From an uncultured Caryophanales bacterium (GTDB lineage Bacteria > Bacillota_I > Bacilli_A > RF39 > UBA660), in NCBI GenBank assembly GCA_947571655.1, contig CANOYR010000015.1:1-34452 (forward strand): a stretch of 34,452 nt of DNA, written 5' to 3'. Numbering within the stretch: the first letter of the stretch is position 1; each line of letters opens with the position of its first letter. Under the pieces are notes generated by a model, which saw only the letters and a list, made by a program, of their open reading frames with translations, ran no database searches and was not told where the DNA came from. The translations under genes were made by a program, and so were the position numbers. This document shows positions 1 through 34,452 of this stretch, one piece after another.

Positions 1-43
1 TATTTGAAATATGCTATTTTTCAACAATTATGGAAAGGAATAA

Positions 44-1786
44 ATGAATAATAAAGTTGAAGTAATAGCACCAACTTCTAAAACAATGTGCTTAAAAGGA
101 AATGTAAAATATACACTTATTCGTACTTGTGCTTATTGTAGAGTTAGTACAGACAATGAAGATCAGAAAACAAGTTATGACTCACAACGAATCCATTATA
201 AAAATATGATAGAAGAAAATCCTGATTGGGAGTTTGTAGGGATATATGCTGATGAAGGCATAACTGGTACTCAAACAAAGAAAAGAGAACAATTTAATCA
301 AATGATGAGTGATGCTCTAAGTGGTAAGATTGATTTAATATTAGCTAAATCAATATCTAGGTTTGCTCGTAATACAGTTGATACTTTAAATTGTGTAAGA
401 CTGCTTCGTGAACATAATGTAGATGTCTATTTTGAAAAAGAAAATATCCATACTCTAGGTTTATCCAATGAATTATTTTTAACTTTATATAGTGCTTTTG
501 CTCAAGCAGAAAGCGAATCTATTTCAGAAAATGTAAAAGCCGGTGTTCGTATGAAAATGAAACGTGGAGAATTGGTTGGAAAATATGCTCCATTTGGATA
601 TTTATACGATAAAGAAAAAGATATCATTTATCCAGATGAAAGTAAGAAAGATATTGTTACTTATATTTTTGAAGAATATTCAAAAGGTGTAGGCTTTAGA
701 ACAATAGCACTTAACTTAAATAGTCTAGGAATACCTAGTCCATCTAATTTAAAATGGTGTCATGCTTCTGTCAGAAGAATAATCATCAATGAAAAATATG
801 TAGGAGATTTAAAAACTGGAAAATATTATACGGAAAATGTATTAACACACAAAAAGAAAGTGAATTATGGAGAAAAAGAACAATACTTTACTTCTAATCA
901 TCATAAATCTATTATCTCTCGTGAATTATGGGATAAATGCCAAGAAATACTAACGATTAGAAGTAAAATTATCAAACCTGATGGAAACAGAGATAAGTTC
1001 AGTAGAAAGTATACTTTTAGTAGTAAAATCTTTTGTGGAATATGTGGAGAAAGATTTATCAGACGTTCTTATAAAATTAGAAGTAATAATAAAGTAGCTT
1101 ATTGGATATGTAGGAGCCACAGAAATAAAATTGAATGTTCCAATCTCATTCATTATAAACAAGAAGAATTAGAAGATATATTTGTAATTGCTTATAACAA
1201 ACTATTTCAAGATAGTAATAAATATATCAATTCATTTATGAAAAAAGTAAATGAAGTTATTAATGAAAAACAAGATAATCTTAATCATAAAAAGATACAA
1301 GATGAAATATCTAAATTGGAAAACAAGTTATCTAATCTCATTGATTTACAACTTGATAGCTCTATTTCAAAAGAGATATTGAACCAAAAAAGTTTTGAAA
1401 TTACAAACAAGATTAAAGAGTATGAACAACAGCTAAAAGATACTCAAGATATAGAAAATACTAGAAAACAAAAGTTAGAACAAATTGATAAAATATCCAA
1501 TACTCTAAAACATTATAAAGGTCTTACAAAATTTAATGAAGAAGTCTTTAATAGTTTAGTAGATAAAATCATTATTGGTGAAAAGTTAGAAAATGAAGAA
1601 GAAGATTTTTATAAGATTAAATTCATTCTAAAAACTGGAGACTTAATCAATAAAAATCTACCTAATGGAAAACTAGATATTGGTACTAGCTTTGGTAAAT
1701 ATGGTTTTACAATCACTAAACAAGAGTTAGAACAAAAAGAAGATAATGTGTCTGCCTATGTATTACAACGGCACTCTCATATATAA
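44..1786 (+). CDS. Large serine site-specific recombinase
   Basis: Large serine recombinases cut and rejoin attachment sites to integrate or excise phages and conjugative or mobilizable elements. The 580-residue protein has the expected order. A resolvase catalytic domain covers about residues 27-175, with the nucleophile Ser35 in CRVSTD and the SRFARN helix at 105-110. A recombinase DNA-binding domain follows at about 180-300, then a zinc ribbon with Cys331, Cys334, Cys356 and Cys365, and a coiled coil at about 395-500. Length is normal for the family, and no frameshift is seen. The ATG follows GGAAAGGA by 4 bases. Such genes normally lie at one end of their element; the rest of any element is probably left of the window or reaches to about 2640. 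The family is clear; the element type is unknown. Confidence 0.93.
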   Translation: MNNKVEVIAPTSKTMCLKGNVKYTLIRTCAYCRVSTDNEDQKTSYDSQRIHYKNMIEENPDWEFVGIYADEGITGTQTKKREQFNQMMSDALSGKIDLILAKSISRFARNTVDTLNCVRLLREHNVDVYFEKENIHTLGLSNELFLTLYSAFAQAESESISENVKAGVRMKMKRGELVGKYAPFGYLYDKEKDIIYPDESKKDIVTYIFEEYSKGVGFRTIALNLNSLGIPSPSNLKWCHASVRRIIINEKYVGDLKTGKYYTENVLTHKKKVNYGEKEQYFTSNHHKSIISRELWDKCQEILTIRSKIIKPDGNRDKFSRKYTFSSKIFCGICGERFIRRSYKIRSNNKVAYWICRSHRNKIECSNLIHYKQEELEDIFVIAYNKLFQDSNKYINSFMKKVNEVINEKQDNLNHKKIQDEISKLENKLSNLIDLQLDSSISKEILNQKSFEITNKIKEYEQQLKDTQDIENTRKQKLEQIDKISNTLKHYKGLTKFNEEVFNSLVDKIIIGEKLENEEEDFYKIKFILKTGDLINKNLPNGKLDIGTSFGKYGFTITKQELEQKEDNVSAYVLQRHSHI

Positions 1787-1843
1787 CCCTGCAATTTTTT
1801 TAACTCCATCATTAGATATTCCCATAATATCAACTCCTTTTAC

Positions 1844-1895
1844 AAAAAAAGAGGAGAAAGTAGTATTAATAAAGTCTAAATACTACTGACTCCTC
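1844..1895 (-). terminator. Rho-independent terminator of the leftward small-gene pair
   Basis: Arms GAGGAG/CTCCTC and AGTAGTATT/AATACTACT form a long hairpin at 1851-1895. On the minus strand it is followed by seven T (complement of 1844-1850). It ends transcription coming from the two leftward genes at 2026-2589 and may also block read-through from the recombinase. Confidence 0.8.
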
Positions 1896-2025
1896 AAAAT
1901 AATTCTTATTATAAATTTTTATTTCATTATGTTTATATTTTATCATAGATGTCCCTCCAGTTCTAGAGAAGATATCTCTTTTATTGGTTATTTATAATAT
2001 CACTTTTGAAAATATTGTCAATAGC

Positions 2026-2298
2026 TCATAGATTTTTAATATATTCTTGCAAATCACTAATATTTATACGTTTTTGTAGATTTTCTACATAGACATCTTT
2101 GCTATTATTGAATGCAAGGAAAGTAGTACCGTTAATTATTATCTTATTTGGTTCTATATAATTGATATTTGTTTTCTCAACTCTACGAATTGAACCATTA
2201 ATAAATGTTGGCTTAACATTACTAAAGTCACAAATAAATTGAATCCTAGTTTGTAGTTCTTCATTAATTGGTACTTCTTTAGTTATAATATTTAACAT
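2026..2298 (-). CDS. Small hypothetical protein (90 aa)
   Basis: I do not recognise this protein. It is soluble-looking, with mixed charge, no membrane segment and no cysteine cluster; the C-terminal part (NLQKRINISDLQEYIKNL) looks helical. The ATG at 2298 has AAAGGA about 6 bases upstream. The gene lies 15 bases after the winged-helix gene on the same strand and is followed by a strong terminator, so the two form one transcript. Its position beside a serine recombinase suggests element cargo or a chromosomal gene next to the insertion. No function can be given. Confidence 0.6.
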   Translation of the reverse strand: MLNIITKEVPINEELQTRIQFICDFSNVKPTFINGSIRRVEKTNINYIEPNKIIINGTTFLAFNNSKDVYVENLQKRINISDLQEYIKNL

Positions 2299-2313
2299 AA
2301 ATAAATTCCTTTC

Positions 2314-2589
2314 TTATCTTTCATAATCATCTTTATCCCACTCAGTATATGGAGTAGGAGCAGCAATTAATTTGCCTGTTTCGTTATCGTATTTAACATA
2401 TTTGTTAATTCTTAATTCAAGTAAAGCATCTTTGATTGTTTCTTTATCATCAGTACATAGTTTTTCAATTTCAGTACCAACAATCTCATCTTGAAATAAG
2501 ACAATACTTAATAAACCTTTAGCATTTAAAGATAAGTTTTTATCAGTTAAATATTTCATCGTTGTTTTATAGACATTGAACTGTTTCAT
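2314..2589 (-). CDS. Small winged-helix protein, phage/plasmid replication-type
   Basis: This 91-residue protein resembles the N-terminal winged-helix module of replisome-organizer or replication-initiator proteins of phages and plasmids in low-GC Gram-positives. The telling stretch is LTDKNLSLNAKGLLSIVL (about residues 14-31), where helix and turn precede a short helix-turn-helix (EIEKLCTDDKETIKDALLEL). It lacks the long C-terminal part of those initiators, so it is either a stand-alone regulator or a shortened one. AAAGGATGGTG precedes the ATG. It is first in a two-gene leftward transcript with the 90-residue protein. The family assignment is from pattern only. Confidence 0.6.
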   Translation of the reverse strand: MKQFNVYKTTMKYLTDKNLSLNAKGLLSIVLFQDEIVGTEIEKLCTDDKETIKDALLELRINKYVKYDNETGKLIAAPTPYTEWDKDDYER

Positions 2590-2630
2590 ATTTTCACCAT
2601 CCTTTCTTTTTAGATAGATGATTTATAAAC

Positions 2631-2656
2631 AAAAAAATCATTCTTTCGAATGATTT
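2631..2656 (-). terminator. Terminator of tRNA-Gly
   Basis: AAATCATTC, loop TTTC, GAATGATTT form a 9-bp hairpin at 2635-2656. On the minus strand it is followed by seven T (complement of 2631-2637). It lies about 40 bases downstream of the tRNA 3' end. Confidence 0.8.
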
Positions 2657-2695
2657 CTATATTAAACTCAGAAAAGTTCCGAGCAGATTCCTCAA

Positions 2696-2769
2696 TGGAG
2701 CGGATGAGGGGAATCGGACCCCCGTATTCAGCTTGGAAGGCTGGGGTTCTACCATTAAACTACATCCGC
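2696..2769 (-). tRNA. tRNA-Gly (anticodon UCC), CCA encoded
   Basis: On the minus strand the sequence reads GCGGATG...CATCCGC as acceptor arms, with D arm GTTT/GAAC, anticodon loop CTTCCAA (anticodon TCC) and a T arm containing GGTCCGATTCC. Discriminator T and an encoded CCA follow (complement of 2696-2699). It closely resembles the B. subtilis tRNA-Gly(UCC) as I recall it. Position 27-43 of the anticodon stem is a C-A mismatch; everything else pairs. It has its own promoter and terminator and appears intact. Confidence 0.96.
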
Positions 2770-2808
2770 ATTTACTATATTGTCCTTTTTCAATTAAAGA
2801 CAATATTA

Positions 2809-2836
2809 ATTATACTATAACTAAAGTAAATGTCAA
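2809..2836 (-). promoter_or_regulatory. Promoter of tRNA-Gly
   Basis: On the minus strand TTGACA (complement of 2831-2836), a 16-base spacer and TATAAT (complement of 2809-2814) make a near-consensus sigma-A promoter. It starts transcription about 30 bases before the mature tRNA. Confidence 0.85.
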
Positions 2837-2854
2837 CTACTTTTTAAAAACTTT

Positions 2855-3553
2855 TTAAAAATCTTCTTCTTCAAGAAAAGAATCCAAAGCCTTTTTTTCT
2901 TGAATATCCTCTCTCATTTTATATTTATGTTCATAAATGTAGAGGATTATTCCAAGGAAGGTTCCCAAGAAACCAAAAATTAGATCAGTCATTGTATCAA
3001 GAAGGGCATTTCTTCCAATCAAACTTTCCCCAGTTATTGATAAAAATCGTTGCATATTCGTTTGGAATATTCCATCGCTAATAAATTCATAAATTTCCCA
3101 GATACTTCCGATTGTGAAAGAAATACACATAGAAAGAAATAAAAGTGGAAATAAGTCAGGAGATCTTCTACGTAGAACTGTCTTTTGCATCCATTCTAAA
3201 GAGACAAAAAATAATAAAAGTCCACTAGAAAAGTGTAGTAGGCTATCCCAGCTTGGAATGAATAAATAAAAATGGCATAATTCTCCTAAAAATAAAGATG
3301 CAAAAAGAAATAGTAAATAAAAGCAATAAAGTAAAGGAGAAATTGAAATTTTATTTTGCATTCTCATTTTATAAGGAACTATAATTGCTAAGATTCCACT
3401 AAGAGCCTGTACAATAAAAAACCAAATAGGCTCATTTCCATAGGAAGAAGTTTGCAAACAAAGATATTGACTAAAATAAAACAAAATAGAGGCAATAAAA
3501 CAACTTCCAATTGCAATTTCTAAGTAATCTCGTACTGCTTCTAATTTCTTCAT
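2855..3553 (-). CDS. Multi-pass membrane protein, DUF2238-like
   Basis: This is a 232-residue integral membrane protein with about six hydrophobic segments (roughly 12-32, 44-60, 70-97, 105-120, 133-150, 188-206) and a charged C-terminal tail. Conserved-looking polar motifs sit at membrane borders: WDSLLH (102-107), WEIYEF (152-157) and DTMTDL (186-191). This pattern is what I remember of the DUF2238 group, whose biochemical role is not established. The ATG has AAGGTG about 10 bases upstream. It is the last gene of a leftward group behind the FAD/Rieske oxidoreductase (51-base gap) and runs toward the tRNA-Gly promoter. The membrane location is secure; the family name is moderate. Confidence 0.7.
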   Translation of the reverse strand: MKKLEAVRDYLEIAIGSCFIASILFYFSQYLCLQTSSYGNEPIWFFIVQALSGILAIIVPYKMRMQNKISISPLLYCFYLLFLFASLFLGELCHFYLFIPSWDSLLHFSSGLLLFFVSLEWMQKTVLRRRSPDLFPLLFLSMCISFTIGSIWEIYEFISDGIFQTNMQRFLSITGESLIGRNALLDTMTDLIFGFLGTFLGIILYIYEHKYKMREDIQEKKALDSFLEEEDF

Positions 3554-3604
3554 AAAATTTTTTCACCTTAATGTACTATATTCTAAGGGGAAAGAAATAT
3601 GACT

Positions 3605-5086
3605 TTATTTTTTTATTCGAATAGAAAAGGCAGCAGGACCTTCTAAAATATCTCCATCCATATTAAAACGAGAACCATGACATGGACAGTCCCAGGTTTT
3701 TTCTATTTCATTAAATATGAGTTTACACTTTAAGTGAGGACAAAGGTTATGTACAATATGTTTTTTTCCTTCTTGATCAATATAAACACCGCAATCTATT
3801 CCGTTAATTTTTAAAATCATCACAGGGGAAGAATAAAATCGTGGATTTTTATTAAAGTATGTTTTTGAATAGGCTTTTAAGTATTCTAACCCATTCGTAA
3901 TGGTTGGAATAATACTTGGTTTCATTGTGCGAAGAGGAGAAAACAGTTTTGTATAGCGATTTTCAATTTCTAAAATTTGATTACTTAAAATTTTTCCAGC
4001 AATGGTTCCATTGGTCATCCCCCAGGCCTGATAGCCAGTAGCGATGTATAAATTCGGTTGATTTTTATCTAAAATGCCAATCCAGGGAAGAGAATCATTC
4101 ATCATTAGATCTTGATTCATCCAAGAGTATTCTGGTTTCTTTTTAAAATAGCTAGTAAATTCTTCGCTACTTTTTTGATATCCTTCTTTATAATTAAGAA
4201 CGCTTGTTAATTTGTGCTCATTCGAACCATAAATTAAATAATCTTTATAAAAACGGATAGATTGTAAATTAGAATCGACATTTATCGCTGTAAAATTATA
4301 AGCTTTTTTTACCTTTCCAGCCTGTACATATTCTCTTTTTAAATAACTAAAAAGAGGGAAGAGTCCAGGCTTTAGAAAAAAAGGATAGTGGCAGGCAACA
4401 ATCACGATTTTACTGAAGAAATCTCCAGCAGTTGTACTTACTAAATAGCTCCCATCCTCTTGGAGTTTAATTTCCTGTACTAATGTATTTTGATGGAGAG
4501 TAACAGAATTTTGAATACTTTTTACAAGCCCCAATAGATACTTTAGAGGATGGAATACATAAGTATCCGATACAACAATTCCCTTTAAAATAGGAATTTC
4601 TTGGATAGGTAGGGAATTTATTTCCCCAACTTTAATGTCCCATCCTTCTAGCAGTTCCTTTTCCTTTTTTATTTTTGTTTGATTTTTTTCTTCATTTGTA
4701 TAGAGGAAGGAATCTACTTTTTCTAAATCACAATTAATTTTTTCCTTTTTTGCAATATCATTTATTATTTTAATCGCTTCCATTTGGGATTCAAAATAAA
4801 GTTTGCTAGTTTTCATTCCATAACTTTTTTCTAATTCCTGATAGATTGTTTGTTGTAAATAATTTAATTTTGCAGTTGTTTTTGAACTGATTCCCATTCC
4901 AATTTGACCTTTGTCTAATATAGTAATATGGTAATTGGAATCTTTTAAAAAATAGGCACAAGAAAGACCTGTAATTCCTGCTCCAATAATTAAAATGTCT
5001 GTATTTTTTTGTTCCTTTTTTTCCTTTTTTCTCTCTTTGTTTGAGATGGTTTTAAAATCTTTCATCCATATTGATTCTATCTTCAT
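3605..5086 (-). CDS. FAD-dependent oxidoreductase with C-terminal Rieske [2Fe-2S] domain (YhfW-like)
   Basis: The 493-residue protein fuses a DAO-type flavoprotein to a Rieske domain, the arrangement of Bacillus YhfW. The N-terminal dinucleotide fold shows DILIIGAGITGLSCAYFL (GxGxxG at 35-40) after a lysine-rich 30-residue lead. The Rieske cluster ligands are CPH at 449-451 and CPCH at 467-470 in the last 50 residues. The substrate is unknown for this family; it would couple FAD oxidation of a small molecule to the iron-sulfur centre. No export signal is seen, so it is likely cytoplasmic. Ribosome site GGTGA lies about 8 bases before the ATG. It is the middle gene between the CDF exporter and the DUF2238-like protein. 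Confidence 0.88.
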   Translation of the reverse strand: MKIESIWMKDFKTISNKERKKEKKEQKNTDILIIGAGITGLSCAYFLKDSNYHITILDKGQIGMGISSKTTAKLNYLQQTIYQELEKSYGMKTSKLYFESQMEAIKIINDIAKKEKINCDLEKVDSFLYTNEEKNQTKIKKEKELLEGWDIKVGEINSLPIQEIPILKGIVVSDTYVFHPLKYLLGLVKSIQNSVTLHQNTLVQEIKLQEDGSYLVSTTAGDFFSKIVIVACHYPFFLKPGLFPLFSYLKREYVQAGKVKKAYNFTAINVDSNLQSIRFYKDYLIYGSNEHKLTSVLNYKEGYQKSSEEFTSYFKKKPEYSWMNQDLMMNDSLPWIGILDKNQPNLYIATGYQAWGMTNGTIAGKILSNQILEIENRYTKLFSPLRTMKPSIIPTITNGLEYLKAYSKTYFNKNPRFYSSPVMILKINGIDCGVYIDQEGKKHIVHNLCPHLKCKLIFNEIEKTWDCPCHGSRFNMDGDILEGPAAFSIRIKK

Positions 5087-5135
5087 CAGTATTCACCAAT
5101 TATAGTATGAACAAAAAATATTAAATTATAAAAAC

Positions 5136-6002
5136 TTATTTTGATGGATTTACATGAACCATACAATGTTTCACAATAGGGAATTGCAGTTCTACTTGGT
5201 CGTGTACTGAATGAGCGATTTTGTGTGCATTTTCCAAGGAAAGATATGCAGGAACTCCAATTTCAACTTCTACATAAGCACGATTTCCAAATAAGCGAGT
5301 AGTTAAGCGATCGAGGGATTGAACATTTGGAACTGTTAAAATTAAACATCGTAGTTGAAATTCGGTTTGTCTACTGCAGGAAGTATCTAGAAGTTCTTTC
5401 AAAGCTTCTTTTCCAATATCAAATGCGACTTTAAGGATAATAATACAAATGATTAAACAAGCAAGACTATCGCACCAAAAGATTCCAATCATTCCTCCTA
5501 AAATTCCAATCATACTTCCAATAGAGGAAAGGGCATCGCTTCGATGATGCCAAGCATCGGCCATCAATGCGTTTGATTTGATTTGAATTGCGGTATTTTT
5601 GGTATACCAAAACATGAATTCTTTACTAAAGATAGAAACAACTGCAGCAATAAGTGCCAAAGTATTTGGAAAAGTAGTAGAATGGACAAATAAATTTTTG
5701 ATTCCTCCCCAACCAATCAAGCAGCCAGTACCAAAAAGAAGGAATGCTAGAAAAAAAGAGGAAATTGATTCTATTCTTTCATGTCCATAAGGATGTTCCT
5801 GATCAGCACCTTTCGAAGATAATTTTAATCCGATGATTACGATTAGTGTGCTAAAGACATCAGAAGCAGAGTGGAGGCTATCACTAATCATTGACATACT
5901 ATGTCCAAATATACCAGCGCAAAATTTAAAAGCAGAAAGAAAGAAGTTTAAAATAATTGTAATCCATGCAACTTTCAGTCCAATTTTTTCTTCTTTCTTC
6001 AT
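5136..6002 (-). CDS. Cation diffusion facilitator (CDF) divalent metal exporter
   Basis: This is a 288-residue CDF protein that exchanges cytoplasmic Zn, Fe, Mn or Co for protons across the membrane. Metal-site signatures are visible in two helices: SDSLHSASD (Asp41, His44, Asp48) and DAWHHRSDALSS (His152/His153, Asp156). HPYGHER at 70-76 is the usual motif after helix 2. Six membrane segments are followed by a cytoplasmic C-terminal ferredoxin-like domain (about 205-288) with AYVEVEIGVP and a final HCMVHVNP. The metal cannot be read from the sequence. GAGGTGATT precedes the ATG. It heads a leftward group and is divergent from truB. Confidence 0.92.
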   Translation of the reverse strand: MKKEEKIGLKVAWITIILNFFLSAFKFCAGIFGHSMSMISDSLHSASDVFSTLIVIIGLKLSSKGADQEHPYGHERIESISSFFLAFLLFGTGCLIGWGGIKNLFVHSTTFPNTLALIAAVVSIFSKEFMFWYTKNTAIQIKSNALMADAWHHRSDALSSIGSMIGILGGMIGIFWCDSLACLIICIIILKVAFDIGKEALKELLDTSCSRQTEFQLRCLILTVPNVQSLDRLTTRLFGNRAYVEVEIGVPAYLSLENAHKIAHSVHDQVELQFPIVKHCMVHVNPSK

Positions 6003-6024
6003 AAAAGAATCACCTCATTATTGG

Positions 6025-6033
6025 TAGTATATG
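6025..6033 (-). promoter_or_regulatory. Probable -10 element for the CDF gene group
   Basis: On the minus strand CATATACTA lies 22-30 bases upstream of the CDF start. The inner TATACT fits sigma-A. The whole word also fits the CATAnnnTA form of mother-cell sigma factors E/K. No convincing -35 box for either decides between them. Confidence 0.4.
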
Positions 6034-6129
6034 AAAAAGCAGATGAATGTTTCTAGATAATTTTAGTAGAATAAATGATAGAAACCATCCAAGGCTCCAT
6101 TTTATAATCTTTATATTTTATGGAGATCG

Positions 6130-6138
6130 TGCTATACT
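6130..6138 (+). promoter_or_regulatory. Extended -10 promoter of truB-murE
   Basis: TGCTATACT is an extended -10 (TGn plus TATACT). It lies 20 bases upstream of the truB ATG at 6158, so the message has a very short leader. No clear -35 is seen. Confidence 0.5.
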
Positions 6139-6157
6139 AAGAATGGATGTGGTATCA

Positions 6158-7054
6158 ATGAAAAGTGGTATTTTAGTAGTAAATAAACCAAAGGATATGA
6201 CAAGTAGAGAAGTTGTAAATTGTGTAGGAAAAATTTTTAATACCAAAAAAGTTGGACATACTGGAACCTTAGATCCATTGGCAGAGGGTGTTTTGGTTCT
6301 TGGAATTAATCAGGGAACTAAAATTATAGAGCCTTTAACTGCAACAGAAAAGGAGTATATTGCAGAGGTTGTGATGGGATTAGAAAGTGATACTTTAGAT
6401 ATTACTGGAGAACTTGTTGAGCATTCCATTAATAAAGAGTATCAAGAACAGGAAATTAAAGATGTTTTGTATAGTTTTTTAGGTAGTTATGAACAGGAAG
6501 TACCATTATATTCGGCGGTTCATGTAGGGGGAAAAAGATTATATGAATATGCAAGAAAAAAGGAAGATGTAATACCTCCTTCAAGAACTGTGATTATCAA
6601 AGAAATAGAATTTCTTGGAAAGCTTTCTATTCATGAAGAAAGACCTACTTTTCGATTTCGGGTTGTCGTTAGTAAAGGAAGTTATATTAGAAGTTTAATT
6701 CGTGATATCGGAGAAAGACTTGGATGCTTTTGCATTATGAAAAATTTACTGCGTACAAGGCAGGGTCATTTTTTTATTGAGGATGCGATTTCTCTAGAGA
6801 AAATTGAAGAGCAATCGTCATTAATAAAAATAGAGGATGCACTACGGATAAATTCGGAATATGATACAGTAGAAGTTCCCGAGGAATTGGAATTGAAAAT
6901 TCAAAATGGGGCAATTTTACCAAGAATCTTTTCAGGAACCTATGCGATTTTGTTAACAAAAGAACATGAACTTTTGGCAATTTATCAAAGAGATAGCAAA
7001 GATGATTCTTTGATGAGACCCTGGAAAGTATTTCTTAAGGAGAATGATAAATGA
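6158..7054 (+). CDS. truB: tRNA pseudouridine-55 synthase TruB
   Basis: TruB converts U55 in the T-loop of almost all tRNAs to pseudouridine. The protein begins MKSGILVVNKPKDMTSREVV, the classic TruB opening, and carries the catalytic Asp39 in GHTGTLDPLAEGVL. Later come the Y-containing motif (VPLYSAVHVGGKRLYEYARK) and the SKGSYIRSLIRDIG block. The start at 6158 gives 298 residues, the normal length. An in-frame ATG at 6143 is possible, but anything further upstream would run through the promoter. The ribosome site is weak (GGATGTGG). The stop overlaps the murE ATG (ATGA at 7051), so the two are translationally coupled. Confidence 0.94.
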   Translation: MKSGILVVNKPKDMTSREVVNCVGKIFNTKKVGHTGTLDPLAEGVLVLGINQGTKIIEPLTATEKEYIAEVVMGLESDTLDITGELVEHSINKEYQEQEIKDVLYSFLGSYEQEVPLYSAVHVGGKRLYEYARKKEDVIPPSRTVIIKEIEFLGKLSIHEERPTFRFRVVVSKGSYIRSLIRDIGERLGCFCIMKNLLRTRQGHFFIEDAISLEKIEEQSSLIKIEDALRINSEYDTVEVPEELELKIQNGAILPRIFSGTYAILLTKEHELLAIYQRDSKDDSLMRPWKVFLKENDK

Positions 7055-8472
7055 AAAAATTAAGTGAACTATATGAAGGATATGAAGACCTTCCAATTAA
7101 AGATATTAAAATTAATTCTAAGGAGGTAGAACCAGGAGATCTTTTTATTTGTACGATGGGAGTAACTGCAGATCGTCATGATTATATAGAAGATGCAATT
7201 TGTCATGGTGCGAGTGCAATTGTAGCAGAGAAGGATGTTTCATGTAGGGTTCCAGTTGTTCGAGTAGAAGATACTAATCGAGAATTGCCAATTCTTGCTT
7301 CTAAATTTTATGATTATCCAGAAAATCAGTTGAAAATAATTGCTGTAACAGGAACGAATGGAAAAACAACAGTTGCAGGAATTATTCAAGATTTGTTAGG
7401 AAATAAAGAGTGTGGTTATCTTGGAACGAATGGAATTCTTTGTAGTAAATTTCAGGAGCCTATTAGAAATACAACGCCAGATAGTGATCGATTATATAAG
7501 TATTTTCGAAGATTTGTAGATGCAGGATGTAAATATTTGAGTATGGAAACTTCTTCAGAAGCATATTTTAGAAATCGTCTAAATCACTTACAATTTGAAG
7601 TAGGAATCATTACAAATATTACAGAGGATCATTTAAATATTCATAAAACAATTAGAAATTATGTTGATTGTAAAAAACAGATGTTAAAACAAATCAAAGA
7701 AACAGGAACTTGTATTTTAAATATAGATGATGCTTATTTTGAGGAATGTGAGGACTTTATCAATTGTTCTTTTCTTACTTATGGAAAAAAAGAAGGGGCT
7801 TCTCTTCAAATTATTTCTTATCAGCTAGGAAATAAGAAAACTGAGGTTACTTTAAAATATGAAAACCAATTCTATACAATCGAAAGTCCCTTAGTAGGAG
7901 AATTTAATATTTATAATTTATGTGCAGCTATTCTTGCGTTAAAGGCAATTGGATGGAATATCGAACAAATTATTTCTCGAATTTCAAATATAAAAACGCC
8001 AAGAGGACGTTTAGAATTTTTAGAATTTGGGCAACCTTATAAAATTATTTTAGATTATGCTCATACTTCAGATGCCTTTTTAAAGATTTATCCATTTTTA
8101 AAATCTATTAAAATGGGGAAATTAATTACAGTTACAGGAAGTGCTGGGGGAAGAGAAGCTGAAAAGCGAGGTCCTATGGGAAAAGTTGTTTTAGAAAATT
8201 CTGATTTTGTTGTTTTTACTATGGATGATCCTAGAAATGAAGTGGTTGATTCTATCATTGATGATTTGGTAAGTATGTCCAATCAAGAAAATTATATGAG
8301 AATTATTGATCGGAAAGAGGCCATTCATTATGCTCTTTCAATCGCAAAGGAGGGAGATATTGTTTTAGTTGCAGGAAAAGGAATTGATAATTATATGGCT
8401 TTAGGAGATAATTATTTACCTTATTCTGATTTAGAGGTGATAGAACAATATTTTTTAAATAAGAAAGATTAA
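7051..8472 (+). CDS. murE: UDP-N-acetylmuramoyl-tripeptide synthetase (MurE-type ligase)
   Basis: MurE adds the third amino acid to UDP-MurNAc-L-Ala-D-Glu in the cytoplasm. The 473-residue protein has the N-terminal UDP-binding domain (NSKEVEPGDLFIC), the ATP loop GTNGKTT (101-107), TTPDS (141-145), NITEDHLNIH (189-198) and the C-terminal domain with VTGSAGGREAEKRG. The amino-acid selectivity motif reads DDPRNE (392-397), not the DNPRxE typical of diaminopimelate-adding enzymes, so Lys or another amino acid is possible. The usual MEVSSHA block reads METSSEA here (165-171). The gene overlaps truB by 4 bases instead of sitting in the division/wall cluster at 24.5-28.5 kb. Confidence 0.9.
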   Translation: MKKLSELYEGYEDLPIKDIKINSKEVEPGDLFICTMGVTADRHDYIEDAICHGASAIVAEKDVSCRVPVVRVEDTNRELPILASKFYDYPENQLKIIAVTGTNGKTTVAGIIQDLLGNKECGYLGTNGILCSKFQEPIRNTTPDSDRLYKYFRRFVDAGCKYLSMETSSEAYFRNRLNHLQFEVGIITNITEDHLNIHKTIRNYVDCKKQMLKQIKETGTCILNIDDAYFEECEDFINCSFLTYGKKEGASLQIISYQLGNKKTEVTLKYENQFYTIESPLVGEFNIYNLCAAILALKAIGWNIEQIISRISNIKTPRGRLEFLEFGQPYKIILDYAHTSDAFLKIYPFLKSIKMGKLITVTGSAGGREAEKRGPMGKVVLENSDFVVFTMDDPRNEVVDSIIDDLVSMSNQENYMRIIDRKEAIHYALSIAKEGDIVLVAGKGIDNYMALGDNYLPYSDLEVIEQYFLNKKD

Positions 8473-8485
8473 AATGATCAAAATT

Positions 8486-8515
8486 AAAAGAAAGAGTGTT
8501 TATATTCTTTCTTTT
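8486..8515. terminator. Bidirectional terminator between murE and sigK
   Basis: AAAAGAAAGA and TCTTTCTTTT pair perfectly over 10 bp with a 10-base loop. T-rich sequence lies on both sides, and the sigK stop codon sits inside the loop. It probably serves the convergent murE and sigK messages. Confidence 0.65.
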
Positions 8516-9207
8516 ATATGATTTTTTTTCAAAAATTCTCTTAAAATTTTTGTCAAAGCTCTTTTTTCTATTCGTGAAACATAACTACGAGAAATTTTTA
8601 ATTCTTTGGCAATACTTTTTTGAGTTTGACTTTCTGTATGATAAAGTCCATATCTTCGAACTACAATTTCTTTTTCTCGTGGAGTTAAAATATCTAAATA
8701 CTGGATTAATAGTTGGATGTTTTCTTTTTTATCCATTTCTTCTAAAAAATCTGGTTTTGGCGCTTTTAATACATCTAAAATAGTAATTTCATTTCCTTCT
8801 TTATCAAATCCAATAGATTCATTGAGAGAAACATTTTTTAAGTTTTTGTTATTGGCTCTAAAAAACATTAAAATTTCGTTTTCGATACATTTTGCACAGT
8901 AAGTTGTGATTTTTACTTGACGTTTTGAAGTATAGGAATCAATTCCTTTGATAAGTCCGATGGTTCCAATACTAATTAAATCGTCTTGATCTTCTACTTT
9001 TGAGTCATATTTTTTTACAATATGTGCAACCAATCTTAAATTGTGCTCAATTAAGCGGTTTCTTGCTTCTCGATCACCAAGTTCCAATTTTTTAATACAT
9101 TCTTCTTCTTCCTCTTTAGAAAGTGGATCGGGAAATACATTGTTAGAATAGGAAGCGTTAAAAAAGGAAAAATTAGAGAATAGGAAAGCAATTATTTTTC
9201 TTAACAT
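8500..9207 (-). CDS. sigK: RNA polymerase sporulation sigma factor SigK (mother cell)
   Basis: Sigma-K drives late mother-cell genes of spore coat and cortex formation. The protein matches B. subtilis SigK closely as I recall it: EHNLRLVAHIVKK, DLISIGTIGLIKGI and CIENEILM for region 2, DKEGNEI..DVLK for region 3, and AKELKISRSYVSRIEKRAL for the region 4 helix-turn-helix. The hydrophobic first 20 residues (MLRKIIAFLFSNFSFF) look like the inhibitory pro-sequence removed at the forespore membrane. I choose the ATG at 9207 (235 residues) because TGGGTGATG lies just before it. A longer frame from 9234 would start inside the likely promoter. The reading frame is continuous, so no skin-type element interrupts it. 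Confidence 0.95.
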   Translation of the reverse strand: MLRKIIAFLFSNFSFFNASYSNNVFPDPLSKEEEEECIKKLELGDREARNRLIEHNLRLVAHIVKKYDSKVEDQDDLISIGTIGLIKGIDSYTSKRQVKITTYCAKCIENEILMFFRANNKNLKNVSLNESIGFDKEGNEITILDVLKAPKPDFLEEMDKKENIQLLIQYLDILTPREKEIVVRRYGLYHTESQTQKSIAKELKISRSYVSRIEKRALTKILREFLKKNHIKERI

Positions 9208-9222
9208 AACATCACCCAGTAA

Positions 9223-9252
9223 AATATATGTCAATTTTTGTAGGGAAAATAC
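9223..9252 (-). promoter_or_regulatory. Sigma-E-like promoter of sigK
   Basis: On the minus strand CATATATT (complement of 9223-9230) matches the sigma-E -10 CATACAHT at 7 of 8 positions. GTATTTT (complement of 9246-9252) gives a 5-of-7 match to the -35 KMATATT, with a 15-base spacer. Transcription would begin just before the ribosome site at 9208-9216, agreeing with the start at 9207. Confidence 0.5.
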
Positions 9253-9260
9253 TAGATTTC

Positions 9261-9289
9261 TTGTATTTATGTTAAGAAAGATTTATGAT
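9261..9289 (+). promoter_or_regulatory. Sigma-A promoter of the polysaccharide deacetylase gene
   Basis: TTGTAT, a 17-base spacer and TATGAT form a good promoter on the plus strand. It is divergent from sigK and starts transcription about 35 bases before the ATG at 9330. Confidence 0.65.
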
Positions 9290-9329
9290 AAGAGGAGAAA
9301 AAACGAAGAAATGAGGTTCGATTGGTAGT

Positions 9330-11132
9330 ATGAGTAGGAATAATAATAAAAAGTTCGAACAGAAAAAAAATAATAAATCTATAAATCAAGATCGAAAAAG
9401 AAGAAATTCAAACAAAAAAAGAGAAGAATCAGGACAAAATGATATTACAAAAGAAATTACCAAACAATTGATTGAAAAAGGAATTGAAAAAGATATCGAA
9501 GAATCTCTTAACTATCAAGAAAAAAAGAAAAAAGAAACACAAGAGATGGAATCGTTATTGCCACGAACTATTTTTGAAGAAGAAAATATGAATCAGCCAT
9601 TTTTATTAAATAATCAAAAGGGCGATGTCAAAAAGGAAGTTTGGAAGCAGGTATCAGAAGAAAGTCCAAAGAGAAAGCGAATCAATTTAAAAGAAAAGAT
9701 TTCTCGTTTTCGAAATGTTCATTTTATGATTGATATCGTTCTTTTTTTGATCTGTATTTTGTTCTTTTTTCTATTGATTTCTATTACACCTAAAATTTAT
9801 ATGATTGGTGAATCCAAAATAAAAATTGAATATGGGACAGATTATAAAGATTTAGGGGCAACTGCTAAATATTTAGGTAAGGATTATAGTGGTCAAATAA
9901 AAATAGAAAATGAAGTGAATTCTGATAAAGTAGGTACTTATTATGTAACTTATACTTTAAAAAATGCTTCTTTTCAATTGGTCAAGCAAAGAATTGTAGA
10001 AGTTGTTGATGTGAAACCTCCAGTAATTGAACTTACTGGAAGTCCGCAAGTGAAAATATGTCCAAATGGGGATTATCAGGAGGAAGGTGTTTCTGCATTT
10101 GATGAATATGATGGAGATTTGACCAATCAGATAAAAATAAAAAGAAAAAAGAATCAAATCATTTATTCTGTAGAAGATTCTTCTCACAATGTGATAGAAA
10201 AGTATCGTGAAATAAAAGAAATTGATGAAGAGGCACCTATATTGACATTAAAAGGTAGTGAAAAAATTTATGTAAATCTTGATGGTGAGTATCAGGAGCC
10301 TGGGTATCAGGCAATGGATAATTGTGATGGAGATATTACGAGTCAAGTTGTAGTTGAGGGAAGTGTTAATTCTCATAAAATAGGTACATATTCACTAACT
10401 TACCACGTAAAAGATCAGAGTGGATTAGAATCTTCTAAAGTAAGAGATGTCATTGTATCTCAGAGAACAGATCCAGAAAGTGGTAATTTAAAAACAGGAG
10501 CGATTTATCTTACTTTTGATGATGGTCCAAACGAAGGAACTACCAACAAAATTTTGGATGTTTTAAAATCAGAAGGAGTAAAAGCGACTTTCTTTGTTAC
10601 TTGTAATGGTCCTGATTATTTGATTCAAAGGGAGTTTCAAGAAGGACATTCGATTGCTTTACATACTGCAACCCATAATTATTCTTATGTTTATCAGTCA
10701 GAAGCAAACTATTTTGAGGATTTAAAAAGGGTTTCTGATCGTGTAAAAAGAATTATAGGGAGGGAATCGAAACTGATTCGTTTTCCAGGAGGAAGTAGTA
10801 ATACAGTAAGTAAACATTATAATCAGGGAATTATGACAAGATTGACAGAGGAGGTTTTAGAAAGAGGATATCATTATTATGATTGGAATGTGGATGCTTC
10901 TGATGCTTGGCAATGTGCAAAAGCAAATGTTACAAATAAAAAAGAATGTGTCTATCAGAATGTGACGAAAAACTTATATAAAAATAGAGCAAATATTGTT
11001 TTAATGCATGATGTGAAGGCTCATACGGCAGATGCTCTTTTGGATATTATTCGTTTTGGGAAGCAAAATGGATATACCTTTGAGGTAATTGATACAGGAA
11101 CAAAGATGGTACGATTTAAGGTGAATAATTAA
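9330..11132 (+). CDS. Membrane-anchored polysaccharide (peptidoglycan?) deacetylase with Ig-like repeats
   Basis: This 600-residue type II membrane protein has a long, very basic cytoplasmic N-terminus (1-130) and one membrane segment (about 133-153). Three extracellular Ig-like DUF5011-type repeats follow at about 157-225, 228-297 and 300-377, recognisable by G.Y.D.G..A.D..DGD and VG.Y...Y. The C-terminal domain is a NodB deacetylase (390-590). NodB motifs are complete: TFDDGP (395-400), HTATH (445-449), RFPGGSS (484-490), WNVDASD (519-525) and LMHD (558-561). Such enzymes remove N-acetyl groups from wall glycan, as PgdA does for lysozyme resistance; the substrate here is inferred. The ribosome site is weak (GAGG 13 bases upstream). 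Confidence 0.9.
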   Translation: MSRNNNKKFEQKKNNKSINQDRKRRNSNKKREESGQNDITKEITKQLIEKGIEKDIEESLNYQEKKKKETQEMESLLPRTIFEEENMNQPFLLNNQKGDVKKEVWKQVSEESPKRKRINLKEKISRFRNVHFMIDIVLFLICILFFFLLISITPKIYMIGESKIKIEYGTDYKDLGATAKYLGKDYSGQIKIENEVNSDKVGTYYVTYTLKNASFQLVKQRIVEVVDVKPPVIELTGSPQVKICPNGDYQEEGVSAFDEYDGDLTNQIKIKRKKNQIIYSVEDSSHNVIEKYREIKEIDEEAPILTLKGSEKIYVNLDGEYQEPGYQAMDNCDGDITSQVVVEGSVNSHKIGTYSLTYHVKDQSGLESSKVRDVIVSQRTDPESGNLKTGAIYLTFDDGPNEGTTNKILDVLKSEGVKATFFVTCNGPDYLIQREFQEGHSIALHTATHNYSYVYQSEANYFEDLKRVSDRVKRIIGRESKLIRFPGGSSNTVSKHYNQGIMTRLTEEVLERGYHYYDWNVDASDAWQCAKANVTNKKECVYQNVTKNLYKNRANIVLMHDVKAHTADALLDIIRFGKQNGYTFEVIDTGTKMVRFKVNN

Positions 11133-11149
11133 GGTAAAAGAGATAACGA

Positions 11150-11178
11150 TTGAAATTTTTATAGAAATTGTATATAAT
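11150..11178 (+). promoter_or_regulatory. Sigma-A promoter of yqeG-yqeH
   Basis: TTGAAA (11150-11155), a 17-base spacer and consensus TATAAT (11173-11178) lie just upstream of the AGGTG ribosome site of yqeG. Confidence 0.88.
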
Positions 11179-11196
11179 ATGGACTAGGTGAAAGCC

Positions 11197-11715
11197 ATGA
11201 AGAAATTTTATCCAACAATCTATCAAAAATCGATTCAAGATATTAATTATCAAAAGCTTAAAAAGAATGGAGTTCGTTGCCTTATTTTTGATTTGGATAA
11301 TACGATTGCTTTAATTGATCAAGAGAAAATTGATAGAAAGACAAAAAAGTTGTTTCAAACGTTAGAGAAAGATTTTCAAATTATAATCATTTCTAATAAT
11401 CATGTTGAGAGAGTGGCTCCTTATGCGAAGGAATTAAATTGTGATTTTATTGCTTCTGCTTTAAAGCCTCTTAAAAAGAGTTACCGGAAGATACAAAGAA
11501 AATATCATTTAAAAAAAGAAGAAATGGCAATGATTGGAGATCAATTGGTTACGGATATTTATGTAGGGAATAAGATGACAGGATGTACGATTTTGGTGGA
11601 TCCAATTGGTGAAAAAGATTTAAAAATTACCGCATTTAATCGTTTTATTGAAAGAAGAATTTTTCATTACTTTGAAAGAACAAAGCAGATGAAAAAAGGA
11701 GAATATTATGAGTAA
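11197..11715 (+). CDS. yqeG: YqeG-family HAD-IIIA phosphatase
   Basis: This is a 172-residue HAD-superfamily phosphatase of the YqeG type, which in Bacilli is almost always next to yqeH; its physiological substrate is not known to me. Motif I is FDLDNT with Asp32 and Asp34, motif II is IISNN, and motif III/IV is KPLKKSY followed by GDQLVTDI. I choose the ATG at 11197, because AGGTG ends 6 bases before it. A GTG at 11188 lies inside that site. The 3' end overlaps yqeH by 8 bases, indicating coupled translation. Confidence 0.92.
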   Translation: MKKFYPTIYQKSIQDINYQKLKKNGVRCLIFDLDNTIALIDQEKIDRKTKKLFQTLEKDFQIIIISNNHVERVAPYAKELNCDFIASALKPLKKSYRKIQRKYHLKKEEMAMIGDQLVTDIYVGNKMTGCTILVDPIGEKDLKITAFNRFIERRIFHYFERTKQMKKGEYYE

Positions 11716-12715
11716 GAAGAAATATTGTGCTGGATGTGGAGTTTTGTTACAAGAGGAAAATATTGCGCAGGAAGGGTATACTACCACTCTTGAGAATGAG
11801 ATTTGTCAACGTTGCTTTCGAATGAGAAATTATGGAGAATATCAGGTTTCTACGAGATCTAATGAGGAATATTTGAATATTTTAAAGTCTGTTGGTAAAA
11901 AGAAAGATTTGGTACTTCATATAATTGATTTAATTAATATTGATAAAGATTTAGAACTTGTTAGAACAGAGATTAAAAATAAGATGATTTTGGTTTTAAA
12001 TAAAAGAGATGTATTACCAAAGAGTGTGAATGATGAAAAGATTATTGCTTATTTTCAGGAATTAGATTTGGGATATGAAGATATTGTGATTATTAGTGCT
12101 AATAAAAACTATAATATCGATACACTTTACAAAAGAATTGAAAAACATCAAACGAGTAATCGTGTATATGTAGTAGGACATACAAATACAGGTAAAAGTA
12201 GTTTGATTAATCGAATGATTGAAAATTATTCAGAAAGTGATAGTGAATTAACGATTTCTCCACTTCCATCTACAACCTTGGATGAGATTCAAATTGAATT
12301 AAATAATAAACTTACATTAATCGATACTCCAGGACTTGTTGATCATGGAAATATTGTCAATTATGTAGAAAGTGGTCAGTTAAAAAAAATTAGTCCTAAG
12401 AAAGAAATAAAGCCAAAGACTTATCAATTAAAACCCAACCAGTGTTTAATTATTCAGGATATGATTCGACTAGATTATGTAGCTGGTGAAAAAAATAGTT
12501 TTACTTTATATATGTCGAATGATTTAAAAGTAAAAAGAATGAATGCTTTACGACAGACAAGATTAAAAGATTTGTGTAAGACGAATTATCAAATAAAATA
12601 TGGAGAGGATTTGGTAATTAATGGACTTGGATGGATTAAGATTGTAGAAAAGGGAAGTGTTGATATCTATTTGGATAAGGATATTGAAACGTTTACTAGA
12701 AAGTCATTAATATAA
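11708..12715 (+). CDS. yqeH: Circularly permuted ribosome-assembly GTPase YqeH
   Basis: YqeH is a GTPase needed for 30S subunit maturation and, in Bacillus, normal replication. It starts with a four-cysteine zinc finger (Cys7, Cys10, Cys33, Cys36). The GTPase motifs are in permuted order: G4 NKRD (98-101) first, then SANK (130-133) as G5, G1 GHTNTGKSS (157-165), the G2 threonines (189-190) and G3 DTPG (206-209). The C-terminal domain (about 220-335) is the usual RNA-binding part. The 335 residues are slightly short of the Bacillus protein. It is second in the yqeG-yqeH transcript. Confidence 0.95.
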   Translation: MSKKKYCAGCGVLLQEENIAQEGYTTTLENEICQRCFRMRNYGEYQVSTRSNEEYLNILKSVGKKKDLVLHIIDLINIDKDLELVRTEIKNKMILVLNKRDVLPKSVNDEKIIAYFQELDLGYEDIVIISANKNYNIDTLYKRIEKHQTSNRVYVVGHTNTGKSSLINRMIENYSESDSELTISPLPSTTLDEIQIELNNKLTLIDTPGLVDHGNIVNYVESGQLKKISPKKEIKPKTYQLKPNQCLIIQDMIRLDYVAGEKNSFTLYMSNDLKVKRMNALRQTRLKDLCKTNYQIKYGEDLVINGLGWIKIVEKGSVDIYLDKDIETFTRKSLI

Positions 12716-12780
12716 AATTGGCTTGTAAAATAAGAAAAATTTTAAATTTTTATAATTTTTTTGGTATAATTTTTTATAAG

Positions 12781-12819
12781 AAGAATAAAGTGAATTGCTA
12801 GGAATTTTATTCTTTTTTT
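12781..12819 (+). terminator. Terminator after yqeH
   Basis: AAGAATAAA (12781-12789) pairs over 9 bp with TTTATTCTT (12806-12814). AATT/AATT can extend the helix inside the loop, and a run of seven T follows. It closes the yqeG-yqeH transcript. A TATAAT lies only 10 bases upstream of the hairpin. Confidence 0.75.
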
Positions 12820-13043
12820 ATTGATTGTAAAATTCTTTTATATTTTTAATATTCAATTGATATTTTTATAAAGAAGATAGAAAAAGAATAGGAAAAGTTT
12901 TATGGAGTAGAAAGAAGTATAGTGATTATAGCTGAGGAGTAATTTTATTGAATAGAATTTTTTGGTTTTGCTTCAAGGGCCTTTATTAGGTTTAGAAATT
13001 TTACAATTTATTTTGAAAAAGATCATTTGTTCTACATTTTTCG

Positions 13044-13052
13044 TGGTATAAT
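13044..13052 (+). promoter_or_regulatory. Extended -10 promoter of dnaG-rpoD
   Basis: TGGTATAAT is a full extended -10, placed 27 bases before the dnaG ATG. The -35 region is poor. Confidence 0.6.
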
Positions 13053-13078
13053 ATTTTCAGTTTCTATGGGAGGTGGGT

Positions 13079-14824
13079 ATGAAAAGTCAAGAAGCAAATC
13101 ATACAGTTTCTGAGATTCGAAGCAAATTAGATATTGTAGAAGTTATTTCTTCTTACCTTCCTCTGATTCAAAAGGGAAAGAATTTTTTTGGCGTTTGTCC
13201 TTTTCATGATGATACCAATCCATCGATGAGTGTTTCCCATGAAAAGCAAATTTATCGTTGTTTTTCCTGTGGTGCAAGTGGTAATGTTTTTACTTTTGTT
13301 CAGGAATATGAACACATTAGTTTTCGACAAGCATTGATTCAACTGGCTGAAAGAGCAGGAGTTTCTCTAAATTCTATTTCTTATCAGAAAAAAGAAGACA
13401 AATATGATAAGTTTTATGAAATTTATCAAATTGCTCATAAATATTATTTGAATAATTTAAAGACTAATTTAGGAAAAAAAGCCAAAGAATATTTACATAG
13501 TCGTACGATTGATGATGCGATGATTAAAGAGTTTGGAATTGGATTAAGCCTAGATACTTCCAATGATTTAATTCAACTTCTAGAAAAAAAGGGATATAAT
13601 TTAAACGAATTGAATGAGATTGGACTTGCGAATTCGAATCATGATTTGTATAATGGTCGGATTATGTTCCCACTTAAAGATTTAAGTGGTAGAATTGTTG
13701 GGTTTTCTGGAAGACGTTATGATGGAAAGAAGGAAAATAAGTATGTAAATACTAAGGTTACTCCAATTTTTCAAAAGGGATCTATTCTTTATAATTACTA
13801 TGATGCTAGAGAACATATTCGTAGGAAAAACCAGGTTTTATTAATGGAAGGATTTATGGCTGCGATTCGTTCGATTACGATTGGTGTTAAAAATGTCGTT
13901 TCTTTAATGGGAACGGCAATGACAAAAGATCAAATTAGTCTTTTAAAAAGGCTTTCTCTAAATGTTATTCTTTGTTTTGATGGGGATGAGGCAGGAGTTC
14001 AGGCTACGATAAGTAATGGTGAGGAATTAGAAAAACAAGGATTTCATGTCAGAGTTATTGAACTTTCTGATGGATTAGATCCAGATGATTATATTTTAAA
14101 ATATGGAAAAGAGTCCTTTTTAAGTCTTATTGAAAATGCAATTAATTATAGTGATTTTAAAATTAAGTTTTTAAAAAAGGGAGTAAATTTTAATAGTGAT
14201 GAAGAAGTTTCTGACTATATTAATCAAGTTTTATTAGAAACTAGTAAGTTTTCTGACGAAATTCGTCGAGAATTAATTCTAAAAACACTTGCAAAAGAGT
14301 TTAATATAGGATATAATACCTTGGAAAAACGATTATCGACATATTTAGAACATACACAAAAAGAGAACAAGCGAGAGAAAAAAGAAATTGTAAGATTAGA
14401 ATCAAAAAAGCCTAATAAATATGAAATTGCAGAATGGACGATTCTTTACTATATGTTGATGAATAGTAAGGTCAGAAATCTTTTTGAACAAGGTAAATTT
14501 ACATTTTCTAAAGAACGAGAGAGGTTTTTGGCATCAGAAATTATTTATTACAATCAGATATATGGTACCTTAGTACCAGCCGATTTTTATACTTATTTAC
14601 AAGATAAAAAGGAATTATTAGAGTTACTAAATCATGTATTATCATTAGAAATAGAGGAAAAAATAACTGATGAAATCATCAATCAATATATTCGGGTAAT
14701 TAGGGAAAATAGTGTGAACCTAGAAATTGACAGGTTAAGAAAGACGATGAAAGAGAAGAATGATCCATTAGAAAAGGCTCGAATTGCGGAAGAAATCAGA
14801 AAGTTAAAAATGGGGAGTGAATAA
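13079..14824 (+). CDS. dnaG: DNA primase DnaG
   Basis: DnaG makes RNA primers at the replication fork. The N-terminal CHC2 zinc finger has Cys40, His43, Cys61 and Cys64 ([12 protein letters not shown] and [12 protein letters not shown]). The TOPRIM catalytic core includes Glu257 in LLMEGFM and Asp301/Asp303 in FDGDEAG. The C-terminal helicase-binding part (about 430-581) is divergent. GGGAGG lies 5 bases before the ATG at 13079; a GTG two codons upstream overlaps that site. The stop is 4 bases before the rpoD start, forming the conserved macromolecular-synthesis pair with rpoD. Confidence 0.97.
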
Positions 14825-14828
14825 TAAA

Positions 14829-15914
14829 ATGGCAAAAGAAATCAAAACATTCGAAGAAAGAAAGCAGACATTACTACAAAAGGGAAAAGAAAAAGGATTT
14901 ATCACTTATGAAGAATTGGCAAATGAATTAAAAGGATTAGATGTAGATAGTGATTCTTTAGATGAGTTATATAATTTATTAGTAGACAATAGTATTGAGG
15001 TTTTAGAACAGGAAGATGAGGATACTGGTGAAAATGGTGGTAATTTATTAGATTTAGAGGATTTGTCTTTATCTAAGGATATTAAGATTAACGATCCTGT
15101 AAGAATGTATTTGAAAGAAATTGGTCGAATTAATTTGTTAACCTCTGATGAAGAGTTTGAATATGCTAAACTTGCTGAAGAGGGAGATGAATATGCTAAA
15201 CGAATGCTTGCAGAATCCAATTTGCGTCTTGTGGTATCTATTGCAAAACGATATGTGGGAAGAGGAATGTTGTTTTTAGATTTAATTCAGGAAGGAAATA
15301 TCGGTCTTATGAAGGCTGTTGATAAGTTTGATCCAACGAAAGGTTATAAGTTTTCAACTTATGCAACCTGGTGGATTCGACAAGCAATTACTCGTGCGAT
15401 TGCCGATCAAGCAAGAACGATTCGTGTACCAGTGCATATGGTAGAAACAATTAATAAACTGGCTCGTATTCAGCGTCAATTAACTCAGGAATTAAATAGG
15501 GAACCAACGGATGAAGAAATCGCTAAAAAATTAGGAATTACGATTGAAAAAGTTCGTGAAGTATACAAAATCAGTCAAGATCCAGTATCTTTAGAAACAC
15601 CAATTGGAGAGGAAGATGACTCACATCTTGGAGACTTCATCAAGGATGAGAGAACGATGTCTCCAGAAGAATATGCCACTGTAGAGTTATTAAAAGAGGA
15701 ACTAAGTGATGTACTTTTAACACTAACTGATCGAGAAGAAAGAGTATTAAGACTTCGTTTTGGTTTAGATGATGGACAATGTCGTACGTTAGAAGAAGTA
15801 GGTCAAATTTTTGGTGTAACTAGAGAAAGAATTCGACAAATTGAGGCAAAGGCATTAAGAAAGTTAAGACATCCTTCTCGTTCTAGAAAATTAAAAGACT
15901 TTTTAACCAATTAA
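14829..15914 (+). CDS. rpoD: Primary sigma factor SigA (RpoD)
   Basis: This is the housekeeping sigma factor. The 361-residue protein has a short acidic N-terminus with little region 1.1, then [11 protein letters not shown] (region 1.2). Region 2 is very conserved: [35 protein letters not shown] and [15 protein letters not shown], which contacts the -10. Region 3 follows, then region 4.2 with [20 protein letters not shown] for the -35. The ATG at 14829 is preceded by GGGGAG about 11 bases upstream; a GTG four codons earlier overlaps that site. It is co-transcribed with dnaG. Confidence 0.98.
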
Positions 15915-15926
15915 GAAGTCTTTTTT
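15893..15926 (+). terminator. Terminator of dnaG-rpoD
   Basis: AAAAGACTT (15893-15901) pairs with AAGTCTTTT (15916-15924) and runs into a T tract. The rpoD stop lies inside the loop. Confidence 0.85.
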
Positions 15927-15978
15927 GTTTGCTTCTGATATTAATTTTTGTTAAACTAAAATAAGAATGAGGTGGAAA

Positions 15979-16698
15979 ATGGCAAATTTAAAAAATCAAA
16001 TTGAAATCGGTGATTCTTCCACTTTTTTTATTAATGAAAGATTGAAAAAAGTAGCTTCTTTTATAGAAGAGGAAAGTCGTATCATCGATGTTGGGTGTGA
16101 TCATGCCTTTTTAGATATTTATGTAGTTACTAATATTCCTGGTACTTATGCGATTGCTTCTGATAATAAGATAGGTCCTTTAGAATCAGCTCGTAAAAAT
16201 GTAAAAAAATATCATGTTGAAGATCAAGTTCAAATAAAATTAGGAAATGGAATTGAGCCAATTGATGAAACGATTGATACTATTGTAATTTCTGGTATGG
16301 GTGGATGGAATATGATTGGAATTTTAAAATATCAGCCATATCTTTATAAAAATGTTCAAACTATTATATTATCTCCTAATAGTGATGCCAATCATGTAAG
16401 AAAGGAGATCGTTAAATTAGGTTTTAAAATTGAGAATGAGGCATTAATTAAAGAAAAAAATTTAATATATCCTGTGCTTGTTTTTAAACGAGGAAAAAAG
16501 CATTATTCAAAAAAAGAGTATTTATTTGGACCGATTTTATTAGAAAGAAAAGATTCCTTATTGATGGAATATCTAAATTTTCAAAGATTGCAGAAAGAAA
16601 AGTTATTAAAAATATTACCAAAGAACTATATAAAAAGAAGATGGGAATTAAAAAAAGAGTTAAAGCTCATTCAAAAATGTCTTTCACTCTTTTTATAG
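15979..16698 (+). CDS. trmK: tRNA (adenine22-N1)-methyltransferase TrmK
   Basis: TrmK (B. subtilis YqfN) methylates N1 of A22 in the D-loop of some tRNAs using S-adenosylmethionine. The Rossmann motif I reads IIDVGCDHAFLDIY, followed by AIASDNKIGPLESARKN, the ISGMGGWNM motif and LSPNSDANHVRKEI, all typical of this family. The C-terminal coiled region is short. AGGTGG lies 4 bases before the ATG at 15979 (239 residues), so I prefer it to the ATG at 15967, which overlaps the site. The place downstream of rpoD matches Bacillus. Its last 6 bases overlap tail-to-tail with the yqfQ-type gene. Confidence 0.92.
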   Translation: MANLKNQIEIGDSSTFFINERLKKVASFIEEESRIIDVGCDHAFLDIYVVTNIPGTYAIASDNKIGPLESARKNVKKYHVEDQVQIKLGNGIEPIDETIDTIVISGMGGWNMIGILKYQPYLYKNVQTIILSPNSDANHVRKEIVKLGFKIENEALIKEKNLIYPVLVFKRGKKHYSKKEYLFGPILLERKDSLLMEYLNFQRLQKEKLLKILPKNYIKRRWELKKELKLIQKCLSLFL

Positions 16699-17082
16699 AA
16701 AGAAAGTAGGATTTCCTTCATTTTCTGAAGAAGGTTTACTTTGAGCATTATTTGCTGTAGAATTGTTAAAATTAGTTTGATTTGTTTTTGTGTTTTGTAC
16801 TGGAGTACTTGTTGTATTTTCATCATTTGGCATTCCTTTCACAGCTCCTAGAACACGAAACATTGTTTTTGCATTTTTCATAATTGGTCGTACTTGATAA
16901 AAAATCGGGATGGCCTGATTAATCACATTTAATGTTTTTCCAGTAGAAGTCAAGAAACCATTCCAACTCCATTTGCTAGCGAGTCCTTTTAATAAACCAC
17001 TACTCCCACTTCCACCTAAAAGCCCACTTCCTATACCTGGTGAATAATAGGATGGATTTGTATAAAATGGATAATTAAACAA
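16693..17082 (-). CDS. yqfQ: YqfQ/VrrA-like spore coat-associated protein
   Basis: This 129-residue protein resembles the Bacillus YqfQ/VrrA family, linked to the spore coat. The N-terminus is rich in Tyr, Pro, Gly and Ser (NYPFYTNPSYY then GSGLLGGSGSSG). The family core follows at about 48-84 (TLNVINQAIPIFYQVRPIMK and FRVLGAVKG), then a low-complexity Asn/Thr/Ser tail. The start is TTG at 17082, with AGAGGTG 7 bases upstream. The neighbourhood (rpoD, trmK, yqfQ) is also that of B. subtilis. A mother-cell promoter is suggested by CATATGATA upstream. The function in the spore is inferred from the family only. Confidence 0.8.
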   Translation of the reverse strand: MFNYPFYTNPSYYSPGIGSGLLGGSGSSGLLKGLASKWSWNGFLTSTGKTLNVINQAIPIFYQVRPIMKNAKTMFRVLGAVKGMPNDENTTSTPVQNTKTNQTNFNNSTANNAQSKPSSENEGNPTFFL

Positions 17083-17102
17083 TAGAATTCACCTCTTTAT
17101 AA

Positions 17103-17111
17103 TATCATATG
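17103..17111 (-). promoter_or_regulatory. Mother-cell sigma-type -10 of yqfQ-like gene
   Basis: On the minus strand CATATGATA fits CATAnnnTA, the -10 of sigma-K (and close to sigma-E), 21 bases before the TTG start. An AC dinucleotide lies 15 bases further upstream, somewhat closer than usual, so the -35 is uncertain. Confidence 0.4.
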
Positions 17112-17147
17112 AAAAAACAAAAAAAAGTTTTCATTTTTTTAGGGATA

Positions 17148-17156
17148 TGATATACT
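17148..17156 (+). promoter_or_regulatory. Extended -10 promoter of the pilC-like gene
   Basis: TGATATACT is an extended -10 about 40 bases before the ATG at 17196. It is divergent from the yqfQ-type gene. Confidence 0.5.
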
Positions 17157-17195
17157 AAAATATAGAAAATAGGAAGAATAAAGTGGGTGAAATTC

Positions 17196-18644
17196 ATGAA
17201 TATTTTTATATCTGTTTATCATGTACTGAGAGATTTATTTATTTCACCTTTTCAACGAAGTGTTAAGTCAAAGGAACAAACAAAAAAGAATAAGAAGAAA
17301 AAAGCTGTTAAAGAAGATCAAGATTTAATGAGTGAAGCATTAAAAAACGCAAGTTCTCTTTCTGGAAAAGATACGAATGCTAAGTTAAAAAATGTTTTGG
17401 AAGACAGAAAAAGTAACAAAGAAGAATTGTTGACTTTCAATTATGTCGTAAAGGATAGTTATGGGAAGACGATTAAGAGTTCGTTTGATGCGAAAAGTCG
17501 CAATGAAGTAGAAGCATTTTTAGTGAATGAAGGTTATAAAGTAGAAAGTATTGAATTAAAGAAAAAAACCAAATGGGATATGGAAATTAATCTTGGTTTA
17601 AAGTTTAGATCAGGTGATTTGAGTTTTGCTTTAACACAATTGTCAACTTATATTAAAGCGGGAATTCCATTGATCGATTCTGTTCGTATTTTGGCAAAAC
17701 AGACGACTAAATCGTCTCACAGAAAGGTTTATGAGAAATTGGTATTTGATTTAGTTGCAGGAGAGAGTTTTAGTAGAGCTTTGGAAAATCAGAGTGATGC
17801 TTTTCCTAGATTATTAATTAATATGGTAAAGGCATCCGAAATGACTGGGGATTTACCAACGACTTTAGATGAGATGAGTGATTATTATACTTCTATTGAA
17901 GAAACTAGAAAACAGATGATTGCAGCACTTACTTATCCAGCGATTATCTTTATTTTTTCTGTTGTTGTTATTGCCTTTGTATTAATTTGGGTCGTTCCTA
18001 ATTTTGTTACTATGTTTTCTGAAGCAGGAGGTGAGATTCCTGCGATTACACAATTTACGTTGGCAGCTAGTGCTTTTCTTTCTAATTATTATATGTATAT
18101 ATTTATAGGAATTTTAGTAGTCATTACAACTTATCTGTTGGCTTATAAAAATGTAAAGTCTTTTCGAAAGTCGATGCAAATATTTTATATGAAATTACCG
18201 ATTTTTGGGACAGTGATTATCTATAATGAAGTAACGATGTTTACAAAGACTTTTGCTCAATTATTAAATCATAGTGTACATATCACAGATAGTATGGCAA
18301 TTCTTTCTAAAATTTCTAATAATGAGGTATATAAAGAAATCATTGCAAATACCATGAATACTTTAAGTAAGGGTGGAAAAATATCAGAATCTTTTCGTGG
18401 TCATTGGGCTTTTCCGATTGTTGCTTATGAAATGTTGGTAACTGGGGAATCTACAGGTCAGTTGGGAGCGATGATGGAAAAGGTAGCAGAACATTTTAAT
18501 AGTTTGCATCGGAATGCGGTTACACAGATTAAAGCATTTATTGAACCAATTACTATTATCTTTTTGGCAACATCGATTGGTTTCATTCTATTATCCATAT
18601 TTATCCCAATGTTTGGATTATATTCAGCTGTAGAGGGTGCGTAG
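17196..18644 (+). CDS. Type II secretion/type IV pilus inner-membrane platform protein (PilC/GspF/ComGB type)
   Basis: PilC/GspF proteins form the inner-membrane platform on which pilins are assembled. The 482-residue protein starts with a basic cytoplasmic segment. A small N-terminal domain follows (about 75-125; YVVKDSYGKTIKSSFDAKS), then two T2SSF repeats, each ending in membrane helices. The first has FALTQLSTYIKAGIPLIDSV, the second has FTKTFAQLLNHSVHITDSM, and there are three long hydrophobic helices. GGGTGA is 5 bases before the ATG at 17196. No pilin or ATPase gene is next to it; only the prepilin peptidase follows, 16 bases after its stop. The role could be competence DNA uptake or surface pili. 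Confidence 0.92.
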   Translation: MNIFISVYHVLRDLFISPFQRSVKSKEQTKKNKKKKAVKEDQDLMSEALKNASSLSGKDTNAKLKNVLEDRKSNKEELLTFNYVVKDSYGKTIKSSFDAKSRNEVEAFLVNEGYKVESIELKKKTKWDMEINLGLKFRSGDLSFALTQLSTYIKAGIPLIDSVRILAKQTTKSSHRKVYEKLVFDLVAGESFSRALENQSDAFPRLLINMVKASEMTGDLPTTLDEMSDYYTSIEETRKQMIAALTYPAIIFIFSVVVIAFVLIWVVPNFVTMFSEAGGEIPAITQFTLAASAFLSNYYMYIFIGILVVITTYLLAYKNVKSFRKSMQIFYMKLPIFGTVIIYNEVTMFTKTFAQLLNHSVHITDSMAILSKISNNEVYKEIIANTMNTLSKGGKISESFRGHWAFPIVAYEMLVTGESTGQLGAMMEKVAEHFNSLHRNAVTQIKAFIEPITIIFLATSIGFILLSIFIPMFGLYSAVEGA

Positions 18645-18660
18645 AGTTAGGGGGAAAATC

Positions 18661-19428
18661 ATGAATCTTTATTACACAATTGGCTTTTTTATCTTAGGAA
18701 TTGTTTTTGGTTCCTTCTATCATGTGATTGGTTTTCGATTACCTAAAGGAGAATCGATGATTCATCCCAAACATTCTTATTGTCCAACTTGTAAACATCG
18801 ATTGTTCTTTTGGGACCTTATTCCTATTTTTTCATATCTTATTCAAAAGGGAAGGTGTAGATACTGTAAGGACGAAATTTCTGTATTTTATCCATTTATT
18901 GAAATTTTAACAGGTTGTTTGTTTGCGGTTAGTTATTATTCCTTTGGGTTTCATTGGAATTTGTTGATTGCTCTTTGTCTTGTTAGTTTATTTAGTATTG
19001 TCATTGTAAGTGATTTAAATTATTTGATGATTCCCGATGAAGTTACATTGGTTGTTGGGGTTGTGATTAGTTTTTCTATTCTTTGTCGTGATCATTTCGA
19101 TTCTTTTTTAAAAGCATTGGGAAGCGGTGTTTTGCTGTTTGCTATTATGTATGGAGTTATGCTTTTTGGAGATTTTTTATTTAAAAGGGAGAGTCTTGGA
19201 GGAGCAGACATTAAATTAATGTTTATTGCAGGACTAGTTTTAGAACCTATTTTAGGTGTTTTGGTAATTTTTGTTTCTAGTGTTATTGCACTTCCTGTTT
19301 CTGTTCTTTTATATTTAATCAATAAAGAAAAAGTGATTCCTTTTGGTCCCTTTATTGTATTTTCTATTTTATTACTCTTTTTTCTAAAAGTCGATGTCAC
19401 GAAATTGTTAGACTTGTTTTTAAAGTAG
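18661..19428 (+). CDS. Prepilin peptidase (type IV leader peptidase, PilD/ComC)
   Basis: This aspartic membrane protease cleaves the short leader of type IV prepilins and usually N-methylates them. The 255-residue protein shows SFYHVIGFRLP, a four-Cys zinc pair (Cys41/44 CPTC, Cys66/69 CRYC) and about seven membrane helices. The two catalytic Asp sites are SDLNYLMIPDE and GGADIKL. AGGGGGAAA precedes the ATG at 18661. It is co-transcribed with the pilC-like gene and processes the pilins this platform assembles, although no pilin gene is in the window. Confidence 0.94.
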   Translation: MNLYYTIGFFILGIVFGSFYHVIGFRLPKGESMIHPKHSYCPTCKHRLFFWDLIPIFSYLIQKGRCRYCKDEISVFYPFIEILTGCLFAVSYYSFGFHWNLLIALCLVSLFSIVIVSDLNYLMIPDEVTLVVGVVISFSILCRDHFDSFLKALGSGVLLFAIMYGVMLFGDFLFKRESLGGADIKLMFIAGLVLEPILGVLVIFVSSVIALPVSVLLYLINKEKVIPFGPFIVFSILLLFFLKVDVTKLLDLFLK

Positions 19429-19440
19429 GGTACTTTTCTA
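19422..19440 (+). terminator. Possible weak terminator after the prepilin peptidase gene
   Basis: AAAGTA-GGG-TACTTT makes a 6-bp hairpin containing the stop codon, followed by a T-rich but interrupted tail. The three-base loop and short stem make it weak. Confidence 0.35.
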
Positions 19441-19532
19441 TTGTTTTGTCTTTTTCATGGGTTTTTAAATTTTCTTTCAGAGATTCCTAAAGAAAATACG
19501 AAAATCCTCTTTTTTTCTTTTTAAAAAGTGCG

Positions 19533-19538
19533 TATAAT
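19533..19538 (+). promoter_or_regulatory. -10 element of dnaB-dnaI
   Basis: A consensus TATAAT lies 26 bases before the dnaB ATG. No good -35 is found at the right distance. Confidence 0.45.
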
Positions 19539-19564
19539 AAAAGATACAAAAGCGAGGTGGAGTA

Positions 19565-20875
19565 ATGAAAGAGATTCCTGTATTACCAGCAGATACGTAT
19601 ACTGTGATTAATAAGACAATATTAAAAGAGCAGGATCGAAAGTTAATTACTATGCTTTATCAACCAATCATTGGCCATATCGCAACTAGTCTTTATTTTA
19701 CATTAATTGATGATCTTGATAAAAGAGAATTGATGAGTGAAGATTTGACTCATCATCATTTAATGAGTACAATGCAGTTAAAATTGGATAAAATTGTGAT
19801 TGCTAGACAAAAATTAGAAGGAGTAGGACTCTTAAAAACCTATTATAAAAAAGATCATATTCATAATTTTGTCTATTTAATTTATTCACCAATGTCTGCC
19901 TCTGATTTCTTAAATCATCCAATTTTAAATATTGTATTATATAACAATTTAGGAAAAAAGGAGTATAATAAAATTGTTGATTTTTTTAAAATGCCTCGAA
20001 TTAATTTAAAAGATTATGAGGATATTACTTTGTCATTTGATCAAGTTTATCGTAGTGCTTCTGGAAATTCTTATATTGAAAATGAAGATTTGATACAAGA
20101 GGAGCGGGGGAAAATTCATTTGATTGAAAAAATAGATTTTTCTTTATTAGTTTCTAGTATTCCAAGTCAGATGATTAGTCCTAGATGTTTTAATCAGGAA
20201 ACAAAAGAGTTGATTAATTCCCTTGCTTATGTTTATAATATTGAGGATTTACAGATGCAGGGATTGGTACGAAACTGTATTAATGAAAAGGGTTTGGTGG
20301 ATAAAACAGAACTTAGAAAGAGTTGTCGTAATTTTTATCAATTTGAAAATAATGGGAAATTACCGACGCTTATCTATTCTAAACAACCAGAGTATTTAAA
20401 ATCTCCAGAAGGAGATCATTCTAAATGGGCAAAGATGGTGTATACTTTTGAATCTGTCACACCTTACGATTTTTTAAGAAGTAAGTATAAAACAGGAGAA
20501 CCTTCTTTAAGAGATTTAAAATTAATTGAAGGTTTACTTGTTGATTTAAAAATGAATCCAGGAGTAGTTAATGTTTTAATTGCCTATGTTTTAAAGATAA
20601 ATAATCAACGTCTTTCTAGAAATTATGTAGAAACTATCGCAGGACAGTGGAAGCGTCTTAATGTGGAAACTGTAGAAGAGGCCATGAAAGTTAGTGAGAA
20701 AGAACATAAAAAATTAAAGAAACAGTTTGATTCGAAAACTTCATCAAGAACAATTTCTAAAAAGAATCAAGAAGAAGTATTACCAGACTGGTTTGATAAA
20801 AATTTAGAAAATGAGGAAATGACAGAGGAAGAAAAAAGAGAACTTGATCAGATTTTAAATTCGATTTCTTCCTAA
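19565..20875 (+). CDS. dnaB: Replication initiation/membrane attachment protein DnaB (Gram-positive type)
   Basis: In Bacilli this DnaB (not the helicase) works with DnaD and DnaI to load the replicative helicase at oriC and at restarted forks. The 436-residue protein has the typical N-terminal winged-helix region (VINKTILKEQDRKLITMLYQ and ARQKLEGVGLLKTYY). The DnaD/DnaB C-terminal domain covers about 310-385 (PSLRDLKLIEGLLVDLKMNP, then NYVETIAGQWKRL), and the tail is charged. GCGAGGTGGAG precedes the ATG. It is followed by a 41-residue membrane peptide and then dnaI, close to the Bacillus dnaB-dnaI order. Confidence 0.9.
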   Translation: MKEIPVLPADTYTVINKTILKEQDRKLITMLYQPIIGHIATSLYFTLIDDLDKRELMSEDLTHHHLMSTMQLKLDKIVIARQKLEGVGLLKTYYKKDHIHNFVYLIYSPMSASDFLNHPILNIVLYNNLGKKEYNKIVDFFKMPRINLKDYEDITLSFDQVYRSASGNSYIENEDLIQEERGKIHLIEKIDFSLLVSSIPSQMISPRCFNQETKELINSLAYVYNIEDLQMQGLVRNCINEKGLVDKTELRKSCRNFYQFENNGKLPTLIYSKQPEYLKSPEGDHSKWAKMVYTFESVTPYDFLRSKYKTGEPSLRDLKLIEGLLVDLKMNPGVVNVLIAYVLKINNQRLSRNYVETIAGQWKRLNVETVEEAMKVSEKEHKKLKKQFDSKTSSRTISKKNQEEVLPDWFDKNLENEEMTEEEKRELDQILNSISS

Positions 20876-20889
20876 TAAGGAGAAATAAA

Positions 20890-21015
20890 ATGGAATACAA
20901 CAGTAAAAAAGAAGAACGAATGAAAATGTTATTAAAGATGTCGATGATTTTTGGTGGGGGAGTTATGATTTATATTTTTATTATAATTCTTGCCAATATC
21001 AATTCAATGGGGTGA
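20890..21015 (+). CDS. Small single-span membrane peptide between dnaB and dnaI (41 aa)
   Basis: This short gene has a strong ribosome site (AAGGAG, 20878-20883) 6 bases before its ATG. It fits exactly between dnaB (14-base gap) and dnaI (4-base gap). The product starts with a charged segment (MEYNSKKEERMKMLLKM) followed by one hydrophobic helix (about residues 19-36, FGGGVMIYIFIIILA) and a short outside tail ending NSMG. I know no family for it. In an operon that attaches replication-initiation proteins to the membrane it could be a partner or a regulator, but this is speculation. The tight spacing and the ribosome site support a real gene. Confidence 0.65.
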   Translation: MEYNSKKEERMKMLLKMSMIFGGGVMIYIFIIILANINSMG

Positions 21016-21019
21016 AGTT

Positions 21020-21937
21020 ATGAAAAGAATCAGAGATTTGGTTTCCATGAAAGATTCTGAATGGAATGATTTGAAACAAAACTATATCAAGAAATTGGAA
21101 AATCCAATGTTTTTGGAGTTAACGAAGCTCTTAGATATGGATGATGAAATATTAATGAAATATACATCTTCTTTAGAAAGTGCATCAGTGGAATATGCTC
21201 ATTGTAAAAAGTGTTCAAAACTGGAATCTTGTAAAAATGAGATCGAGGGATATTTATATCAGCCAAGAAAGCTAGAAAATCATTTGATTTTTGAATATGT
21301 TATGTGTCCATATCTGAAAAAAAGAGAAGAACAAGAAGCTTATCGAAATAATATTTCAGTATTTGAAACTCCCAAAATAGTAAAAAATGCATCTTTTCAA
21401 GATACCAATCGTGATGATAGAAACCGTTTAGAAATTAGTAAGTATTTTAAGGAGTTTATTGACGAATATAAGTCTTTAAAAAATCCAAAGGGAATTTATC
21501 TTCATGGAAATTTTGGGACTGGGAAGACTTATTTAATTGCTGCTTTATTTAATGAGCTTGCGAAAAGTAATGTAAAAAGTGCGATTGTTTATGTGCCAGA
21601 ATTTTTAAGGCAATTGAAATCTTCTTTTAATACTAACTATACAGAAAAATATGATTATATTAAGACTGTTCCTTTGTTACTACTCGATGATATTGGTGCA
21701 GAAAATTTAACTTCTTGGGCAAGGGATGAGATTATTGGAACTCTTCTTCAATATCGAATGGAAGAGGGACTTCCAACATTTTTTACTTCCAATTTTAATT
21801 TAAAACAATTGGAAGAACACCTTTCATCAACTAGTAGTGGGATTGAAAAATTAAAAGCACGTAGAATTATTGAACGGATTACTTTTATGACGAAGGAATT
21901 TCAACTAACGAGTAAAAATCGGCGAATAGAAAAATAG
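21020..21937 (+). CDS. dnaI: Primosomal helicase loader DnaI
   Basis: DnaI is the AAA+ loader that places the replicative helicase on DNA. The 305-residue protein has the N-terminal helicase-binding domain with the Zn ligands expected in DnaI (Cys62, Cys65, Cys71 and Cys96). The AAA+ core has Walker A GNFGTGKT (163-170), Walker B LLLLDDIG (Asp223/224), sensor I FFTSNF and a C-terminal RIIERI arginine region. GGGGTGA lies about 5 bases before the ATG at 21020. An upstream in-frame extension is not needed and would overlap the 41-residue gene. Confidence 0.95.
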   Translation: MKRIRDLVSMKDSEWNDLKQNYIKKLENPMFLELTKLLDMDDEILMKYTSSLESASVEYAHCKKCSKLESCKNEIEGYLYQPRKLENHLIFEYVMCPYLKKREEQEAYRNNISVFETPKIVKNASFQDTNRDDRNRLEISKYFKEFIDEYKSLKNPKGIYLHGNFGTGKTYLIAALFNELAKSNVKSAIVYVPEFLRQLKSSFNTNYTEKYDYIKTVPLLLLDDIGAENLTSWARDEIIGTLLQYRMEEGLPTFFTSNFNLKQLEEHLSSTSSGIEKLKARRIIERITFMTKEFQLTSKNRRIEK

Positions 21938-21967
21938 TCTTTTCTTATAAATTTAAGAATTTAGGAA

Positions 21968-21995
21968 TTGACATTGTGGAATTTTATGTTATGAT
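21968..21995 (+). promoter_or_regulatory. Sigma-A promoter of the T-box leader
   Basis: TTGACA (21968-21973), a 16-base spacer and TATGAT (21990-21995) lie just upstream of the T-box RNA, which should start near 22003. Confidence 0.8.
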
Positions 21996-22004
21996 TATAC
22001 TATC

Positions 22005-22210
22005 AATTAGAAAAGCAATGATAAGAGACATGATGAATAAAAGGACTGTGTAGAGAATTTGCGGTTGGTGCAAGCAAAAAAGGATTTTATTCATTACTAC
22101 TTTTGAGTTGGCCTTAATCAGGTTCCGGGAAAACCGTTATAAAAATCAAGGTAAAAATGGATGGTACCGTGTTTATGCACTCCTGTTAGAAATACAGGAG
22201 TTTTTATTTT
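22005..22210 (+). ncRNA. T-box riboswitch, threonine type
   Basis: T-box leaders sense uncharged tRNA and allow read-through when charging is poor. Stem I is formed by ATGAATAAAA and TTTTATTCAT. Its apex holds AGAGA and the GGTTGGTG loop with TTGC/GCAA. The likely specifier loop 3' side is TACTA, containing ACT (22096-22098), a threonine codon. The stem II region has GGTTCCGGGAAAACC. The T-box proper is GGATGGTACCGTG (22159-22171) with the UGGU bulge expected to pair with a tRNA ending ACCA. The terminator is ACTCCTGT/ACAGGAGT with a T tail at 22179-22210. The amino acid is supported by thrS downstream. Confidence 0.92.
22179..22210 (+). terminator. Regulated terminator of the T-box
   Basis: ACTCCTGT (22179-22186) and ACAGGAGT (22194-22201) form an 8-bp stem followed by TTTTTATTTT. 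It is mutually exclusive with the antiterminator built from the T-box sequence just upstream. Confidence 0.9.
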
Positions 22211-22222
22211 GGGGGGATGAAA

Positions 22223-22453
22223 ATGAGGAAGAAAACAAAGAGTGTAAAAGATATGTCATTAATGGAATTGTGTGAATTGTATTGTAGAATTTCAGATGAA
22301 GAAACAAAACAAGAGATTCAACAATACATCGCATTTCAATTGGCAACCAATCAAAATCAGAAAAGAGAATTACTATTTGCGATGAGAGAACCATTAAGGT
22401 ATAGCAAACATTTAAAAAAAGGGAAAACTAGGTTTTCCTATATAGCTAGATAA
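22223..22453 (+). CDS. Small basic hypothetical protein under T-box control (76 aa)
   Basis: The gene starts 13 bases after the T-box terminator. GGGGGG lies 6 bases before the ATG at 22223, whereas the ATG at 22217 directly touches it. The 76-residue product is charged and mostly helical: KSVKDMSLMELCELYCRISD, then EETKQEIQQYIAFQLATNQN, and a basic end (HLKKGKTRFSYIAR). It has no membrane segment and no motif I recognise; it is not a TGS domain. It lies between the threonine T-box and thrS, so its expression should rise when threonyl-tRNA is uncharged. The function is unknown. Confidence 0.65.
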   Translation: MRKKTKSVKDMSLMELCELYCRISDEETKQEIQQYIAFQLATNQNQKRELLFAMREPLRYSKHLKKGKTRFSYIAR

Positions 22454-22623
22454 AAATTTAATATTACATTTTATTTTTTCTAGGTATCATAATATCCTTT
22501 TTATTGTATTAGAAGAGAGAGTCATCACTTATCATTAGAATAATTGATAAAAATTATTGATTTGAAGCAAATATATCAAGAACTCATATGAAACATAGAA
22601 TTGGATAGGAAGGAGAGTTGAGT

Positions 22624-24375
22624 ATGATTAATATCAAAGAAGATGAACAATTGAGTATATTAAATCATTCTTGTGCACATTTACTAGCACAGGCAGTGAA
22701 ACATTTATATAAAGAGGCAAAATTCTGGGTAGGACCTGTGATTGATACAGGATTTTATTATGATATCGATTTAGGGGAAGAAGTCATTAAAGAAGAAGAC
22801 TTACCAAAGATTGAAAAAGAAATGAAAAAGTGTGCTAAGGAAGGTAAAAAAATAATTCGTCATGAAATTACGAAAGAAGATGCTCTAAAGCAATTTCATG
22901 AAGACCCTTATAAAATAGATTTAATTGATAGAATGGATGAGAATGATACAATTATTAGTTGTTATACGCAAGGAGATTTTACTGATCTTTGCCGAGGACC
23001 TCATGTAGAGACTACTAAAGAATTAAAGTATTTTAAATTATTAAAAGTAAGCGGGGCTTATTGGAAGGGTGATGCTAAAAATAAAATGCTTCAAAGAATT
23101 TATGGAATATGTTTTGATACAGAGGAAGCATTGAATGAATATTTAGAGGTGTTAGAGGAGGCTAAGTTAAGAGATCATAAGAAGTTAGGAAAAGAATTAG
23201 ATCTTTTTATGATTAGTGAGTATGGCCCAGGGTTTCCTTTTTTCTTACCTAAGGGAATGATTTTACGAAATATTTTAGAGAATTTTTGGTATGAAGAGCA
23301 TACAAAAGAAGGATATGAATTTATTAAAACACCAATCATGTTAAGTAAAGAGTTATGGGAGGTTTCTGGACATTGGGAAAATTATCGTGAAAATATGTAT
23401 ACGTCTTCTATTGATGATAAGGAATTCGCGATTAAACCGATGAATTGTCCAGGAGGAATGCTGGTTTATAAGAATTCTCTTCATTCTTATAAAGATTTAC
23501 CAATTCGTTGTGGAGAACTTGGACAGGTACATCGACATGAAGCAAGTGGAGCTTTAAATGGTTTATTTCGTGTTCGTACTTTTACACAAGATGATGCACA
23601 TATCTTTATGAGAGAAGATCAAATTGAGGAGGAAATTATTCGTTTAATTTCTTTTATTGATAGAGTTTATCGTATTTTTGGATTAACATATGATATTGAG
23701 CTTTCTACTAGGCCAGAGGAAAAATTTATTGGTACGATTGAATCATGGAATCGTAGTGAGGCAATTTTACAGGAGGCTTGTCATAAAGCAGGACATGATT
23801 GTAAGATTAATCCAGGAGATGGAGCTTTCTATGGACCTAAATTGGATTTTCATATTAAAGATTCTTTAGGAAGAGTTTGGCAATGTGGAACGATTCAATT
23901 AGATGCTAATCTTCCAGAAAGATTTGATTTAACTTTTGTTGATAAAGATGGAACTAAGCAAAGACCTGTTATGTTGCATCGAGTGATTTTTGGATCAATT
24001 GAACGATTCATTGGGATTTTAATTGAGCATTATAAAGGGGCATTTCCAACTTGGCTTTCACCAGTTCAAGTAAACGTGATTCCAGTAAATAATGAATATC
24101 ACTTAGAATATGGAAAAGAAATTAAAAAGTTGTTAGAACAGGAAAATATCCGTGTGGAATTGGATGATCGCAATGAAAAACTTGGTTATAAAATGAGAGA
24201 AAGTACAATGAAGAAGATTCCATTTTCTTTGATTCTTGGAAATAGTGAAGTAGAAAATCAAACCATTAGTTATCGAATTCATGGAAGAGATGAAACAAAA
24301 ACAGTTTCCAAGGAAGAATTTGTAAGATATATCAAAGATGTTATTTATGAAAAAAAGTTACATCAGGATTTATAA
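22624..24375 (+). CDS. thrS: Threonyl-tRNA synthetase lacking the N-terminal TGS domain
   Basis: ThrRS charges tRNA-Thr and edits mischarged serine. The 583-residue protein begins directly with the N2 editing domain (HSCAHLLAQAVKHL at 15-28, then DLCRGPHV). The linker and the class II catalytic core follow (PGFPFFLPKGM, MNCPGGM, VHRHEASGAL, RTFTQDDAHIF, DGAFYGPKLD, LHRVIFGSIERF). The C-terminal anticodon-binding domain begins at about 480. Bacillus ThrRS is about 640 residues with a TGS domain of about 60 residues first; that domain is absent. The ATG at 22624 is set by GAAGGAGAG; a TTG at 22618 is too close to it. Control is by the upstream T-box. Confidence 0.96.
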   Translation: MINIKEDEQLSILNHSCAHLLAQAVKHLYKEAKFWVGPVIDTGFYYDIDLGEEVIKEEDLPKIEKEMKKCAKEGKKIIRHEITKEDALKQFHEDPYKIDLIDRMDENDTIISCYTQGDFTDLCRGPHVETTKELKYFKLLKVSGAYWKGDAKNKMLQRIYGICFDTEEALNEYLEVLEEAKLRDHKKLGKELDLFMISEYGPGFPFFLPKGMILRNILENFWYEEHTKEGYEFIKTPIMLSKELWEVSGHWENYRENMYTSSIDDKEFAIKPMNCPGGMLVYKNSLHSYKDLPIRCGELGQVHRHEASGALNGLFRVRTFTQDDAHIFMREDQIEEEIIRLISFIDRVYRIFGLTYDIELSTRPEEKFIGTIESWNRSEAILQEACHKAGHDCKINPGDGAFYGPKLDFHIKDSLGRVWQCGTIQLDANLPERFDLTFVDKDGTKQRPVMLHRVIFGSIERFIGILIEHYKGAFPTWLSPVQVNVIPVNNEYHLEYGKEIKKLLEQENIRVELDDRNEKLGYKMRESTMKKIPFSLILGNSEVENQTISYRIHGRDETKTVSKEEFVRYIKDVIYEKKLHQDL

Positions 24376-24395
24376 AAAGAAAGATTAGATTATTT

Positions 24396-24424
24396 AAGAA
24401 GTGTTAAGAGCACTTCTTTTTTTT
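24396..24424 (+). terminator. Terminator after thrS
   Basis: AAGAAGTG (24396-24403) pairs with CACTTCTT (24411-24418) around a 7-base loop, followed by eight T. Confidence 0.88.
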
Positions 24425-24511
24425 CTGAAACTTTATTGGTTGTCAAGTGTTTACAGTTCGAATGACAGAAAAATATGTTTTATATTTACAATGGGAGGAA
24501 CTTCATAGTAT

Positions 24512-24550
24512 TATAATGGTAAGTAGTGGTTGATAATGGTGAAAAGTGGG
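24512..24550 (+). promoter_or_regulatory. mraZ promoter -10 and MraZ operator (four TGGK repeats at 10-base spacing)
   Basis: TATAAT at 24512-24517 is the -10 of the division cluster. TGGT or TGGG words begin at 24517, 24527, 24537 and 24547, exactly 10 bases apart. This is the arrangement of MraZ-binding direct repeats described in E. coli (TGGGN separated by 5 bases). The operator overlaps the -10 and start region, so MraZ would repress its own operon. Confidence 0.75.
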
Positions 24551-24558
24551 GGATATTT

Positions 24559-24999
24559 ATGTTGATGGGAGAATATCATCATACAATTGATGAAAAGGGT
24601 AGAATGATTATTCCAGCAAAGTTTAGACAGGAGCTCGGAGAGCAGTTTGTGATTACTAGAGGATTAGAATCTTGTCTATTTGCTTATTCTATGAATGAGT
24701 GGAATAAAATTGTAAATAAAATCAACACTTTACCTTTTACTAAAAGAGATGCCCGTAACTTTTCAAGATTTTTTCTATCAGGCGCTACGATTGTTGAATT
24801 GGACAAGCAGGGACGAATCAATATTGCATCTCCATTGACTTCTTATGCTTCCTTAGAAAAAGATTGCATTATTATTGGTGTAGGCGAACGTCTTGAAATA
24901 TGGAATGAGAAATCTTGGCATGAATTTTTGGATACCAATATAGAAGATATGTCTATGATTGCTGAAAATTTATTTTCCCAAGAGTTGGACGGAGTGTAG
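24559..24999 (+). CDS. mraZ: Transcriptional regulator MraZ
   Basis: MraZ is a small double-AbrB-fold DNA-binding ring protein that represses the division/wall cluster. The 146-residue protein begins MLMGEYHHTIDEKGRMIIPA, the typical opening. Its second repeat has the motif VELDKQGRINIASPL (about 90-104). GGGGGAT lies a few bases before the ATG at 24559, giving the family's normal length; an upstream in-frame GTG at 24526 lies inside the operator and is rejected. The gene is followed after 6 bases by rsmH. Four operator repeats upstream suggest autoregulation. Confidence 0.95.
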   Translation: MLMGEYHHTIDEKGRMIIPAKFRQELGEQFVITRGLESCLFAYSMNEWNKIVNKINTLPFTKRDARNFSRFFLSGATIVELDKQGRINIASPLTSYASLEKDCIIIGVGERLEIWNEKSWHEFLDTNIEDMSMIAENLFSQELDGV

Positions 25000-25005
25000 A
25001 TTAAT

Positions 25006-25929
25006 ATGCATAAGAGTGTTTTACTTCAAGAATCTATAGATTGCCTAAATATTAAAGAAGATGGAGTATATGTAGATGGTACGTTAGGGTATGCTGGTCA
25101 TTCGGGTGAAATACTGAAAAGAATAAAAAGGGGTTCACTTTTCGCCTTTGATCAGGATCAAGAAGCTATTGAATATTCAAAGGAAAAATTGAAAAAAATA
25201 GGGTCTAATTTTACAATTATTAAAAGTAATTTTTGCTTTTTAAGGGATAAGCTCACTACTTTGGGAATTTCTGGGGTAGATGGATTTTTGTTTGACTTGG
25301 GGGTTAGTTCTCCACAATTAGATGATGGCAAGAGAGGGTTTAGTTTTCATCAAGATGCTATATTAGATATGAGAATGGATCAAGAACAAGAGTTTTCTGC
25401 TTATGAGGTAGTAAATTATTATACAGAACGAGAACTTTCTAGGATTTTCTTTCAATATGGTGAGGAGAAGTATTCTAATAGTATTGCGAGAGGAATTGTT
25501 AGAGCGAGAGAACAAAAACCGATTGAAACAACGTTAGAACTTGTTGAAGTTATTAGAACTTCTGTTCCAGAAAAGTATCGAAGAGAAAAACATCCTGCTA
25601 GGAAAGTGTTTCAAGCAATTCGAATTGAAGTGAATCATGAGCTTGAAATATTAGAGCAAACATTAAAAGATGCTGCAAGTATGTTGAATAAAAATGGTCG
25701 GATTTGTGTGATTACTTTTCACTCTTTAGAAGATCGAATTGTGAAAAATTTATTTGCATCACTTACTCATATCGATTCGAAAGTAAAGGGTCTTCCTGTG
25801 ATTCCAGAAGAGTATTTGCCAAATTATCGATTGATTACAAAAAAAGCAATTGTTCCAAGTTTAGAAGAATTAGAAAGAAATGAACGTAGTCGTTCATCTA
25901 AACTACGAGTGATTGAAAAAATAAAATAA
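25006..25929 (+). CDS. rsmH: 16S rRNA (cytosine1402-N4)-methyltransferase RsmH (MraW)
   Basis: RsmH methylates N4 of C1402 in 16S rRNA at the P site. The 307-residue protein starts MHKSVLLQESIDCL. The SAM motif is VDGTLGYAGHS (23-33), followed by FDLGVSSPQLDDGKRGFSF and RMDQ. Next is the family's helical insertion (HPARKVFQAIRIEVNHEL), then VITFHSLEDRIVKN and the C-terminal RSRSSKLRV. All are standard for the family. GGAG lies about 11 bases before the ATG. It is the second gene of the mraZ transcript. Confidence 0.97.
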   Translation: MHKSVLLQESIDCLNIKEDGVYVDGTLGYAGHSGEILKRIKRGSLFAFDQDQEAIEYSKEKLKKIGSNFTIIKSNFCFLRDKLTTLGISGVDGFLFDLGVSSPQLDDGKRGFSFHQDAILDMRMDQEQEFSAYEVVNYYTERELSRIFFQYGEEKYSNSIARGIVRAREQKPIETTLELVEVIRTSVPEKYRREKHPARKVFQAIRIEVNHELEILEQTLKDAASMLNKNGRICVITFHSLEDRIVKNLFASLTHIDSKVKGLPVIPEEYLPNYRLITKKAIVPSLEELERNERSRSSKLRVIEKIK

Positions 25930-25943
25930 GAGGAGAGATATTT

Positions 25944-26237
25944 ATGAGAAAGGTAAAGAAACGATTAAAAATGTCAAAGTTTGAACGTTTAATTTATGTA
26001 TTTACTGTTGTCATGATGATTGCTTTACCGTTTGCTTTGGTCTTCTCACAAGCGACTCTTTCAGAAATTAATTTTGAGGTAGAAAAAATGAATAAAAAGA
26101 TTGGAGTTCAGGAAAAGAAGAATGAGAGTTTAACGATGAAGATTAATGAACTTGCATCTTTAGATAAAATTCAAGAGGTAGCCAAAGAACAGGGGCTAAC
26201 TTATAATAATCAAAATATTAAGACGGTTACAGAGTAG
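25944..26237 (+). CDS. ftsL: Cell-division protein FtsL
   Basis: FtsL is a bitopic divisome protein that works with DivIC/FtsB to activate septal wall synthesis. The 97-residue product has a basic cytoplasmic head (RKVKKRLKMSKFER), one membrane segment at about 17-38 (YVFTVVMMIALPFALVFSQA), an extracellular coiled coil (about 42-75) and the terminal LDKIQEVAKEQGL motif. Sequence identity of FtsL proteins is low, so the call relies on topology and on its place between rsmH and a class B PBP. AGAGGAGAG is upstream. A hairpin terminator overlaps its stop. Confidence 0.88.
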   Translation: MRKVKKRLKMSKFERLIYVFTVVMMIALPFALVFSQATLSEINFEVEKMNKKIGVQEKKNESLTMKINELASLDKIQEVAKEQGLTYNNQNIKTVTE

Positions 26238-26255
26238 CGACTTGCTACTTTTTTT
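26233..26255 (+). terminator. Terminator after ftsL
   Basis: AGTAGC-GACTT-GCTACT with seven T following. The ftsL stop lies in the 5' arm. It separates mraZ-rsmH-ftsL from the PBP gene. Confidence 0.8.
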
Positions 26256-26284
26256 GTCAATTCTTTTTTTGTGAGATGAAAAAT

Positions 26285-26313
26285 TTGAAAACCCTAAAAA
26301 ATCTTGTTATAAT
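26285..26313 (+). promoter_or_regulatory. Sigma-A promoter of the PBP gene
   Basis: TTGAAA (26285-26290), a 17-base spacer and TATAAT (26308-26313) lie 38 bases before the PBP ATG. The PBP therefore has its own promoter within the division cluster. Confidence 0.88.
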
Positions 26314-26351
26314 GATATAAGAATTAGAAAATCTGAAGTAGAGGTGAGTAC

Positions 26352-28496
26352 ATGGGGAAGAAGAAAAAGAAGAAAAAGTTAAAGGTCAATGTTCCTGTTC
26401 GTACAGCCAATTTATTTTTAGTCCTTACCTTATTTTTGTTTATTGGCTTTTTGTACCGAGCAGGATTTTTGGCACTATCTGATGAAATTGATGGAAGAGA
26501 TTTAAAAAAGTTTGCTAGTTCTAGAACAACTGCGCATGATGTAATTTTAGCAAAGCGAGGAACTATCTATGATGTCAATGGAGAAGTGCTTGCACAGAAT
26601 GTGTACTCTTATACTTTAATTGCTTATTTATCAGAATCTCGAGGAGAAAAAAATTATGTGGTAGATAAGGAAATGACCGCAGAAAAGCTTGCAACTGTTT
26701 TAGATTTAGAAAAAGAACAAATTCTAACCTTTTTAAATCGTAAAAGTAGTAATGGGGAGATTCCATATCAGGTAGAATTTGGTTCTAAGGGAAAGGGGCT
26801 AACAGAGTTAACAAAAGATAAAATTGTGGCTTTGAATTTACCAGGAATCGATTTTATTGAAACTCAAAAAAGGTATTATCCAAAGGGTGAGTTTTTAGCT
26901 TATACTTTGGGGTATGCCAAGTTAGATGAAAGCGGAAAAATTATTGGAGAGCTTGGAATTGAATCTTTATATAATGAAGAATTGACGGGTACCGATGGAT
27001 ACCGTGAATATCAAAAGGATTTAAGAGGATATAAAATTGTAAATACACAAGAACAAGTACAAGAGGCGATTGATGGAAGTAATATTTATTTGACCATTGA
27101 TTCTAATGTTCAGTTTTTTATTGAACAAGCGTTAGAAGATGCAAAGAATGAGTATCAATTTGATGAACTAAATATTACAATAGCGAATGCAAAAACAGGA
27201 AAAATATTAGGAATTAGTTCTAGTACTTCTTTTGATCCTAATTTACGAAATATTACATCTTATTTAGACCCTAATATCTCGATTGCAATCGAACCAGGAA
27301 GTACAATGAAAATATTTTCTTATATGGCTGCAATGGAAGCAGGAAAGTATAATGGTGAGGAAACTTTTAAATCAGGAACTTATGTAACTACTGATGGAAC
27401 TGAAATTGGTGATTGGAATAGAAATGGTTGGGGGTATATTAGCTATGATCGTGGATTTGCACTATCTAGTAATATTGGTGTTGTAAATTTAATTGATAAG
27501 TACATGGATCGTAAGATTTTAAAAGACTATTATAAAAAATTGGGATTTGGTTCTAAAACGGGAATTGAATTAAGTAAAGAAGTTTCTGGGAAAATAGATT
27601 TTAAGTATGAAACAGAGGTTTTAAATGCAGGGTTTGGACAGGGTATTATGACAACTTCGATTCAAAATATTCAGGCATTAACTTCTATTGCGAATGATGG
27701 GATTTTATTAAAGCCTTATATTGTAGATAAAATTGTCGATAGTAAAGGCAATGTTATCAAGCAAAATACGAGAAATGAATTAGGAAGAGTTGCTAGTAAA
27801 CAAACAACGGATAAGATGAAAGAATTGATGGAACAAGTTGTTTTGGATGGAACAGGAAGTTCTTACTATATGGATGGGTATCATATGATTGCCAAGACTG
27901 GTACTGCTCAAATTGCAAGTGAGAATGGAACTGGATATTTAAAGGGCGAAAATGATGTAATTCGTGGATTTGCAGGAATGTTTCCAAAGGAAGATCCTCA
28001 AATTATTGTTTATGCTAATTTGAAGCGACCAAATCCTAATAATCCGAATGCTTTGGTAAGTGTAGTGAAATCGGTAGTTGAAAATATTAGTAAGTATTAT
28101 AATATTTACAGTGGAACAGAAGAGACAGCGAAGGTTTCTAGATATCAAGTAGAAGATTATACTAATCAAGATGTTCAAAAAGTTAAAACGGCATTAGAGA
28201 TTCATGGTTTAGAGGTAGTTACTATTGGAGATGGTGATAAGATTATTGCGCAATCTCCTAGTGAGAAGGTAACTCTATCTAAAGGAGATAAAGTGTTTTT
28301 ATTAACGAATGGAGGAAATTTTGTACTTCCAAACTTCTTTCAATGGAGTAAAAAGAATGTGAAAACTTATCTTGATTTGTTGGGTGTTTCTTATACAATG
28401 GAAGGGGTTGGATATTTAACAGGTCAAAGTCTTCCAGAGGGCGCTTTGATTACTTTAGAAACATCTGTTCATTTGGTTTTTGAACCAAAGTATTAG
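26352..28496 (+). CDS. Class B penicillin-binding protein with PASTA domains (PBP2B/FtsI or SpoVD type)
   Basis: This is a transpeptidase that crosslinks septal (or spore cortex) peptidoglycan outside the membrane. The 714-residue protein has a basic cytoplasmic tip, one membrane anchor (about 20-43) and the class B pedestal (RGTIYDVNGEVLAQN, RYYPKGEFLAYTLGY). Its catalytic motifs are STMK (Ser317, Lys320), SSN (372-374) and KTGTA (515-519). Two C-terminal PASTA domains cover about 585-650 and 651-714. AGAGGTGAG precedes the ATG. In Bacillus both division PBP2B and sporulation SpoVD have this layout; only one copy is present here, so the exact role stays open. Confidence 0.93.
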   Translation: MGKKKKKKKLKVNVPVRTANLFLVLTLFLFIGFLYRAGFLALSDEIDGRDLKKFASSRTTAHDVILAKRGTIYDVNGEVLAQNVYSYTLIAYLSESRGEKNYVVDKEMTAEKLATVLDLEKEQILTFLNRKSSNGEIPYQVEFGSKGKGLTELTKDKIVALNLPGIDFIETQKRYYPKGEFLAYTLGYAKLDESGKIIGELGIESLYNEELTGTDGYREYQKDLRGYKIVNTQEQVQEAIDGSNIYLTIDSNVQFFIEQALEDAKNEYQFDELNITIANAKTGKILGISSSTSFDPNLRNITSYLDPNISIAIEPGSTMKIFSYMAAMEAGKYNGEETFKSGTYVTTDGTEIGDWNRNGWGYISYDRGFALSSNIGVVNLIDKYMDRKILKDYYKKLGFGSKTGIELSKEVSGKIDFKYETEVLNAGFGQGIMTTSIQNIQALTSIANDGILLKPYIVDKIVDSKGNVIKQNTRNELGRVASKQTTDKMKELMEQVVLDGTGSSYYMDGYHMIAKTGTAQIASENGTGYLKGENDVIRGFAGMFPKEDPQIIVYANLKRPNPNNPNALVSVVKSVVENISKYYNIYSGTEETAKVSRYQVEDYTNQDVQKVKTALEIHGLEVVTIGDGDKIIAQSPSEKVTLSKGDKVFLLTNGGNFVLPNFFQWSKKNVKTYLDLLGVSYTMEGVGYLTGQSLPEGALITLETSVHLVFEPKY

Positions 28497-28556
28497 AGAA
28501 AACTCCTTTGAGAATTTCTTTTGTTTTTTAATCTCGTTATAAATTAGGTGATTTTT

Positions 28557-29417
28557 ATGCTGTATCAATTTTGTTTTGTTTTTTTAATGTTTTTTAACTA
28601 TTCTGTCTTGGGATGGTTAGTGGAATGTATTTTTTGTACGATTTCTGATAGAAAGTTAGTCTATGATCGTGGCTTTTTACTTGGACCTTATTGTCCAATT
28701 TATGGATGGGGTGCTCTTTACATGTATTTTTTTCTTACCCCATATCGAAGTAATCCAGTTGTATTGTTTATTATGGCAATCATTGGGACTTCTATTTTGG
28801 AATATATGACTAGTTATTTTATGGAGAAAATTTTTAAGGCACGATGGTGGGATTATTCTAATCGAAAATTTCATATCAAAGGAAGAATTTGTCTTTTAAA
28901 TTCTTTTCTTTTCGGAATTCTTGGGTGTTTGTTTATGTATGTTTTTCATCCTATTTATTTGAGTTTGGTTCGAGGAATTTCTGAACAAACTTTGATTGTT
29001 TTTTCTGTGTTTTTGTTTTTTGGTTATTTAACAGATACAATTTTGACTTTTTCAATCTTAGGTAAATTGAAAATTCAAGTAAAATCAATTCGAAAGGATT
29101 CTACGAGTGAAATTGATTATCAAATCAGAATGTTTTTATCTCATTATAATTTCTTTATTAAGAGATTATTTAAGGCATTTCCTCGAATTCAAATATTATC
29201 AGAAGGTGGAAATTCAGTTACTTTGGCGATTCAAAGAGGATTAGAAAAAATCGAAAAGGAAAGAAAAAAGTATCGTGAAAAAATTGAAAAGGCAAGACAG
29301 AAAAGGAAAAGAAAAATTGAAAAGATAAAAGAAATGATAAAAACTACTAAAAGTCAAAGAAAAAAAGAAAGACTAAAGAAAAGGTTAAGGAAAGTAATCG
29401 ATAAAAAAGAAGTCTAA
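28557..29417 (+). CDS. CmpB-family (PF06541) integral membrane protein with charged C-terminal tail
   Basis: This 286-residue protein belongs to the family called putative ABC transporter permease CmpB; its true function is unknown. Recognisable parts are YSVLGWLVECIF at the start, the RGFLLGPYCPIYGWG loop, SILEYMTSYFMEKIFKARWWDYS, and a GRICLLNSFLFG helix; there are about five to six membrane helices up to residue 165. The last 70 residues are an almost pure Lys/Arg/Glu coiled coil. I choose the ATG at 28557 because AGGTG ends 6 bases earlier. It lies alone between the PBP and a strong terminator and has no partner ATPase. Confidence 0.85.
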   Translation: MLYQFCFVFLMFFNYSVLGWLVECIFCTISDRKLVYDRGFLLGPYCPIYGWGALYMYFFLTPYRSNPVVLFIMAIIGTSILEYMTSYFMEKIFKARWWDYSNRKFHIKGRICLLNSFLFGILGCLFMYVFHPIYLSLVRGISEQTLIVFSVFLFFGYLTDTILTFSILGKLKIQVKSIRKDSTSEIDYQIRMFLSHYNFFIKRLFKAFPRIQILSEGGNSVTLAIQRGLEKIEKERKKYREKIEKARQKRKRKIEKIKEMIKTTKSQRKKERLKKRLRKVIDKKEV

Positions 29418-29433
29418 GAAATTAGACTTTTTT
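29410..29433 (+). terminator. Terminator after the CmpB-family gene
   Basis: AAGTCTAA-GAAA-TTAGACTT is an 8-bp hairpin with a tetraloop, followed by T residues. The stop codon is inside the 5' arm. Confidence 0.85.
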
Positions 29434-29482
29434 GTATGAAAAAATAAATTTATGGACAAAATAGAAGTGAGGAGGAAAAAAA

Positions 29483-29869
29483 ATGGAAACAGTACCAAAA
29501 ATGATATCAACTAAAGATCTTGCTTATTTATCTGATATGTTTCAATGGAATTTTACTACTTATAAACAATTGAAACATTTTGCTAATGAAGTAGAAAATG
29601 AAGAGATTCAAAATCTTTTTTTAGAATTATCAGAAATGCATTATCAGCATCTAGAATGGATTCTTGCAATTTTAAGAAATGAGGATTTATCAGAAGAAGA
29701 GTCTGATAATGATACTGAATGTGATGACGATGAAGAAGAGTCTGATAATACTGAATGTGATGACGATGAAGAAGAGTCTGATAATACTGAATGTGAAGAT
29801 GACGAAGAAGAATCTGATGATGATGATGATGAAAATGAGGAAGAGGAGGAAGACGATGAATCAGAATAA
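29483..29869 (+). CDS. CotF-like spore-coat-type protein with acidic repeat tail
   Basis: The first 65 residues form a two-helix ferritin-like segment (STKDLAYLSDMFQWN, then EEIQNLFLELSEMHYQHLEWIL). They resemble the short CotF-like coat proteins of spore-forming Firmicutes that come in adjacent pairs. From residue 70 on, the protein is a highly acidic repeat of Glu/Asp with Ser, Asn, Thr and single Cys (unit EEESDNTECDDD), ending in an Asp/Glu run. The ribosome site GAGGAGG is strong. Its last 14 bases overlap the next gene's start. The acidic tail could bind metal or basic proteins; this is inference. The family call is moderate because the helical part is short. Confidence 0.7.
   Translation: METVPKMISTKDLAYLSDMFQWNFTTYKQLKHFANEVENEEIQNLFLELSEMHYQHLEWILAILRNEDLSEEESDNDTECDDDEEESDNTECDDDEEESDNTECEDDEEESDDDDDENEEEEEDDESE
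29693..29824 (+). repeat. In-frame tandem repeat, 36-39 bp units
   Basis: Units start with GAAGAAGAGTCTGATAAT at 29693 (39 bases), 29732 (36) and 29768 (36). A fourth, degenerate partial copy begins at 29804. They code for EEESDNxTECDDD-like acidic segments. The second and third copies are nearly identical, so copy number could vary between strains or collapse in assembly. Confidence 0.9.
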
Positions 29870-30179
29870 GATAGAAAATCCTAAGACTCCTTATGAAGAA
29901 GGATTAGAGATGAATGATAAAGATTATTTAAATAGTATCTTAGAGTTGGAAAAAAATTTATCTAATAATACAGCTATTGCTTTGGATGAGGCAAGTAATG
30001 GGGAACTTTATGAAGAATTTTTTACGATGTTAGAGGATTTAAAAGACGCTGCTAGAGAATGTTATGACTTGGCTTTTCGTCTTGGTTGGTATTCTTTAGA
30101 ACCTGCGGAAGAAGAGAAAATTAATGAAAAATTGACTTGTTTAGAAGAACAATTAGAAACGTTAGAAAGTGAGAATTAA
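29856..30179 (+). CDS. CotF-family spore coat protein
   Basis: This 107-residue protein has the CotF/ferritin-like core: EMNDKDYLNSILELEKNLSN, then ALDEASNGELYEEF, DLKDAARECYDLAF and the diagnostic RLGWYSLEPAEEEK. In Bacillus, CotF is a coat protein made in the mother cell. The ATG at 29856 overlaps the end of the preceding gene by 14 bases, and GAGGAGG lies about 9 bases upstream, so translation is coupled. The same frame is open further upstream, but that part only reads the acidic repeat of the other gene out of frame. A terminator follows directly. Confidence 0.8.
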   Translation: MNQNKIENPKTPYEEGLEMNDKDYLNSILELEKNLSNNTAIALDEASNGELYEEFFTMLEDLKDAARECYDLAFRLGWYSLEPAEEEKINEKLTCLEEQLETLESEN

Positions 30180-30192
30180 ACTCACTTTTTTT
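30166..30192 (+). terminator. Terminator of the CotF-like pair
   Basis: AAAGTGAG and CTCACTTT pair over 8 bp around a 7-base loop holding the stop, followed by T residues. It separates the coat genes from the bacteriocin-type operon. Confidence 0.88.
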
Positions 30193-30229
30193 AATTTTTT
30201 TGGACGACTTAGAGATTTTTGGAAATAAT

Positions 30230-30235
30230 TATAAT
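30230..30235 (+). promoter_or_regulatory. -10 element of the bacteriocin-type operon
   Basis: TATAAT lies 15 bases before the exporter's GTG, directly upstream of its ribosome site. No -35 is found at 16-18 bases; TTGGAC is 24 bases away. Either the promoter needs an activator or this is not the true start. Confidence 0.4.
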
Positions 30236-30249
30236 CAGGAAGTGATGAA

Positions 30250-32340
30250 GTGAGATTACCTTTTGTAAAACAAGATGATTCCAAAGATTGTGGTGTAAGT
30301 TGTTTGTTAATGATTATTCGTTATTATAAAGGAAATATTCCTAGAGAACGATTAAGAGAAATTACAAAGACTACGAAGGATGGAACACTTGCTTATCATT
30401 TAATTGATGCAGCAAAGAAACTTCATTTTTCGGCAGTTGGCGTAAAGGGAAATGTAGATGATTTGGGAAGAAGAGATTTACCTTGTATTGCTCATGTTGT
30501 TATTGAAGAGAAGTATCAACATTATATAGTGATTTACAAACTGAATTCTAAAAAACTTCTAATTGCAGATCCCGCAAGAGCACTTCAAGTGATAACAAAA
30601 GAAGATTTTAAAAAGATTTCTACAGGTGTATTTCTTCTTTTTTCGCCCCAGAAGAAAATACCAGAGATTGGCATTAATCATGAACTAAAACCTTTTTTAT
30701 TATCGTTTTTATTATCACAGAAGAGGCAAATTCTCTCTTTTGTTTTATTTTCGATTGGTTGTTTTTGCTTAAGTTTATTGGGAACTTTTCAGTTAAAATA
30801 TTTATTAGAATCGGTGATTGGTTTTGATTCTAAATATAATTTGTTGTTTTATGTTGTATTTTTTGTAGTAGTGAATGTCATTCAAACCATTTTTCAAATT
30901 GTGCAATTTTCTTTGGCTGGAAAGATTCATCATCAACTTGGGAGAAATCTTTATCAAAAGGTATATATACATCTTACATCACTTCCATATTTGTATTATA
31001 GAAATCATTCTACTGGTGAAATTATGGCAAGACTTTTTAATCTTGAAAAATTGGAACAAACATTTCAATCAACATTTCTTCTTCTTTTTACAGAAATTCC
31101 ATTTTTTTTAATTATTACTTGTGTTTTAGGTATCTTAAAAATTGAAATAGTTTTTATTCTTGTTGCTTTTTTATTTCTTAGTTATTTTAGTTTTTTTCCT
31201 TTAGAATTTTTTGGTGAAAAGAAAATGAAAGATGCTAAGCAGAAGACAGAAGAGATTCATTCATATTTGACCGAAAGTTTTTTGGGAATTGAAACAATTC
31301 AAGCATTTAATGAACAAGAAAAATTTCAAAATCGTTTTTTTTCTATCTATTATTCCTATAAAAAAAGTCAAATCTCTTTTCTTAAAAATTGGAATTTACA
31401 GCATATTCTTGAAAGTTTTATGGAGAAAATGTTTATGATTTCTTTATTGGTTTTATGCAGTTTAGAAGTGTTGGATGGAAGAATGTCAGTTAGTGATTTG
31501 ATTCTTTATCACTCGTTATGTACTTATCTTTTGGAGCCTATTAAGCATTTTAAGTCTTATCAATTGGAGTATAGAGAAGCACGGGATGCTTGGAATCGAA
31601 TTGAAGAACTTTTTATGATTCCAAGGGAAAAATTACTTCCAGATTGGAAAAGAAAAAAATTAAGAATAGAAAAAATAGAGCTTGAAGAAATTTGTTATAG
31701 CTACAATGCGAAAAATCAGGTACTCGATCATCTTACATTTGAGATAGAAAAGGGACAGAAGATATTGGTATATGGAGCAAGTGGGGGAGGAAAAAGTACA
31801 CTCGCAAGATTACTATCTAGAATTTTAGAACCAGATCAGGGAAGAATTCTGTTAAATGGGAATGATATTAAGAATTATTCGCTTTCCTTAATTCGAGAAA
31901 AAATTTTATATGTTCCACAAAAAGGATATTTGTTTACGACATCTGTATTAGAAAATATCAATGGTCGGGATGAAAAAGAAATTTTGGAAAAAACGCTAGA
32001 AGTTGGGAAACTCTGTATGGTGGATGAATTAGTAAGTGGAAAGTTGGAAGGCTATCATTGGATAATTGAAGAGAATGGGTATAATCTAAGTGGAGGAGAA
32101 AGACAAAGAATTATCCTAGCTCGTTCCTTATTCAAGAGGGCATCCGTTTATATTTTTGATGAAAGTTTTAGTGAGCTTGATCCAATAAAGGAGCGAAAAA
32201 TTTTGGAAAATATATTTGCTAGATATCCAGAAAAAACAATGATTATGATTTCTCATCGAGAAAGAAATCAGGATTTGTTTCATAAAAAAGTTTATTTAGA
32301 AAAAGGGAAGATTTATGAAGAAGTTGAATCAGTATCATGA
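30250..32340 (+). CDS. Peptidase C39-containing ABC exporter for double-glycine-leader peptides
   Basis: Such transporters cut the leader after Gly-Gly and export bacteriocins or pheromones. The 696-residue protein has the three expected parts. First is an N-terminal C39 cysteine protease (Gln8, Cys14 in KDCGVSC, His91 in HYIVIY, Asp107 in ADPA). Next is a six-helix membrane domain (about 155-430). Last is a C-terminal ATPase with GASGGGKST (509-517), the Q-loop at 557, LSGGE (613-617), VYIFDES (633-639) and ISHR (667-670). All catalytic residues are present. The start is GTG, with AGGAAGTGAT upstream. It heads an operon with a membrane accessory protein and two small leader peptides, which are its likely cargo. 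Confidence 0.95.
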   Translation: MRLPFVKQDDSKDCGVSCLLMIIRYYKGNIPRERLREITKTTKDGTLAYHLIDAAKKLHFSAVGVKGNVDDLGRRDLPCIAHVVIEEKYQHYIVIYKLNSKKLLIADPARALQVITKEDFKKISTGVFLLFSPQKKIPEIGINHELKPFLLSFLLSQKRQILSFVLFSIGCFCLSLLGTFQLKYLLESVIGFDSKYNLLFYVVFFVVVNVIQTIFQIVQFSLAGKIHHQLGRNLYQKVYIHLTSLPYLYYRNHSTGEIMARLFNLEKLEQTFQSTFLLLFTEIPFFLIITCVLGILKIEIVFILVAFLFLSYFSFFPLEFFGEKKMKDAKQKTEEIHSYLTESFLGIETIQAFNEQEKFQNRFFSIYYSYKKSQISFLKNWNLQHILESFMEKMFMISLLVLCSLEVLDGRMSVSDLILYHSLCTYLLEPIKHFKSYQLEYREARDAWNRIEELFMIPREKLLPDWKRKKLRIEKIELEEICYSYNAKNQVLDHLTFEIEKGQKILVYGASGGGKSTLARLLSRILEPDQGRILLNGNDIKNYSLSLIREKILYVPQKGYLFTTSVLENINGRDEKEILEKTLEVGKLCMVDELVSGKLEGYHWIIEENGYNLSGGERQRIILARSLFKRASVYIFDESFSELDPIKERKILENIFARYPEKTMIMISHRERNQDLFHKKVYLEKGKIYEEVESVS

Positions 32341-32728
32341 GATGTTAGAGGAGCCTTTTTCTATAAAGAAGTATTTTATAATTTTCTTTTCGCTGTCTTT
32401 AATTTTAGGTTTGGTTTTAATGATTCCAATTGATTTCAATTTATTTGTTTCTTTGGTGAAAAATGATGTTTATTATGAAGCTTATTTTTCTAAAGAGCAA
32501 TTGGAAGAGATTGAGGATACTGGGATTTTTATGAAAAAGAAGGAACAATATCATTATCAAATGCAGTTGGTTGAGGATCATTCAATTGCTTATGAAGGGT
32601 CTACTTATTATTTGGCAAGGTTTCAATTTCAGGAAGAAGTTAAGAACCAGGTATTATCAGGAAAGATTCAAATTTCTAGAAATACATTATTCAAATACAT
32701 TATTTCATTATGGAAGGAGGAATCATAA
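32315..32728 (+). CDS. Short membrane-anchored accessory protein of the peptide exporter
   Basis: This 137-residue protein has a cytoplasmic head with HEMLEEPFSIKKY and one membrane segment (about 19-38), then an extracellular domain of about 95 residues. Its end, SGKIQISRNTLFKYII, resembles the end of HlyD/LcnD/ComB-type membrane-fusion accessories. Those proteins are usually 400-470 residues with a long coiled-coil hairpin and a lipoyl domain, and both are missing here. It overlaps the exporter by 26 bases, with AAAAGGGAAG before its ATG. The stop TAA overlaps the presumed start of the first peptide. A role in export next to the ABC protein is inferred. Confidence 0.65.
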   Translation: MKKLNQYHEMLEEPFSIKKYFIIFFSLSLILGLVLMIPIDFNLFVSLVKNDVYYEAYFSKEQLEEIEDTGIFMKKKEQYHYQMQLVEDHSIAYEGSTYYLARFQFQEEVKNQVLSGKIQISRNTLFKYIISLWKEES

Positions 32729-32868
32729 TCGAAAAAATTTCAAATGAAAATTTAAAACAAATTCAGGGAGGAGGACTATCTTTCTGGGTAATTGGAGGTC
32801 TTGTTGCATTAGGGACATTTTTAGTTGGGGTCTTTGATGGAATCGCAAGGCCAGAGAAATGTGGATAG
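32725..32868 (+). CDS. Double-glycine-leader peptide 1 (bacteriocin precursor candidate), ATA start
   Basis: A leader ending NLKQIQGG (negatively charged, hydrophobic at the expected spacing) is followed by a 31-residue core: GLSFWVIGGLVALG, then TFLVGVFDGIARPEKCG. The core is hydrophobic, Gly-rich and near-neutral, with GVFDG (a GxxxG) and one Cys next to the end. AAGGAGG (32714-32720) places the start at ATA (32725, 47 residues) or the next codon, ATC. No ATG, GTG or TTG is there; the only in-frame ATG (32710) lies upstream of the ribosome site. It follows the accessory gene and precedes peptide 2 by 8 bases. Alternatives are a silent gene or a base error. Confidence 0.7.
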   Translation: MIEKISNENLKQIQGGGLSFWVIGGLVALGTFLVGVFDGIARPEKCG

Positions 32869-32876
32869 GAGGAAAA

Positions 32877-33044
32877 ATGCAAGTAGTAGGAGAACATGAA
32901 TTAATTCAAATTGTGGGAGGAACTAGTATTTCTGGAACTTTGATTAATTCTTTTTCGACGATTTTAAAGACGATTAGTTCTTTGGGAAGAAGTTTTGGCT
33001 CTTCACTAAGAAGGATTGCGACGAACAGTTTATGTCCATTATAA
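32877..33044 (+). CDS. Double-glycine-leader peptide 2 (bacteriocin precursor candidate)
   Basis: This 55-residue precursor has a 15-residue leader, MQVVGEHELIQIVGG, and a 40-residue core, TSISGTLINSFS then TILKTISSLGRSFG and SSLRRIATNSLCPL. The core is cationic and amphipathic, rich in Ser, Ile and Leu, with GRSFG (a GxxxG) and one Cys near the end. GGAGG lies 4 bases before the ATG at 32877, the same spacing as to the ATA of peptide 1. An in-frame ATG at 32859 overlaps peptide 1 and would place the ribosome site inside the gene. With peptide 1 it looks like a two-peptide (class IIb) pair, but I know of no named homologue. Confidence 0.8.
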   Translation: MQVVGEHELIQIVGGTSISGTLINSFSTILKTISSLGRSFGSSLRRIATNSLCPL

Positions 33045-33208
33045 AGAGAAAAAAAATTTTAGTAGGAGTTCGTCTCTTAGGTCATTTTGTCCTTGCAATC
33101 TTTGGATGTTATTTTCTAAATTATGTTTTGCTAAGTTTTTTTCATTTAGGAAAATATAGTGGAACTTTCCTTAGAATGCTATATCATCTTGTGAATTCGT
33201 TTTGTTAG
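33032..33208 (+). CDS. Small membrane protein, candidate bacteriocin immunity protein (58 aa)
   Basis: This gene overlaps the last 13 bases of peptide 2. The 58-residue product has a basic start (MSIIKRKK) and two hydrophobic stretches (about 9-23 and 26-39), then a Lys/Tyr/Arg-containing tail ending VNSFC. Small basic membrane proteins directly after the peptides are the usual immunity proteins of class II bacteriocins, so this is the natural inference. There is no separate strong ribosome site, so translation would be coupled to peptide 2. The stop lies at the base of the operon's terminator hairpin. Confidence 0.6.
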   Translation: MSIIKRKKILVGVRLLGHFVLAIFGCYFLNYVLLSFFHLGKYSGTFLRMLYHLVNSFC

Positions 33209-33238
33209 GAATTGATATTTAACAATCAGTTCCTTTTT
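33207..33238 (+). terminator. Terminator of the bacteriocin-type operon
   Basis: AGGAATTGAT (33207-33216) pairs over 10 positions (one G-T) with ATCAGTTCCT (33225-33234) and is followed by TTTTT. It closes the exporter-to-immunity transcript. Confidence 0.88.
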
Positions 33239-33370
33239 GATTGGAGTTATTAAAGTTGGAAGACTATATTTTTATGTAAGAATTTCTTTTTTAGCACGTT
33301 ATGATAGTTATATAAAAACATTAATTATTCGTAAAGATTGTCTTTTGTAACGGGTATTTAAAAGTTTTTC

Positions 33371-33397
33371 TTGCATTTAAAAAAATGATTTTATAAT
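33371..33397 (+). promoter_or_regulatory. Promoter of the 185-residue gene
   Basis: TTGCAT (33371-33376) with TATAAT (33392-33397) at a 15-base spacer. The overlapping TAATAT gives 17. It lies about 28 bases before the GTG start. Confidence 0.5.
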
Positions 33398-33424
33398 ATA
33401 AAACTAAAAAAGGAGAGATTTTTA

Positions 33425-33982
33425 GTGAAAAAGTATGTAATATCTAGAGAAAATGTCTGTATAGGAGAATTATTCAAGATTGATTGGGATCCCCTTAGGA
33501 TTAGGGGTAGTAATAGAGATAAAGATGAACAAGAGGAAATCCCATTTAGAATTCCATGTTATTCAGTCCATGTATGTAGAGCAATGTTATTTAATGTCAA
33601 TAAGGATGGACTTGCGAATGATTTAATTTGGACAACTCCAAGTCATTATCTTATTGAAGGTATAAACCCTAAGGTTGATGTTATAACTAAATTTTATATT
33701 TCTGATTATGTCAAATTAGAAGAATTACTGAAATTTTGGAAATATGATGTTGCTTTAACTCAACGTGATTTAAATCGCATATATAAAAAACTGATTGCTA
33801 ATAAGGATTGGCTAAAAAATCATCGGGAATTATTCGGATTTCAAAAAACATCATCAGGGGGTTATAGATATGGTGGAGAAGAAATAATTTCTTATGATAT
33901 TTATAGTAAGCTTGCGATGATTACTGCCCCTGGGGAACCAGATGTACTTGAACCAGGATACTTAATTAAAAGAAGAAAATAA
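33425..33982 (+). CDS. Hypothetical protein (185 aa)
   Basis: I do not recognise this protein. It is soluble, mixed-charge and without a signal or membrane segment. Visible parts are IPCYSVHVCRAMLFNVNKDG (two nearby Cys), a helical middle (YVKLEELLKFWKYD, then TQRDLNRIYKKLIANKDWLK), a Gly-rich SSGGYRYGGEE, and APGEPDVLEPGYL near the end. The GTG start has AAAGGAGAG upstream. It has its own promoter and terminator, so it is a single-gene unit between the bacteriocin-type operon and rpsU. Its isolated position and the AT-rich spacers on both sides suggest an accessory gene. No function is proposed. Confidence 0.75.
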   Translation: MKKYVISRENVCIGELFKIDWDPLRIRGSNRDKDEQEEIPFRIPCYSVHVCRAMLFNVNKDGLANDLIWTTPSHYLIEGINPKVDVITKFYISDYVKLEELLKFWKYDVALTQRDLNRIYKKLIANKDWLKNHRELFGFQKTSSGGYRYGGEEIISYDIYSKLAMITAPGEPDVLEPGYLIKRRK

Positions 33983-34004
33983 TTAAATATAATAAAACGA
34001 AAAG

Positions 34005-34034
34005 AATGATTGGAATTATAGTCAATCATTTTGT
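34005..34034 (+). terminator. Terminator of the 185-residue gene
   Basis: AATGATTG (34005-34012) pairs with CAATCATT (34023-34030), followed by TTTTGTTTATTT. Confidence 0.82.
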
Positions 34035-34123
34035 TTATTTGAAGTTATACTATTTTTTATTTAATAAAAGTTTTTTTGTTTTTAGGCTCTTCTAGAAAAA
34101 TAGATAAAAAATTGAAAAAAATG

Positions 34124-34152
34124 TTGAAAAATAAGGAACAATGAGGTATAAT
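34124..34152 (+). promoter_or_regulatory. Sigma-A promoter of rpsU
   Basis: TTGAAA (34124-34129), a 17-base spacer and TATAAT (34147-34152) lie 33 bases before the rpsU ATG. Confidence 0.9.
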
Positions 34153-34185
34153 CAATCATAGAAAAACACGGAAGGAGGGGAAAAT

Positions 34186-34386
34186 ATGACACAGGTGGCA
34201 GTAAAAAATGGAAATCTTGAGTTTGCATTAAAAAAATTTAAACAAAAAGTTGCTAGAGATGGAGTCCCTTCTGAATGTAAAAAACGTGAAGGTTATGACA
34301 AACCGGGAGTAAGAAGAAGAAATGCTAAAAAAGAGGGGATTAAAAATACTCGAAGAAGAAATAAAGCAAGAAATAATAAAGACTAA
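34186..34386 (+). CDS. rpsU: 30S ribosomal protein bS21
   Basis: bS21 is a small basic protein of the 30S subunit platform near the anti-Shine-Dalgarno region. The 66-residue product shows the standard sequence: NGNLEFALKKFKQKVARDG, then VPSECKKREGYDKPGVRRR and a Lys/Arg-rich tail with RRNKARNN. Length is normal. GGAAGGAGGGG precedes the ATG. It has its own strong promoter and a double hairpin terminator. In Bacillus it sits beside yqeY; that gene is not seen here, though the window ends shortly after. Confidence 0.95.
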   Translation: MTQVAVKNGNLEFALKKFKQKVARDGVPSECKKREGYDKPGVRRRNAKKEGIKNTRRRNKARNNKD

Positions 34387-34446
34387 AGTAATTAGTCTTT
34401 CAGACTGTTGACAAATAAAAATTTTGTTAATAGTCTTTTTATTTTT
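34378..34446 (+). terminator. Double terminator after rpsU
   Basis: A first hairpin is AAAGACTAA/TTAGTCTTT (34378-34400). A second, longer one joins AGACT (34402-34406) to AGTCT (34432-34436), with nine further base pairs inside, two of them G-T, followed by TTTTTATTTTTG. The second is the stronger terminator. Confidence 0.8.
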
Positions 34447-34452
34447 GATATT

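Follow-up and report, generated by a model that had tools for sequence, protein, structure and literature searches.

A conserved two-peptide locus of the order RF39 that resembles class IIb bacteriocin clusters, with a candidate decoy immunity protein

Introduction

Class IIb bacteriocins act on other bacteria through both of their peptides, needed at about 1:1. Their clusters, as described in the excerpt of PMC6957408, contain two precursor genes, an immunity gene, a transporter gene, and an accessory gene, and their peptides carry GxxxG motifs. The mechanism of immunity to two-peptide bacteriocins was called a mystery in the same excerpt, dated 2019.

Gallocin A of Streptococcus gallolyticus is encoded by GllA1, GllA2, and GIP. 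The third gene specifies a small immunity peptide, and disulfides matter for the system (PMC10100652, excerpt). The authors proposed from low-confidence models that immunity works by competition, as GIP resembles the bacteriocin peptides (same excerpt).

Cdz of Caulobacter is composed of two small proteins with glycine-zipper motifs, a type I exporter, and a small membrane immunity protein, CdzI (PMC5380434, excerpt). A peptidase-containing ABC transporter (PCAT)-type exporter, HetC, has a role in cell differentiation in Nostoc (PMC10986499, excerpt).

A five-gene locus from an RF39 genome is compared here with these systems. Its sequence makes it reasonably probable that the locus encodes a class IIb-like two-peptide bacteriocin, with a pair joined through GxxxG motifs and cysteines and with immunity by decoy.

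Results

Organization of the operon

The window is the whole 34,452-nucleotide stretch of DNA that was analysed. Five of its genes encode an exporter, an accessory protein, peptide 1, peptide 2, and a 58-residue protein, and make up a single operon with a terminator-like hairpin at each end (Table 1). The original prediction had listed a complete C39-ABC exporter, a 137-residue accessory, two Gly-Gly leader peptides with 31- and 40-residue cores, a 58-residue protein, and a closing terminator; all are present. It had also reported no histidine kinase or response regulator nearby, and none lies beside the genes in the window. A search for promoters of known type gave 22 sites where chance alone predicts 22.2, which is no excess.

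Table 1. Features of the operon and their positions in the window.
Feature	Position	Strand	Details
Terminator-like hairpin	30164-30190	+	fold z −2.3; ends upstream Coat_F gene, opens operon
Peptidase-containing ABC exporter (C39 + ABC)	30250-32340	+	696 aa, GTG start
Accessory protein	32315-32728	+	137 aa; predicted membrane helix 17-35, beta domain 38-124
Peptide 1 precursor	32728-32868	+	likely ATC start; alternative ATG 32710
Peptide 1 mature core	32773-32865	+	31 aa; GxxxG at core 19-23, Cys30
Peptide 2 precursor	32877-33044	+	55 aa; ATG giving modal 15-residue leader
Peptide 2 mature core	32922-33041	+	40 aa; GxxxG at core 22-26, RR 30-31, Cys38
58-residue protein	33032-33208	+	predicted membrane protein, hydrophobic; starts within peptide 2 Cys38 codon
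Peptide-2-like part of 58-residue protein	33122-33205	+	shares GxxxG, Arg, and terminal Cys with C-terminal half of peptide 2
Terminator-like hairpin	33207-33234	+	fold z −3.0; closes operon

The exporter precedes peptide 1 by no more than 600 bp in 115 of 121 loci, an adjacency beyond chance. Five of the remaining six loci are ended by a contig end, and the sixth (L126) has 2.9 kb between exporter and peptide 1.

Exporter and accessory protein

The exporter contains Peptidase_C39 (E 7e-35), ABC_membrane, and ABC_tran domains. It is accordingly classed as a predicted PCAT, with a C39 domain carrying Cys-His-Asp and with ABC transmembrane and ATPase domains. Residues Q8, C14, H91, and D107 of the C39 domain show no substitution in 113 exporters, where the alignment has gaps at Q in five and at C in four. 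The score against TIGR01193 is 386.6 bits, below the cut-off of 523.9. PCAT1 (4ry2) is the nearest solved relative by sequence (E 1.7e-91). The matches to PCAT1 and ComA (8hf4) span nearly the whole exporter; unlike these two, it is encoded with a short accessory. Viral contigs scanned with the exporter yielded no confirmed relative.

The accessory is possibly a reduced HlyD/MacA-type adaptor; its counterpart in such a protein may be no more than the membrane helix and the beta domain. It is missing in 33 of the 116 loci with a readable gap.

Peptides 1 and 2

Both peptides have Gly-Gly leaders, each with a modal length of 15 residues. The ATC at 32728 is the likely start of peptide 1 because it gives this leader length and follows AGGAGG, and the alternative ATG has no ribosome site ahead of it. 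Both cores are hydrophobic and helix-like. Peptide 2 is predicted to form a single helix over precursor residues 20-49 (mean pLDDT 81). A GxxxG motif is present in 119/120 peptide-1 cores and 120/121 peptide-2 cores, compared with 49% and 28% of shuffles, respectively. Homology between the two cores is undetectable (hhalign 0.1%).

Peptide 1 reaches the cut-off of no curated bacteriocin family. Its sub-threshold matches include TIGR03949 (lactobin A/cerein 7B; 13.7 bits, cut-off 21.5) and NF038034 (lactococcin G-beta/enterocin 1071B; 18.0 bits, cut-off 37). The lactobin A/cerein 7B name is carried by two of 120 listed peptide-1 relatives, from one source. Peptide 2 does not match TIGR03949, and ComC is its sole curated bacteriocin match (E 0.82, below cut-off).

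Homology of the 58-residue protein to peptide 2

The profile of the third protein aligns with that of peptide 2 over 25 columns (hhalign 93%, E 3.1e-7), and the peptide-1 control gives 0.1%. The peptide-2 HMM scores above 5 bits in 51 of 69 third proteins. The same threshold is passed by 6/69 reversed sequences, 3/690 shuffled sequences, 4/581 exporter segments, and 1/120 peptide-1 cores. A longer motif, GxxxGxxxR, occurs in 62/68 third proteins and 111/121 peptides 2 (shuffles 0.2% and 2.6%). In the other direction, the third-protein HMM retrieves peptide 2 at E <0.01 in 15 of the 20 loci examined; in a separate locus set, peptide 1 is never among the matches at E <0.05. The set of third proteins left out locus L132 and the first candidates of loci L082 and L091. 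Judged by these comparisons, the 58-residue protein and the C-terminal half of peptide 2 are homologues.

The third gene was detected in 68 of 121 loci and undetected in 53, three of which have less than 200 bp downstream. Third proteins resemble the peptide 2 of their own locus no more than those of other loci (median 22 vs 21, 65 loci). Genomes with and without the third gene show no size difference (p 0.54).

Cysteines of the two cores

Each core has a cysteine near its C-terminus. Both cores carry cysteine in 141 of the 142 genomes with both ends readable, neither does in one (G152), and no genome has it in only one core. This count depends largely on loci retrieved by a peptide-2 query that includes the peptide-2 cysteine, and the joint loss is a single event. 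Exactly one cysteine per core is found in 106 of 120 pairs, including the window, and one pair has two in each core. The joint presence and absence suggests that peptides 1 and 2 may form a disulfide-linked heterodimer. Disulfide formation requires an oxidant.

Distribution and conservation in the order

Of 193 genomes sampled from the order, 183 have a match to the peptide-2 profile; these cover 79 of 83 genera. The gene adjoins its partner peptide and the exporter with few exceptions. The locus is mostly single-copy and apparently inherited vertically. It is often next to rpsU-yqeY, with an S21 gene downstream in 66/121 loci. Both cores are under purifying selection: dN/dS stays under 0.5 for each in the 10 closest pairs (with some dS above 1, near saturation).

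The 120 loci retrieved for comparison came from a search by peptide-2 similarity, which favours the peptide-2 counts, cysteine included; the order count and an exporter-first check are fairer tests. One peptide search missed 22 genomes, 20 of which were followed up. A C39-domain search of genomes without a peptide match recovered 11 exporters. An exporter kept without its peptides, named by the original prediction as evidence against it, was not seen among them: six lie beside a diverged pair, and in the other five the sequence stops at a contig end. Whole-cassette losses do occur, even inside the window's genus, where genomes G208 and G245 have neither a peptide-2 nor a C39 match. Outside the family, no profile match spanned the model.

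Two other origins were considered. An ordinary patchy bacteriocin is ruled out by the 183/193 genomes, the conserved neighbours, and correlated distances. Recent mobile acquisition was rejected: peptide 2 has no match among plasmids, and peptide 1 none among phages.

FabH is unmatched in 74 of 79 sampled genomes. A small genome and missing FabH are consistent with the order RF39 as described in the excerpt of PMC6784871.

Discussion

Like the class IIb clusters of lactococcin G and carnobacteriocin XY (PMC6957408, excerpt), the window has two adjacent and different precursor genes with Gly-Gly leaders, GxxxG in each core, a C39 exporter, an accessory, and a small, predicted membrane protein. 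The membrane immunity gene of such clusters has a peptide-2-homologous candidate here, in the 68 loci given above. The locus differs in having no above-cut-off curated match and no adjacent regulatory genes, in being near-universal in its order, and in its cysteine pair. It is probably a lineage-wide, new variant among class IIb two-peptide systems. The kind of system named in the original prediction is probably right, given the leaders, GxxxG motifs, exporter, accessory, and small hydrophobic protein, but its picture of a local bacteriocin is not, as the locus is near-universal.

Gallocin A also combines two leader peptides with a third gene for a small immunity peptide (in the window, a candidate). 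Its peptides have two cysteines each, with intramolecular bonds (PMC10100652, excerpt), an arrangement not found in the window. In the window family most peptides have one, so a disulfide would have to join the two peptides. Decoy immunity as such is not a new idea, since it was proposed for gallocin A on structural grounds (same excerpt). The resemblance seen here lies in the sequence itself and concerns a single peptide; it holds across many genera, and the locus is near-universal in an order other than that of gallocin A. Cdz shares with the window two small proteins with glycine motifs, an exporter, and a small membrane protein (in the window, a candidate for immunity). According to the excerpt of PMC5380434, Cdz differs in its outer-membrane, contact-dependent action and larger proteins, and CdzI has three predicted membrane segments and no obvious homologue.

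In the proposed working, both precursors would lose their leaders to the exporter and leave the cell through it. The mature peptides would associate by way of the GxxxG helices and the cysteines at their C-termini, and the pair would permeabilise membranes of other cells. Protection of the producer would come from the small protein, standing in for peptide 2; we infer immunity by decoy from its homology. This homology lends support to the candidate immunity gene of the original prediction, but a gene undetected in 53 loci cannot be the sole protection. Halocin C8 is a precedent for self-derived immunity.

The likeness of the third protein to peptide 2 could instead reflect a common helix-packing motif, with immunity, if needed, provided elsewhere. 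GxxxG is frequent in membrane helices, and both the loci without a detected third gene and the lack of cognate preference agree with this explanation. It is nevertheless somewhat unlikely, as the shared motif is the longer GxxxGxxxR, far above shuffles, the profile match covers 25 columns, the third-protein HMM retrieves peptide 2 and not peptide 1, and the start of the third protein overlaps the end of peptide 2. An alternative for the whole locus is that the pair forms a conserved part of the producer's surface or envelope and is no weapon; once exported, it would stay in the membrane or wall of that same cell, with the third protein as its membrane-anchored partner. The near-universal, mostly single-copy, apparently vertical locus, often by rpsU-yqeY and under purifying selection, would suit such a component, as would a third protein that is neither universal nor specific to its cognate peptide; HetC shows a PCAT-type exporter serving differentiation (PMC10986499, excerpt). 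The whole-cassette losses inside the window's genus and the point-by-point match of class IIb clusters in gene content and GxxxG pattern make this unlikely.

The original prediction had also allowed for a signalling pair, in which the exported peptides would be read by a receptor on sister cells. C39 exporters do export signals, and LuxR/GerE-type HTH genes (neighbour cluster 7) are near 27/121 loci. Signalling is nonetheless a very improbable explanation, because the 31- and 40-residue cores are helix-like, hydrophobic, and conserved order-wide, not species-variable, and because no kinase or regulator adjoins the genes in the window. A signal also needs neither two peptides nor a homologous membrane protein.

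Two features speak against the two-peptide bacteriocin reading: near-universality and such strong conservation are not typical of bacteriocins, and a housekeeping role would account for them as well. Since FabH is mostly unmatched, the system could, speculatively, supply these cells with fatty acids and other nutrients drawn from their neighbours. A bolder form of this idea, which we consider distinctly doubtful, is that the whole order depends on an ancestral disulfide-linked two-peptide pore beside rpsU-yqeY, maintained as a housekeeping gene would be and drawing from neighbours the lipids and nutrients that the order cannot make. The immunity gene would then be a duplicated peptide 2 that lost its leader and gained a membrane anchor; because its pairing face was kept, it would trap peptide 1 in a dead-end complex. 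If true, this would be a sequence-level case of paralogous-decoy immunity in two-peptide bacteriocins, and it would place a bacteriocin among the core traits of an order.

A protein that copies the sequence of one peptide offers a direct, testable answer on the immunity of two-peptide bacteriocins. A pair that is fixed across an order and not patchy questions the view of bacteriocin-like peptides as accessory traits. It also hints at ways in which uncultured bacteria with small genomes, mostly without a FabH match, may deal with neighbours. Among titles and abstract beginnings of open-licence PubMed Central papers, none was recognised as describing a conserved peptide pair in the order RF39. 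A genome-wide scan with one peptide-2 pattern returned 48 loci, all from uncultured or only broadly named organisms, with taxon labels ranging from Bacilli, Mollicutes, and Tenericutes to Clostridia.

Operon Anatomy

The five genes of the original prediction (a C39-ABC exporter, a 137-residue accessory, peptides 1 and 2, and a 58-residue hydrophobic third protein) are present in the window at the predicted positions, and the core lengths of 31 residues for peptide 1 and 40 residues for peptide 2 agree with its figures. A terminator-like hairpin also lies where the prediction put the end of the operon. With terminator-like hairpins on both sides, the operon looks like a self-contained unit. No promoter stands out; known-promoter sites were found 22 times against 22.2 expected. 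Feature coordinates are listed in the table.

Features within and around the operon
Feature	Position	Remark
Protein with very acidic tail	29483-29869	DUF3231 match below cut-off; overlaps the Coat_F protein
Coat_F protein	29856-30179	Just upstream of the operon
Terminator-like hairpin	30164-30190	Upstream end of operon
Start region of peptide 1, with the modal ATG position	32710-32731	
Third protein	33032-33208	
Terminator-like hairpin	33207-33234	Downstream end of operon
185-residue ORF	33425-33982	Between operon and rpsU; no match better than chance in Pfam or NCBIfam

The exporter contains Peptidase_C39, ABC_membrane, and ABC_tran domains. Among solved structures, the PCAT1 transporter is its closest relative by sequence, and its top NCBIfam model is TIGR01193, at 386.6 bits under a model cut-off of 523.9. 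The third-protein ORF starts within the Cys38 codon of peptide 2, 12 bases ahead of the end of that peptide's stop codon.

The window and its closest relatives (L295, L296, and L297) have ATC, ATT, or ATA at the modal ATG position, each preceded by a good ribosome site. The same pattern recurs in a few distant loci (L088, L100, and L107 for peptide 1; L054 and L071 for peptide 2). Such loci use either non-AUG initiation or an upstream ATG, GTG, or TTG that lacks a ribosome site.

Distribution and Gene Order

Searching with the single sequence of peptide 2 gave matches in 171 of 193 same-family genomes. The peptide-2 profile (A1) matched 183 of the 193 genomes sampled from the order, all members of one family, and 79 of 83 genera. 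In the sampled genomes the cassette is a core feature rather than a local one. The original proposal of a two-peptide bacteriocin is probably right as to its class IIb-like kind, but not in picturing a local trait.

Eight of the ten genomes without an A1 match also lack a C39 hit. In G226 the contig edge falls after the exporter, and the sole C39 hit of G066 is weak and lies inside a 1073-residue frame. Twenty-three genomes missed by the single-sequence search (20 of its 22) or by A1 were followed up. A C39 hit was present in 12, G066 included; a diverged peptide pair adjoins the exporter in six, a contig end cuts five, and G066 stands apart. Among these genomes, no exporter without a peptide pair was found where the contig continued, and the bacteriocin reading survived this check on relatives that might keep the exporter and lack the peptides. 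In the window's genus, peptide 2 was matched in 14 of 17 genomes. Of the other three, two exceed 90% completeness and have no C39 hit either; the cassette can therefore be lost. Multiple profile matches lie side by side in G045, G167, and G263; the extra ones in G167 fall in the third gene and the peptide-1 leader, but G045 seems to have a duplicated peptide pair.

The order of exporter and peptides recurs in relatives. Of 121 loci, made up of the window and 120 fetched ones, 115 have the exporter upstream of peptide 1 and at most 600 bp away, and five are cut by contig ends. In L126 the two genes are separated by 2.9 kb, and in L045 the gap between the peptides is approximately 0.7 kb. Downstream genes encode ribosomal S21 (66/121) and YqeY (58/121) and, farther on, an era-like GTPase (30/121) and YqfD (24/121); many loci are cut short, and neighbour families were checked on examples. 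Neighbour clusters 5-7 and 12 occur in 24-28 of the 121 loci each; they comprise, upstream, a SpoIIIAH-like protein (below the Pfam cut-off), a LuxR/GerE-type HTH protein, and a protein without a Pfam match, and, downstream, YqfD. Sporulation-type genes often surround the cassette, and the spore-coat-like genes just upstream of the operon in the window belong to a genome of 1.3 Mb.

Inheritance and Selection

Median pairwise identity is 0.41 for each peptide core, 0.33 for the exporter, 0.26 for the third protein, and 0.20 for the accessory, with YqeY at 0.52, S21 at 0.56, and the era-like protein at 0.58. Spearman correlations with YqeY distances are 0.44 (exporter), 0.34 (peptide 2), and 0.50 (peptide 1), with p = 0.005 throughout, the lowest value that 199 permutations allow. 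For the ten closest pairs, dN/dS is 0-0.46 for peptide 1 and 0.02-0.29 for peptide 2, with part of the dS values above 1. The cores are under purifying selection, unlike the rapid change an arms race would bring.

Motif and Cysteines of the Peptide Pair

GxxxG is present in 119 of 120 peptide-1 cores (49% of shuffled cores) and 120 of 121 peptide-2 cores (28% of shuffled cores), and its glycines are invariant or almost so in both alignments. AlphaFold predicts one helix in peptide 2, and it contains the motif.

Each core has a conserved cysteine close to its end. It occurs in all 120 peptide-1 cores, as PxxC in 118, and 9-13 residues past GxxxG in all 121 peptide-2 cores. Exactly one cysteine per core was counted in 106 of 120 pairs, with leader placement loose for a few loci. 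With later loci added and genome repeats left out (120 + 8 + 13), both cysteines are present in 141 genomes, only one in none, and neither in one (G152). Both persist in those members of its genus whose ends can be read, and an additional peptide 2 is truncated at a contig end. Although the joint loss in G152 is a single event and the query used to find the loci contained the cysteine, such a loss is what an inter-peptide bond would predict.

The Third Protein

A first set of third proteins was assembled from the ORFs that follow peptide 2, with position, ribosome site, and hydrophobicity as the sole criteria; 34 were found and two unrelated ones dropped. The peptide-2 core HMM exceeded 5 bits in 23 of these 32. 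A third-protein HMM then detected the gene in 69 of 121 loci, of which L132 was left out as doubtful (68 loci). The peptide-2 HMM exceeded 5 bits in 51 of the 69, compared with 6/69 reversed and 3/690 shuffled sequences, 4/581 exporter segments, and 1/120 peptide-1 cores. HHalign aligned the C-terminal half of peptide 2 with the third-protein end over 25 columns (93.1%, E 3.1e-7 for one single comparison); peptide 1 gave 0.1% against either. Reciprocally, the third-protein HMM found peptide 2 at E <0.01 in 15 of 20 loci, with peptide 1 absent from the two best hits per locus. In a second set, the full list of hits at E <0.05 comprised peptide 2 six times, third proteins twice, and one unrelated frame, but never peptide 1. 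The motif GxxxGxxxR is present in 62 of the 68 third proteins (0.2% of shuffles) and in 111 of the 121 peptides 2 (2.6% of shuffles). By this homology, the end of the third protein copies the C-terminal half of peptide 2.

No GG-leader-like pattern was found in 67 of the 68 third proteins. The flank that precedes the hydrophobic stretch carries positive charge (median +3), which by the positive-inside rule suggests that the peptide-like end faces outward. Third proteins are not closer to their own peptide 2 than to those of other loci, and none was detected in 53 of 121 loci, three of which have <200 bp of sequence left. Both results argue against a tight lock-and-key fit. In the window's genus, the third protein occurs in 11 of 14 loci, the window counted.

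Proposed Mechanism

The exporter would cleave both leaders at GG and carry the cores out, with the accessory taking part in most species. The cores would pair through their GxxxG faces, a disulfide possibly locking the pair, and would permeabilise the membranes of other cells, as PMC8538875 describes for class IIb bacteriocins. Anchored in the producer, the third protein would present a false partner to peptide 1. The same decoy idea appears in PMC10100652 for the gallocin A immunity peptide, which resembles the bacteriocin peptides; there it comes from low-confidence models, whereas here it rests on sequence homology across genera.

The peptide pair may instead be a structural component of the producer's own envelope, and the constancy of the locus across genomes makes this a serious rival. 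Under the bacteriocin reading, the system may serve external fatty acid supply: 74 of 79 genomes of the order, including that of the window, have no match to FabH (PF08545), so fatty acids from outside are possibly needed, as PMC6784871 suggests for RF39, the order to which the window probably belongs.

Restriction to the Lineage

Model-spanning matches are confined to the family for peptide 2 (392 genomes of the phylum) and peptide 1 (296 genomes of the class, with peptide 1 in 34 of 38 own-family genomes among those listed). Outside it, peptide-2 hits extend over the leader and into the first part of the core, at most model positions 1-43 of 55, and peptide-1 hits are fragments, part of them within long frames. 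Peptide 1 matches 214 clusters of a large protein set. Among the 120 listed, none has a Pfam domain; two are named lactobin A/cerein 7B family (one source), four are hypothetical, and the others are unnamed. Two small-genome families of the same class, f3 and f4 (e.g., L170-L179), have 62-139-residue frames with similar GG-type leaders and unrelated ends; these may be further peptides that C39 exporters carry out.
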